DNA from: Umbelopsis ramanniana AG
Lineage: Eukaryota; Mucoromycota; Umbelopsidomycetes; Umbelopsidales; Umbelopsidaceae
DNA length: 64,000 nt
NCBI RefSeq assembly: GCF_025399195.1
Contig: NW_026252103.1
Coordinates: forward strand, 1 to 64,000
Direction of reading: 5' to 3'
In this document: positions 1-64,000 of the stretch, in pieces
Position numbering within the stretch: the first letter of the stretch is position 1
How the letters are laid out: each line of letters begins with the position of its first letter
Program-made: the position numbers and the translations under genes
Notes under the pieces: generated by a model
The model's database searches: none
What the model saw: the letters and a program-made list of their open reading frames with translations, nothing else
What the model was told of the DNA's origin: nothing

Positions 1-618
1 AAAACACTTGCTGAGGACCTGAAATACGCTCTCATTCCGTATGGGGCGGTCAAGCAGATACGCAAATACACGGACTGTAATGGACACTGGTTTGGAGAAG
101 CCTCTGTCATTATCGATAGAATGGAAGACGACATGGAGTATGCCGGTTTACCCGAACTCTCGAGGATGATCTACATTGAGAAAATGGATACATATATTCC
201 AGCCACGTACCAAGGAGCCCCAAAAATTTGCTTCCACTGTCGATTATCCGGCCACGAGAGAAAGGATTGTCCTGATCTGCAGAATGTACAATGTTACCGC
301 TGCCAAGGCTATGGCCATATCAGCAAACACTGTAAAAACCAGAAAGACCGGCAAAAGAATGTGGTTTCTGCGACCAAAGTCTCTGACATAGGCACAGAAG
401 ACCAGATAACCACACAAGAAGTAGCAGATGATGAGATACATCATCAAGAAACTGGAACAAGCGAAGTTGATGATGTAGAAACATCTTCAATGGAGTTGGA
501 AGAAAGGGACCAAATGCAAGAAGAAAACGTCCAAGGTGATAACGAAGCCGCTGACGATCAACAATGTGGTGCGGATCAGGATTCCAATATAGGAATTCCA
601 CTGGAAAAGCTGTATTGA
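1..618 (+). CDS. CCHC zinc-knuckle protein, LINE ORF1/gag-like, 5' end cut by window edge
   Basis: The reading frame is open from base 1 (through KTLAEDLKYALIPYG) to the TGA at 616-618, so the gene is partial and the ATG at 121 is probably internal. Two adjacent zinc knuckles of the C-x2-C-x4-H-x4-C type are visible, CFHCRLSGHERKDC and CYRCQGYGHISKHC. They are followed by an acidic, Glu/Asp/Gln-rich tail. Upstream of the knuckles, the text about an open small-domain region and 'YIPATYQGAPKICFHC' has the look of the nucleic-acid-binding ORF1 proteins that accompany non-LTR retrotransposons in Mucoromycota. In those elements the knuckles bind element RNA. No reverse transcriptase or endonuclease ORF follows within the window, so the copy is either a 5' piece of a broken element or a domesticated gene. 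The family call is an inference from motif and style; the zinc knuckles are directly visible. Confidence 0.7.
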   Translation, partial: KTLAEDLKYALIPYGAVKQIRKYTDCNGHWFGEASVIIDRMEDDMEYAGLPELSRMIYIEKMDTYIPATYQGAPKICFHCRLSGHERKDCPDLQNVQCYRCQGYGHISKHCKNQKDRQKNVVSATKVSDIGTEDQITTQEVADDEIHHQETGTSEVDDVETSSMELEERDQMQEENVQGDNEAADDQQCGADQDSNIGIPLEKLY

Positions 619-884
619 GGACAAGAGATGGGTTCCAGATGCATGCATCTGGGCCATACGGCGCAACAGTTAGTGTTGGTCAATGCAGCTACGAACTCGA
701 AGAGGAGCCTGAAATGGACCAAAATGTGCTCATAGCCATTGTAACGAGCTGAATCCCTGAATGGGAAGACTCCAAGTAGCAGCCTATGCACGCAAAGGCA
801 ACATAGAAGTCTACCATAGGTATGGCACAACGCTACAAAGGCTATACGTACCTGATACTCCTATACATGTGTCGAAGCGGATCA

Positions 885-938
885 TACCGTAACATCATTC
901 TGAATACAAAAAAAAAAAAAAATTTACCGTAACATCAT
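885..938. repeat. 14-bp direct repeat flanking a poly(A) tract
   Basis: TACCGTAACATCAT occurs at 885-898 and again at 925-938. The 26 bases between them are a 9-base stub followed by a run of about 15 A and then TT. A short direct duplication bracketing a 3' A-tail is the footprint expected of target-primed reverse transcription with extreme 5' truncation. A simple slippage or tandem duplication is the alternative. Confidence 0.55.
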
Positions 939-3560
939 GGCTAAGATCATAGTTCTCACTAGCAACTGAGGCTACGACTCAAACTTTTCAGTTTTTAGCT
1001 TTCTACTTCTGTGTTTTGTTTTCCGTTATTTTCCGCGTCCGTTTCACCTGAACATCTCAATTTCTAAACTATCTGCTAAGCAAATGGCTGAATAAAACAT
1101 GAATTAAAAAAAAAAATTGCAATGGCAAAATGACTCCGCCATGAAGCTGAGAAACCTCCATCCACCATGATCCATTGGGCCCAGTTTTGGACTGTTTATG
1201 ACGAATGGAGTTTGTTCAGCGTTTTGGAAAGCTGACAGTCCGCATCAAACGAAAACTGCTTGGTGGCGCCTCCTGCTTGATAAACCACTGCACAGAACTC
1301 GGCTACAGCGATGTCTATACAGAATTTGGTTCAATATAACTTGAAATCAGACGCGAGCTTAGATCTCCGGAATTTTTATGGTGGATTCTCTCATTGCAAG
1401 ATATAGACCGATAGAAGAAATAAAGCGGAAGTAAACTGGACTCATATACGCAGACATACTATGACTAACGAACGTCAAGATAATTCTGCTATAAGCTCAA
1501 TACCGTACTAATAAAAATTACCATAATACAAAAAAATAAAATCTAACTCTAAGTACATTTGTACGGCCTTGCAACAAGCAAATCTTATTTAGCAATAGGG
1601 TCCATACTGGTGCCAGTATATCGAATTCCCTTGGAAATTTGCATAGAGGAGAAGAGATGGATTGCCGAAGCATGGTGACCACATATAGTGGACACTATCA
1701 AGTGGGTAGTTATAGGATATAACTGAGAAGTCCAAAAAGCCCAACAAAAGACAAAATCCAGCTGCGGATGAATGTACTAGGTAGCTCAGCCCATTAGTGA
1801 AACGGCCTTCAAAACTTATTGGAGCTTGGATATTCAACATGAGATTCGGACGCCATGGCGGCGGACCCTTCAGCAGAAAATTTCAACTAAAGGCGACTAT
1901 GCAACATTCCCCCCTACGAACGTAACACTACGTTTAAAATCTGCTAGAAAGGAAAAGAAAAAATCAGACAAGGACTTCTGAGCACTATGTGAACATTGAT
2001 GGTAATTCCGGGTCCGAATGATGAATTTCCAAAAAATCCCTGCAGAGGTACAGTCGAAAGACAAGGTTTGAAGCACGATATTTTTACAGCGGATCAGGCC
2101 ACAAGATTTGCATAATGTAAGTGAAATTTAGTGACATTTGGACAAGTCATGGCTCGCATTTGATTAACTCGCAGAACTTGTATCAAACAACAGAGAGTAT
2201 GGTTAGACCGAGCTGCTTTCAATATGTATGAGTCAATCACCAAGGGTTTTAATAACCGATCCTTTCAACCGAAGAAAAGAAAGCATACAACGGACGGATA
2301 GCAATAGTAGAAACAGGTACAACTCGAAGCACAGTCGAAGCTTCTGTATGGAAAATGTGCAGATGTTACCAATGTCAAAAAAGGAAGGATACCCTGGCGA
2401 ACGTCCGATTACCGACTTGCTAATTAGCTTGAGTATAGTATGGCAGGTCATTTGGAAGCTCGCTAGTTTTGTACAATAAAGTAGCAACCGTAGACTTTGT
2501 AGATGTACTCGGAAGCCATCAGATTCAACTATTTTTTAAAAGCATAGTAAATATGTTCTACAACATATACTATAACTGTTGACTTTCCACCACTAATTCA
2601 ACTGCAGATAATAATAAAAGTATCGGGAAAATGGGAAAATGGGAAAATGAAAGATGCGATTATGAAAATTGGTTGGAATAACCTAGCAATACAGTCAGGT
2701 CAATCGCCGCGGGACTTATCCTCTAAAGCTATATAATTGAATAGTTGTGACTCTTTCAGCACTAGGCAATGAAATCAATCGGAACACTTTTGTCGGATGT
2801 CAAACAAATGAGCGCTTTTCGCTGCACCCTTGGAGTGAAAATGCTGCGCGAGGAGGTTAACTACTGCACCCATTATGAAATATAATTCCTCATCAGAAAG
2901 ATGCCTTACATGTTCGCAGCCTTGGTACGCCAAAGTCCTCCACCCCAACAAAAGCAACCTGTCTTTTTGATTCAACTTGCTGCACTTACAAGATAGACAG
3001 TTAAATGTTGAAGATATTGCAGGTCAAACCATACACCTCTATCGTCCTAGATTCCTATTTCTACGTCTATAATGAGAGTACCATCAGCGCGAATAAAAAT
3101 TGCTACGACTCTTACTGCGCAGAGTATAAAGCGCAGTACAAAGGTCATGCAAATGAAAATCCCTCAATTGAAGGTTTTAGCGGGATTTCATTCCTTGAGG
3201 AACTTCCAACAAATAGACTTCCTCATAATATGCGATTAAATATGTAACACTTACGAGCACTTTCGAGCACTTCCGACCGACTCTGGTACCGTTGGCAACG
3301 TCGTCAAAGAAAACGACCGGAATATTTTAAGCATTTGGACAAGCTCATCACCCAAGCTAAAATATAGTCACGCGTATCGATGCGTGTTGCACACGCTCTT
3401 TTTTTATGACTCTTCCATAAAATGGAGCGTGCTGCAAAGAGTACGTTGCCTTATAAGTACGCTTCGCAACAAAATCATTTCTTCTCACTGTGAACCTTTT
3501 TGAAAACAATATAAACCTTCGAAAACATCCATAACGGTACCAAGACATCTGCCCTATTAC

Positions 3561-3716
3561 GATGAAGAATTTTTTAAAACAAATCTTGGACCGAATTCGC
3601 GCATTTTTCAAAGAAGAACAACGAAAAGCTACTATAGAAAGAACAACAAATGATACTAAGGATGTGCGCTTACAGTTCAGATGGGCACCGGCTCCAACAG
3701 CCCCGATAGTAGTTTG
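3561..3716 (+). CDS. Possible small ORF, 51 codons, unknown
   Basis: An ATG-initiated ORF encodes a short, mostly basic N-terminal amphipathic stretch (MKNFLKQILDRIRAFFKEEQ) and ends in a Pro/Ala-rich tail before TGA. It is too short to identify. It stands in otherwise gene-poor DNA, and the longer minus-strand ORF over the same bases has no better claim. I see no splice signals tying it to a neighbour. It may well be chance. Confidence 0.15.
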
Positions 3717-4012
3717 AAGCAATATATAGTGCATACTTTCCATTCTTTCATATACCATAACATGTCACGTCATGTTTGCCTTCTATAGTTTATATCATCT
3801 GTACTTTATCACTAGCGTTAATATAAAAGAGGTAACTTTTGTAATAATCAATTCAAGGCTTATATTTATTGAATTTACTGGCATCAATGCAGAGAGATAA
3901 CGAATGTTTGTAGGAGAGGGGGAATGATCTGCAACTCAAATTGAAAAATCCAAGCCGTCACACCATTGTTTCACGCCTACTGTTTATTTGTTTCCTTCTT
4001 CTATTACGAACC

Positions 4013-4620
4013 ATGAAGTCTAAGCGCGTACCCATCGATGAATTTGATCAAACCTTGAAGGAGACAGTTGCTGAAAATGATGAAGTTTTTGTCTTATTCT
4101 TTGGTGAGACATTTTCCAATTACTTGAGTATAATTTTCACAATTTCATTTCTAACTCGGTACGAATGGCAGGCACTGAAGATCCCGACAAGAATGATGAG
4201 TCATGGTGTCCAGATTGTGTTATTGGTAATTAATATCATATGGTATTAGTATCATGAAATATAAATTTAATCATTTCATCCATTTAGCTGATCCCCTCGT
4301 TCGTAAATGGGTTGGCAAGGTTCCTAACTCTGTGCTCCTTGAGGCTCCCGTTGGAACTCGCTCCGAATGGAAGCTTAATTCAACCCATATTTACAGAATA
4401 AACCCAAACATTTCTCTGAGAGCTATACCTACACTCATTCGTTGGACGAAGGTAGGAAAATAACTGCATATATATGGAAAAGGTAAAAGGAATACGAATA
4501 GGAGATCTGTAACTAATATGTTGAATTATCAATTGATAGAATGGTCCTGATGGTAGACTTGTCGAAGAAGAATGTGCCGATCAGGCAAAGTTAGAGGCGT
4601 TTATCAGTACAAAAGCTTAA
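4013..4620 (+). CDS. Thioredoxin-like protein, TXNDC17/TRP14 (DUF953) family
   Basis: Four exons (4013-4103, 4172-4225, 4288-4451, 4540-4620) join in frame to a 129-residue protein, close to the 123 residues of human TXNDC17. The active-site motif WCPDC is intact, followed by the conserved acidic-Pro step (ADPLVRKW) and the thioredoxin cis-Pro region AIPTLIRW near the C-terminus. Family members are cytosolic disulfide reductases that use a CPDC site rather than CGPC and take electrons from thioredoxin reductase. A thioredoxin reductase gene lies in the same window, at 60234, but far away. All introns are 60-90 bp GT-AG. The ATG at 4013 was chosen because it begins the conserved N-terminal helix (MKSKRVPIDEF). 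An upstream in-frame extension lacks an ATG. Confidence 0.9.
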
Positions 4621-4718
4621 AGGTTTACAGTTTATTGTTATCGTACCTTTTTGCATACGAACTTGCATGAATCACTTTTTGAATCTCACAAATAAATCGG
4701 AACAATGGTGTACAGTAC

Positions 4719-6548
4719 TTAATCCATAGCAGGTGCTACACCGTCTTGAAAAAACATTTGGGCCTGGTCCACCAAATATGCTGCGTCTTCATTACCTTGA
4801 TCTTTCAGCTTAAGTAGCACCTTTTTTAAATTTGCTGCACACCATTTTCGTAGTTCCACAGCTTCTTCGACTTCTGCTCGCTGACTCTTGCCTCCGGTTA
4901 AAGCAACAAATATTCTCCAAGCTGCCACGAGCTCTTTCAGTAGATCATAACGCTTATCCAGCATAGCCATATGGTAGCGCACAAAAGTGGGTATCAAAAA
5001 TGCGCCAAGTAGAAATCCACCAAAGCTAAATCTCATCCACCGCCAGATCTGATAGAAGAGAGTGGAATACAGCGGAATCAGCAAACCAAGAGCGAGTGCA
5101 ATCTTATCCTGAGCAATGGACTCTGTAAATTTTTCGACTGATTCGGCTGCCTTTCCAAGGAGATAGACGGGTGAGTGAATGATTATGCCTGGTAAAAAGA
5201 GCGGTAGTTCGATAAGTAGTTTCAATGATATTCGAAGCAATCTCAAAGTTGCCGCCGTGATGGTTATTTTTTGCTTTTGATAAACAGCAATATCCTGATC
5301 CGATAGCTGCAGTAGCTTTGTGGTCCTCGAAAAACTCAATAATCGAGCTTTGAGATTGGCCAGCTCCGTAAGTTTTGGTATCATCAACGGATGTAAAATG
5401 TTAATCAAACTAGAAGTCTATATGTTAGCAACATATAATATTATAGCAGCCATAGACATTATATAGACAGACCTTTGTGAAATCTTAACATAACTATTTA
5501 GCTGAATCCCATTTCGATGCCCAAATAGAATACTTCTTGCTGTAGCCATGGCATTGTCTGTATCCCTATAATATATTACAATGAACTTAGTTTCTAGATT
5601 TCTATTCCACAGTTTTACGAGCCATTTACTTACCAGTCCGGCGCATTGATTGTAGCACTTTCAATCGATTCTGTGATTCGAGTTGTGAGTTGCTTTACGG
5701 TTGCTTTTGGATCCTCTGCAAATTGGATTCTGTCTTGCTCGCCGACCTGTATCGTCTCTGAGTAGCTTATTTACAGAAGCCTTAGTATAGTGACCCATTT
5801 CCACAACCTTCACCATATACATACTGTACTATGACATCACTTCGCCATTTGTCCTTCGTGGTGTACGTGATTCCGACGGGTAAGATCGTAATACTGGAGT
5901 GAGATGCTGATTCACCACGCTGTCTTCGTTGATGCTGTTGGGCCAAGAATTCGTAAGCCGCCCAGGATAAGCCGTCTTTAAACGGTAAATGATGTGGGGC
6001 CGTATATGATGTGCCTTATATCATTAAAAAAGTCAGATATCTCTTCAGCGATCCCGATTGTTGATTAAGACAAGATTGTTATATTACCCTCAGGGAAAAC
6101 TGCCACAGCTTGATTTTGTCCCAGGCAATCAACAGTGCTCTCAAAGAGTTTTGCGTTACTGCGAGTTTTGGTGTCGACTGGTAGTACGCCAACAGCTGTG
6201 AATATACGTCCAATGATCGGTATCTTGAAGAACCGCGCTAGCGCCCAGAAATGAAGTTGCCTGTTATGCGGTACTTACGAAGAATCAGTCAGTCAACTTA
6301 GTATCCCTTTTGACAACAACTATTGGTTACTTACTTGTCACGATTAAGACTGCCGGATCCAAAACCATATTCAAGTGATTTCCAGCAACTAGCATAGGGC
6401 TATGAGTCGGGACGTTGTCATGCACAGAGACATGACAATTTCGAAAGTATGCCCACAAAGCAAAGCGACATAGCGAACGGACGGCGGAATAGGAGCGACC
6501 CTCTTTGTATACATTAGTCTTTTCAGTTCCTAATGCATTTGCCGACAT
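4719..6548 (-). CDS. Glycerol-3-phosphate/dihydroxyacetone-phosphate acyltransferase (Sct1/Gpt2 type)
   Basis: Six exons (6548-6335, 6273-6088, 6014-5814, 5757-5634, 5565-5473, 5409-4719) join to 502 residues. The N-terminal half carries the PlsC acyltransferase motifs: GNHLNMVLD (NHx4D, catalytic His-Asp), the FFKIPIIGR region, and AVFPEG (substrate-binding FPEG) followed by GTSY and ILPVGITY. The C-terminal exon holds several hydrophobic spans (LIELPLFLPGIIIHSPVYLL; LALGLLIPLYSTLFYQIW; FGGFLLGAFLIPTF), consistent with an ER membrane enzyme. It performs the first acylation in phosphatidic acid synthesis, on glycerol-3-phosphate or DHAP. Two introns use an AAG acceptor (before 6273 and before 6014), which is less usual. 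The donor at 5814 could alternatively lie a few bases upstream; both keep the frame. It converges with the thioredoxin gene, about 100 bp away. Confidence 0.88.
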
Positions 6549-7257
6549 TACGTATTGGCGCCTCCTTTGTCAAACGAACTAAGGATTTTTGGAGATTATG
6601 AGCTCAAGTCAGTAAGAAAATTGCGTTTCAGCCACTGGATAGGAGCCACATGTATAGTGGCGCAGACCAAAGCAATGCTCCAGAGTCTGAGATTGCCTAT
6701 CAAGATTATGGTCGCTACTGGGCTGAAGGGACTAAGGTATTGAAAACGCTTGTGTCAAACAATTTATTTCAATGTTCAACTTTTCTGTTAAACTCAAGAA
6801 GACCTTTCCTCAAAACGCAACAGGATATAGATTTTTTGTTTACGTGTACTATTGAAAGGGACTTATGTTGACGTTGAAGACATTTGGTAGCAAATGCCCT
6901 CCTTACATGTAAAGGCAATCATGTAAGGATGAACTTGATGGACTTATAGAAGCTTGTTTTCATTTTGTAAAAGAATATATGCATGCATGCCCTTCGGGCC
7001 GTAAACAGTTTAGCTATGAAATATTCACGCTCCAATTTTTTTCCCAGCTCTTCTGACTGCAATACATTTGAAGTCAAACTTGACCCTATTCCCCTCCCAA
7101 GGAGGCGTACTGGGATGAATATCGTTTAGTATAAAACTAAGTTGTATAATTTAGATATCGTATCAGTAAGCCATATTCATGATGCGCGCGAGTATTTTTG
7201 CAAGTTTGCCATATCTGTTCACTTCTTTATATTAATGTTGGATCTTTATGTATCTAG
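6549..7257. other. Intergenic region between acyltransferase start and Kre9-like gene
   Basis: This interval holds the minus-strand promoter of the acyltransferase and the upstream part of the plus-strand Kre9-like gene. That part includes a first exon that I could not place. Two short plus ORFs (6555-6743, 6650-6871) overlap each other and resemble nothing. A perfect 9-bp inverted repeat is present at 6901-6928. Confidence 0.5.
6901..6928. repeat. Perfect inverted repeat, 9-bp stem with 10-nt loop
   Basis: CCTTACATG (6901-6909) is followed after ten bases by its exact reverse complement CATGTAAGG (6920-6928). The stem could form an RNA hairpin or be a dyad protein-binding site upstream of the Kre9-like gene. 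Its role is unknown. Confidence 0.6.
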
Positions 7258-7776
7258 TCTTATATTTGTATCGCCTTTCTTGCTATTGCCTCCGGTATTT
7301 CAGCCGATTTTGCCTTCACTAGCCCAAAGGAAAATGCTGTCTATCATCCAGGTGACAAGATCAAATTTGCTTGGCATGACTATTCTTCCAAGAACAAGAC
7401 GATCACTCTAGTGCTGGCTAACCAAGGCAAGGCTCATCACTGGCAGTAAGTAGAGTTGTCGCCTGGATTATGTCACATCTAAAATATAGGCAACTGAAGC
7501 CGAAGCAATGTATTTGCATTAGCCCTTACAAAACTCTTGCTCATCTACGTCGCCCCTTCCCTAAATCATACATATGGCATGTACCGGAAGATTTCAAACC
7601 TGATCGTTACTTTTTGGTAAGTACTCACAACTATAACACATACGTCGTTAAACATAGTCAACATTGCTAATAGGTATCATTTGTACATCAAATCTTTACA
7701 GGTTATCACCGACTCTTCTCGCAATCAGCCCTTCAGTGAATATTTTTTTATCAAAGATGATAATGATGGTGAATAA
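7258..7776 (+). CDS. Secreted Kre9/Knh1-like small protein, start exon unresolved
   Basis: Three exons are clear (7258-7445, 7490-7616, 7702-7776). They give a hydrophobic leader (ICIAFLAIASGISA) that looks like a signal peptide, then DFAFTSPKENAVYHPGDKIK and FAWHDY...ITLVLANQGK. The end is IWHVPEDFKPDRYFL and VITDSSRNQPFSEYFFIKDD. The pattern 'TSP..N..Y..GD.I.F.W' plus 'W.VP.D..PD.YFL.I' is that of the N-terminal domain of fungal Kre9/Knh1 wall-synthesis proteins and related Ser/Thr-rich GPI proteins. Here the protein stops right after this single domain, at about 130 residues, with no Ser/Thr-rich stalk or GPI signal. The frame has a stop just before 7258, so the initiator must lie in an upstream exon; the AG at 7256-7257 is a usable acceptor. 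The protein is probably extracellular. Confidence 0.65.
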
Positions 7777-7833
7777 ATACTTTAATGGCATGTAGCTTAT
7801 TACCAGCTATAAATGTCAATATCCTTAAGATCA

Positions 7834-10038
7834 TCAGCCGTGATAGTGAAAGCACGACTTGCATCTACTTGGCTTAAATACGTCAGGGCTAAAGTCATCA
7901 CATCCACATTCTTCACATACTGGGTGGTTCTGGCTTGCGTTAGACGGTGGTGCAGCAAAGTAACTGTTGGTACTTCGGCCCAAGGGGGTGGATGGGGCAG
8001 TATGAGAGCCAGTGGTGAAGCTCCTTGAAGGAGTTCTAGATGTAGGAGGTGGAGGAGGGGTGCGTGAGGATCCAATGTTGTTCCTCATAGTTATTTGAGA
8101 TGCTGATGGCATTCTAGGCAGTGCAGAAGATGCACTGGTTACGGAGTGCAGGCTGCCAGCAGTTCCGCGTCGAGCCATCATTGGTTTTGGAGGTGATTGG
8201 TGGCCAAATGGGGCGGAAATCTTACTACTGTCAGCAAATGGCGAATCCTCAGGCTCCTCCGATATTTCATGATTCTCAGAGGAGTGACCATAATTTGATG
8301 TTGACTGACTTCGGCTAGACGCTGGTCGCATTGGCATTGGCGGAGCCGCAATTTCCTCTACATAATTACTTGGAAACAATCCTTGTTGTCGATTGCCATT
8401 AGCATCATACAATTCTCCCTTCCACCAACCCTGATCAATCTCTTCAATAACCGTAATGACATCGCCAGCGCACAAATTGAGTTCATTTGGGTTTTCACCA
8501 CTGAAATCATATATGGCTTTAACTTGTTTTTTGGCTGGTGAAGCTATAGAGCATCATGAGAATTAGGTATAGTTCCTCGAAGCGCATCAAGGGCTGTACT
8601 TACGCTTTGATCTAGGCATGGGAGGCGGAGGTGGGTGCCTTGATTGCGAACCGTAGGAGTCTTCTGATCGTCCAGTCGAACTATAACTAGGCTGACGTCG
8701 GATGGTGGATGGAAGATTGTCTTGGCTTCCTTGTCGCATACTCGGTCTGCGAGCATTTGAGCCATATGGAGATCCTTGATGGTAAGACTCGTCAGCCCCG
8801 TACATATCATCTGTTTCAGAGTTGCTGGACATATTGGTATTTCGGCGAGCTGTACCACTTGTTGTGGATGATCGGGAGATAGTGTTTCGTAATGGTGGTC
8901 GTACAGGTTCGTTTGTGCGCTGAACGTAGCCTTGACCCCAATCTTGCTGCAACCGTTCTAAGAGTTGCATTGAAGATTTATGGTAGTTCAACTGAGCGTC
9001 CAGCATTTCTGTAAGGGCATTGAAATGGTCTTCCTGATGTACACCGCATAAAAATTAGTAATGGTTGTATATTGAAAAACCGCAATATAATCCGCATTGC
9101 TTACTTCACACTCTTGGAAATAGACCATTCTTTGCATGACGTCGTACTCCGTTTCATCATATTTCATCTTGGCAGACTGAGCTTCCTGTTCCCATTCTGG
9201 TTTTTCCTTCTTCGCTTTTTGTAGTCTGTTTTGTTTTGCATCATAGTCAAGCCGGCGAGAATCGAGTTTTTTACGAAGGACCTAAAATAAATAAAACCAC
9301 ACCTCTTAGTCCACCATGGTCGGAGATGCGCTTTATCGTCCAGCCTCAACCTTACCAAGTATTCCTTATATTCTTGATGAACCTTCTCTAAGGTAGATAT
9401 ATAGCTTTCCTTAACCCGGTAAGCATAGTCCTGTTGAAGTTGGCTGATTTCAATTTCTGTTTTCCCGAGACTTACAAGGGAAATGCCTGTGGGGTAGTAG
9501 TAATAAACATGCCATTAGCCTTTAAATTCCGACGCCGTAGCGATTGCGCTGCTAAAAACTTTTGCAGCATACCTAATAATGAATCCTCCGGAAAAACTGA
9601 TCCATGGTTGACCCAACAAGTGCCCAGGGCTTCAGTTGGTGACACCTTAGTTTTCCCGTCTTCTGGAGATGGCTTTTTTTTATCCAACTGGTTGAGCACA
9701 AGAGTTGCTGCCTGATACACCTTATCAAATGCTACTCTTCGTTGCTCAGTTTCCTGATCCAACTGGTGAAAATCGTCTGTTTGTCCTGTTATTTTTGCGG
9801 AGCCCAAGCGCTCTCCAGTCCACTAAAAAATGGCAATATGTTCAAGTTAATCACAGAGAACGTGTCTGGGCATTGGAGGACTCCCAAAAAAGGGGGACCA
9901 GGGCGCTAATTTAGGGTGCCGATCGATTCTGTTACAATACCGAGTCGAACATGACCATGAAGGGCTAATATAGGTCTGGGTATCGATAATGAATAAAAGA
10001 TACAGTACCTGCTTAAATTTGCCAAAATTCTTCTTCAT
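7834..10038 (-). CDS. Endophilin-type N-BAR and SH3 domain protein with C-terminal Cys/His motif
   Basis: Six exons (10038-10009, 9822-9573, 9486-9356, 9281-9105, 9033-8604, 8543-7834) join to 575 residues. Residues about 1-230 form an endophilin-like BAR domain: MKKNFGKFKQ amphipathic start, long charged helices (SRRLDYDAKQNRLQKAKKEK), and MLDAQLNYHKSSMQLLERLQ near its end. A Ser/Pro-rich linker with PPPPPMPRSK follows. A complete SH3 domain comes next (KAIYDFSGENPNELNLCAGD ... GWWKGEL ... GLFPSNYVEE). After another low-complexity region the protein ends in CEECGCDDFSPDVFKPSRC and KSCFHYHG, a compact Cys/His cluster that could bind zinc. BAR-SH3 proteins tubulate membrane and recruit actin regulators during endocytosis, as Rvs167 does. 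The BAR part resembles endophilin more than Rvs167. The gene converges with the Kre9-like gene, with 57 bp between stops. The first exon (10 codons) is the least certain. Confidence 0.85.
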
Positions 10039-10556
10039 AGCTTGGGGAAAAAGGTGGGCGAGCAGAGAAGGAAGTGGGGGGAAAAAAGGGAAGAAAGAGT
10101 AGTGAACTTTGATCTGAATTTTTCGGGCAATCAAAAAAGAGAAATGGGTTGTGACCTGTTACTTTTTTGACGGACCGCTGAGAACAGCACCAAATGATGT
10201 CAAGCCCTTCTGGAGTTCGTGGGAGTGGAGCATTATGAGAATTAATAGAATCTCCTATCTCTACCATAGGGTAGATTAAAGCCATGGGGTTGTTGGCAAA
10301 CGCACTTGGAGATAATTTCTTTCATATTTTTTGATCAGGGGCCAAGTCGGCAAATTACATCTTTCCTTTCAGGTCACCCGCCACCTTCCCAGATGGTAGC
10401 AAGCCATGGTTGGGGTTTTCTTGCTACACAAATTTTTAGGTAAGGTGACGATAGATCTAGATCATAAAACGCTCATATATAGCCACTGTTGTAGCACTAG
10501 TTTTGAGCCCTTTCTACAAAAACTCTCTGCTCGGAGACATGTAAGGCAGCTTGAGT
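10039..10556. other. Divergent intergenic region with TATA-like box
   Basis: Upstream DNA of the BAR-SH3 gene (-) and of the short hypothetical gene (+). A TATATA stretch at 10476-10481 lies about 80 bp before the plus-strand ATG. The ORFs in the interval look spurious. Confidence 0.4.
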
Positions 10557-10931
10557 ATGCCAGAAGAGCAAATTGCCGATGATCTCGGGAACTTGACTGT
10601 TCAGAGCTCGCTCACCGGCGAAATCCTCGAAATTAGCGTCTACCAAAATATTATCTTTGATGGCATTGCACATGGTGAGCTGTGCAGACGGTTTGTTCTC
10701 TGGCTGGTCACCATTGCGTTGTTGAACAATTTCGATGCCCCATTCGCTCGCACTGTCTTTCTCCGTTCACGCATGCTCAAAGACTTATGGCGACGGTTAC
10801 AATGCGAATTGGCGCATTACCAAGGTACGTAGTCACATCGTCTAGGAAGCCATTGTTCTAGTGACATAAAGAAATTTCATCATATCATAAATTATTATCA
10901 TTCGCCAGAGCCGTATTTCAAGGTATGCTGA
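10557..10931 (+). CDS. Hypothetical protein, about 96 residues, unrecognised
   Basis: The first exon (10557-10824) has coding-like third-position use and no lookalike on the other strand. It starts MPEEQIADDLGNLTVQSSL and continues through a hydrophobic stretch (RRFVLWLVTIALLNNF) to RLQCELAHYQ. A GTACGT donor at 10825 and a CCAG acceptor before 10909 join in frame to a short second exon ending in TGA at 10929-10931. A TATATA box sits about 80 bp upstream. I recognise no domain. It might be the stub of a longer, decayed gene, since the sequence downstream of 10931 shows nothing that continues it. An alternative is a single exon read through the donor. Confidence 0.4.
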
Positions 10932-11739
10932 GGCAATCTTATGTGTTGTGGGCACATCTTATCTAAATGATCACACTACGGATGGCAATACGAAGAGCAT
11001 TCAAGTCTCGCCCAGTTCACAGAAACTTGAGAGTAAATGATGATTTACATGTTGATACAATTACATTTAGCACTTCATCGCAAATATCTGAGTGCCAGAG
11101 TTCAAAATGAACAAGATAAACCATGCTCATACGTTCGTTTCCATACTTTGAGTCAGGTTGTTTTAAATAGGGATGTAAGTCGACTAAGTTGCCATGATCA
11201 ATCGGAATCGAAAAAAGACACACCATTGGCTTTGACTGCCTAAAGGAAAGAGGTAGGAAGATGGTAAATACATTGCTACTTCAGCAATGTATGGAAGAGC
11301 AAGAATTTAGAAAACCCGAGTCATAATTTTGGATGAATCAATACCTTCAAACGAATTGCTCGGTTTAATCAGCTCCTATATGTTTCATAGCATTTTAAAC
11401 GTTGTACAAACGCTACCGTGCTCTTACTTTGCCTTCATATAAAGTTGCGATCCTAGCGCTCTCTTGAATCGTTATCTAGTTCAGAAGAAAATAGCCATAT
11501 CTTATATTTCTTTTTGAAAGGAACTCAAGTCATATACTTACTTGTATTTTAAGCTCCTTGAAGAATAAAAAAGCGATATCATGTACTTTGTGGACCTTTG
11601 TCGACAGTTTCAATTTTTCTGATTTTCTCCGCCGCTGTGACTGGGACTGGCACCACCTGCCGCCAGAAAAATTTGGTCATATACGAAAAGCGAATCTTCA
11701 AAAATAAATCTTTCTTTTTCGCAACTCTCAACTCACAAG
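10932..11739. other. Intergenic, upstream of RPL4
   Basis: AT-rich region with a TATAAAG-like element near 11437 and T-rich tracts before the RPL4 start. Short overlapping ORFs on both strands (11017-11243) show no family features. It presumably contains the ribosomal protein promoter. Confidence 0.4.
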
Positions 11740-13142
11740 ATGGTAAGCCATAAGAATCAAATCATCCAATCTTTCCAGCATCCATCCATCGACGATAGAT
11801 GGATTCGCACACATCAAACGTTGATTGGTGCTTTATATAGCAGCAACATCTCGATTGCGATTGTCATTGGGTGGATTCACATTGACTTGAATGGCACAAT
11901 TCAAATTACTTACCCTTTTTCATTTACTTCATCTAGTCCGCGGCTGCTAGACCCGTTATCAACGTCCACTCCACCAATGGCTCCAGTGCCACTTTGACCC
12001 TCCCTGCTGTCTTCAAGGCCCCCATTCGCCCTGACATTGTTAACTTCGTCCACACCAACATGGCTAAGAACAAGCGTCAAGCTTATGCCGTCTCCGAGAA
12101 GGCTGGTCACCAAACCTCTGCTGAGAGTTGGGGTACTGGTCGTGCTGTTGCCCGTATTCCCCGTGTTAACGGTTCCGGAACTCACCGCGCTGGTCAGGTA
12201 TGTAGATGAGATATAGAGGTGATTGCTTAACTTTCACGACAAATTTTTTTTAACGAATGCACTTTTTAATAGGCTGCTTTCGGTAACATGTGCCGTGGAG
12301 GAAGAATGTTCGCTCCTACCAAGACCTGGAGAAAGTGGCACGTCAAGACCAACTTGAACCAGAAGCGTTTCGCCACTGCCTCTGCTTTGGCTGCTTCTGC
12401 TCTTCCCTCCCTTGTCTTGGCCCGCGGTCATCGCATCGAGCAAATTGAGGAAGTTCCCCTTGTTGTTGCTGATGAAGTCCAGACTCTCACCAAGACCAAG
12501 GAAGCTGTTGCTCTTCTTCAAGCCCTCAACGCCTACGCTGATGTTGTTAAGGTTTCCAACTCTCGCAAGCTCCGTGCTGGTGTTGGTAAGATCCGTAACC
12601 GCCGTTACCGTCAGCGCCGTGGACCTCTCGTTGTCTATGGTGAGGACAACGGTGTTGCCAAGGCCTTCCGCAACCTTCCCGGTGTTGAGGCTGTCAACGT
12701 CCGCCACTTGAACTTGCTTCAGCTTGCTCCCGGTGGTCACGTCGGTCGTTTCGTCATCTGGACCGCCAGTGCTTTCGCTCTTCTCGACGAGCTCTACGGT
12801 ACCTACGAGTCTCCCGCTACCCTCAAGAAGGACTATGTTCTTCCCGCCCACATCATCTCTAACCCTGATGTCACTCGTCTCATCAACTCTGATGAAATCC
12901 AGTCCGTCACTCGTACTAAGGGCAACAAGCACCACAAGAGACCCTTCACCCAGAAGAAGAACCCTCTCAAGAACGCTGGTGTCATGAACCGTCTCAACCC
13001 TTACCATCAAGTTGTTCGCCGTGCCGAGATCGTCGGTGCTGAGAAGCGCAAGGCTGGTAAGGTCGCCAAGAAGGATACCAAGGTCAAGGGTGTCAACACT
13101 GTTGCCTCTGAGAAGTTCTTGGAAATCCTCCGCTCTGCTTAA
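11740..13142 (+). CDS. RPL4: 60S ribosomal protein L4 (uL4)
   Basis: Three exons (11740-11742, 11937-12197, 12273-13142) give 377 residues. The first coding exon is the ATG alone, immediately followed by GTAAGC. The second exon then starts [20 protein letters not shown]. Diagnostic uL4 blocks are intact: [50 protein letters not shown] and [16 protein letters not shown]. The eukaryotic C-terminal extension is lysine-rich ([20 protein letters not shown]). uL4 sits in the large subunit near the exit-tunnel constriction. Codon use is strongly biased to C/T-ending codons, as expected of a very highly expressed gene, and differs sharply from its neighbours. That bias also creates a 372-codon antisense ORF, which is a shadow. 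The first intron is 194 bp and the second 75 bp. I looked in the first intron for snoRNA boxes, as found in vertebrate RPL4, and saw none that was convincing. Confidence 0.97.
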
Positions 13143-13946
13143 ACGTATCAACCAGATATGTATTATGCTTTGGGGAGAAAACATTGAAACGGATTTTCTT
13201 GTGTTTGCATAGTCTTTTTCTATCGATTGAGAATAGCATATAAATGAAAATTTAGCATTGACATCTGTTTGTACACTATTGCTTGCTTTACGATGAGTGT
13301 GGGGGCATGGGCATTGTTCAGAATGATGTGATCTAACTGGGTATGGATGCAATAGGAGCGACTACATTTTGACTTCTATTACCTGAGTACATACTTGGGT
13401 ATGGAAAAGAACATACTATCAGATAAATTTAAAGGTAGCTCCACGAAAGGGAAGAGATCGCGAATGATGAAGGCTGGCCAAGTCAAGTCCAAGTCAAATG
13501 AAATAGAATGCAGAATCGATAAATGACAATAGTGCTTTCTTGTTCTAGACTTATGTCTACTTGTCAAAGTGAATGTTACGTTCAGTAATTTGCAGCCTAA
13601 GGCTAAGGCAGTTGATTGATAAAAGTGAGGGACAACGACTAAGGCCAGGCTTAACCATAGATACCAATGTTATGCGCTTAATTAGAATTGAGAATTATTT
13701 TATATTCGAAGGATATGGAGAAATATTGAGACAAAAACTGAAATCAGATAGAAACTTAAAATTGTGGAAAAGGCTTTCAGACAAGCAAAGACATAAAACT
13801 GTCGCTAGGTTATCATTATGATAAAGTGAAAAATTGGTTAAGGGTAGACATGGTAACTTGGAGTGAAGATGCTTGCATTGAGTATGTGGACAGCATTTTG
13901 CTTTTATCAACGATATGTGAATATATCATATTGGGAAGCAAAACGA
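13143..13946. other. Convergent intergenic region between RPL4 and bHLH gene
   Basis: Downstream DNA of two convergent genes. It is A/T-rich with short overlapping ORFs of no recognisable family. I see no RNA gene or repeat. Confidence 0.4.
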
Positions 13947-15095
13947 CTAGTCCTTCTGGGACTTGTGCTCGTCCTTGTCAGAATGGTCGGTTTTGGCCTT
14001 TTTCTTCGTGTGTTCGTCGTTATCTTCACCAAGTTGACGCTTCATACGTTCATTATCCTGGCGCAGTCTTTCGACCTCATTCTTGAGAACCTCAACTTGC
14101 TGACTCAGTTCATTAATGGCTTGATCTGTCAAAAGCTTTTCGAGAGTCCATTTTTCGATGGTAGCTGCTTCATTGTCTTTCAGCTGTTGGATGTACTGAG
14201 CCGCGCGCTGTAATATGGAACCTTTATTCTTTTCGCTACCAGGAACCATTTTTGCAATTTCGTTAATGCCATCGTTAATAGTTTCGCGTCTACGTCTTTC
14301 GACTTGCTTGTGATTTTCGCGACGCTGGCGGTGCCACTCCTCCGATCCTACGATGAGCTTGTTAGATGATTCTCGATGACTTGCGGCATTCTGCTGTCGA
14401 TCGGCTGCTGATTGTTGATCGTTGCTATGAGCGTTTGATTGTTGGTGATGTACAGCAAAGGCTGGTTGTTGCGATGCCATGCTTGCCCAAAGTTGTGCGT
14501 TTTCCGACGTGGTGTAAGATGTGTTTGACCTTTCCTCTTCACTCTTGGTGGACGACGGTCTAACGTTGGAGACATTGGTTGAGCTTTGCGACTGGGAAGC
14601 AAGAGCTTCTGTCAATTGCTGCAATATAAATCGAGTAAGGTGTCAGAATGATTTAGTAAAAGCGAGGCGTTGTCCGACCGTTTCATTTGCAGCCAGACAC
14701 AAGCATTTAAAGGGCTACTGTACGCACCTTTGCCAACTCATGCCCTCCTTGCTTCAAATCGAGCATGGCTTGAGCAGAAGAAATACTTGTGGAATCCAGT
14801 TTGGAGGGTATAGTCTGTTTGGAAGACGGGTTTTGTAGTAATACGAGTACGTTAGCTAAGGAGGCACTGCTGCTGTCGAGCACTGCGTTCTCGTAATGTG
14901 TAAACAGAATGGACGCTTGAGATGCCCTGTAGCAGAGTATCGTGACATTTGATTAGTATCATTTTTTACACTTCTTTATGATGCTTCGCGAGTACACTTG
15001 TGCTCGAAGGTAGGCGTGTTATGCCATGAACAACTTACCTTCGCTGGTCAGGTGAAGCGAGGTCACGAGTAGTGAAAGATTGTCGTAAGCTGGCT
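13947..15095 (-). CDS. bHLH-leucine-zipper transcription factor, Cbf1/USF-like; start unresolved
   Basis: The last exon (14618-13947) encodes a basic helix-loop-helix: EEWHRQRRENHKQVERRRRE, then TINDGINEIAKMVPGSEKNK and GSILQRAAQYIQQLKD. The basic-region residues His, Glu and Arg for CANNTG (CACGTG-type) recognition are present. A heptad-like coiled coil (LSQQVEVLKNEVERLRQDNE) and a lysine-rich acidic tail follow. The EEWHRQR-ENHK start is typical of Cbf1, which activates sulfur amino acid genes and binds centromere DNA in yeast. Upstream, exon 14926-14728 continues in frame (ASQASILFTHYENAVLDSSS) and a shorter exon (15095-15039) can be added by AG and GT signals. No in-frame ATG is found before it, so the true first exon is missing. 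The ATG at 14766 is a possible but less attractive start because the upstream sequence reads as coding. Confidence 0.8.
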
Positions 15096-15903
15096 CTGAG
15101 GCACGTTATTCAAAAAATCAAATAGTCGACGTCATCGTTAATTGGCCTTCTGATTGGCCAAGTTAACAAGTGACGTTTCACATGCGGTAATTTTTTGGCT
15201 TGTGAGAATTTTGGGCTGTGTCATGACTAACTGTGCCACTCAATGTCTCCAGTGCAAGAGGTACCTTTGCTATGACCAAATCGAAAGCTACGATGGAAGC
15301 ATTATACATGATTTAGAAGGGAAGTCAAGAAAATTAGAAGTATTTTTTAGATTATGGAATAGCAGGTTTAGAACATATATAAATGGAAAAAGCTGTTAGT
15401 GCTGCTTGTATGTTAATAGGAGGCATGCAATTCCAAAGAAGTGGATATCCTCACTAGTTGGATTGATCTCTTTAAAGTACGCATCATTGCAGTAGTATAA
15501 ATGGATCGCTATTGATGCGTGACGTTAAAGGTGACTTTAATTCCATTGAAGTGTAAAATGGATGCTCAGCGCTTTAATGAAAATTTGAACTATCAAAGAA
15601 CCCTATTATGAAATGAATGTTTGGACTACAGGCTTTCAGATCATGAACTTTTTCTCGCTTCAGCTTACGTTTCAACCGATAGAGCTTTTAAAGGTAATAG
15701 ACTCGAAACGTGTGCCAAAGCGACTTTGCATCTGAGAGATTGACGTCACGCACAGATGACAAATTTAAATTTTGTCATGGAACTTGAGAATGCGAGCTCA
15801 CCAACGTCATCTCACGCGCCGCCATATACTTACAGCTTTGTCGTCCCGCTTGGCTTTATTCACCTGTCTGTAGTCTTCAATACTCTTTATCCAAGATCCG
15901 GTA
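15096..15903. promoter_or_regulatory. Divergent bHLH/USP7 promoter region with CRE and CCAAT elements
   Basis: Full palindromic CRE TGACGTCA at 15741-15748 about 160 bp before the USP7 ATG. Further CRE-like cores lie near 15127-15134 (CGACGTCAT), 15171 (TGACGT) and 15521 (TGACGT). Two inverted CCAAT boxes (ATTGG at 15141-15145 and 15153-15157) lie close to the bHLH gene. These fit a bZIP- and CCAAT-binding-factor-regulated bidirectional region. Function is inferred from motifs only. Confidence 0.45.
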
Positions 15904-20804
<4,901 letters not shown>

Positions 20805-21000
20805 AAGACAAATTTACCTATTTTTTTTTTTCTTCTTTTGCCATTTGAGCTTACTCTTTCCCTTTTTTCTTTTCCCTATTTTTTTCTCATAAAAATAAAA
20901 TTGGCCAAAATTCTTGTCTGACTTTCAGACTTTCAACCACTCAGGTGTCGTCACACACGCTTTCAATCTTTCCTCTTTCCCTTTTCATCAGCTGCCGAAA

Positions 21001-22291
21001 ATGATGCTCTATAAGCTGGTTGTTCTCGGCGACGGAGGTGTAGGAAAGGTATGAAGAAGCGCAACTAATCTTTTCGAGATAATCAATACGTGACCAATGC
21101 TCACCCACCATTCTTCATCAGACCGCTTTGACCATCCAGGTAGATTATCAGATAGCCCATTTCCTGTTTGGACCCGTACTTCACACACAAATGCCAGTGG
21201 AGGGCATAGTAGTTCGAAATACGATACGAACTAAATCAGACCCAATCGACGTATTGGCTAATTCACAAAGCTGATTGCCGTCGAGAAACTTCGAGTTTTA
21301 TTCGAGTCCCATCGACATGAACAGTATTATAACGTCTATTACCAAACGACAGACCCGCCCATCGTTTATATGAAAAACTGAACACAGCTGCGTTCTGTCG
21401 TTGTCGCCACCGATTTCAAATAATGTTTTGTATGATTATCAGTATATCTAACCATCCTTTTGTTTTTTATGTATTTGTCATAAATTTTTACAGCTATGTC
21501 TTAATCACTTCGTAGGTAAGTTGCACAACTTCGATTTTCCAAGCCATGTATGACAGTGTACTGATCAAAAAAATGCGCACTTTTTTTATATTACGATTAT
21601 TATATATTCCACAAATCTTGGCTACACTCTCCACAACAGAGGTAATGCTTTTAACTTTTTTTCTTTTAAGTATGTTATGGTTGCCAGAAACTAATACCAC
21701 TCATTTAATTCTTTCTTGATTACTTTTGCGGAATTATAGACTTATGACCCCACTATCGAGGACTCATACCGAAAACAAGTTGTTATTGATGAGCAGCCAT
21801 GCGTGCTTGAAGTACTGGATACCGCTGGGCAAGGTATCCTTAGATAACCAAATTTGGTGATGTTTCATGCTGATCCTTGTTATTGACTCGGGCTTCATTC
21901 AACAGAGGAGTATACCGCGTTGCGTGACCAATGGATCCGCGATGGTGAAGGCTTTCTTTTAGTCTATTCCATATCGTCACGCTCAACGTTCGAACGCGTT
22001 GAACGTTTCCGTGATCAAATATTTCGCGTCAAAGATGTCGATAATGTACCCTTGATGCTTGTTGGCAACAAATGTGACAAAGTCACCGAGCGCGAGGTTT
22101 CGCGTGAAGAAGGTTATGCCATGGCCAAACGACTTTCCTGCGACTTTATTGAAACATCAGCAAAAACATGCGTTAATGTAGAAAGATCCTTCTATTCAGT
22201 CGTCAGGATGATCCGCGCTAATCGCGAAGGAGGCTATGGCCATCAACCTGGCACAAAGAAGAAGCAGAAAAAGAGATGCTTGATATTATAA
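21001..22291 (+). CDS. Ras-family small GTPase (fungal RasB/Ras2-like), with predicted 2-nt micro-exon
   Basis: Six exons: 21001-21048, 21122-21139, 21494-21515, 21640-21641, 21740-21833 and 21906-22291, giving 189 residues. G-motifs are complete: GDGGVGKT (P-loop), [12 protein letters not shown] (switch I effector loop), DTAGQEEY (switch II, Gln kept), NKCD, and ETSAK. The polybasic tail [11 protein letters not shown] ends in a CaaX box, CLIL. Its final Leu favours geranylgeranylation, so a plasma-membrane or endomembrane GTPase controlling growth, cAMP or polarity is likely. The sequence runs [20 protein letters not shown] and then IQLCLNHFV before the switch I region. Reading across from HFV to TYDP requires two extra bases, AG. 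They are supplied by a 2-nt exon with perfect flanking splice sites. The intron before LCLNHFV is unusually long (354 bp). Confidence 0.92.
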
Positions 22292-23855
22292 TCAAACTAT
22301 TATTCAATCAGTGTCCTCCGCCAACCACAAACTGCAACTATACATCTACAGAGAGAAAGGATCTCTTAATCGGCTCAAGCTTCTTTTTATTTTGACTCTT
22401 CTTTCTTTTTCTTTTATTCTTATTCGCAATTCCAGGTAAAACAAGGAAAATAAGTGCTCACCAAAAATATCATCCACGGCGAGGAAAAAATCTCCAACCC
22501 CCCCAAAAAAAAAAAAAATTAGTTATATGGCCACCTCCATCATTGGAAATTATGACACTACCATCGACTGCACCGCATCTGCACATTCAGACTTATACAA
22601 CGTCCAAGTTGTGATCACCCCCCCCCCACATATCGCATATTATTCTTCCAGCGTGCTTATTTTCTCTTACTTTATTTCTTGTCATCCGACATCTTACTTC
22701 TTTTCTTCCTCGAATCAAACATCACCTTGCCGATTCTCCTCTATCCTAAGTACCTTTTTTGGTTTGTAGTCACCATTGTTAAATATCTTGTTTACATTCT
22801 CGAGATGCCTTGCTCTCTGTCTTGTTCCTAATACGATCTTCATTTATTTGACAAAAATGATGGGATTTATCCGATGTACGTGGAGCCATTGGATCTAAAT
22901 GGATTATCCAATGATTGGCTGATGATGTATTACAATGACAAGGAAACTTCCTCGCATACATAGAACGGAACGGCTTGCCAAAGGACGTGGGTGGCATTGA
23001 CCGTGGCGGCCGAGCATGATTGGTTGCCCTCCAAACTTTAGTGTCCCCCTTTGCCGAATGCATTTAGCAGAATGCTTGGACACCACATTCAAAATTCTCC
23101 TTGCTGTCGACACTTTAATGACAAATTTGCTCCCACAGGAGACCGAATTGTAAAAGGTTGAGGAGTTTCACTTCTCTCCCATAGGGGTATCGTTAGACTG
23201 GGGTGTCATATCTGACGCTAATTTGGTGTATCATAAAAATACAGTTGGTTACCGCACATTGTCAGGTAATCATGAATAGAACAATCATGAACATTTTTTT
23301 ATTTCCAATGCAAGTAGTGATAACAACATACTTTACAGTGTTTAATGGTCAGGATTTCGGAGTAACTGGAAAAGCCTAAGTGACAGGGAGACTTTTCTCC
23401 ACGTCGTTCTCGCATATATAATTTCTTGTTATATGACGACTAAAAGCTCTCCTTAACAAATTGAAGAAGTGGAAATCGCGCCAGGAGATGGGTTTGTTGA
23501 TCCCGTCACTACCGATCGACGAGGGCGACTAAAAAATCTCAGTTTGATGCTGAGAATTATTTTTATACGTCGATGGAAGTTACAATCGCCAGTATTGAGG
23601 AACGGACAGGGTGGTTGTTCTTGAATTATATTAAGAGTAATGCATACATAATTCTGTCAATAACAATTATAACTACTTTCTTTTTTTTTTTTATTCTCCA
23701 TCTTTCCACCACTTTCCTGTTTGTCTCTCCTTTTCTAAATACACCTCGAAAGTGTACAATTCCCCCCGACCGCTCGTTTCACCATCAATCCAAATTTTAT
23801 TCTCAAAATCAGGTTCATGCCGTTGGTTTTTTTTTCTTCTTCTCATCCCAGATAA
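22292..23855. other. Intergenic 1.56 kb
   Basis: Contains the 3' end of the Ras gene and the promoter of the Num1-like gene, with pyrimidine-rich tracts, an 8-9 C run near 22618 and A tracts near 22507. A stop-to-stop frame near 23460-23625 (IEEVEIAPGDGFVDPVTTDR) reads protein-like but lacks a start codon. I could not identify it. No RNA gene seen. Confidence 0.4.
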
Positions 23856-26800
23856 ATGATCGACATACCAGACAGCCCCAAAACGCCAACTACAACCAAC
23901 TATAACGAAAATGCTCTTCAGCAGCTTCAAGATAGAATTTCTATGCGCACACGTGCCCTTAATGACGCTCATTCTGAGTCTAACAAATCTATTCTTCAAA
24001 ACCAATATAAACAACTTAAGGAGCACTACAGGCTGGCTAGTGATAACACAGATACCACTGAACGAGAGTCGCAAACTGTCAGAGAAACCACAGAGCACAA
24101 GTTGTACGATCTCATACGTCAAAAATCAGAGCTGAAAGCGCAATGCAGAAAATCTGAATTTTCTCCAAAGGTAGTGTATATGTTGTGCTGTGCATGTTTT
24201 CATTGATCTCGATGTTTACTAACGGAACGAAAATCTCTCATAAAGGCTTATCCACCACGTATGACATGCTCTAACTCTACGCCAGTTTCGGGTCGTATCA
24301 CTAGCATATGCTCACCGACAGACAATTTCCCCCTGCCTACAACTTGCTCAATTCCCGCTAGTCCATCATCCCCTCAAAGGCGGCGAATAAAATCTCCAAC
24401 ACCCGACGATATACATACTGATATTGACTTCGCTACAGAAATAGGCCAAGGCTTGCTTCTTGAGGTTCGCAAGATGCACAATATGGTCCAAGAGAAAAAC
24501 GAAGCCATAAAAGCGATGGATTTTGCCAAAACTAACGATGAAGCAAGGATTTCTACTTTAGAAAAAAGACTAAAGATGAAAGAGGATGCTGAAGGTATGG
24601 CTGGCTGGTCATATAGAAAACTGACAGGAATGTTTTAAAAAACTCGTATTTTATGGCCTGTATTAATCTGGTTCTTGAAACATAGAACGATTGAAAGATC
24701 AGTGTTGGGACTTGGAGGTGTCCAAGCAGGAGTTGATAGCTCAGGTCACTGAGCTGCAGCAAAAATTAGCACGAAAAACGGTCGATCATACCCGAGTAGC
24801 GAATAGATTGAATGCCCTGACCGAAGAAAGCGAGGCACTTCGAAACAAAAATGAACAGCAATCAGAAGCCATGAAATCGATGCAGAAAAAGATGAATGAT
24901 TCACCATCGTCTCGACAAAATCAATCACCCTTGCGTGACTCACATGTACACCATTCCAGATCGTCATTGTTACCCGTCCCAGTCAAATTAGATTCCATCC
25001 AAAGCGCTAGCATAACATCCATTACCACATCTGTAGCAGAATCAGAGGCAAGCGATACGCCAAAGCAAACCAAATCAAGTCCCACCGCACAGACGACATC
25101 GGCTGCAACAGGAAAAACTGTTGAGGTCGACGCTTTGAAGCATTCATTGGCACATTCACATAGAACTATTGCTCAACTTCGAGCCATGTTACATATGGAA
25201 CGGACTGAGAAAAACGAAACAAAAAAGCTTTTGAGCGAATCTCAGGAAACCATCGAAAAAATGCGCCGTAATAGAAATGCTTGGAATGACGAGGAGCCGT
25301 CGGTACAATTGAATACTCCCAAGATCAAAATGGTTCCATCCAAACGTCGAGGAGCGGCAAGATATGCTAGTGGTCTCGTGAGAGGTTCAGAAGTTGATCA
25401 TCATTGTGAGTTGGAGCCTAGTCATGCCGAGGAGGATATTCAATCAATGGACGAATCATGCGATGAAACTGGTAAGCCTGCCCACACATTTCCCAGCCTT
25501 GTTGCTTCATTAATTCAATATGGGAGCTCTCGGTTAATTTAATACATAGATGACCTGCAGCGACATGATGAAGTGCAGTCTCATGAAGATCAGTGTTCCC
25601 TCACTCTAGCAACTAGTGAAAGCCAAATTATCAAGCCACGTAAGATGCGTTCCCTTGGCGAAGAGCTACAGCTAGCGACATTTAGTATCGAGCCAATAAT
25701 GACGGACAGCCCGGAAAGTGGTGAAATGGAAGAAGATGGCAAAGATCAAGTACAAGACTCATTCATCGTGGCTGAAGGAGGCCAGCTCAAGGCTCAGGTC
25801 GCATATCATGCGAAGAGGACTTCACCCAAGCGACGAAATATTGATAGTAGCAAAGAGTGCAGTCTCCGTCGGTCGCCCAAATTACGAGATTTAACAAATA
25901 ATCCGGCACCACATGCCGCTGGAAGAATGACAGAGATACCTACTCTAAAGCCTACTATGAGCGACTCTACCGTTAGGACGTTACAAGAAACTATTGTAAT
26001 GAGGCCATCTTTTAGTGAACCTAGAGTGCCAGTTCTCATACAAACCCACCTACCATCTACTACCAATCTTGGAGAGATTAGTATCAAAAAGGATGAGGAA
26101 AATCAGAAGACTTTGAGTTCAATTTGCACGCAGACTGATGAGAACACAAAGTCTGATGTGAGTGATACTCTTAACTCTCAGAAGAGAAACTCTCGATTAT
26201 TGCGCAAGTCAAACGAATCGCAGCGAAGTGCATCGAGTGTTATATCAATCCATTGGCGATCATCAATAGCAGGGGATATGGCTTCTTCTCGATTGGACTA
26301 TAGCACCGGAGGTTTGACCCTCCTAACGCAAACCATGATTGGGGATTGGATGTGGAAATACACCCGGAAAACTGTTGGTAACGGCTATTCTGAGAAGCCT
26401 CACAAGCGGTTTTGCTGGATACATCCATATACCCGTACCTTATACTGGAGTACTGTTGAGCCGGGAATTGGCGAGGCTGAGTCAAGGGCAAAGAGTGGTA
26501 TGTCGTCTTACACTGAAAGGCATCGAGAACATTATGACTAAAGGTTTATCATACAGCATTTATTGAGTCCGTCGTGACGGCCATGGACGAAGGTGATGCG
26601 TTGTCTCGAGACATGCCTAAAGCAAGCATTATTATCAAAACATCTTCACGGGAGCTGAAACTCAAGGCTAGAGATGACATAAGACATACTGTGTGGTTTG
26701 AGGTAACGCATTATATAACACTCATAGTACATAACTCACATTGCGTTATTGACGCCAAGTGATACTACTGTAGGCACTGAAATACTTACTTCTTCGAACG

Positions 26801-27178
26801 TCCCCGGCATCGACATATGACATTCCAATGTTATCGAGCGCCAGCAACCAGAGACGCAGTGAAGTACTTTCATCGACTATCAGCCAAGCAACACTGCTTA
26901 GAAAGCAGGGTGGTCATGGCAAGATCCCAAATTTCACTGAAAAATCCGAAATGTCTTCCCTGGAAACAAATCAAGCTCCCTTTTCGTCATTATCGACATT
27001 ATTTCACCGTTCCACCCCATCTGACGGAGCTCCCACGGCCGCAACTACGACAACAGCATCAAAGCAGCAGCAAACATTATCGCATCGTGTGTCTATGCGT
27101 CTCCGGCCGCTGAGCACAGTTTCCACTTCTCTCAGCCTTCGCCGGCGCCAGAGTCTCGCTATCACACATAACCCTTAG
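23856..27178 (+). CDS. Num1/ApsA-like cortical protein with C-terminal PH domain
   Basis: Six exons (23856-24170, 24246-24594, 24686-25471, 25550-26497, 26557-26702, 26774-27178) join to 982 residues. The first half is mostly coiled coil (NENALQQLQDRISMRTRAL; LEVSKQELIAQVTELQQKLA; LRAMLHMERTEKNETKKLL) with Ser/Thr-rich low-complexity spacers. Near residues 780-920 is a PH domain of the Num1/Mcp5 type: TQTMIGDWMWKYTRK, then RFCWIHPYTRTLYW, SSRELKLKARDDIRHTVWFE and ALKYLLLRT. Num1, ApsA and Mcp5 bind phosphoinositides at the plasma membrane and anchor dynein (and mitochondria) at the cortex, positioning nuclei. The tandem Num1 repeats of yeast are absent. The ATG at 23856 opens the conserved exon; a T-rich leader precedes it. 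Confidence 0.82.
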
Positions 27179-27465
27179 CCAATGAACCAAAAAGTAAACA
27201 TCAACATTTGTCCAAGTTCTAGTACATGTAAGAGAGTACTGTGATTCATACTTTAAGTATTGATCAAGTAAAATGAAACCAGTATATTAAATATTATATT
27301 AGAGTATTATGATATGCACAAAAGAAAAGGAACGATACAAAGGTTGATGGCGGACGAAGAGAACAGTGCATGTTTTGAACGGGGGTATATGTTGAAATTA
27401 CAGTTGTATGTATAAGAACAGTAGATAAGGGAAGGAGGTTCAAATCTTTTTGCTTTGGTGGTTGA

Positions 27466-28926
27466 TCACGTACGGACCAAGCTGCGCCAAGAGAGGGATG
27501 ATGAATTGGATATCTGACGTCGAACAGGTCTGGGCGAGCTACATGTACTGTTCAAACTGACAGCGCTGTCATTGCTCAGAAGAGATCCCTTCAAACTTGA
27601 GCCTGAAGCATTGGAGCGATGCCGACTGCTTGAGGCTGATCTATACGAGTGGAAGCTGCTAAGACTTTCTGCAATGGATGCTGCTTCATCTATATCAAGA
27701 TCAATGTGCTCTTCAAGTTTGGCAGTTCTCACCCATCGTCGTCGACGCGTCAATAAATGTAAGCCACGAGATTGATGGCTGAAGTTCTCCCAGCTGTGAT
27801 TACCGTATTCCCAGCCTTCTTTGTCAACGTCACCATCAAGGTCGAGCCACCATTCAGGGTCACTCCACACCCAATGCATACTCTTTCGCATAATAGTGTC
27901 AGAATTTTCGGATAATTTGGTAGTGGCATTGGAAGGTGGTGGCAGAGAGAAGTCTTTGGTATTTGGAACTGGTTCATGATATTCATCGGCCCTAGAAAAT
28001 TTTCCCCCAAAAAAAGAGGTTTGACGTAAGTATCTTAAAAATAACCCACCTCCCTCTAATACATTAGAAGAGGGGTTGCATGAGACAAGGACTTACCAAG
28101 AAGGCCGCTCGTTTGGCAAAAGTATGTCGTTCCATGTAACGCCTGGCCACCAACGTTGGTTTTCGTAAACGACAAAACGAAACATAAGCTCTTTTTCCGG
28201 ACGCCGACCAGATTTAGCGCTTTGAGATTGTATCGCACGCCATCCATCTTGACTTTTTCTTCGTCTATTCGCAGCCCTTTGGATTTGCCAAACATCGCTC
28301 AGGGCAACGATGGAACGTTGAACAAGTGGGTAATTATAAAAAGCGGTGCGGATGAGTCTGAACCATGGGCTGTTCCAAAGCAGACCAACTGTACCCAGAC
28401 CGGCTAAAGCTTGTCGGACCGGCAGAAGGTACGTGCATATTATCCAGATAGGGTAAATGGACAGTAGGGATTTTAGCATTCGCAGGGACACGTCAGGATT
28501 GTGCCAGTCCAGCAAATAAAATATGCCATTTATGACGTCCGCCATTCTATCCAAGCGATTCAATAAATATTCAATGTCCTGAACAGCTTGGGGGATATCA
28601 CGAGGAATATTATTTGTGTCAGGATGGGGCTTTCCATGAACTTCTCTGCGGTGCCTTAGAAGCCATTGATAAGCCAGTCGGCAAATTGGCAATAAAGGGA
28701 TTACGAATATGAGAAGAGTACGATGATAAAGACATAAAATCCACCATGAAACAAGAAGGAGTAGAGAGTGGCTTGTTGGGGTAGTGGGGTGCCAGGTGAC
28801 AATATGGACCAGCCCAGTGAGGAAATGAGCAATTGGACTGAGATGTGTCAACATTCGTGTTATTGGAGGCGGTATTGAAGTGATAAAATCCAGTCTTTCT
28901 GCATTGCGTATAGATTCCGTCGCCAT
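27466..28926 (-). CDS. Pex24-family integral peroxisomal membrane protein with DysF motifs
   Basis: Two exons (28926-28097, 27991-27466) encode 451 residues. The N-terminal half has four or so hydrophobic spans (IAHFLTGLVHIVTW; SLLLLVSWWILCLYHRTLL; YPIWIICTYLLPV). The second half has the paired dysferlin-type motifs of this family: FVVYENQRWWPGVTW (DysFN) with LLPNERPSWADE, and WVWSDPEWWLDLDGDVDKEG with WEYGNHSWENF (DysFC). Pex23/Pex24/Pex28-32 proteins sit in ER-peroxisome contact sites and regulate peroxisome number, size and new formation. A Ser-rich C-terminal tail with basic clusters follows. The intron falls inside the DysF region. The start was set at the first ATG of the frame, MATESIRNAERLDF. 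Confidence 0.88.
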
Positions 28927-29499
28927 GTCTGACAAATTGTTGAAAGACAGGGTACTGGCCGAACTAGTGAAAGCCCACAAAGACAAAAAAAAATTTGTCC
29001 CTTCTTTTTTGCTCTGTTACAAAAAAAAAGGTGCCAAAAGTGACCGCCGACCCCATAAATTCAAGATTTTAATGTGGTCGCATGACCTCGTCTGTTGTGC
29101 GACTGCAAAGTCATAGGTGCGATCTGGCAATAGCCATTCACAGCAACATACCACTTGTCACAATATGACAAAATGTTTCAATCCCACTATTCCCGAGAAG
29201 TCCATCCTTATACTGCAGCACTATTACAGTGTCGAGGGGGATGGAGCGGCCGACGTAATTACAGAGTAGCTGTCACCTTAATAACGTAGTACATACGGAT
29301 CAGTATATATCGCCAGTCATGTCTATGGCGATTGTAGAAAAAACCTTTCGTATCAACTTGCACAGAGCGCTGTACAATATTATTGGGATATATCCTTCTC
29401 GGCAATATTTGTTGGGGGGTAAAAAAGAAAATAAGGGTAATAATGGCCATGAGAGAAATGTGCAAAGCTACTTTTTTGTTTGTGCAAGACTAGTCTCCT
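28927..29499. other. Intergenic, upstream of peroxin and downstream of Rab11
   Basis: A-rich stretches near 28984 and 29020 close to the peroxin start. The short ORFs on both strands look spurious. No other feature seen. Confidence 0.4.
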
Positions 29500-30592
<1,093 letters not shown>

Positions 30593-31539
30593 GGCGAAAT
30601 TTGTAGGAATTCAAGATGTTGATGCAACGGACCCAAAGCAAACCTCAATAGGCGGATATAACAAATTAGGTGACGCTTTGCGGAGCTGTAATTTTATAAT
30701 TTTTTTTATTTTTATATTTTGATTGCAAGACGCATGATGGCACTTGACTCCAGTTCAAAGGGACTGAGCACCGGTAAGAGAACCATATAAACCAAATATT
30801 AGATTGTCAAAGATATTAAGAATAGTGAATAAACTATCATACAAGGTAGCGTACGCAAGATACTTGTGTAGATGTAAAGAACTGCCATACTATCTTTACC
30901 ACATGATACATCCTTCGTTTCCCCCCAAGTGGTGCCATCTTATTGATATGATAAACCATTTGTTGTACACATCACAACGCTTGATTTGGACAAACTGGAT
31001 ATCTTAAATTGATAAACATACAAATAATTATGCCGCACTTTAAAAAGACCTTCTCAACACTCGTTAGATTGCTCTCTCCGCTCCATCGAGAATAGAATTG
31101 ACAAAGCAAGTTATCTCAAATTCTTTGTAAAATGCCGCCTATTTATCCCGCACAGGATTCATTCGAAGAGAAACACATTTCAACTTGGTTACCGCATCTA
31201 ACAGCTCCGAAATAAATATACCCGTAGCTTATGGACCCCCGTCCTTTCAAAAGTATTTACAGCAGTGAAAGTCATTTTTGAATGGACACAGTCTTTAAAA
31301 CAGTTCATTTTCGCAATGTAGAAGGTCATGAAAGAATGGGTCACTTCACAAACGATAGAATGATATATCAATTTTGGTATGTGTTTGCGATAGCCTCTGG
31401 GTTTTGGTCCTGCATTGTGCCAGTTCACGTGCGAGGTGCCCAAAATTTTGTTTACCAAGTCAATTTGAATTTTTTTTTGTGTTGTTTTTTACCTCCATTT
31501 TCAAAAAGTTTGAAGCACCACCACAGATAATCCGCTAAA
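30593..31539. other. Divergent promoter region between Rab11 and CCCH genes
   Basis: AT-rich, with one CACGTG E-box near 31426 about 115 bp before the CCCH-gene ATG. The short ORFs show no family resemblance. Confidence 0.4.
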
Positions 31540-32722
31540 ATGCACGAAGCTCAGCGAAGGCAGCTGGTAGTAGGATCAGCTGTTGTCGTTACTGTCGGCG
31601 TAATCCTTTATCACGTTTTTTTCCGGAAACCAAATAGTAATTCACCTACTGATGGCAACGACAGGAGAGAATCTTCTCAAGGTATGTAGCAATGTCAGAC
31701 ATTCAATTTCTATATTTGTTGGAATTGGCCATTAGTGGCTACATGACCTCGAAACTAGAGGGAATCTGTCTCTGTCCTTTATTATTCCTAACAGCTAACG
31801 AATGTCGTGGTTCTTTTTCAAACAGAAAAAGCAGTCGAGTCCAAAGCTGAAGCCAAGGCTATAGTTGCGGACCAATTGAAAGCAAAAAACGCAGGGGATG
31901 AAGACGTGGTCGTGGCTACAATCGAAACCGTTCAAATTGAGGTCATCGAAAAAACTGGCAGTGCTTCAACGGAAGAATCGCTGCATGAAAGTGCAAGTGA
32001 AGAGGATGAAGCAAACTCAGTTGCCGATGGAGAATCAACCGATGCTACAGAGGAAGAGGTAGTCAAAGAAATCATTAGGCAAGAAGAAGGATCAATGAAC
32101 CATATAGCTGAACAATTAGAAGAAGCTGTCGAAACCATTATGACCACTGCTGAAACTGTGGAAACTGTCCTTAATACCGAGCCAATTTTGGATGCTGAAG
32201 TGGAGGAGCCTGTCTCCATTGACGTTGAAGTAACTGCCACCATTACTGCCGAACCTAAGGTACCGAAGTCTCCATGGGAAGACGTGCCTACTATGAATGA
32301 AACAAACGTATGGGATTCCCCTGAGTGGACACCCCAGCAACAGACGCAGCCTTCGGAGACAAGTACAGCTCGTCACTCTGACTTAAATATCAATTCAGCT
32401 CCATTTGTGCCCAAACAGAAGGTCAAGCGATTAGAATCACCAGAGCAGCGTCGTGAGATGATGAACAAGCAACGCCAAACCACTGCTTCCTTCAAAGCAA
32501 GATGTAGATATTGGCCCAAGTGCACTAACAAAAAGTGCAAGTACGTTCATCCAATGTATCCTTGCCGGTAAGTTAAATATCATGCATGCCATCGATTCTT
32601 TAGCCAATGCACCTAACCTCTTCGATCTCCTTACCAGTAATGATCCAAACTGTAAATTTGGCGAGCGATGTATTTACTATCACGCAAAAGATTTGGGTGC
32701 AACCATACAACCAAAGCCTTGA
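31540..32722 (+). CDS. Membrane-anchored protein with two CCCH zinc fingers (Nab2/ZC3H14-like fingers)
   Basis: Three exons (31540-31681, 31826-32567, 32638-32722) give 322 residues. Residues about 9-28 form one hydrophobic span (VVGSAVVVTVGVILYHVFF) right after a short N-terminus, followed by a basic residue pair, so a signal-anchor. A long acidic, Glu/Ala/Thr-rich stretch (about 50-190) lies in the middle. The C-terminus has two CCCH fingers: CRYWPKCTNKKCKYVH (C-x5-C-x4-C-x3-H) and CRNDPNCKFGERCIYYH (C-x5-C-x5-C-x3-H). The second is split by the last intron. This finger spacing is that of the poly(A)-binding Nab2/ZC3H14 group. RNA binding at the surface of the ER or mitochondria is therefore a reasonable inference, not shown. 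No symbol is assigned. Confidence 0.8.
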
Positions 32723-33724
32723 GGTGCGATGTTAGCTTTATGAATCAGGTTTCTATATTTCATTTTTATTATTTCTTTTTCTTTTTGCTCATTAGACGTA
32801 AGCTTTTCATTTGTCTTTATTGCAAGGACGATTCCCCCAACGATCGAAGCATCATCCATGTTTCACAGAGCATAGTGACCGTTCTTACCTTCATCTCTCC
32901 TGTTCAATTTTTTTTTTTTTTTTGCCTGTAAACAATTTTTTTTCGTTCTTTACACACCATGTTCTTCTTTTGGGCTCTTATACTGTTGAAATTTCTTTTG
33001 ACTTTTTTTTGATTTGCGTTCAATATACCGCCGTTTTAAACGATGCTTTTATTATGTCGTCAAGCAATGAGACGGGTTCTTTCCCACCTATTGATTGGGT
33101 AAGAAGGGGGGGGGCATGCTGTGAGTTCTGGGTACCAAAATAAATGTAAGAAAATGTGTTACGTCACGTCCTTTGCACATTATAAAATATGGCGGAGCTC
33201 TCACAATATTTCACTTTTTTGTTCTTTTTGAATACCTTGCATGTCACCTGAGTTCAGTCCCGTCAGGCACAACTAGAAGGCCAGTTTGGACATTGATTTC
33301 CTTTTCTCGTCATATCAGTTATTCAAACGCACATCTCCTCTCCAAACTTTGACTATTCGCTTCTGATTTACATCATCTGGCCCTCCAGTCCAATTGATTT
33401 TCGTTATTTACTTCTTCTACTCGCGTTATTATATCATTTTTTTTTTATTTTTAAATTTTTTAAAACACAAAGGCCATCAGGGATACAACATCAGCGGAAC
33501 GGGCTTAATATTTGTATTCTCGAAAAATTCGCAACTAGCAAAGGTAAAACAAAAGTTCATGACATACACCTTCCTCCATGTTGACCATGTCGCCATTCCT
33601 ACTCCACCCAAGAAAAAAAAATGCCAATGCTTTCGTATCTTCACCACATTTTTAATTTTCTTTTTATTGTTATTCATAATATTCTAGAGTCATACTAGGT
33701 TCCATATAATAATATTATTCGACA
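32723..33724. other. Intergenic, T-rich, upstream of PHD gene
   Basis: Many long T tracts (about 32908-32925, 33005-33012, 33436-33448). The small ORFs in it are poly-Phe artefacts of these tracts. No other feature seen. Confidence 0.4.
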
Positions 33725-36385
33725 ATGCCTGAGGACGATGTAAGTTTCACATTTGTATTAATATAGCACACTACGTTAGAGTTGACCAACTTAACCTCAT
33801 CCTTTTTTGATAGTCCAATTGTGTTATATGTCGCGGTGGGAAATCTACCAAGCGAAATTTAATTTTATTTTGCGATGGAGAAGGTAGTTAACATAATACA
33901 TACTTTCTGATGAGCTATGCAACTACGTGACTAAATGCCATTGCTTTCACAAACACAGATTGTAATTTACCAGTACATCAAGGTATGTAATAACTGTTAT
34001 CGTAACTAACATACCAATGCGATATCTGAAATACTGATCGCTTATGATTCAACACAGACTGCTATGGGATAGATGAAGTACCGGATGGCAGCTGGTACTG
34101 TGAACGATGTGAAGATGGAGTTTTGCCCAGCGAAACGGTAAGTTATCAATTCTTTCATTCATTGTATTTCAAAGAAGGAGCCGCCCATCTAAAAGTTTTT
34201 TGTTTTGCCGACTCCCCTGCAGCGAATTGTATGCTGTCCCAAACTTACAGGCGCATTAAAACGAACAACAGCACCAACACGGTATATGCATGTTGTGTGT
34301 GCTGCGTGGAGCAAGAACATTGATTCGACGGAAGATCCCTACAACTTCAATAATCAAGAGCTTGACAAACAGACTTGCTACATTTGTGGTAGGAAGCAAG
34401 GGCTCTGTGTACAGTGTGAGCATACGTTTTGCACAAAGTAGGTTACACTGTCACGACTTTTTTTTTTCCATAACGAAGTGGGAAAATATTTGTACTGAGC
34501 GTTTTTATGTCTATTGTAGATCTTTCCATATAACCTGTGCGTTGGGTGAACGACTAATAAAGCCAAGCGATACGATACCCGACCAATATCAACTGCTGTG
34601 TGCTAGCCACGTCAAGGAATCCGATGCTGCAGATTCTTCAGACGAAATACATAGCATCCGGTCCAAAAGTCGGAGTTCTAGCACCAGTCACCGCCGCCGT
34701 AGCTTGCAAGCTCGTGGCCGCCTAGTTCAAAGTGAGGATGATGAATCGGATGGAGCTTCCGAAGGATCAGAGGCCAGTGACAAAGGAAACCGTTCAGTGG
34801 CTAGCGATGTGTCCATGGACACTGAAAAATCCGGTAGTCGAACGCCACAAAAATTACCTGCCAAGAAACGGAAAATTACCCTCAACAGTAGCAGTGGTAA
34901 AAGAAATGGAGACCTTGACCTATTTAAGGATGATCAAAGTGAATCTGACGATGACGACGACGATGAAGATGATGATGATGGACTTGGTACTCGTGGTCCG
35001 TCTAGTAAGAAGCCATCTAATGGGGCTCACCGGAGCTCTCTGACCACAGCCACAAAAAGTATGTCACTACAAGAGATGATGCGAAACAAGAGAAAACGGG
35101 CGGACATGGAAAAATCAAAAGGTCTGCAAGGTCTCAAACCTACTACAGCAGGACTATCAATCGACAATACTTTAACAGGGTCCAGTGGTCTGACTAAAGT
35201 ACCTGCTCCATCCACCTCCTCCACACCACCACCACCATCAGCAGCAACAACCAATACTGCGCCGCAACAACCTCAACCTCCGCAACAGCAGCAACCTCCA
35301 AAGAACAAGCTCCCAAAGAATGGTATGGGACTGGCTGCCAATGCTGGTCTTGGACTTGGATCTGGGCGCCAACAATCAACAGCTTCATCTGGTACGACTC
35401 AGTCGACTGCGACGGCTGCTATAAAAAAAACTGGTGTACCATCTACCACCATTAGCGCTATACCATCTCTTGACTTTGATGCTGTGAGTGGGCATGACCA
35501 TTTTCTTTTCTATATGCTGACTGGCCATATGGTATTAACTTAGTTCTCTTTTTATAATTAGCTCCAGAATGATATAAGAGGAGGCTCGCATAAATGGCCG
35601 TTAAATCAAACAACGCCAGCACTGCTATCGCCCGTCACTGGCCAAGTACCGTTCGAAGTAGGAAACGGTACACCTGGTCATGAACGCAGTGGCAGTCCTG
35701 GGACACCAAGATTCGGTGAAAACAAAAAACTTCAAGTTGGTACACCCAAGTAAGTCAAACGTTTTTCTTGTTGAGCAACCGCAGTATAAGTTTTTAACAG
35801 TAAAACCAAACCTCCTGTAGTAGTCGAAAAAGTGACTCTCCAGCTTTAGAATATTCGGAATTGATTGGATCCATGAAAGGAGCAATGCAGGAGATGATGG
35901 AAGGGATGCTCACAAGTAAGGATTTTCTATCTAATTGCACGTTTTTCAAACCATCGATAAACTAAATCTGGGTTTCTTCAGAAATGCAAAATAATCAGAC
36001 TTCCAATCCGGCGACGGCCACACCAGCTGTTAACACCGATCAATTGAACCAGATAATATATCTTCAAACTCAATTGCGAAGTGCTGAAGCTGAGATATTC
36101 CGTATGCGCGAACAACAGCGATCGGAACTAGATGCTTGCAAAAGAGAAGCCGAACGCAACCACCGCCAGTTCAAAGCCAATGTACTATCTATTTTCGAAA
36201 CACTGGGTGCCAAAGTACCTGGCATCACAGCCACTCCGGATAACATAGAAGACTATGTTCAAGAGTTGAAGAATATTGTTGTTTCAGCAAAGTTGGATGA
36301 ACGCGAGCGGGACCGCGTCCTTCAAAAGGTAATGGCCGAAGTCAGTAATAGCAAGATAGAAGACTTTGCCAGATTAAGGTCATGA
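33725..36385 (+). CDS. PHD plus extended-PHD finger chromatin protein (AF10/BRPF/JADE-type module)
   Basis: Nine exons (33725-33739, 33814-33883, 33959-33982, 34058-34137, 34223-34437, 34520-35483, 35562-35749, 35821-35915, 35982-36385) join to 684 residues. The N-terminus is a PHD finger (SNCVICRGG...LFCDGEDCNLPVHQDCYG...WYCERC). A zinc knuckle and an extended PHD follow (VCCPKLTGALKR, YMHVVCAAW, CYICGRKQGLCVQC, FHITCALGERL). This PHD-knuckle-ePHD arrangement reads unmodified or methylated H3 tails in BRPF, JADE and AF10 proteins. The middle is Ser-rich, then acidic (a poly-Asp run near 34950), then Pro/Gln-rich near 35220-35300. The last exon is a coiled coil (LNQIIYLQTQLRSAEAEIFR), as in AF10/AF17. 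No catalytic domain is present, so it is a reader or scaffold, possibly of a NuA3- or Dot1-like complex. The first coding exon is only 15 nt. Confidence 0.88.
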
Positions 36386-37555
36386 AATACCCAACCCTAT
36401 ACATATTTTTGTTGTTTTCCTTTCTTTTGTCACGCACGCCTATGTTTGCTGGTTCTTCTCTCATAATTGTACATTGTTGAATTAAAAGAAACAGGTAGTC
36501 TTATTTTGATAATGCCAAGTAGTAAGCATGTACTTAGATGGAGATGCGCAATTGCTTGAGTCAGTCATGGAGCTGAATGCGACGGCAGCTGACGAAACGG
36601 CTTGTACTTTACGCGAATAGCTCCGAGCAAAGTTGACTCAAGCACCGCTTAAATCCCTGGGAGTCTTCAACACTTTGCGTTTAGTTAAATCCACGATATC
36701 ACGTATTTTAGAAGGGATGCAAATCAACCATGTTGACAGGTAGCGCATCTGGGAGAGAAGCCAAAGAACACCGTGTGGGATGGAAACCTAGTTCGAGCCA
36801 TTTCAGCGCATGCCGGCCGGATAAGCTCCGTCGTGTAGAGAGTGAACATCAGGATATAGTCAATATCAGTGACCTGAGTATCGACATGCCTGGTTTTTGA
36901 AACCAATATAGAGCAGAAAGAAAGCAGCGCAGGGCAACGAAGGAGAAAGCCAGGACGAGGATCCATCATTTATAGGAAGTGGACGCCGGGTAAAGTGCCA
37001 GAGGTGCAAAAAAAGATTTTGTTGCGATGTTGCAAACTTTTGCCACAGACACAAAGTAACATATGGCCATCCGAATATATTTTGGCTACACTCGGATTCA
37101 CTCCACTACCTCGACACATCGTCCGTCGATGCTAGCATCGACATGAAGCCACAGATTAAGCGCATCCATACACCTGACTTACGAAGGAAGGATGTTGATT
37201 CCTCATGGAGTTGAGGCATTTTATTTGCAGGGTGATACCAATAAACAAGGCTGTAATATTGAGTTTCTGTATTATCATGCAATAAAGTGGAGGGAAATAA
37301 CGGAAAATGTCATAGCTCATGTAGGCACGAGGTTAATTAAGGGACCAAGGTGAAAAAGGAAAAACGGTGCGAATGAAGAAACATCGGTCATGTTTTTGTC
37401 TTGACAAAAAAAATGGAGCGACAGAGCCATGGCTTTTACTCTCCTCTTTTTTTTTTTTTAAGGTTCGGTGGATCCCTTGGCAGGCAGTGCATAGCTAAAT
37501 GAACATGGGTATATTTTTGTGAGCACAAATTATTTGATCATCCCAAGTTGGTGGA
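36386..37555. other. Convergent intergenic region
   Basis: Lies between the 3' ends of the PHD and C2H2 genes. Short ORFs on the minus strand (36724-37054) resemble nothing known. T- and A-tracts near 37448 and 37405. No RNA gene seen. Confidence 0.4.
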
Positions 37556-39059
37556 TTAGTGAACTTCAGCTGTGTCACGCATCTCAAGCTCATCGGTTGA
37601 CCCTGGACTACTCGACGAACGTGAACCGCCTAGAGCTTCCAAATATCGTCGTTTCTTGGTAGGAATTTCCATGGTATCTTTGTTTTGTAGGATAAGGGAC
37701 CTTAGCACCTTGTTCTATTAAACACCGAAAAAAATATATTAATATAAAGGACGACATGAGCCAAAAAAAGAATGCCTCGTGTCGTTCTTTTATAATGGCT
37801 TCCTTCCTTACCTCGACTTCCAGATCATGCACTCTATTCTTATACCGTTCTAATTCTCTTGAGTTGTTGAGGAGCATCTGTCTTTCCAGTTGAGATTCCA
37901 AATCTCGATTATGCTTCATCAAGTGTGAAATACGATGCTCTAGTTGTTTTTCATGTTGTGAAGGCTGTGGCGGCGGTGGTTGGCTGGTGCCTTGTGGTGG
38001 CGGTAAGACGGGGCGATGACTTCCCGCTACGGAGTTTGGATCTGGGTAAGTGGATGCTCGAAAAGGGCTTGGCTTTTCTTCTGATCGATAGCCGTGTTCA
38101 TCTAATGACAGTGCCCTTCGACCACTTTCTTTATCAAATGGACGTGACTCTGGGTGTGGTATATGCAGCTCTGGTACATTAGGTCGCGTTCTGATCACGG
38201 TGGTGGAATCGATGGAGTCTTGGCGGTGATTGGATGGAAGGTTGGCGTTTTGTGGCTGAGGTTGGCTGAGCCGTCTTTGAGTCTGAGTTGAATTGCAAGC
38301 GGAGCCTCCTTCTGCACGCCTATGGCGATTTAGAGCGTCCAGCCTTGCAAATGACCGATCGCAAGTATTACATACATAAGGTCGCTCGCCTGTATGAAGT
38401 TTTTGATGTCGCTTCAAATCATGGTGTCTTCTAAATTGATGTTGGCATACCTCACACTAAACATGTAAACAATGCGCAGTAACACGTTAGTTTGCAGCAC
38501 ACACAAAAGACATGGGAGAATAGAAGAGAGAGAGATTACTTGCCTGGTATGGCCGTTCCGCAGAGTGAGTTGCAAGATGTGACTTCAGATTGTGAGGTCG
38601 ACTGAAGGTTTGATCGCATTCCTTGCAGACAAAAGGTTTGTCATGAGATAAAAGTTCCCTTTCATCGGACGAAGCCGACTTGAGTGGAAATGATCCGTAA
38701 CCAGAACGAGAAGTGATTGCTGCTGATACAGTGGCGTTGGTAGAAGGAGGTGATTGGGAATTGCGAATAGGAGATGACGACGTATGGCTCCATTTATCCG
38801 CCGTACTACTAGACCGACTGTCTTCTCTTGATACCATGATAGGTGGAAACGGTACGGCTGGACTTTGCGGTGTAGGTAGGTGTGATGTTGGCGGTTGAGC
38901 AGGTTTTAACTGGTGATCATTCGCTTCGGCTGAAAAGGCTGCTTTGGCGAGGGCATCCATGCCTTTATTATCGTCGTTTAATAATAACGAGATAGAAGAC
39001 GTGGAGTCTTTTCGCATAGGTTCTGATGGTGAAGGACGATCCAGTATTGGAGATGCCAT
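37556..39059 (-). CDS. C2H2 zinc-finger transcription factor with C-terminal coiled coil; contains a GC-AG intron
   Basis: Three exons (39059-38544, 38456-37812, 37714-37556) give 439 residues. Three tandem C2H2 fingers span about residues 147-230: FVCKECDQTFSRPHNLKSHL, CEVCQHQFRRHHDLKRHQ and YVCNTCDRSFARLDALNRH, joined by HTGERPY-type linkers. The first intron falls between the first and second fingers. To keep the frame it must use a GC donor: exon ending CAG, then GCAAGT, the classic GC-AG consensus. The N-terminus is Ser/Pro-rich with SPSEPMRKDSTSSISLLLND. The C-terminal half is Pro/Gln-rich, followed by a coiled coil (LEHRISHLMKHNRDLESQLE) probably for dimerisation. This is a DNA-binding regulator of unknown target. 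Start: first ATG of the exon, MASPILDRPSPSEP. Confidence 0.88.
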
Positions 39060-39481
39060 GCAAAAAAGCAATAGAGCAAAGCGAGCGAAACAAGGAGGAA
39101 AGAGAGAAAGTAAGTGGCTAAGGAAGGAGGAAAAGGAAAAAGAGCTGCTAAAATTTGAGGCTTGACAATTCGTCGCAAGTCCCCGCGCCCCCATTTTTGC
39201 AACAGTGACACCGCCGCTTGTTCTGGACCTGACGTCGTCCCATTGTGGCTGATGCACGCTGCATTTGGTAATGTCCCAAAAAAACCGATATCCGGCCATT
39301 CATCATGTGACTGGACAATCACCTGACTTCAATTTTTTGGCTTACGCTTGATCGAGCTTTGGTTGGCTGGGACAGCTGGGACGTGTTGACGGCACAACAA
39401 TTACCAAACTCCCCCGCACAAACCACCCCTCAGCTGGTTTACAACCATCTCTTTCATCCGGTTGAGCAGACAACCGGTAAC
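39060..39481. other. Divergent promoter between C2H2 and ASXH genes
   Basis: 422 bp between divergent starts, with a half CRE (TGACGTC) near 39231. No gene seen. Confidence 0.4.
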
Positions 39482-40689
39482 ATGGCATTTCGAAGTGTGA
39501 GAAAGCGCGACGATGACATTTCTCAATACCACAAACCTAATTACGGATCTGGATACCCCGAACATCCCTCAATCAAAAAGACAAAGTTGGATACGTGGTC
39601 ATTGGATTATTTATTGCGCAATCCAGAATCAACAATGGCCGACGTTGATCTAAAGGTATGCATCATGCTATACGTTACTGGGAGTCTCCCATAGAGACTG
39701 TCAAAAAAATTAGCTCTCCACTCCTTTAAACCATAGCTCCGCTTCAAACGCTTTTCCCCCCGCACAACTATGTACTGACAAAACTCACTCTTTGTGTTGG
39801 TAGACTATCATATGTCCTGCTTCGTTTCAAATACTACCTCCTCAAGACAGGTCAGACCTTTTAGACTATCTACCTTATTTCGTCAAAGTGTTTGTGCGTC
39901 GAGCCGTCAGTCCATCGGATGCTATCATCTCAAGAACCGAAACTACCATACGACCAAAGTCGGACCAAGAAACCCTTCAACTTCGATTAGATCCCAATTG
40001 GGAAGAAATGCCGGACAAGTCATTGTGGAATGATGGAGCGTTCCTGGAAGCGATGGTTCAATGGCAGGAACTACTCAAACGTGGTCAATTTTTGCATACT
40101 TCAAATGATCTCGACCTCACAAACGATGAGGACAAGAATCTCGCTTTCGATGCCTACTGGGGAGACTTAGGTGAACGTGAAAAGATGCATAATGTGGCTG
40201 GGTAAGCAAGCATGCAGTCAAATTGCCAATCAACTCATGAACCCCTAACTTATCACTGTTTTCTTGTATACACAAACAACCAGAGATTCAAAAAACATTA
40301 CTCTCAAGGATATGTGTCGTTTAGAGCTTATCAAAGTTAATGATGTATTGATATACAAACGAAATTTCAGTGCAAGCAAAGTGATTGTGGATCTCAGTAT
40401 GCAGGTAAGAAAAATAGTAGGATCTCCACTGTCATCGTTCTCTAGTCTAACCACTTTGCGCCCTTAGGTTGTAAAAGCAAGTGGGTCATCGGGGCTCTCG
40501 ATACAACTAGGTGGACAAGTTTATGAAGATTTTGAAACGCCAACCGCTCTGGAAACAAAAATACTGGATTACCATGGACGTGTCACTAAAGAAAAACGTC
40601 CCAATGGAAATGCCTTCAAAAGCATAAGGCTTGTGAGAAACAATAAGGACATGGGTAGATTGTTTGATATTCGCAAAGGCTTGTTATGA
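39482..40689 (+). CDS. ASXH (Asx homology) domain protein
   Basis: Four exons (39482-39655, 39804-40201, 40284-40404, 40468-40689) join to 304 residues. The segment LDYLLRNPESTMADVDLK, then TIICPASFQILPPQDRSDLL and DYLPYF, matches the ASXH pattern (helix with 'L..NP.S.LA..DL', then 'F..LP.EDR..LL.LLP'). This domain in metazoan ASXL proteins is the DEUBAD-like part that activates the BAP1 deubiquitinase. The fungal members are single-domain proteins with a nuclear, chromatin-linked role assumed from homology. An N-terminal basic patch (RSVRKRDDD and KKTKLD) could be a nuclear localisation signal. The C-terminal 100 residues (VIVDLSMQVVKASGSSGLSI; FETPTALETKILDYHGRV) form a second, unrecognised globular-looking region. 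The start MAFRSVRKRDDD is the first ATG in the frame. Confidence 0.75.
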
Positions 40690-42186
40690 TGGACGCCAGC
40701 CTGCCCTTATGACTCTCGCATCTTCTGCGACATTTTTTCCATTAGCCTCATTTCCCACCTTTTTTTTTTTATCTTTTCTTTCAAAAAAGGTAACCCCATC
40801 TTGCCATAACTCCCAGAAAATTCTCTAAATTAGTACTGATTTCTTGTTCTTTTTCTTTCTTGTACATAAGAGATTGCTCCAACGATGGAAACTGTGTTTC
40901 AGCAATGCAAAACAAACAAATGATAAACTTTCTTGGCGATAATTAAAAAAAAAAAAAAGTCTCCCAAAAGATAGTATTCTACTCTTATTTCTAAGCAACT
41001 GACGGGTTGCGGTGGAGCCATTATACTTTCTGGCTGGCCAGTTTCGAGCAGAGTAAAACAGATTGGTAAAAAAAACAACAACACAGCAGCATATTATATA
41101 TGGTCTAAAGACATTGGTACACATAAGGAATCAGCCACCATGGGACGCAGCCTTAGAATGATATGGAGTATGTTGTTCTCAGTGAGAGATTTTTTGTTCT
41201 CTTGTGGACTATACGTCTGTGTGGCTTTGTGGTAGTTGGGTTCTGCAATGTTGACCATCTTTTTATTGTATCATCCATACATCTTATTGGCAAAATAACC
41301 GTTCTACCATTTATTATCCATTCTGTGGTTCCCTTATTTAATATGGTTATAGTGTGTGATCTACCGCAATGTTATTGCATGGTGTGAAATCAATACGGCC
41401 AGCATTGCACATCCTTTTATGAGCACCAAATGGCTGTATGCGTAAACTTTTGTTTCTTCAAAGTTTGCCTTACGGTGATTACCCATGTTTTAATTTCTTA
41501 CAAAAAGATGTTTTTCTTCGCGATACTCAACACTTCTATACATCCCGCTCGTGCTGTATGGCAATAGTTCCACTACCGGGTTTTCCGTGCAGGCTGCTAA
41601 AATGGTATTGAGGCTGAGAGCCATGTGATGGCGAGCACAAGGTGACAAGTTTAAGATATGTGGCGAACCAGTTAGCGAAACGTTCGGCAGGCGCTAATGT
41701 CTGATTTAGATTCCTTTTGCGAATACTTGGTGAACAGAGCTTGATCGACTCATTTGCAATGAAATGTCCCGTAAGGAATTATATCATATCATGGCTAGCC
41801 AACATCTCTACGTCAAAATAAACGGAAGAGAATAAGCTTCTATTGCAAGTATTTTACGTCACCAGAAAAGAGACTGCGCGACGTAATATTCTCGTGCATC
41901 TTTGTGTGAACGGCGGCCTCGAAAGGTATGGCAACAGGACTCTTTCCCTTTTTGGCATGTTGTGATGCACGTCCGACGCCGCACAATGCCAGCAGCCAAT
42001 AGCAACCAGTACATGCGTCGATATGTTGACGGAGGCAACGTCAATTGATTAGACGCATTTGTCATCCTGCTTCATATGGGTAAGTTTCAATCTCTCCACG
42101 GTTTGCGCAGTCATATTCTACCAAAGTATAAAATGGGGTGTCAAAAAATTATCAAACGTGATTTATCATTCTAATATCATATCATC
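40690..42186. other. Intergenic 1.5 kb, upstream of VOC gene
   Basis: Contains A/T tracts and short ORFs on both strands with no recognisable family. I found nothing gene-like except the TATA box listed separately. Confidence 0.4.
42127..42133 (+). promoter_or_regulatory. TATA box of the VOC/glyoxalase-like gene
   Basis: TATAAAA lies 54 bp before the start codon, a sharp TATA in a window where most promoters lack one. It suggests an inducible gene. Confidence 0.5.
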
Positions 42187-42635
42187 ATGCCAAAGCCTCT
42201 ATTCGCACACTATGCCGTCTACTTCGATGACCTTGACGCAGCCAAGAAGTTCTATGATCCCATCGTCAAACAGCTTGGTCTCAAGTTAACACATGATTAT
42301 GGTAATGAAAGATCGTTTCGCGTTCTAATCTGGTCATGTTATCCGCGTTAACACTTCACGTATTCCATGTAGGTGAGCATGGATACTATGGATACAGTCG
42401 TCCTGAAGGTTTTCCTGCCGAGTTTGGCATCGCCAAAGGCAAAGCTGGTATGAACCACTTTGCTTTTGCTGTAGATAGTGAAGAGGAAGTCAAAAAGTTT
42501 TACGAAACTGCTATTGCTGCTGGTGGAAAGGACAATGGTGCTCCTGGGCTCAGAACTCAATACGGTCCCAATTACTACGCAGCTTTCGTGTATGATCCTG
42601 AGGGCAACAACGTTGAAGCCGTCTATTCACCATGA
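42187..42635 (+). CDS. VOC superfamily (glyoxalase/extradiol dioxygenase fold) small protein
   Basis: Two exons (42187-42301, 42373-42635) give 125 residues: MPKPLFAHYAVYFDDLDAAK, then FYDPIVKQLGLKLTHDYGEH and a C-terminal GPNYYAAFVYDPEGNNVEAV. The pattern 'AVYFDDLDAAKKFYDPI...HF...DPEGN.VE' is that of glyoxalase I / bleomycin-resistance / dioxygenase proteins. The metal ligands are suggested by His near the N-terminus (FAHYAVYF), His in GMNHFAFAV and the terminal Glu in NNVEAVY. Reaction and substrate are unknown. The gene sits 0.8 kb upstream of two tandem FAD monooxygenases, all on the plus strand, so a shared catabolic or biosynthetic task is possible but unproven. Confidence 0.85.
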
Positions 42636-43448
42636 TTAGTTAAGTAGTTCAACAGAAGACGCAGGTTGATACTTGAAGAATGAAGTTCTTGTTAGTTTAC
42701 TGGTATATGAGAGTGGTGTCATAGTAGTTCAGGGTTCTTATTCCAGTTGACTCAATAAAAAGGAGAAGTGGTTGTAAAGATCAAATTGAAAGACATGTTG
42801 CTGGTTAAGAGATGAGAGGACCTGAATATTTTCAGGTTTGTGATGAGTTGGCGAGTTCATGCAGACAGGTTATCTCCATTGGTATTTTGTAATATTCACG
42901 CTGGGCGCTGGTATTACATCTATAACATTGCTAAAGTGAGACTAAAGTGGCAGGCGTACCAAACAGTTGTTTAAAATAAACGTCATTCGAAACTTCAATG
43001 AAAGTAGACCAGCAGGCACTTTTGCACACCATTCGTGACTACATATGGTATTGACACTTTAATACACAATTCAGCTATATGACGATGTCGATGACGACTG
43101 TTGTTCACATCCGTGAGCCAGACATGCAATACAGATACGTCTATAAGTACTCGATAGTCACACTTAGGTTTCTTTCATTCTCTATGACAAAACGGGCAAC
43201 GTATTTAGATAATCGCTTTCTATGATGAAGCTTGGTGCATTAACTTAGCCTCACGATTCATGCATGGATAGGACTTCCTCACTCGTTTACGCCAATGTCA
43301 ATCAGGAATGAGCTTATCGCAAGGGAACAGTCTGTATGCAGGTGTGTTTGGGGGGCTGGCGATATTGCGGCTGTGTGTGACCTCTTTTTTCTCGATGTAC
43401 ATTAGTTCAGAAAAATCGATCTCAGTACTCTGCATCGTTTTCTCTACT
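42636..43448. other. Intergenic, upstream of FAD monooxygenase A
   Basis: 813 bp without a recognisable gene. An in-frame ATG at 43308 would extend monooxygenase A by 47 residues, but that extension has no counterpart in the paralogue. It is more likely 5' leader. Confidence 0.4.
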
Positions 43449-45033
43449 ATGGAACAAACGAAGAAATTCAAGGCTATCATTGTTGGAGGTTCTATCTCTG
43501 GACTGACCTTGGCACTATGCTTTGAGAAAGCCAACATCGACTATATCGTACTGGAGGCCCGAGAAAAGTTTGCCCCGCAAGTCGGTGCATCAGTCGGTCT
43601 TTTCCCTAACGGTCTCAGAATCTTGGACCAACTGGGCATCACGGAAACAATCGAGCGGTCGACAGAGCCGCTGAAGAAGGGATACCTTCGATCAAGCGAT
43701 GGAAAGACCTTTTGCCGTACAAAGATTTTTGAGCAACTACACGAACGGTAAGTATTTTTATGTCTTCTCCAATGTTGCATGGACGAATTATGTTAACCAA
43801 GTGATACCAATATCCGGTATTCAATTTTTGGCTTGCTATAGGCACGGATATACATTTATCTTTTTAGAGAGGCAGCAGCTGTTGTCCTTTTTGTATGAAG
43901 CTGTGACCGACAAGTCCAAACTTTTGGCTAACAAGAAAGTTGATAAAATTGCAGAAGATCAGCACGGAGTAAAAGTTACAATCACGGACGGCTCTGTCTA
44001 TGAAGGTGATATTGTCATTGGTACCGATGGTGTATGGAGCTCAGTACGAGAGCATATGTGGAAAGAAATGGAGAAGGACGAAAAGTTAGCTGCTGTGCTC
44101 GAAGAGGACCGCCAAGGTATGCTCATTGTGCCCTGTTGCAACCTGTACTGTCATCGTGAATTTTCGCAAAGCAAGCATAAACTAACATCCATTTTAGCAC
44201 TATTCTGCGAATACAGCTGCCTGTTTGGTATTTCCGACAAGGTCCAAGGCATTCATGAAGGGCGCACCAATGTAATATATCGCTCAGGCACATCGTTTCT
44301 CTCGGCGGTAGGAAAAGGTGGTACCATCTATTGGTTCTTTTTCGAAAAGCTGCCTGAAGTCTATAAGGCGCCAAATATTCCGCGTTTTTCAGAACAAGAC
44401 GCTATTGACTCTGCTGAGAAACAGGCAGATTCCCTTTTCACTGAAGACATCAAGTTTGCCGAAATCTGGAAACAGCGAAGACATGCGGTCAAAGTGGCTA
44501 TGGAGGAAGGTGTGATCAAAAGGTGGCATTATGGCCGTACAGTCCTTTTGGGTGACGCGGCGCACAAGGTAGGTATGAATGTCAGCTGCATGCTTGGTTA
44601 TCTTGTTTACCAAGACATTACTGTTTAGTATACCGCAAACTTTGGAATGGGCGCCAATAGTTGTATTGAAAGCGCAGTGGTCTTCACAAATACTTTGTAC
44701 GATAGTCTCAAAGAAAAGCCAGATGGACTAGATCACAATGATATTGAGCAGATTTTCACTACGTACCAGTCGAAGCGACAGGCCCATGTGGAAGGTGTAT
44801 GTACTGCTTCATCCGAGACCACCCGCATGGAGGCATTGGATGGATTCAAGCGTGCTATTATGGGAAAATACGTCTTTCCACTACTTGGTGATGGAGTCAA
44901 GCTTAACATGGTGAAGGCGCTCATGCTGCCTTCGCCAACATTGTCGTTCCTAGATAAGCCAACCAGACCGCATACAATCCCATATTTAGATGAAGAGCAG
45001 CCTAAGGGATGGTTCTCATGGCTTGGCTTTTAA
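43449..45033 (+). CDS. FAD-dependent monooxygenase, PaxM-like (copy A)
   Basis: Four exons (43449-43747, 43842-44116, 44198-44568, 44629-45033) give 449 residues. FAD-binding signatures of group A flavin monooxygenases are clear: [17 protein letters not shown] (Rossmann GGxxxGL), [13 protein letters not shown] (DG motif) and VLLGDAAHK (GD motif). The segment [20 protein letters not shown] resembles the PaxM/LtmM epoxidases of indole-diterpene pathways and salicylate-hydroxylase relatives. An oxidation such as hydroxylation or epoxidation using NAD(P)H and O2 is expected; the substrate is unknown. The C-terminal tail ends KGWFSWLGF. Exon lengths and intron phases match copy B almost exactly (299/275/371/405 against 296/287/371/402), showing a tandem duplication. 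Near the GD motif the exon 4 start reads YTANFGMGA where copy B has MTPNMGQGG, so this active-site loop has diverged. Confidence 0.9.
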
Positions 45034-46289
45034 AGTGAAGGAAATATATTCACTAATTTTATGCCTTATGTCAGATATTGTCAATGTGATAAGATTTAAG
45101 TATCTATTTAATACATCAAGTTGTTCTTAATATCTGTGTGTTGTAGACAAATTTGCAGGTTTCATTGCTTGCAGCATTTTTAACAAAATAAGCCCATCTA
45201 TTTCTAAACTATTAAATCTGGCCTTTAGACACTACTTGATGCCAAGCCATTTTTTTTAGGCTACACTGCAGATAGTATTGCAGTTGTCTCTTTGTATGAC
45301 ATTCCGATTGCTATATCGCTGACCATCGTGGCTATGGCAACTTTGTTTTTTATGTGTCCAAAACAAGAGGCTTCTCGTAACTCTACATATTACGCAATGA
45401 GCTTACGTATGATTAGCGGGTTAAATAGTAGTGTTTTATTTCAAGTGATGGCCGCATGAACCAGTCCGATTGACTCATATCAATATTGCCTACCAATGCT
45501 GGCGTAAGCAGCCGTCATTCAACGTGAGCGGATAAATTAGGATTGAAATACCGAGTTGATCTGGCATTAATTTTCCGAACAATTCATTTCATGGAGATAG
45601 AAGCATACGAAGCGAGCATTAGATATGCATAGCGTTGTTCTCTGGTGAACTTAATGCTAAAGTTAAATATTTATATACCTTTGAATTTGCCATGAGGCAT
45701 GATTAGACTAAAGAATTGGTAGAAATATTGCTATTAATGGGAAGGTTTCAACCCAACCCCCATTTGACTCGTATGGAGGGCTTAGCGGCTATGCTTAGAA
45801 TTCTACATATACTCATAAACACTACGTTATCTCTTTGCGATAGGGCTGATAACCTCAAAATTTAACTAACATGATAACAGCCGGTGAAAAACTGTGTTCA
45901 GGGTACCGTTGTCGTATGCTACCTGAACTATGCACAGTGTCTGAGAATGAAAACTTAGTTGCCTGATCGGCTAAAGTAGGCGGTAGTTTTCCGGAAAACC
46001 CAGCCAATAGAATTGGGCATCCTCTCTTGAAAGCATTTTCCCCTACAAAGCTCGAACGATCATCATGGAGTGAGGGGAATGATAGATTTGCACAGGTACC
46101 AAGAGCGCATGAAGCATGGTAGTTAGACATATTGGAGGTGACAGAGAATTAAATCCAACAAGTGTTCCAAATGTTCTCGGCTAAAATAATCCTAGGTTTC
46201 CGGGGAGATACGGCGTATAAAAACCAGCCTCTCCTGTTAAATTGATTTCCTTCCTATTCTTAAAACACCTGAAGTCGGCCATCATCACT
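45034..46289. other. Intergenic between the two FAD monooxygenases
   Basis: 1.26 kb without recognisable genes. A minus ORF at 45855-46130 (91 codons) is not recognisable. The promoter of copy B contains the TATA box listed separately. Confidence 0.4.
46216..46222 (+). promoter_or_regulatory. TATA box of FAD monooxygenase copy B
   Basis: TATAAAA lies 68 bp before the start codon of copy B, like that of the VOC gene. Confidence 0.45.
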
Positions 46290-47857
46290 ATGGAGAAGTC
46301 AAAATTCAAAGCTATCATAGTAGGAGGGAGTGTAGCCGGTCAGACCCTATCACTTGCCTTCGAAAAAGCCAACATCGACTACGTTCTGCTGGAAAAGCAT
46401 GAATCCTTCGCTCCAGAAGTAGGAGCATCCATCGGCATCTTCGCTAACGGTATGAGAGTTCTGGATCAACTTGGAATATGTAATGAAATCGAAGCTAGGA
46501 CAGAACCTCTCAGGGCAATGAGCAAGCGTGATGGAAAGGGCAACGAATTTGACTACAATGAAATTCTCAGTAAAATTTCAGACAGGTACGTTGATAACAC
46601 CTAAAAACATGACATGAAGCAGGCGATCTCCCATATTTATCATTCAGGTAATGACAGACACGGATATACTATCAATTTCATGGAGAGAAAAGATCTACTA
46701 TCGGTCATGTATGCCGCGCAACCAAATGTATCCAAGCTACTCTGTAACAAGCGAGTGGATAGCATTGAACAAGGTGATAATGGAGTTAAAGTTACCACGT
46801 CAGATGGATCAGAGTACGAAGGAGACATAGTTGTTGGAGCTGATGGTGTCTGGAGCAAAGTACGGCAAATGATGTGGAATGCTATGGACGCCGACAAAAG
46901 TCTTCCTAAAGATGTGGCAAAGGATTTGGCCAAAGATAAGACAGGTACGATATCCACCATTTTGTATATGCACAAATCATTTGGATGGATGGCTAATAAT
47001 GCATTTTGTTTTGAAGTCCTGACTTGCGAGTACGCCTGCGTTTTTGGTATATCGTACAATGTTATGAGCATACCGGCTGGTCACAATAATCTAGTGTTCC
47101 GACATGGATCATCATTCTTGATCTTATCTGGCAAAAATGGCACTGTTTACTGGTTCTACTTTGAGAAGCTGGACAAGAAATACGCTGTACCCAATATACC
47201 ACGATACACTCAGGAGGATGCCGTCAAGACTTGTGAGAAACAGTTAGATGCTATCATCGCTGAAAACGTTACCTTTAGAGAATTATGGGATAATCGCAAG
47301 AGTGCGATCAAGGTTGCATTAGAAGAAGGAGTTATGCGTCGTTGGCACTATAGCCGCTTTGTTGTTCTTGGAGACGCTGCTCACAAGGTAATTGTTGGAC
47401 GAAAGACAGTTGCTTGTAAAAGAAGTCATACATTAACGAGAGTCTTGCATTTTAGATGACACCGAATATGGGCCAAGGCGGAAACTCTGCTATTGAATCA
47501 GCTGCCATCCTGAGCAATTGCTTGAAAAGCGCATTGGATAAGAATAATCAACAGCTTAACAGCAAACAAATTGATGAATGCTTGAGCCTTTACCAAGCGG
47601 AGCGACGAAAACGCATCAAATCCGTATCCACTCGTGCTGGCGATGCCACTAGAATGGAAGCTTTGGATAGCATGACGAAAGTTATCATGGCTCGCTACAT
47701 CATTCCCAGTCTTGGAGAGAAACTAATTTTGAAACTGATAGGAGATCTACTTAAAGAAGCTCCATCACTTGACTTCGTTGACAAACCCACTAGAGCACAC
47801 TTGGTTCCATACTCTGACGAGAAACCAAAGAAGAAGAAGTCAATTTTAGGCTTCTAG
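46290..47857 (+). CDS. FAD-dependent monooxygenase, PaxM-like (copy B)
   Basis: Four exons (46290-46585, 46658-46944, 47017-47387, 47456-47857) give 451 residues. FAD motifs: [17 protein letters not shown], then VVGADGVWSKVRQ and VVLGDAAHK, followed by MTPNMGQGGNSAIESA, which keeps the usual group A loop. VGASIGIFANGMRVLDQLGI parallels copy A. Compared with A, several stretches are nearly identical ([13 protein letters not shown] against KRWHYGR), others diverged, so the duplication is not recent. The second intron begins at GTACGA and its exon 3 starts at a TTTTGAAG acceptor. The lysine-rich C-terminus (KPKKKKSILGF) ends in a hydrophobic tripeptide like copy A (SWLGF), perhaps for membrane association. 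Copy B lies 1.26 kb downstream of copy A. Confidence 0.9.
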
Positions 47858-48126
47858 TGGAACATTTTTATAATATCTATACAGCCACCCACAGTAATTC
47901 ATACAATAGAAATGTATACCCAATATTCTACTACAAATACCAAAAAAAAAATCCCCAAAAAAACGTAATGCTGCTCATTTCGAAGTGGCTTGGCCCTAAC
48001 CCATATGACTGCTTTTTCCGCAAGTCTGTAGAGAGACTATGAAAGAAATTTCCCAATTTTTTTTTTCAACGAGTTTGGCAGAATTCAACATTTCGCGGTC
48101 AAGAATACCCCTTCCATCCAGTGACG

Positions 48127-50165
48127 ATGCCCGCAAATAAACCACAAAGAAAGAAAGTCAAATCAACTCCCAAGAATGTCCTTGGAGATAGCAGCCAAAA
48201 GGACGAGACCGAACGAGATCTCGAAGCTTTGGTTTTCGGCGGCGATGCGGACGACATGTGGAATAAAGCTGGTCATGAGTTAAGTGACGAAGAAGCAGAT
48301 TTCGACCAAGACGAAGTCGAAGTATACGACGAGAATGATAATCAGAAGGAAGCAGATGATCAACAAGTATGTTGGGAAATTCTTGGTACTCAATTTTTTT
48401 TTTGCATCAATTGATTGTTAACAACAACCCAACAGCTATTCTATTTTGACTCTGGACCGATTGCAACTCCATCAGATCAAGCTAAAGAGGACGAGGAGGA
48501 AGTCGATGAGGAAGATGCCAGTGAAGACGAACAAATTGAAAGTGACGTCGAAACTGAAGATACGGAAGAGAGCGAGGATGAAGTAGATAGATTGAAAAGA
48601 GTTCAAGTGGACGGTTATGGCTACGGACGCAAACCAGCATGGGAGGATCAAGATGATTTTTCACTACAAGTTTCATTAGTCGACGCTAACCGAACCAAAA
48701 AACTGCGAGAAACCGAAGACGAAGATATCATCAGTGGTGTTGAATATGAACAGCGACTTCGTCGACAATTCGAAAAGGTCAATCCTGTCCCAACATGGGC
48801 CACTATTCCATCATTGCGACAAGCTAAGAAAAGACGCAGTAAGGCTGTTGAAGGATCAGATTCAGAATACTCTGATGAAGAAGAGGAGCATTCTGATTTC
48901 GAAGAGGATGATGATGTTCATATGATGCGTAGCACACACGGTATTTTGGATAAGCGACGAGCTTCCAGGAAGTTACCACAAAAGGATCTTTCTATCATCC
49001 GCTTGAGGAACGCCAATCAAATGAATTATTCCCAGGTAAGCGCGTGCGCGGCCACATATCAAAACACCCCCCTCCCATCATACTTATGCCCGCTTCTCAT
49101 TTATTAGTCGGTTATTTCCACTGTTCAATTCCATCCAAATTCTCAAGTTATGATGACGGCAGGTTTAGACAAGACGTTACGATTGTTCCAGGTGAGTTTG
49201 GTGAATGCACACTTCTTTTGACACCGTGCTATATGCTAACCTTCGTACCTTTCAGATCGATGGCAAGGTGAATCACAAAATTCAATCAGTATACTTTCAA
49301 GATATGCCCATCCATCGATCGGCGTTCCACCCCGATGGAGATCACATTGTGGCGACGGGTCGCCGCAAATACTTTTATATTTATGATGTTCAGAGCGGTT
49401 CGGTTGACAAAAGCAGTGGTATCTGGGGTCGTGAAGACCGGTCTTTGGAACAGTTCTCCATCAGTCCTTGCGGAAACTACATTGCTTTCCTTGGTCGTGA
49501 TGGTTACATCATTTTGATCAGCTTCAAGACCAAGCAATGGATCGCCAACCTGAAAATGAATAGCTCTGTCCACAGTGTCGATTGGTCTGCCGATGGCAAG
49601 TACATCTGGGGAGTTGGTATTGACGGCGAAGTATACCAATGGGATGTGGCGCAACGAGCCTGCGTTCACAGATGGATGGACGATGGAGCTTTCAAGCCGT
49701 CGGTTATGGCCGTCAGTCACAATGAAGACTATTATGCTGTCGGGTAAGTTATATTACCGCTGCTTGACATGGGTGTGAATTATACCTAACAACATCTGCT
49801 AATATCATTTTGATATCTCTAGTTCCAAATCCGGCGTGGTCAATGTGTATGGAAGAGACGTTTTGCGCACTGATTTGTTCAACCCGACCCCGCTCAAGGC
49901 GTTGGGCAACTTGACTACGCGCATCAATGAGATCAAGTTCAACCACGACTCCCAATTGATGGGTATCTCCAGCAACCGCAAGAAAGACCAATTCCGCCTT
50001 GTTCACTTGCCATCGCTCACTGTGTTCTCAAATTGGCCCACTGCTGCTACCCCGTTGTCATATGTCTCTAGCTTTGACTTTTCTCCCCGTAGTGGCTATC
50101 TCGCCATTGGTAACGACAAGGGTCGTGTACTACTTTATAGACTTAACCATTACCCTAGCGCATAG
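48127..50165 (+). CDS. UTP18: Utp18, U3 snoRNP-associated WD40 protein
   Basis: Five exons (48127-48366, 48436-49035, 49108-49191, 49256-49743, 49823-50165) give 584 residues. The N-terminal third is highly acidic with many Asp/Glu runs and RDLEALVFGGD, a conserved Utp18 stretch. WD40 repeats follow: STVQFHPNSQVMMTAGLDKT, IHRSAFHPDGDHIVATGRRK, RSLEQFSISPCGNYIAFLGR and VHSVDWSADGKYIWGVGIDG. The end is YVSSFDFSPRSGYLAIGNDK. Utp18 is a UTP-B component of the small-subunit processome, needed for early 18S pre-rRNA cleavage, and recruits exosome-linked Mtr4 through an arch-interacting motif. Both introns and exons are ordinary GT-AG. The start MPANKPQRKKVKST is the first ATG; no upstream in-frame ATG exists. 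Confidence 0.94.
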
Positions 50166-50359
50166 AGGAAGAAAAAGGAGGAGAAAAAATGTTATTTAGA
50201 TCACTTTTGGTGAACTACTTAGTTTCTTTTTTTTTTTTGTTTTTTCATCACTCATTTTTCATTCTAGTTCCACGGTTTTCACTGTACATTTTGATACATG
50301 CTCATGTTTAAATACAGCCGAGTTTCAAGCTTGGTCACATTAATTTGAAAAATAAGTCT

Positions 50360-52031
50360 TCATTGTTCAAATGGCTGAACAGGTCCTGCTAAGGTTCGTC
50401 GAGCTGCGCGAAGTTTCGCTGATCGACTTCTAGAGTTTGCTTCCACCTCTTCAAGAGGAGCTTGCACGACATGTTTGTTTAGCAGTTCAAAGGAAGGGCT
50501 TTCCGTGTGCACGCCGCTGTTCGTATTAGAATAAACAAAGCGCTGTTGGTCAGACTCATCGTCAGCATAATGTTTCCGCCGCCGTGAGTTCTGTCGATGT
50601 GCTGCACGCTTTAAATCAAATTGATTGACCGGGCGGTCAGTAGCTGAGTGAGTCACATAGAGGAAGAGGGTTAGTTAAATGGTGTCCAATTTCAATTGAC
50701 CACCACACGTGTGTCTGCGCAAAACATGTCACTCACCTTCTAAAGCACGTTTCCCACTACACCGATGGAGAAAGTTTTTGACCATCCTATCCTCCAACGA
50801 GTGAAATGTCACTACAACTAAACGCCCATCAACCTGCAAGAGGTCTTCGGTAGACGCTAAAGCACTACGTAGTTGTTCCAACTATCGAATTGGTGAATTA
50901 GTCACCTTTTTTTGTTGAACCTTTTGTTGTCCGACCTGGCTACTTACCTCATCATTGATGTGTATGCGAATTGCCTGAAATGTTCTAGCCGCTGAATTGC
51001 GAACCATATCATCACCGCCTCGGGACCAGCGAGGTTGCGGGCACGCAGCTTGTACAATTTGGGCGAGAGCAAGAGTTGATTTTATGGGTTCGTTCACACG
51101 CGCATTGACAATAGCGTCTGCAATTTTACGAGATAGTCGGTCACCACCATATTGATAGATGATGTCCGCTAACTGTTGTCTCGAGTAGAAGTTTACTACT
51201 TCATATGCTGTAATGGATTTTGGGACGTAGGGCTCTTGATCGTCCGAACCTCGCGCAAACATGCGCATGTCAAGGGGTCCATCTGATTTGTATGAGAACC
51301 CTCTCTCTGGCGTATCGATCTGTCAGGCGAAAAATGGTAAATAACCGTTGCAATGCTCGTACCGATCATAATTAAAAATACATACCTGTCCACTAGATAC
51401 GCCAATATCGAATACCATGCCATCGAAACACGGTGAGCTGTCAGAGATCGCTAGTAAGTCCACTGACCGACTTCGTGTTGCAAACAGAAAAAAGAAAGAC
51501 CCTTCACCTCCAATTGAGCTGTTCTTTCACCAAATTATCAATTTCACCAAATCTTCCAAGGATAGGTATCAGCCTACCACTATATTGATGTTTATAGCGC
51601 GCAAATTAGAACCTTTCAGATGATACCAGGCAAGTGTAGCGAAATAAGGTGGTAAATGGTACTCTTACCGATACTGTTCCAGGGCAGCCACCTCTTTTGC
51701 ACGGTCATAGGCGACGGGATCCTGATCTATAGCTACAACAGTGCAATCGCATGAATCTGCCGACCACAACGACAAGTTAGGTTAAGAGACGAATATTCAA
51801 GTTGTAACGCAAGAATCTCTTGAGCGTAGAATTACCAAGGATTGCTCTTGTATAGCCTCCATCTCCATAAGTTGCATCACAGTACACGGCTCCTGACTTT
51901 GGCTTTAAGAACTCGAGTACTTGGGGAAGCATTACAGGAACATGTGTGCTGGGGAATGCAGCGGTGTTTATTGATCTGACAAGCGATCGCATACTTGCCC
52001 AACCGCTTCTGGTAAACGGTCGCAAAGACAT
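50360..52031 (-). CDS. RsmH/METTL15-type 12S/16S rRNA (cytosine-N4) methyltransferase, mitochondrial
   Basis: Seven exons (52031-51836, 51756-51669, 51573-51508, 51437-51386, 51319-50948, 50881-50737, 50643-50360) give 400 residues. The N-terminus, [20 protein letters not shown], is basic and Ser/Arg-rich, a mitochondrial targeting sequence. Then come [36 protein letters not shown] (SAM site), [30 protein letters not shown], then [10 protein letters not shown] and GPLDMRM, all RsmH signatures. [20 protein letters not shown] and the final [14 protein letters not shown] are the family's closing blocks. It methylates the decoding-centre cytosine of the mitochondrial small-subunit rRNA. A basic insert of about 60 residues (around [16 protein letters not shown]) precedes the terminal motif. 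The gene converges with Utp18, 194 bp apart. Confidence 0.92.
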
Positions 52032-52459
52032 TACGAAAGTGGTCACTGTGGTTGCCAAGGGATCGAACAAAGTGTAATGAAGGTAGCTGTAGTCAGAGCA
52101 GAGGGAGCTGTTAACCACAATAGAGCGAACACACAATAAAAAAAAATTGTCAAGTAAGTGGCCAAAGCTTAATTGCTGGGTTGGATGAGAAATTCGGGGA
52201 GGACGTGTTATTTCTTTGTGTTTTGGTAATTGATAAAGTACTGTAATACAATAAAAGAGAGAACAAAAAAAAAGCAAAGGTATGGGGAACTATCATATAC
52301 AATCACAATCTACAGTATAGTCTAAACTATAAAAGCCCGAGATCTTCCTGTGGTATACATATGCATCTCATCGCAAACTTGAAAAGTGGTACGACAGAGG
52401 ATAAACGGATGAGGGCTTTGCAAGGAATGGCCGGTTTAGTACTCTAGGACTTTGAGTCT
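52032..52459. other. Promoter of METTL15-like gene and 3' flank of Psp1-domain gene
   Basis: No gene-like ORF other than upstream extension of the methyltransferase frame without an ATG that would keep the targeting sequence first. No repeat seen. Confidence 0.4.
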
Positions 52460-54252
52460 TTAATTGGAGTTTGTAGATGGATTGACGGCACACCTGTTTG
52501 AAGAAAAGAACAAAAATGGGTCAGTGGATACGTAGCCGAACTCCAGACATCCCAATCAAAAACACCTACATCCAAATGCGAGTCTTATATGTTTTGAACA
52601 AATCACGCACAAGTTCTCTAAAGTCAATTCTTCGCTCAGCGACAAAATAAAATGTCAGTTTGCGTCGATCCCATTGGAATTCGGCATCCACAACTTCCAT
52701 AGGCAGTCGCTTTTGCCTGGTCTTGGTCTGGCAGACCATAACAGCTTTGATTTCATCTTGTCTTTTCGATAGCAACATGGCGATTTCAGCTGGTATAGCT
52801 TTTCGATATATTTGTTTAGGTCGTAGCTCCTTGCTATCCTGACCATCTTCCCCTGTTCCATCTTGTTGCTGTTGTTGTTGCTCCTTCTGTATAGCTAAAG
52901 ATTCTACGTATTCAGGTGTCAAATTTTCCACTATGATTTTGCCGAGATCTTTTCCTCGGTCAGCTTCTACAATGACCAAGTCTCCTTGTTTAACTGGGCA
53001 AGAACTGGTGTCGGCTACGTAGTACAAGTCCGATCGCCCAGCTTTGAATTCTACCATATACAATGCCCCTGATGCTGGTACTTGATCTAGAGGGATACCT
53101 TTGCCCATATCGTTGAAGATTTGGGTTCTCTGTCTATCATTTTCAAAGTAGCCATGAATGGTTTCCAGTACGTCGTGCGACAGGCCGGTCTTGTTCGGAT
53201 CATCAAGATGGACCTTGTCCAACAGGTCTGTTAGCTGATAGGTATCCTGAGGTTGATGTGAAGGAAGCATGTATGGGGTGGTTGCTACTGAGTGGCGACG
53301 GTATGGCGCTGGTGGCATGTATTCGCTGGTGGATGATCTGAGAGAGAAAACCCGAAAAATAAATAGGAAATAATTAACATCTTATAAGGGAGCTGCGCAC
53401 CGTAAATGATTTTTCTACTCGCTTACCTCTGGTGTGCCATCCATTGATCAGATCGAGGAGGAAGTGTGGAAGAGAGAGGAGATTGATTCAGGATGGAGGA
53501 CGAACTATTATACATAGAGTTGATGGAAGGTGGAGATCGCGTGGTCGCCATGGGATGCCAGCCAATGGAAGTGGATGAACGCCTTCTATGCGGAGTCATG
53601 GTCTCGGATTGTCTGCTCCATATGGACTGACCAATAGCATCCAAAGGCGATGCGTCCATCATCATGCCAAAGGCAGCGGTAGAAGACTTTGAACGCATGC
53701 GGGGATGAGACACTGACTCCGGCTCATTTTCTTCCTCGTGTGTAGTGGCTAAAACATGCTTTGACCATAGTTGATCTTCTGGCAAAAAACCTGGATGGCT
53801 GGTGGACTCAGATGAGAAAGAAGGTCGAGGGGTACGAGGAAAATGGTATTCTGGAGGTGAAAACGGTGTGGATTCATTCCAGATAGAAGAGGATGTGGAG
53901 AAGTGTGGCCATGGCGAAGTCTGCGGAATATCGATACCGCCGGCATAATGAGGCGAAGGAGGTCCTATACGTAATGGGTGGGTAGTGGGTGATGGCGATG
54001 AGCGCTCCGAGTGGTCTGCCAAGGCATGCGTGCTTGCTGGAGGCGAAGGGGGCATCTGGTTGTGTTCCTGAGTGAGTTCAGCGGGAATTGATATGTTTCC
54101 ATTTTTTTCAATTTTTACCGTTGGATTCCACGGAGCAGCAGAAACGTTGAGCTCCTTCAAAGTATGAATCTAGAGCCGAGGATCTTATGAATACACCGAG
54201 ACTACCAACGATTATTTTGAGTGAGAGGGTTTACCTGTTCGCGCTGGGCCAT
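52460..54252 (-). CDS. PSP1 C-terminal domain protein
   Basis: Four exons (54252-54235, 54169-53427, 53337-52570, 52493-52460) give 520 residues. The first coding exon is only 18 nt (MAQREQ). The first half is low-complexity, Ser/Pro/Thr-rich. The PSP1 domain is in the last third: ALYMVEFKAGRSDLYYV, then GDLVIVEADRGKDLGKIIVE, and EVVDAEFQWDRRKLTFYFVA with RIDFRELVRDLFKTYKTRIW. The final tiny exon supplies MCAVNPSTNSN; without this splice the ORF would stop too early, at RIWM. Yeast Psp1 suppresses DNA polymerase alpha mutations and binds mRNA; the bacterial relative RicT/YaaT acts in RNA processing. A phosphoprotein with a regulatory role in mRNA turnover is likely, not proven. Confidence 0.88.
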
Positions 54253-54578
54253 GCAAAGAAAGTAGTGTAGACGAACAAAAGGAGTGAGGTGATGGGAAAA
54301 AATGGCCACAAGGGAAAAAATCAAGTCAAATTGAGTAAGGGCGTAACACAAATTTGCCTGGACCTGATGTGGGGAACACACATTGTTGCTTCCCATATTT
54401 GCCTTTCTCCTTGCCCCCCACACTCTCACACACATGGATGGCCAGGCATCACCTTTGTTTTAACAAGTAGTTTATTCACAGTGTATATAAGAAGAAAAGT
54501 TCCAAAACCACACAAGGACCAGTTATAGAGAAAAAAAATTCAGATACGGGGGTTATGTACACACAGCTTTGCACCTGG
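54253..54578. other. Intergenic between Psp1-domain gene and 143-residue protein gene
   Basis: 326 bp on the upstream side of the Psp1-domain gene. The plus-strand ORF at 54289-54528 looks spurious. No other feature seen. Confidence 0.35.
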
Positions 54579-55291
54579 TCAATGGGCAGCTATCGTTAAG
54601 GCTGAAAGAAATGTGGTTAGAAGCAGTCCGAGTGGCGTGAGGTCATCTGAGCTCCGTGAAACATGGAAACACTGGGAGAACTTACAGTTGGAAGAAGAGT
54701 AGTCATTGGAAGCCTGCCGATGCTTGTTCTTTTGTTTTTTAGACTTGGAGTTTTTGCTTCTACTCGTTTCTCCATCCGAGCCAGCCTTATAGCTCACCTC
54801 CTTGGTAGGCACCTTTTTCAAACAACTTTTGATACACGTAGCGGAAGGGGCGGGAGGGGTACCGCCATCATGACAGGTACAAGCCTTCAAATCCTGTTCT
54901 ATTTCATCTACAATATGTTCATCGAGAATGGCTTGATTGGTTGCCTGCTTTTCCTGTTCAGCTTTTTCTCGCATTTGAATCATATGCTTTATCTGCTTCA
55001 TAGAAGGCAAGATATGAACCGTGTTATGTGCTAAATCAAATGAGACTCTCCGTTGTCTCTCTGTAGTCTATAGGACGGAATGAAAAAAATGTGTAAGCCA
55101 AGTGAGATAAGAGACTGGACGAGCTGTCAGTCACTTAGATGTCAACACTTTCCTGAGGCGAGCCAGATATATCGTGCGATCGATGCTGACATTTTCAAAT
55201 TTAAGAATTAATTCGGATGACTGTAATGTGGAGAAGCTCATTGACTTGAAGTGAATCAACTTACTCTTTGATGTTTTTTGGCATTGCGCAT
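54579..55291 (-). CDS. Small basic protein of 143 residues with PP1-docking RVxF motif, unknown
   Basis: Three exons (55291-55265, 55067-54686, 54601-54579) give 143 residues. The visible 143-codon frame ends TIAAH only if read through. But a GTAAGT donor at 54685, a CTAAC branch site and a TTTCTTTCAG acceptor at 54602 mark a clear 84-bp intron, which I removed. The N-terminus MRNAKKHQRTTERQRRVSFD contains RVSF, the classic [R/K]-V-x-F motif that docks protein phosphatase 1. LAHNTVHILPSMKQIKHMIQ follows. The middle carries four Cys (CTCHDGG...CIKSC) and the end is lysine-rich (KKQKNKHRQAS). No family recognised. A PP1 regulator is an inference from the motif alone. The first exon is a 27-nt exon. 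Confidence 0.6.
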
Positions 55292-55774
55292 GGTTTAGTT
55301 AATGGAATAAGTTGGAACGGACGAGATTCCGGAGACTTTGAAGCAATTCACCATGCCACTAAATTGGTGACTGCCAATTTCCGGCGGGCGCCGCACGACT
55401 AATTTTTGCCCGGACTTCAATGTTTCGGGGCATCGCTCATTAAGTGGCCAGGTCTTAAAGCCCTCAGGTACGGTTAGCATGTCCTGGATGGATGAACACC
55501 TTTACATAAAAAGGTTCTCCTTCGTCTATTAGATCGGGCTTGATTTGCAGTAGACGTTATGTTTAGACGAAGGGGCGGGGGGACGGAGGTTTCCTTCCCT
55601 AAATCGTGCTTTTACCCGATAGAATTAAAGGATTTGCTCTACGCTTAACTCAACCCTGTCACTCTCACAGCCTGCTTCCCCCTCCCCGCTAAACAGGCGG
55701 CGTTTGATCCCAGTTGGATTGCTGCTCTCCTTCCTTTTTTTTTTCTTCTTCTCTTATAGCCCTTTCCTCCCCTA
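55292..55774. other. Divergent promoter of small RVxF protein and Fpk1-like kinase
   Basis: CT-rich tract directly before the kinase ATG (55735-55770). The 61-codon minus ORF at 55295-55480 is without resemblance. Confidence 0.4.
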
Positions 55775-58056
55775 ATGGCTACCGATGACCTGGAATCCGA
55801 TATTCTAGCCCCTCCTCAGTCTTATATATCACCTCAAATGCCTTCAAGGTTCAAAAGTTTATTTAAGACTGGCTTGAAACCACCCGAACCAACACATACA
55901 TTCACCGTCCCCAATGACTTTGACCTACCACCGACTTTGGCCGACAATAAATCTTTCAAGAGTAACAGTTGGTTTTCTTCCACCGTCGCAGATGCCAATG
56001 ACCCCAAAGCTATTCGACGCGTAGCATCCGCGCCTAATGCCAAGATGTTATTAATGCCAACACGAAAGCAAAAAGACCACCCATTGAAAGAACAGTCTAC
56101 GAATATGAAGCTTGGCAGCGCAACTCAACTGGACCACCCCTATACCCAAAAAAATGCTGCTTCAGCTTCTGTCCCATCCTTTAATGGCTCCACCCTCACT
56201 CAGAAACGCTTAAAGCCGGTCCGACGGACTTATTCTACGGCCAGCATCAAGGTGAAAAACGTACAAGTAGGCCCATCCAGCTTTACCAAAGTAAGAATGC
56301 TGGGTAAAGGCGACGTCGGTAAGGTCTATCTTGTAAGACAGAAATCAACCGACAAGTTGTTTGCTATGAAAGGTACGTTACAGACTCCAATGAATGCTTA
56401 CCTGCCATCCTCGCCTTACACCCCTCCTTTTTTGGTGTTCATCCATCAGTTTTGTCCAAGAAAGAGATGATTAAACGGAACAAGATAAAACGTGCGCTGG
56501 CTGAGCAAGAAATTCTAGCTACATCTAATCATCCTTTCATTGTGACGCTCTACCATAGCTTTCAAAGTCAAGATTACCTTTACTTCGTCATGGAATACTG
56601 TATGGGAGGCGAATTTTTTAGAGGTAATGACAAACAAAAAAAAAATGCCACATCTTTCAACCCACCTCGCTCCCCTCCCCCAAACCAAAAATTAAGCCAT
56701 GTTCATCCCTTTTTTTTTTTTCCTATGACACTAACGATGTTGTACTTTAGCGCTTCAACTTCGCCCAGGAAAATGTCTAAATGAAGAAGGTGCCAGATTT
56801 TATGCTGCAGAAGTAGTAGCTGCTCTAGAATATCTGCATCTCATGGGCTTCATCTATCGAGATTTGAAGCCAGAAAGTAAGTTTATGACGTTGATGTAAA
56901 ATTTGTAAGCCAAAGCTTACACAAAAACGTGTCCTAATAATAATAATCTAAACTTGGCACTTAGATATCCTGTTGCATCAAAGTGGCCATATCATGCTGA
57001 CAGATTTTGATCTGAGCAAAGGCTCTCACCCTCCCGGGAACCCAAGCGTGGTCAAGTCTAATTCACCAAATGTGGTTGGTACCTGAATTTATTCGATAAT
57101 ATTCTCTGTAGCCTTTCAATTAATAGCATCTCCCATCGACTAGCCACCAGCCATTGATACCCGTAATTGCGTTACCAATCTACGAACTAACAGTTTCGTT
57201 GGCACCGAAGGTAAAAAAAAATATGTATATTTATACACAGCCTCCTGATCCTTCAGCATTCGCTAATGTAAGGGTTTCTGTTTTCTTTACTATTTGCTAC
57301 CTTAGAATATATTGCTCCAGAAGTCATCAAGGGCTGTGGACATACAAGTGCTGTTGACTGGTGGACTCTTGGAATTTTAATTTATGAAATGATGGTTTGT
57401 AGCCCCTTCAAATTTCGGATTGCAGCTTCAACACGTTACTCACATTCAGCGCCTCTTCTCTTTATTGGAATTCGGCTTGCTTCCGTTAAACCAGTATGGT
57501 ACTACCCCGTTCAAAGGCACCAACCGCAATGAAACATTTTCCAAGATCCTAAAGCTTGAAGTCGAGTTCCCCGCTTGTCCACCACCAAATCATAATCACG
57601 CCGTCTCTAATCCTTGCCGAAGTCTGGTTAGAAAGCTGCTGCATAAAGACGAACATAAACGATTAGGATGTCGAGCAGGGGCAGCTGATGTAAAACAACA
57701 AGCGTGGTTTAAGCCGATCAACTGGGCGCTTCTTCGTCATTGCGAGCCACCTATCATTCCTATCATCAAACAGCCAAATGGCATTGATGCCGTCAATTTC
57801 CGCAAGATGGCAGAGAGTTTGAGCTTTGACCTGGACAAAGACAATGCGATCAAAACCGCTCCCATACCCACGAACCCTTCTGACAGTGATAAGAATCCGT
57901 TTGAAAAATTCAGTTCAGGTAGGTAGAAATGCTTGCCTTTGGTTTCATGACATGTCTGAACTAACGAGAAACACCACCCCATTCGACATTTTAGTCACGC
58001 TATATCACGAAGGCGACTCTGATACCGAGAGTGATACCGAAACCATTGCATTGTGA
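55775..58056 (+). CDS. AGC kinase, Fpk1/NRC-2 flippase-kinase type
   Basis: Eight exons (55775-56372, 56450-56623, 56751-56876, 56965-about 57078, about 57151-57210, 57306-57394, 57495-57918, 57995-58056) give about 520 residues. The N-terminal 170 residues are low-complexity. The kinase core: [13 protein letters not shown] (glycine loop), [21 protein letters not shown] (catalytic loop), DFDLSK (activation loop, Asp in place of the Gly of DFG), then [16 protein letters not shown] and [13 protein letters not shown]. The last part has a C-terminal AGC-like tail (NPFEKFSS). DFD instead of DFG and the extended insert before RTNSFVGTE are features of the Fpk1/NRC-2/phototropin-related branch. These kinases phosphorylate lipid flippases and act in polarised growth. 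The exon 4/5 junction can be drawn two ways (donor at 57075 or 57079), giving NV or NVV before the next exon; both keep the frame. Confidence 0.9.
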
Positions 58057-58669
58057 CAACATATCCTTCTTTTGTCGCCTGCCCCACATTAGATTCGCAC
58101 ATATACACACATACCCTACCACCCTTCGCACATCATGGAAACCCGCCGGAAAATCCCCAAAAAAAAAATTATTAAACAACACACACACCTTTTTTTGCTA
58201 AACGATAGGTCCCTTCACCATACAGCAAGCGACTATCACCAACTAATGATACCTTTTTTTCTTTTCGTCTTCTTTTTAAATGTTTGCGTTTTGTTTTATT
58301 CCTGTTTTCATTTCTACTACCCTGGAGTGATTTCACCTATATTATCGCTCTGCAAGTTCTTTTCGGTTGGGTTGTCACCCACCATTGTATTTATTGCCGT
58401 TTCTTTGCTTTACACTTTGACCAAAAATGAAAACATCTCTCAACTCTCTGTGCTGTTGGTACGACGTCTGACAGTTCCTTAACGTAACTGTTTTGTGTGT
58501 TTATTTGTGCATCACTCATCTTTTGATAAGCAGCGACGTCTCGGTGATCGGACAGATATAAAGATTGGGTTTGTATAGATAGGGGCAAGTACGATAAAAA
58601 ACATTGGATATAATACAGGAGTTAGGGGATATGGTAGAAAAAAATGTCGATTATGACCGAAATTGGGTA
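58057..58669. other. Convergent intergenic region between Fpk1-like and Aurora kinases
   Basis: T-rich, with poly-T tracts near 58190 and 58255. ORFs here are T-tract artefacts. No RNA gene seen. Confidence 0.4.
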
Positions 58670-60079
58670 TCAGTTGGAGACAGGTTTGCTACCCACTGGG
58701 ATATCAGTGGTGGTAGCAGTAGGCAATGAGGCGGATTTAGGTTGTGGAGGAGGAGGATCTCCAACGTGCTTGATAATCCATGGATGCTGCTGAACTTGAT
58801 CCAGAGATAACCGATCGTCTGGGTTGTACTTAAGCAACTGTTTACTCCCGCCAGCCAGTTGTATTAGGAACCATAGAACATCTCAAACCCCCTGAAAAAA
58901 AAAATAGAAAAGCCCTTACCTCTCGAATTAAGTCTGCTGCTTCGGGACTAACATGTTTTGGAATTTTAAGGTCTACACGAGCGATACGCAAATATGTCGC
59001 CCTATATCCAGCCATATCTTCAAACGGAGGGTTACCACACAGAAATTCATACATTAGCACTCCCAACGACCAGATATCGATCTTGTCGCTATGCTCCTTA
59101 GCTTCCACCATTTCAGGAGCAAGGTAGTCCAAAGTACCACATAGAGTCTGTCGTCTTGTGCTGGTAATGGATCAAGCTCAAAGTTAAACAAGGGTGTTCC
59201 AATCCGCACGGTCCTCGTCTGCTTACCTATTTCCAGCTGTATGCACCGACCACCCAAAATCACCAATTTTAAGCTCTCCTCGTAAACCTAGCATCAAGTT
59301 TTCCGGTTTGATATCTCGATGTATAACATGTTTACGATGTAAATAGGCAAGAGCATTAGCCAGTTGTAAAATATACTGGTGAAATGATAAGGTCAGGTTA
59401 GATAGAGAGTCGTTCAGGGCCGCTTAGCAAATGTATGCTAGTCTAACCTTTGCTGCTATCCGTTCTGGGAATTTCCCATATTTCTGAAGTTGCTTGTACA
59501 ATTCGCCTTTCGCTGCAAATTCCAATATGAGAAAAACTCGAGTCTCATCGTGAAAGTATCCATACAGTCGTAAGATGTTAGGGTGCCTGGACAAGAAGGT
59601 GAATAGCATGCAGTGAAAAAAGCAAACGAAGGGGTCAATGAATCAACCAACGCCATGAACAGAAGTGTGCGAACACTCACCGGAGGTTGCCTTGTATTTC
59701 AACTTCCCTACGAAGCTGACGCTCAATGTTGCTGTGAGCTAGCTCGGTCTTGTACAGGACTTTGAGGGCGATGATATATCCACTCTGTTTTTCACGCGCT
59801 AAATACACATGGCCAAACTTTCCCTTTCCTAAGGCTTTGCCAATCTCAAAGTCATCCAGTGTCCATGCTTTGGATTCAGGTCTATACGAGTGAAAAATAG
59901 TGAGTAATGGGGAGTTACTAAAGTAAGACTAAGGACCAAAACAATAGTATGAATATTGCTTTGCACTCATACTTGTTTGGAGCGGAACGGGAGCCGGTGA
60001 CATGACCACGCTGTTTCGATTGAGATCGTGCATTGTCTGGTTTGACAGTTGCTGTTTGGCGCTCATTTATTAACGGCAT
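58670..60079 (-). CDS. Aurora protein kinase (Ipl1/Ark1 family)
   Basis: Six exons (60079-59973, 59881-59681, 59586-59448, 59375-59227, 59160-58920, 58837-58670) give 334 residues. A short basic N-terminus leads to [20 protein letters not shown], then [29 protein letters not shown] (catalytic loop), IGDFGWSVH (the Aurora-specific DFGWSVH), [18 protein letters not shown] (T-loop) and [20 protein letters not shown] complete the kinase. It is the mitotic kinase of the chromosomal passenger complex, which corrects kinetochore-microtubule attachment. No D-box or KEN motif was confidently identified. All introns keep phase. It faces thioredoxin reductase across a 154-bp divergent promoter. Confidence 0.96.
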
Positions 60080-60233
60080 CAGAGCAGAGCAAGCAAAGTG
60101 GGTGGAATGGACGAGACGGGAAAAAGTGTGTGACGGTGGACAGCCCTTTGAACAATGTCGGTATTTAAAATACCAAATCTCATTCATAAGTCTTAATGTT
60201 TTTGAATTTTTTATCTCTTTGATTCAATCTCAA

Positions 60234-61421
60234 ATGCCTCAACATCGCAAGGTCACCATCATTGGCTCAGGTCCTTCCGGTAAGACATTATTCCCAATAC
60301 CATCACCGAGATCATCGTTTTGCCTAACCCTTATCATCCATCAGGCCACACTGCCGCCATCTATCTTGCTCGTGCTAACCTTGAGCCCATCTTGTTCGAG
60401 GGCATGATGGCCAATGGTTTCGCCCCTGGTGGTCAGCTAACCACCACCACCGATGTCGAAAACTACCCTGGATTCCCAGAAGGTGTGATGGGTGGTGAAT
60501 TGATGGACAAGCTCCGTGAACAATCTGAACGTTTCGGAACTGAGATCGTCACCGAAACCATTACCAAGCTCGATCTGTCTGTTCGTCCCTTCAAGATCTG
60601 GCGTGAAGGCAGTGAGGACGACGCTGAGCCTACTGACACTACTGATGCTGTTATTATCGCCACTGGTGCCTCTGCTAGACGTATGCACTTGCCTGGTGAA
60701 GAGACATACTGGCAAAATGGTATCTCTGCCTGTGCTGTCTGCGACGGTGCCGTCCCCATTTTCCGCAACAAGCCTTTGGCCGTTATCGGTGGTGGCGACT
60801 CTGCTGCTGAAGAGTCCATCTACCTTACAAAATGTAAGTGAACATCACAGTCAGAGGAAATCTTGCCGTACCTTAGATTTTTCGATAATATGTCGACTCT
60901 GCCCAAGCTGACTAAACGAAATTTTTGTCCTAGATGCTTCCCATGTTTATGTTTTGGTCCGCCGCGATAAGCTTCGTGCTTCCAAGGTCATGGCTGCTCG
61001 CCTCTTGAAGCACCCCAAGGTCACTGTTCTGTTCAACACTTCCGCCACCGCCACCCATGGTGATGGATCTTTGTTGAAGGAGCTTACCATCAAGAACACT
61101 ATCACTAACGAAGAATCCAAGTTGCCTGTCAACGGTCTGTTCTATGCTATTGGTCATGATCCCGCCACTTCTCTCGTCAAGGGCCAAGTTAACCTTGATG
61201 ATGAGGGTTACATTGTCACCGTCCCTGGTAGCACTGAAACCAATATTCCCGGTGTCTTTGCTGCTGGTGATGTTCAGGACAAGAAATACAGACAGGCCAT
61301 TACCAGTGCCGGTACTGGCTGTATGGCTGCTTTGGATGCTGAAAGATATATCACTGAGCATATTGAAGAGGCTGCTCCCGCTGACGAACCTGCTAGTAAC
61401 GGCAGCGATGCTCAGAAATGA
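60234..61421 (+). CDS. TRR1: Thioredoxin reductase (NADPH, low-Mr type)
   Basis: Three exons (60234-60279, 60345-60833, 60934-61421) give 340 residues. FAD site [18 protein letters not shown], the redox-active CAVC inside [14 protein letters not shown], the NADPH site [15 protein letters not shown] and the terminal [20 protein letters not shown] are all intact. The acidic C-terminal tail ([13 protein letters not shown]) is short and low-complexity. The enzyme passes electrons from NADPH to thioredoxins for oxidative-stress defence and ribonucleotide reduction. Codon use is more biased (C/T-ending) than in most neighbours, apart from RPL4, suggesting strong expression. A poly(A)/T-rich 3' flank follows. 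The first intron splits the first Gly of the FAD site. Confidence 0.97.
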
Positions 61422-61698
61422 ATTTAGTGCGTAACCCCCCAAAAAAACTCTCTATGTACCAACTACCCAACTCTTAGATTTCATACAAATGATATTTTTT
61501 TTTAGATGAGAGTAAAAACACTGTGCCTATTTTTTTTTATTGTAGTTTTATTTCTTCTTGATTAAGATGGCTTGCTTTCCATTGTAGAGAGACTGCCTTA
61601 TCATGGAACAGTTTGAATTCTTTTGTTCAAGAAGATAACGGACAAAGAGAAGATTATTATAGAGAGTGGGGGGATGGATGTCATGAGTTTATAAGATT

Positions 61699-64000
61699 TT
61701 ATGTGCGCAAGGTCACCTTGAGGGTGACGATTTCAAATGGCTTGATTTCAACGAGAGCGCCTTCAGCTTGCGCTTGGGATTGAGCTTGTTGTTGCATTTC
61801 AACAACGTCGTCGTCTAGGACCCGAAGGTTAGTGCTAAACGAGCTTACTCCGCGACGTCCATTGGTTGCGACGGCCTCAGTGGGCATTTCGTTCATATAG
61901 ATGGGTTCGCCTTGTTCATCCTCCAGGATATTGCACCGGTGAATAGATTTGATGGGCAAGGCACTAAAGGAAGAAGTTGGAGAGTGAGCCTAAATTTTAG
62001 AGCTATCAAAAGAAGTTGTTTTTTTTTTTACTTACGTGAGCAAACGAGCAGTAGCGTGACCACCATACGCTTCATAAAGTCGCAAGATAACGTCATCTGA
62101 GTCTTCAGCTCGTTTAATTGTATCCAATACGACATTAGGTGCTCCTTCAATGCGGAAATGAGAGATAGGGTCAGACAGCGCTGTAGCTTTGGCAGTCGAC
62201 ACCACTCGGCTAAGGAGTGGGACGTTGAACTTGAAGCCTTCAGCGACGACGTCGGATTGCAAAAAGTGGCCTTCGTGAGGGTAGACTGCATATTTGAATA
62301 CATGATGGCCTAAAGGAAAAGTGTGGAAGTCGATGGATGATTCGTTAATATGCTGCTTTGTACTATAGCACATTAAGAATAAAATATAGGAGTTCATCAT
62401 ACCAATATCACAGTTCGGGTCTGGTGCTTTTGGTGAACGGATGAGCGAGAGACGCACAACGTTTTCATGAGCTGCATAGCCGTACTTGCAATCGTTCAAA
62501 AGTGCCACACCATAGCCGTATTCCGACATATCCGCGAACTTGTGGCCGACGACCTCAAACTTTGCACTTTCCCATGAGGTGTTGTAATGAGTAGGTCTCT
62601 GGATGGTGCCAAATTGAGTCTCGTATGTGACCTGATCCGTCAAAATATTCCAAGCAAATTCCACTTTCTGCAAAGCGACCATATAATGTTTAGAATAAAG
62701 CAGGACATATCTGTAGTAAAACATGATGGTGACTTACCAAGAATTGGCGGTTTTCGTTCCAGTCCAATTCAGTCTCAAAGTCGATTCGCTTCGAAATAGC
62801 CGTGATGACCACAATCTGTCTCAATCGACTTGTCTCGGAAATCGTCTTTTCAATCAACAAGGATACTCTCAGAGGACCTTGCTCCAAAATCTGAACAGAA
62901 CCCTTCTCAACCTGTCTGCCCTTCTCCAAATGGTAAATTTCCGTATCCCTTTTTGAACATAACAAAATCAGCACTCTGTAACTTCAATTTGCCATGTATA
63001 CTTTTAAAGATTCTCACCAAGCGTCCCAGAAGAGTGGCACATCTTCATACATAGTGAACACGTTGCCTCGTTCGCCAGGTTTGATGAGCTCGCGGCCATT
63101 GCCGGCTTTGTCTCGTAACCCAACCAAGTGGCCAGACTTGTCGAACGTTGCCTTGATATAAATATTGTCGACAATGATATTATTGTTACGATCTGTTTCA
63201 AAAGTGACAGGTGTGAATGTTGGGTTTTCTTGCAGCAGGTATCCTCGGCTGCCAAAGGCAGGGACATCTTGAACTAGAGAGTTGAAAGTAGAGAAATGAG
63301 CAAGGAATCTTTATATACTGTTTGTTCAAAGTGCATATCAATATACCTAGAGCGTATCCGGTGCGCCCAAATGCAGAGTACTGCTTCATGGTGGGCAATC
63401 CTTCAGCAAGTGGGATTTCAATGATCTCAGTACGTGGCCAGCACAAGGAGTTGAACACCGCAAGGCCTATTCATGAACAGTCAATACCAAATGTTGCGCG
63501 AATTCAAGCAGAGGTTCAAATATTATACCTTTTTTGCCTTCAGAGATGTTGGGGTCGAGTTGGAGGACGGTGTCCAGCAATTCATCTCGCATCACAGTAC
63601 CCAAGGTATCAACTTCTGTGTGCATCTGTTGAGAGGAAATCATTATTAGGTGCTGTGTTTGTCGTTACGGTGTTGCCAAACGATGACGACTTACCCGTAA
63701 AACATCATCATACACCATTTCAATGGCAGAGCCGGGCAAGACATCGTGGAACTGCACAAGACACACCATTTTCCAAAAGCGCTCAACCTCAGACTTGGGA
63801 TAACTGACGTGCACAAAGGTTAGCCGTAAGCATTTGCGGTGATTACCAACATCCGCTGCGCAATAAGCATATATACGTACACAAATGAATATGGGTCTGC
63901 ATTCATGGCGAGAGTAGCTAAAATTTCGAGCTCACGCAACAAAAATTCACAAGAACGATTGTACCGCTTGGTAATCGCATGAGTAGTGTAGGTTCCACGA
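61699..64000 (-). CDS. Alpha-mannosidase, GH38 class, vacuolar Ams1-like; 5' part beyond window
   Basis: Nine or more exons on the minus strand, the rightmost running off the edge (64000-63881), then 63803-63695, 63625-63529, 63466-63347, 63273-63018, 62948-62738, 62667-62403, 62309-62036 and 61963-61699. Visible parts include FHDVLPGSAIEMVYDDVL and TLGTVMRDELLDT, then GRTGYAL and VPAFGSRGYLL. The rest of the beta-domain follows: FDKSGHLVGLRDKAGNGREL, EKGSVQILEQGPLRVSLLIE, TYETQFGTIQRPTHYNTSWE and HKFADMSEYGYGVALLNDCK. FHDVLPG with FRIEGAPNVVLDTIKRAEDS is the GH38 middle-to-C-terminal signature. Ams1 trims alpha-mannosyl residues from free oligosaccharides in the vacuole, reaching it by the Cvt route. 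The catalytic nucleophile region lies upstream and outside the window. Each junction kept frame when joined. Confidence 0.93.

Follow-up and report, generated by a model that had tools for sequence, protein, structure and literature searches.

Introduction

Exons shorter than a codon are already known: single-nucleotide exons have been described in APC11, VPS55 and CYP621A. The exon of Arabidopsis APC11 is constitutive and was tested by constructs and cDNA, and its authors' proposal is intron definition in which the two introns leave in succession (PMC4674806); the 1-nt microexons of plant APC11 and VPS55 are conserved deep into land plants, pervasively misannotated and backed by RNA-seq (PMC8831610). 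For fungi, a single-nucleotide exon is reported in CYP621A of Fusarium and confirmed by SRA reads, in a paper that also mentions 2–5-bp exons in plants, flies and humans (PMC12940212), and a 20-nt, glucose-regulated microexon switch is described in Xlr2 of Trichoderma virens (PMC11121469).

Here we describe a Ras2 gene of the fungus Umbelopsis ramanniana AG that very probably contains an exon of 2 nt. It resembles APC11 in being a predicted constitutive exon far below exon-definition size, revealed by the demands of frame and protein (PMC4674806); unlike that 1-nt plant exon, tested by constructs and cDNA, it is 2 nt long, lies in a fungal Ras2 and is known from DNA and protein models. With the exon of CYP621A it has in common a fungal host, an ultra-small size, a place in a conserved motif, conservation across orthologues and a tendency to mislead automated annotation (PMC12940212). 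The Fusarium case has its SRA reads; here the second gene, and models broken in other phyla, hint that the exon is more widespread and older. Deep conservation coupled with widespread misannotation is also the pattern of APC11 and VPS55 (PMC8831610), although these are plant genes with RNA-seq, whereas the Ras2 case is fungal and drawn from the DNA of one genome and from protein models. Like Xlr2, it concerns a fungal micro-exon within a conserved domain (PMC11121469); unlike that 20-nt, glucose-regulated exon, it measures 2 nt.

Among the matches listed in our literature search, in which subscription journals were mostly outside the scope, we found no exon of 2 nt reported for any fungus or for Ras2. 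If true, the occurrence of such an exon across fungal phyla, in a gene of core signalling, would be new, and if it is ancestral it would rank with the oldest and smallest conserved exons on record. Exons of such size show how far splice-site recognition and gene annotation can be stretched. Should the wide distribution hold, one gene would offer a natural series across phyla for the splicing, retention and loss of a sub-codon exon.

Results

A Ras2-type gene with six predicted exons

The window, a stretch of 64,000 nucleotides at the start of contig NW_026252103.1, belongs to an assembly of 22.8 Mb in 123 contigs. Its gene at 21001–22291 (plus strand) encodes, as assembled, a Ras2-type GTPase of 189 residues, with coding exons placed by spliced protein-to-DNA alignment with foreign proteins (Table 1). 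Membership of the Ras family is indicated by PF00071 matches at 21740–21835 and 21902–22216, and the C-terminus, ...KRCLIL, is a CAAX-type tail. The translation is 85–90% identical to the seven top-ranked named proteins (P0001–P0007), and what we take to be the P-loop, switch I and NKCD motifs are discernible in it. Exons 2, 3 and 4, of 18, 22 and 2 nt, are consecutive and together make up 42 nt, a frame-neutral length. A further small-GTPase gene with PF00071 matches lies about 8 kb downstream (29851–30483, minus strand); the window was also scanned for Rfam families and tRNAs, with no matches.

Table 1. Coding exons and introns of the Ras2 gene, in window coordinates.
Feature	Position	Strand	Length (nt)	Intron phase	Content and basis
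Exon 1	21001..21048	+	48		16 residues; spliced alignment and translation
Intron 1	21049..21121	+	73	0	spliced alignment
Exon 2	21122..21139	+	18		small, TALTIQ; spliced alignment and translation
Intron 2	21140..21493	+	354	0	spliced alignment
Exon 3	21494..21515	+	22		LCLNHFV and first base of codon 30
Intron 3	21516..21639	+	124	1	GTAAGT...CAACAG; spliced alignment, splice-site scoring
Exon 4 (predicted)	21640..21641	+	2		AG, completes GAG (Glu30); exon enumeration and spliced alignment
Intron 4	21642..21739	+	98	0	GTAATG...ATTATAG; branch-point-like CTAAT at 21691..21695
Exon 5	21740..21833	+	94		TYDPTIED...; spliced alignment
Intron 5	21834..21905	+	72	1	spliced alignment
Exon 6	21906..22291	+	386		includes stop; CLIL-stop, CAAX-type tail

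Two bases restore the frame and the conserved protein

Exon 3 ends CAC TTC GTA G, in phase 1, and exon 5 starts ACT TAT GAC, in phase 0, so that two bases (modulo 3) are missing between them. Fused directly, the two exons read HFVDL and then a stop. Homologues show exactly one residue to be missing here, Glu30, which lies at the start of switch I. The AG at 21640–21641, flanked by CAACAG and GTAATG, would complete its codon.

The 224-nt gap (21516–21739) was enumerated for every GT-AG exon of 0–23 nt with a length of 2 modulo 3 and flanking introns of no fewer than 35 nt; enumeration stopped at 23 nt because the protein alignment has room for a single residue. This AG, coding E, was the sole frame-restoring exon. 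The introns 21516–21639 and 21642–21739 were recovered exactly by spliced alignment of Radiomyces P0001 and Syncephalis P0018, and the score of P0001 fell from 767 to 754 when the AG core was blocked. The locus thus has the properties by which an ultra-small constitutive exon may be recognised: restoration of frame and of a conserved protein, AG and GT at the borders, and a single candidate. The initial annotation, which had proposed the AG as a 2-nt exon completing GAG and had foreseen a stop upon direct joining, is borne out by the sequence on both points and in its coordinates (21494–21515, 21640–21641, 21740); its reading is the only canonical parse that we found, and alignment of foreign proteins agrees with it. 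It did not notice the 18-nt length of exon 2, the second gene with a 2-nt exon or the damaged annotations in other fungi.

Two other arrangements were considered and rejected. A recursive splice site, or zero-length exon, would retain no bases and yield the HFVDL-stop product. In a spliceosomal twintron (stwintron) an internal intron interrupts a splice site of the external intron and nothing between them is retained; here two bases must stay to encode Glu30.

Chance was gauged on 5,000 dinucleotide shuffles of the gap, in which AG-AR-GT fell at an allowed place in 1.3% and YAG-AR-GTA in 0.16%. The case is weaker by the density of AG-AR-GT across the whole window (41 and 31 matches on the two strands, or 0.07–0.10 per 150 allowed positions), on which basis the chance would be 7–10% rather than the 1.3% of the shuffles. 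Chance is dealt with mainly because the AG recurs in a second Ras2-like gene and, by protein model, in U. vinacea. Taken together with the form of the breaks in public models described below, frame, enumeration and recurrence make it very probable that the 2-nt exon is real.

The same dinucleotide in a second Ras2-like gene

The genome holds a second Ras2-like gene (contig C64, 76400–78600, minus strand; locus L029), 78% and 83% identical to the window gene over two matched pieces. Its junction reads ...GTAG/gtaagt...cttgtag/AG/gtaacc...aaattag/ACATAC, the AG lying at 1049–1048 of L029 (minus strand) between a 150-nt phase-1 and a 101-nt phase-0 intron. Alignment of P0001 scored 714 with the AG and 701 with its core blocked. 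The introns of the two genes gave no alignment above shuffles (90 and 211 of 500 shuffles scored as high). This gene lacks intron 2, exons 2 and 3 forming one 40-nt exon, but has the 2-nt exon. Its sequence would also allow an overlapping exon of 8 nt (EVT), which was rejected since homologues have only E. In a tree, the position of the second gene against other fungi was not resolved, which leaves the age of the duplication unfixed.

The dinucleotide is conserved in related genes despite diverged introns, judging by DNA for the second gene and only by a protein model for U. vinacea.

Splice-site strength

Sites were scored with a matrix built from 30 introns in 9 of 20 GTPase loci of the same genome, placed by our own aligner; the other 11 loci were left out. 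The donor of intron 3, at 21516, scores 11.8, above all 30 genome introns, and the acceptor ending at 21639, just before the AG, scores 8.1, above 24 of 30. The micro-exon's own donor, GTAATG, scores 5.8, which is above only 7 of 30 (the lower quarter) and is matched or exceeded by 4.7% of all GTs in the window; the last acceptor, that of intron 4, scores 4.3, above 12 of 30. The description "near-perfect splice sites" in the initial annotation consequently holds only in part. In the second gene the same four sites score, in order, 11.8, 11.7, 5.6 and 9.5, so that the donor after the AG, at 5.8 and 5.6, is mediocre in both genes and exceeds 7 of 30 in each. Intron 4 has CTAAT 45 nt from its acceptor. 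The sole CTRAY match of intron 3, CTGAT, lies 75 nt from the acceptor; in those training introns that have a match, the last one is found at 4–48 nt.

Alternative explanations and the order of splicing

The missing AG could also come from a single intron, 21516–21737, with a non-canonical GT...AT end: cutting two bases early keeps the AG of the acceptor, and G + AG + ACT again yields Glu-Thr, no micro-exon being needed. The letters work because any acceptor ends in AG. On this explanation the intron would be GT-AT in the window gene and GT-TT in the second Ras2-like gene, combinations that the spliceosome does not normally use, and the mid-gap YAG-AG-GTAA of both genes would be left unexplained; we regard the explanation as very improbable. 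Slightly less credible still is a gene broken by pseudogenisation or assembly error, with no correct mRNA. The stop produced when exons 3 and 5 are joined directly is what would be expected of such a gene, yet the remaining frame stays open through to a CAAX-type tail, the window Ras2 is identical to the models of U. vinacea and U. isabellina over 135 aligned core columns downstream of the junction, and the second gene shows the same arrangement.

A third possibility grants that the AG exon is real and makes it regulated, with inclusion tuning the output of Ras2: skipping would give the stop, and use of the GTAGGT donor an in-frame product without V29-E30. Compatible with this are the predicted products of splicing error (HFVDL-stop; in-frame HF/TY; in-frame skips of exons 3–4 or 2–4) and the weak donor after the AG in both genes. 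Donors this weak are not rare in the genome, 7 of 30 being weaker, and products that lack switch I residues should not work as Ras. Regulation is accordingly unlikely in our judgement, if appreciably less so than the other two explanations. Our main reading, to which we assign a probability of roughly 0.93, is that this is a working Ras2 in which codon 30 is split by a phase-1 intron and a phase-0 intron follows at once, leaving a constitutive 2-nt exon that is spliced, most likely, by intron definition in two steps.

Two nucleotides are too few to be defined as a unit, and the plausible route, as argued for APC11 (PMC4674806), is that the introns are defined instead and removed successively. 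One flanking intron, probably intron 3 with its strongest donor, would leave first and fuse the AG to its neighbour; the other would then be removed with the AG already part of an exon of ordinary size. The last base is G in exon 3 as in intron 3, and the donor 9-mer of the micro-exon, GAGGTAATG, is therefore unchanged by the removal of intron 3. Simple errors would lead to a stop or to a Ras missing part of its N-terminal core, so that selection should hold the sites. We infer this order of splicing, as we do constitutive inclusion and a great age in fungi.

Models from Umbelopsis relatives

Protein models, not DNA, were surveyed for the best 120 of 7,872 homologues of the window Ras2 (E <= 0.001). 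The highest identity among them, 99% over 85%, is that of P0015 from U. vinacea (Mucoromycota, Umbelopsidales, by taxonomy look-up). This model starts inside the upstream intron: its first 23 residues match translated 21573–21641 at 21 of 23 positions, the Glu of GAG is the last of them, and TYDP follows directly. Passage from GAG straight to TYDP implies the same donor after the AG in U. vinacea. P0026, from U. isabellina, carries the junction expected from skipping exons 2–4 (42 nt). The locus had been foreseen as a trap for gene callers, and the public models of these two species are both broken here.

Broken Ras2 models in other fungi

Among the same best 120, indels affect residues 15–37 in 39 proteins, residues 38–99 in 4 and positions before 15 in 3; among the 120 listed for an Ascomycota-type query the corresponding counts are 4, 0 and 3. 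Blocking the AG core in silico makes the spliced aligner produce LCLNHF/TYDP in both genes, because the GT of codon 29 then acts as donor. Exactly this HF/TY break occurs in 11 of the 41 named models that are not intact (after correction of P0022): P0029 (Phycomyces blakesleeanus), P0034 (Rhizophagus), P0041 (Piptocephalis), P0048 (Radiomyces), P0054 (Podila), P0060 (Martensiomyces), P0064 (Glomus), P0079 (Piromyces), P0083 (Violaceomyces) and P0096 and P0098 (Gigaspora). Eight models show TALTIQ/TY, corresponding to a skip of exons 3–4, which by itself shows only a missed small exon. Six read through as HFVG: P0008 (Calcarisporiella), P0020 (Mucor), P0039 (Thamnocephalis), P0044 (Actinomortierella), P0074 (Linnemannia) and P0085 (Powellomyces); in five of these the residues past G, read by eye, fit a translated GTRNGT donor. 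HF/TY alone could reflect a skipped 6-nt VE exon, and it is the HFVG class that argues for a phase-1 donor. The remainder comprise the two Umbelopsis models; P0025, with readthrough after Q22; P0051 and P0063, where VN follows HFVE as though translation continued beyond the micro-exon; P0076, without the exon-2 residues and with HFVESY present; and ten that could not be parsed from protein alone (P0010, P0023, P0045, P0066, P0067, P0092, P0110, P0113, P0118 and P0119). The six taxa that were looked up belong to Calcarisporiellomycota, Zoopagomycota, Chytridiomycota, Mortierellomycota, Neocallimastigomycota and Basidiomycota.

Four genera (Phycomyces, Radiomyces, Rhizophagus, Linnemannia) contain intact models as well as broken ones. 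In Phycomyces the sister species differ, P. nitens P0009 being intact and P. blakesleeanus P0029 having HF/TY, which suggests annotation error. Public Ras2 models needing checks are flagged by the signatures HF/TY, TALTIQ/TY and HFVG readthrough; comparative work on fungal Ras that used them would carry a wrong switch I.

Orthologous fungal DNA was sought in genome contigs, where 61 pattern matches included one relative, a Lokiarchaeota GTPase of 36% identity that was set aside, and in viral contigs, where two pattern matches included no relative. Conservation outside this genome therefore rests on protein models, which point to the exon being probably old in fungi. On balance we favour the view that it dates back to the ancestor shared by chytrids, zoopagomycetes and mucoromycetes and was kept by frame constraint through most of the history of fungi. 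On this view Ascomycota have largely lost it, and about forty of the listed public Ras2 models have been damaged by it unnoticed.

Intact models, basidiomycetes and ascomycetes

Within the best 120, Ras2 is intact in length in all 25 entries from short contigs (<3 kb) without organism name, which as unspliced predictions should be cDNA-like; these open reading frames are consistent with inclusion of the exon. One of the 25, P0097, is not a typical fungal Ras2. Of the 91 entries with organism names, which include one record from a fish and one from a fern, 49 are intact by script and 50 after correction of P0022. Four entries set aside, three on long contigs without organism name and one from EukProt, are also intact.

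Violaceomyces P0083 is the sole basidiomycete with HF/TY among the models listed. A basidiomycete query yielded 43 further proteins, of which 12 have an indel near the junction and none has HF/TY or HFVG. Two Microbotryum models, P0121 and P0124, read HFIE then VS..., resembling donor readthrough directly past codon 30; they suggest an intron immediately after codon 30 and say nothing clear about one inside it. For the Ascomycota-type query, P0216, P0225 and Hypoxylon texense P0266 diverge from the family immediately past HFVET, a codon later, which suggests a different intron position in that group.
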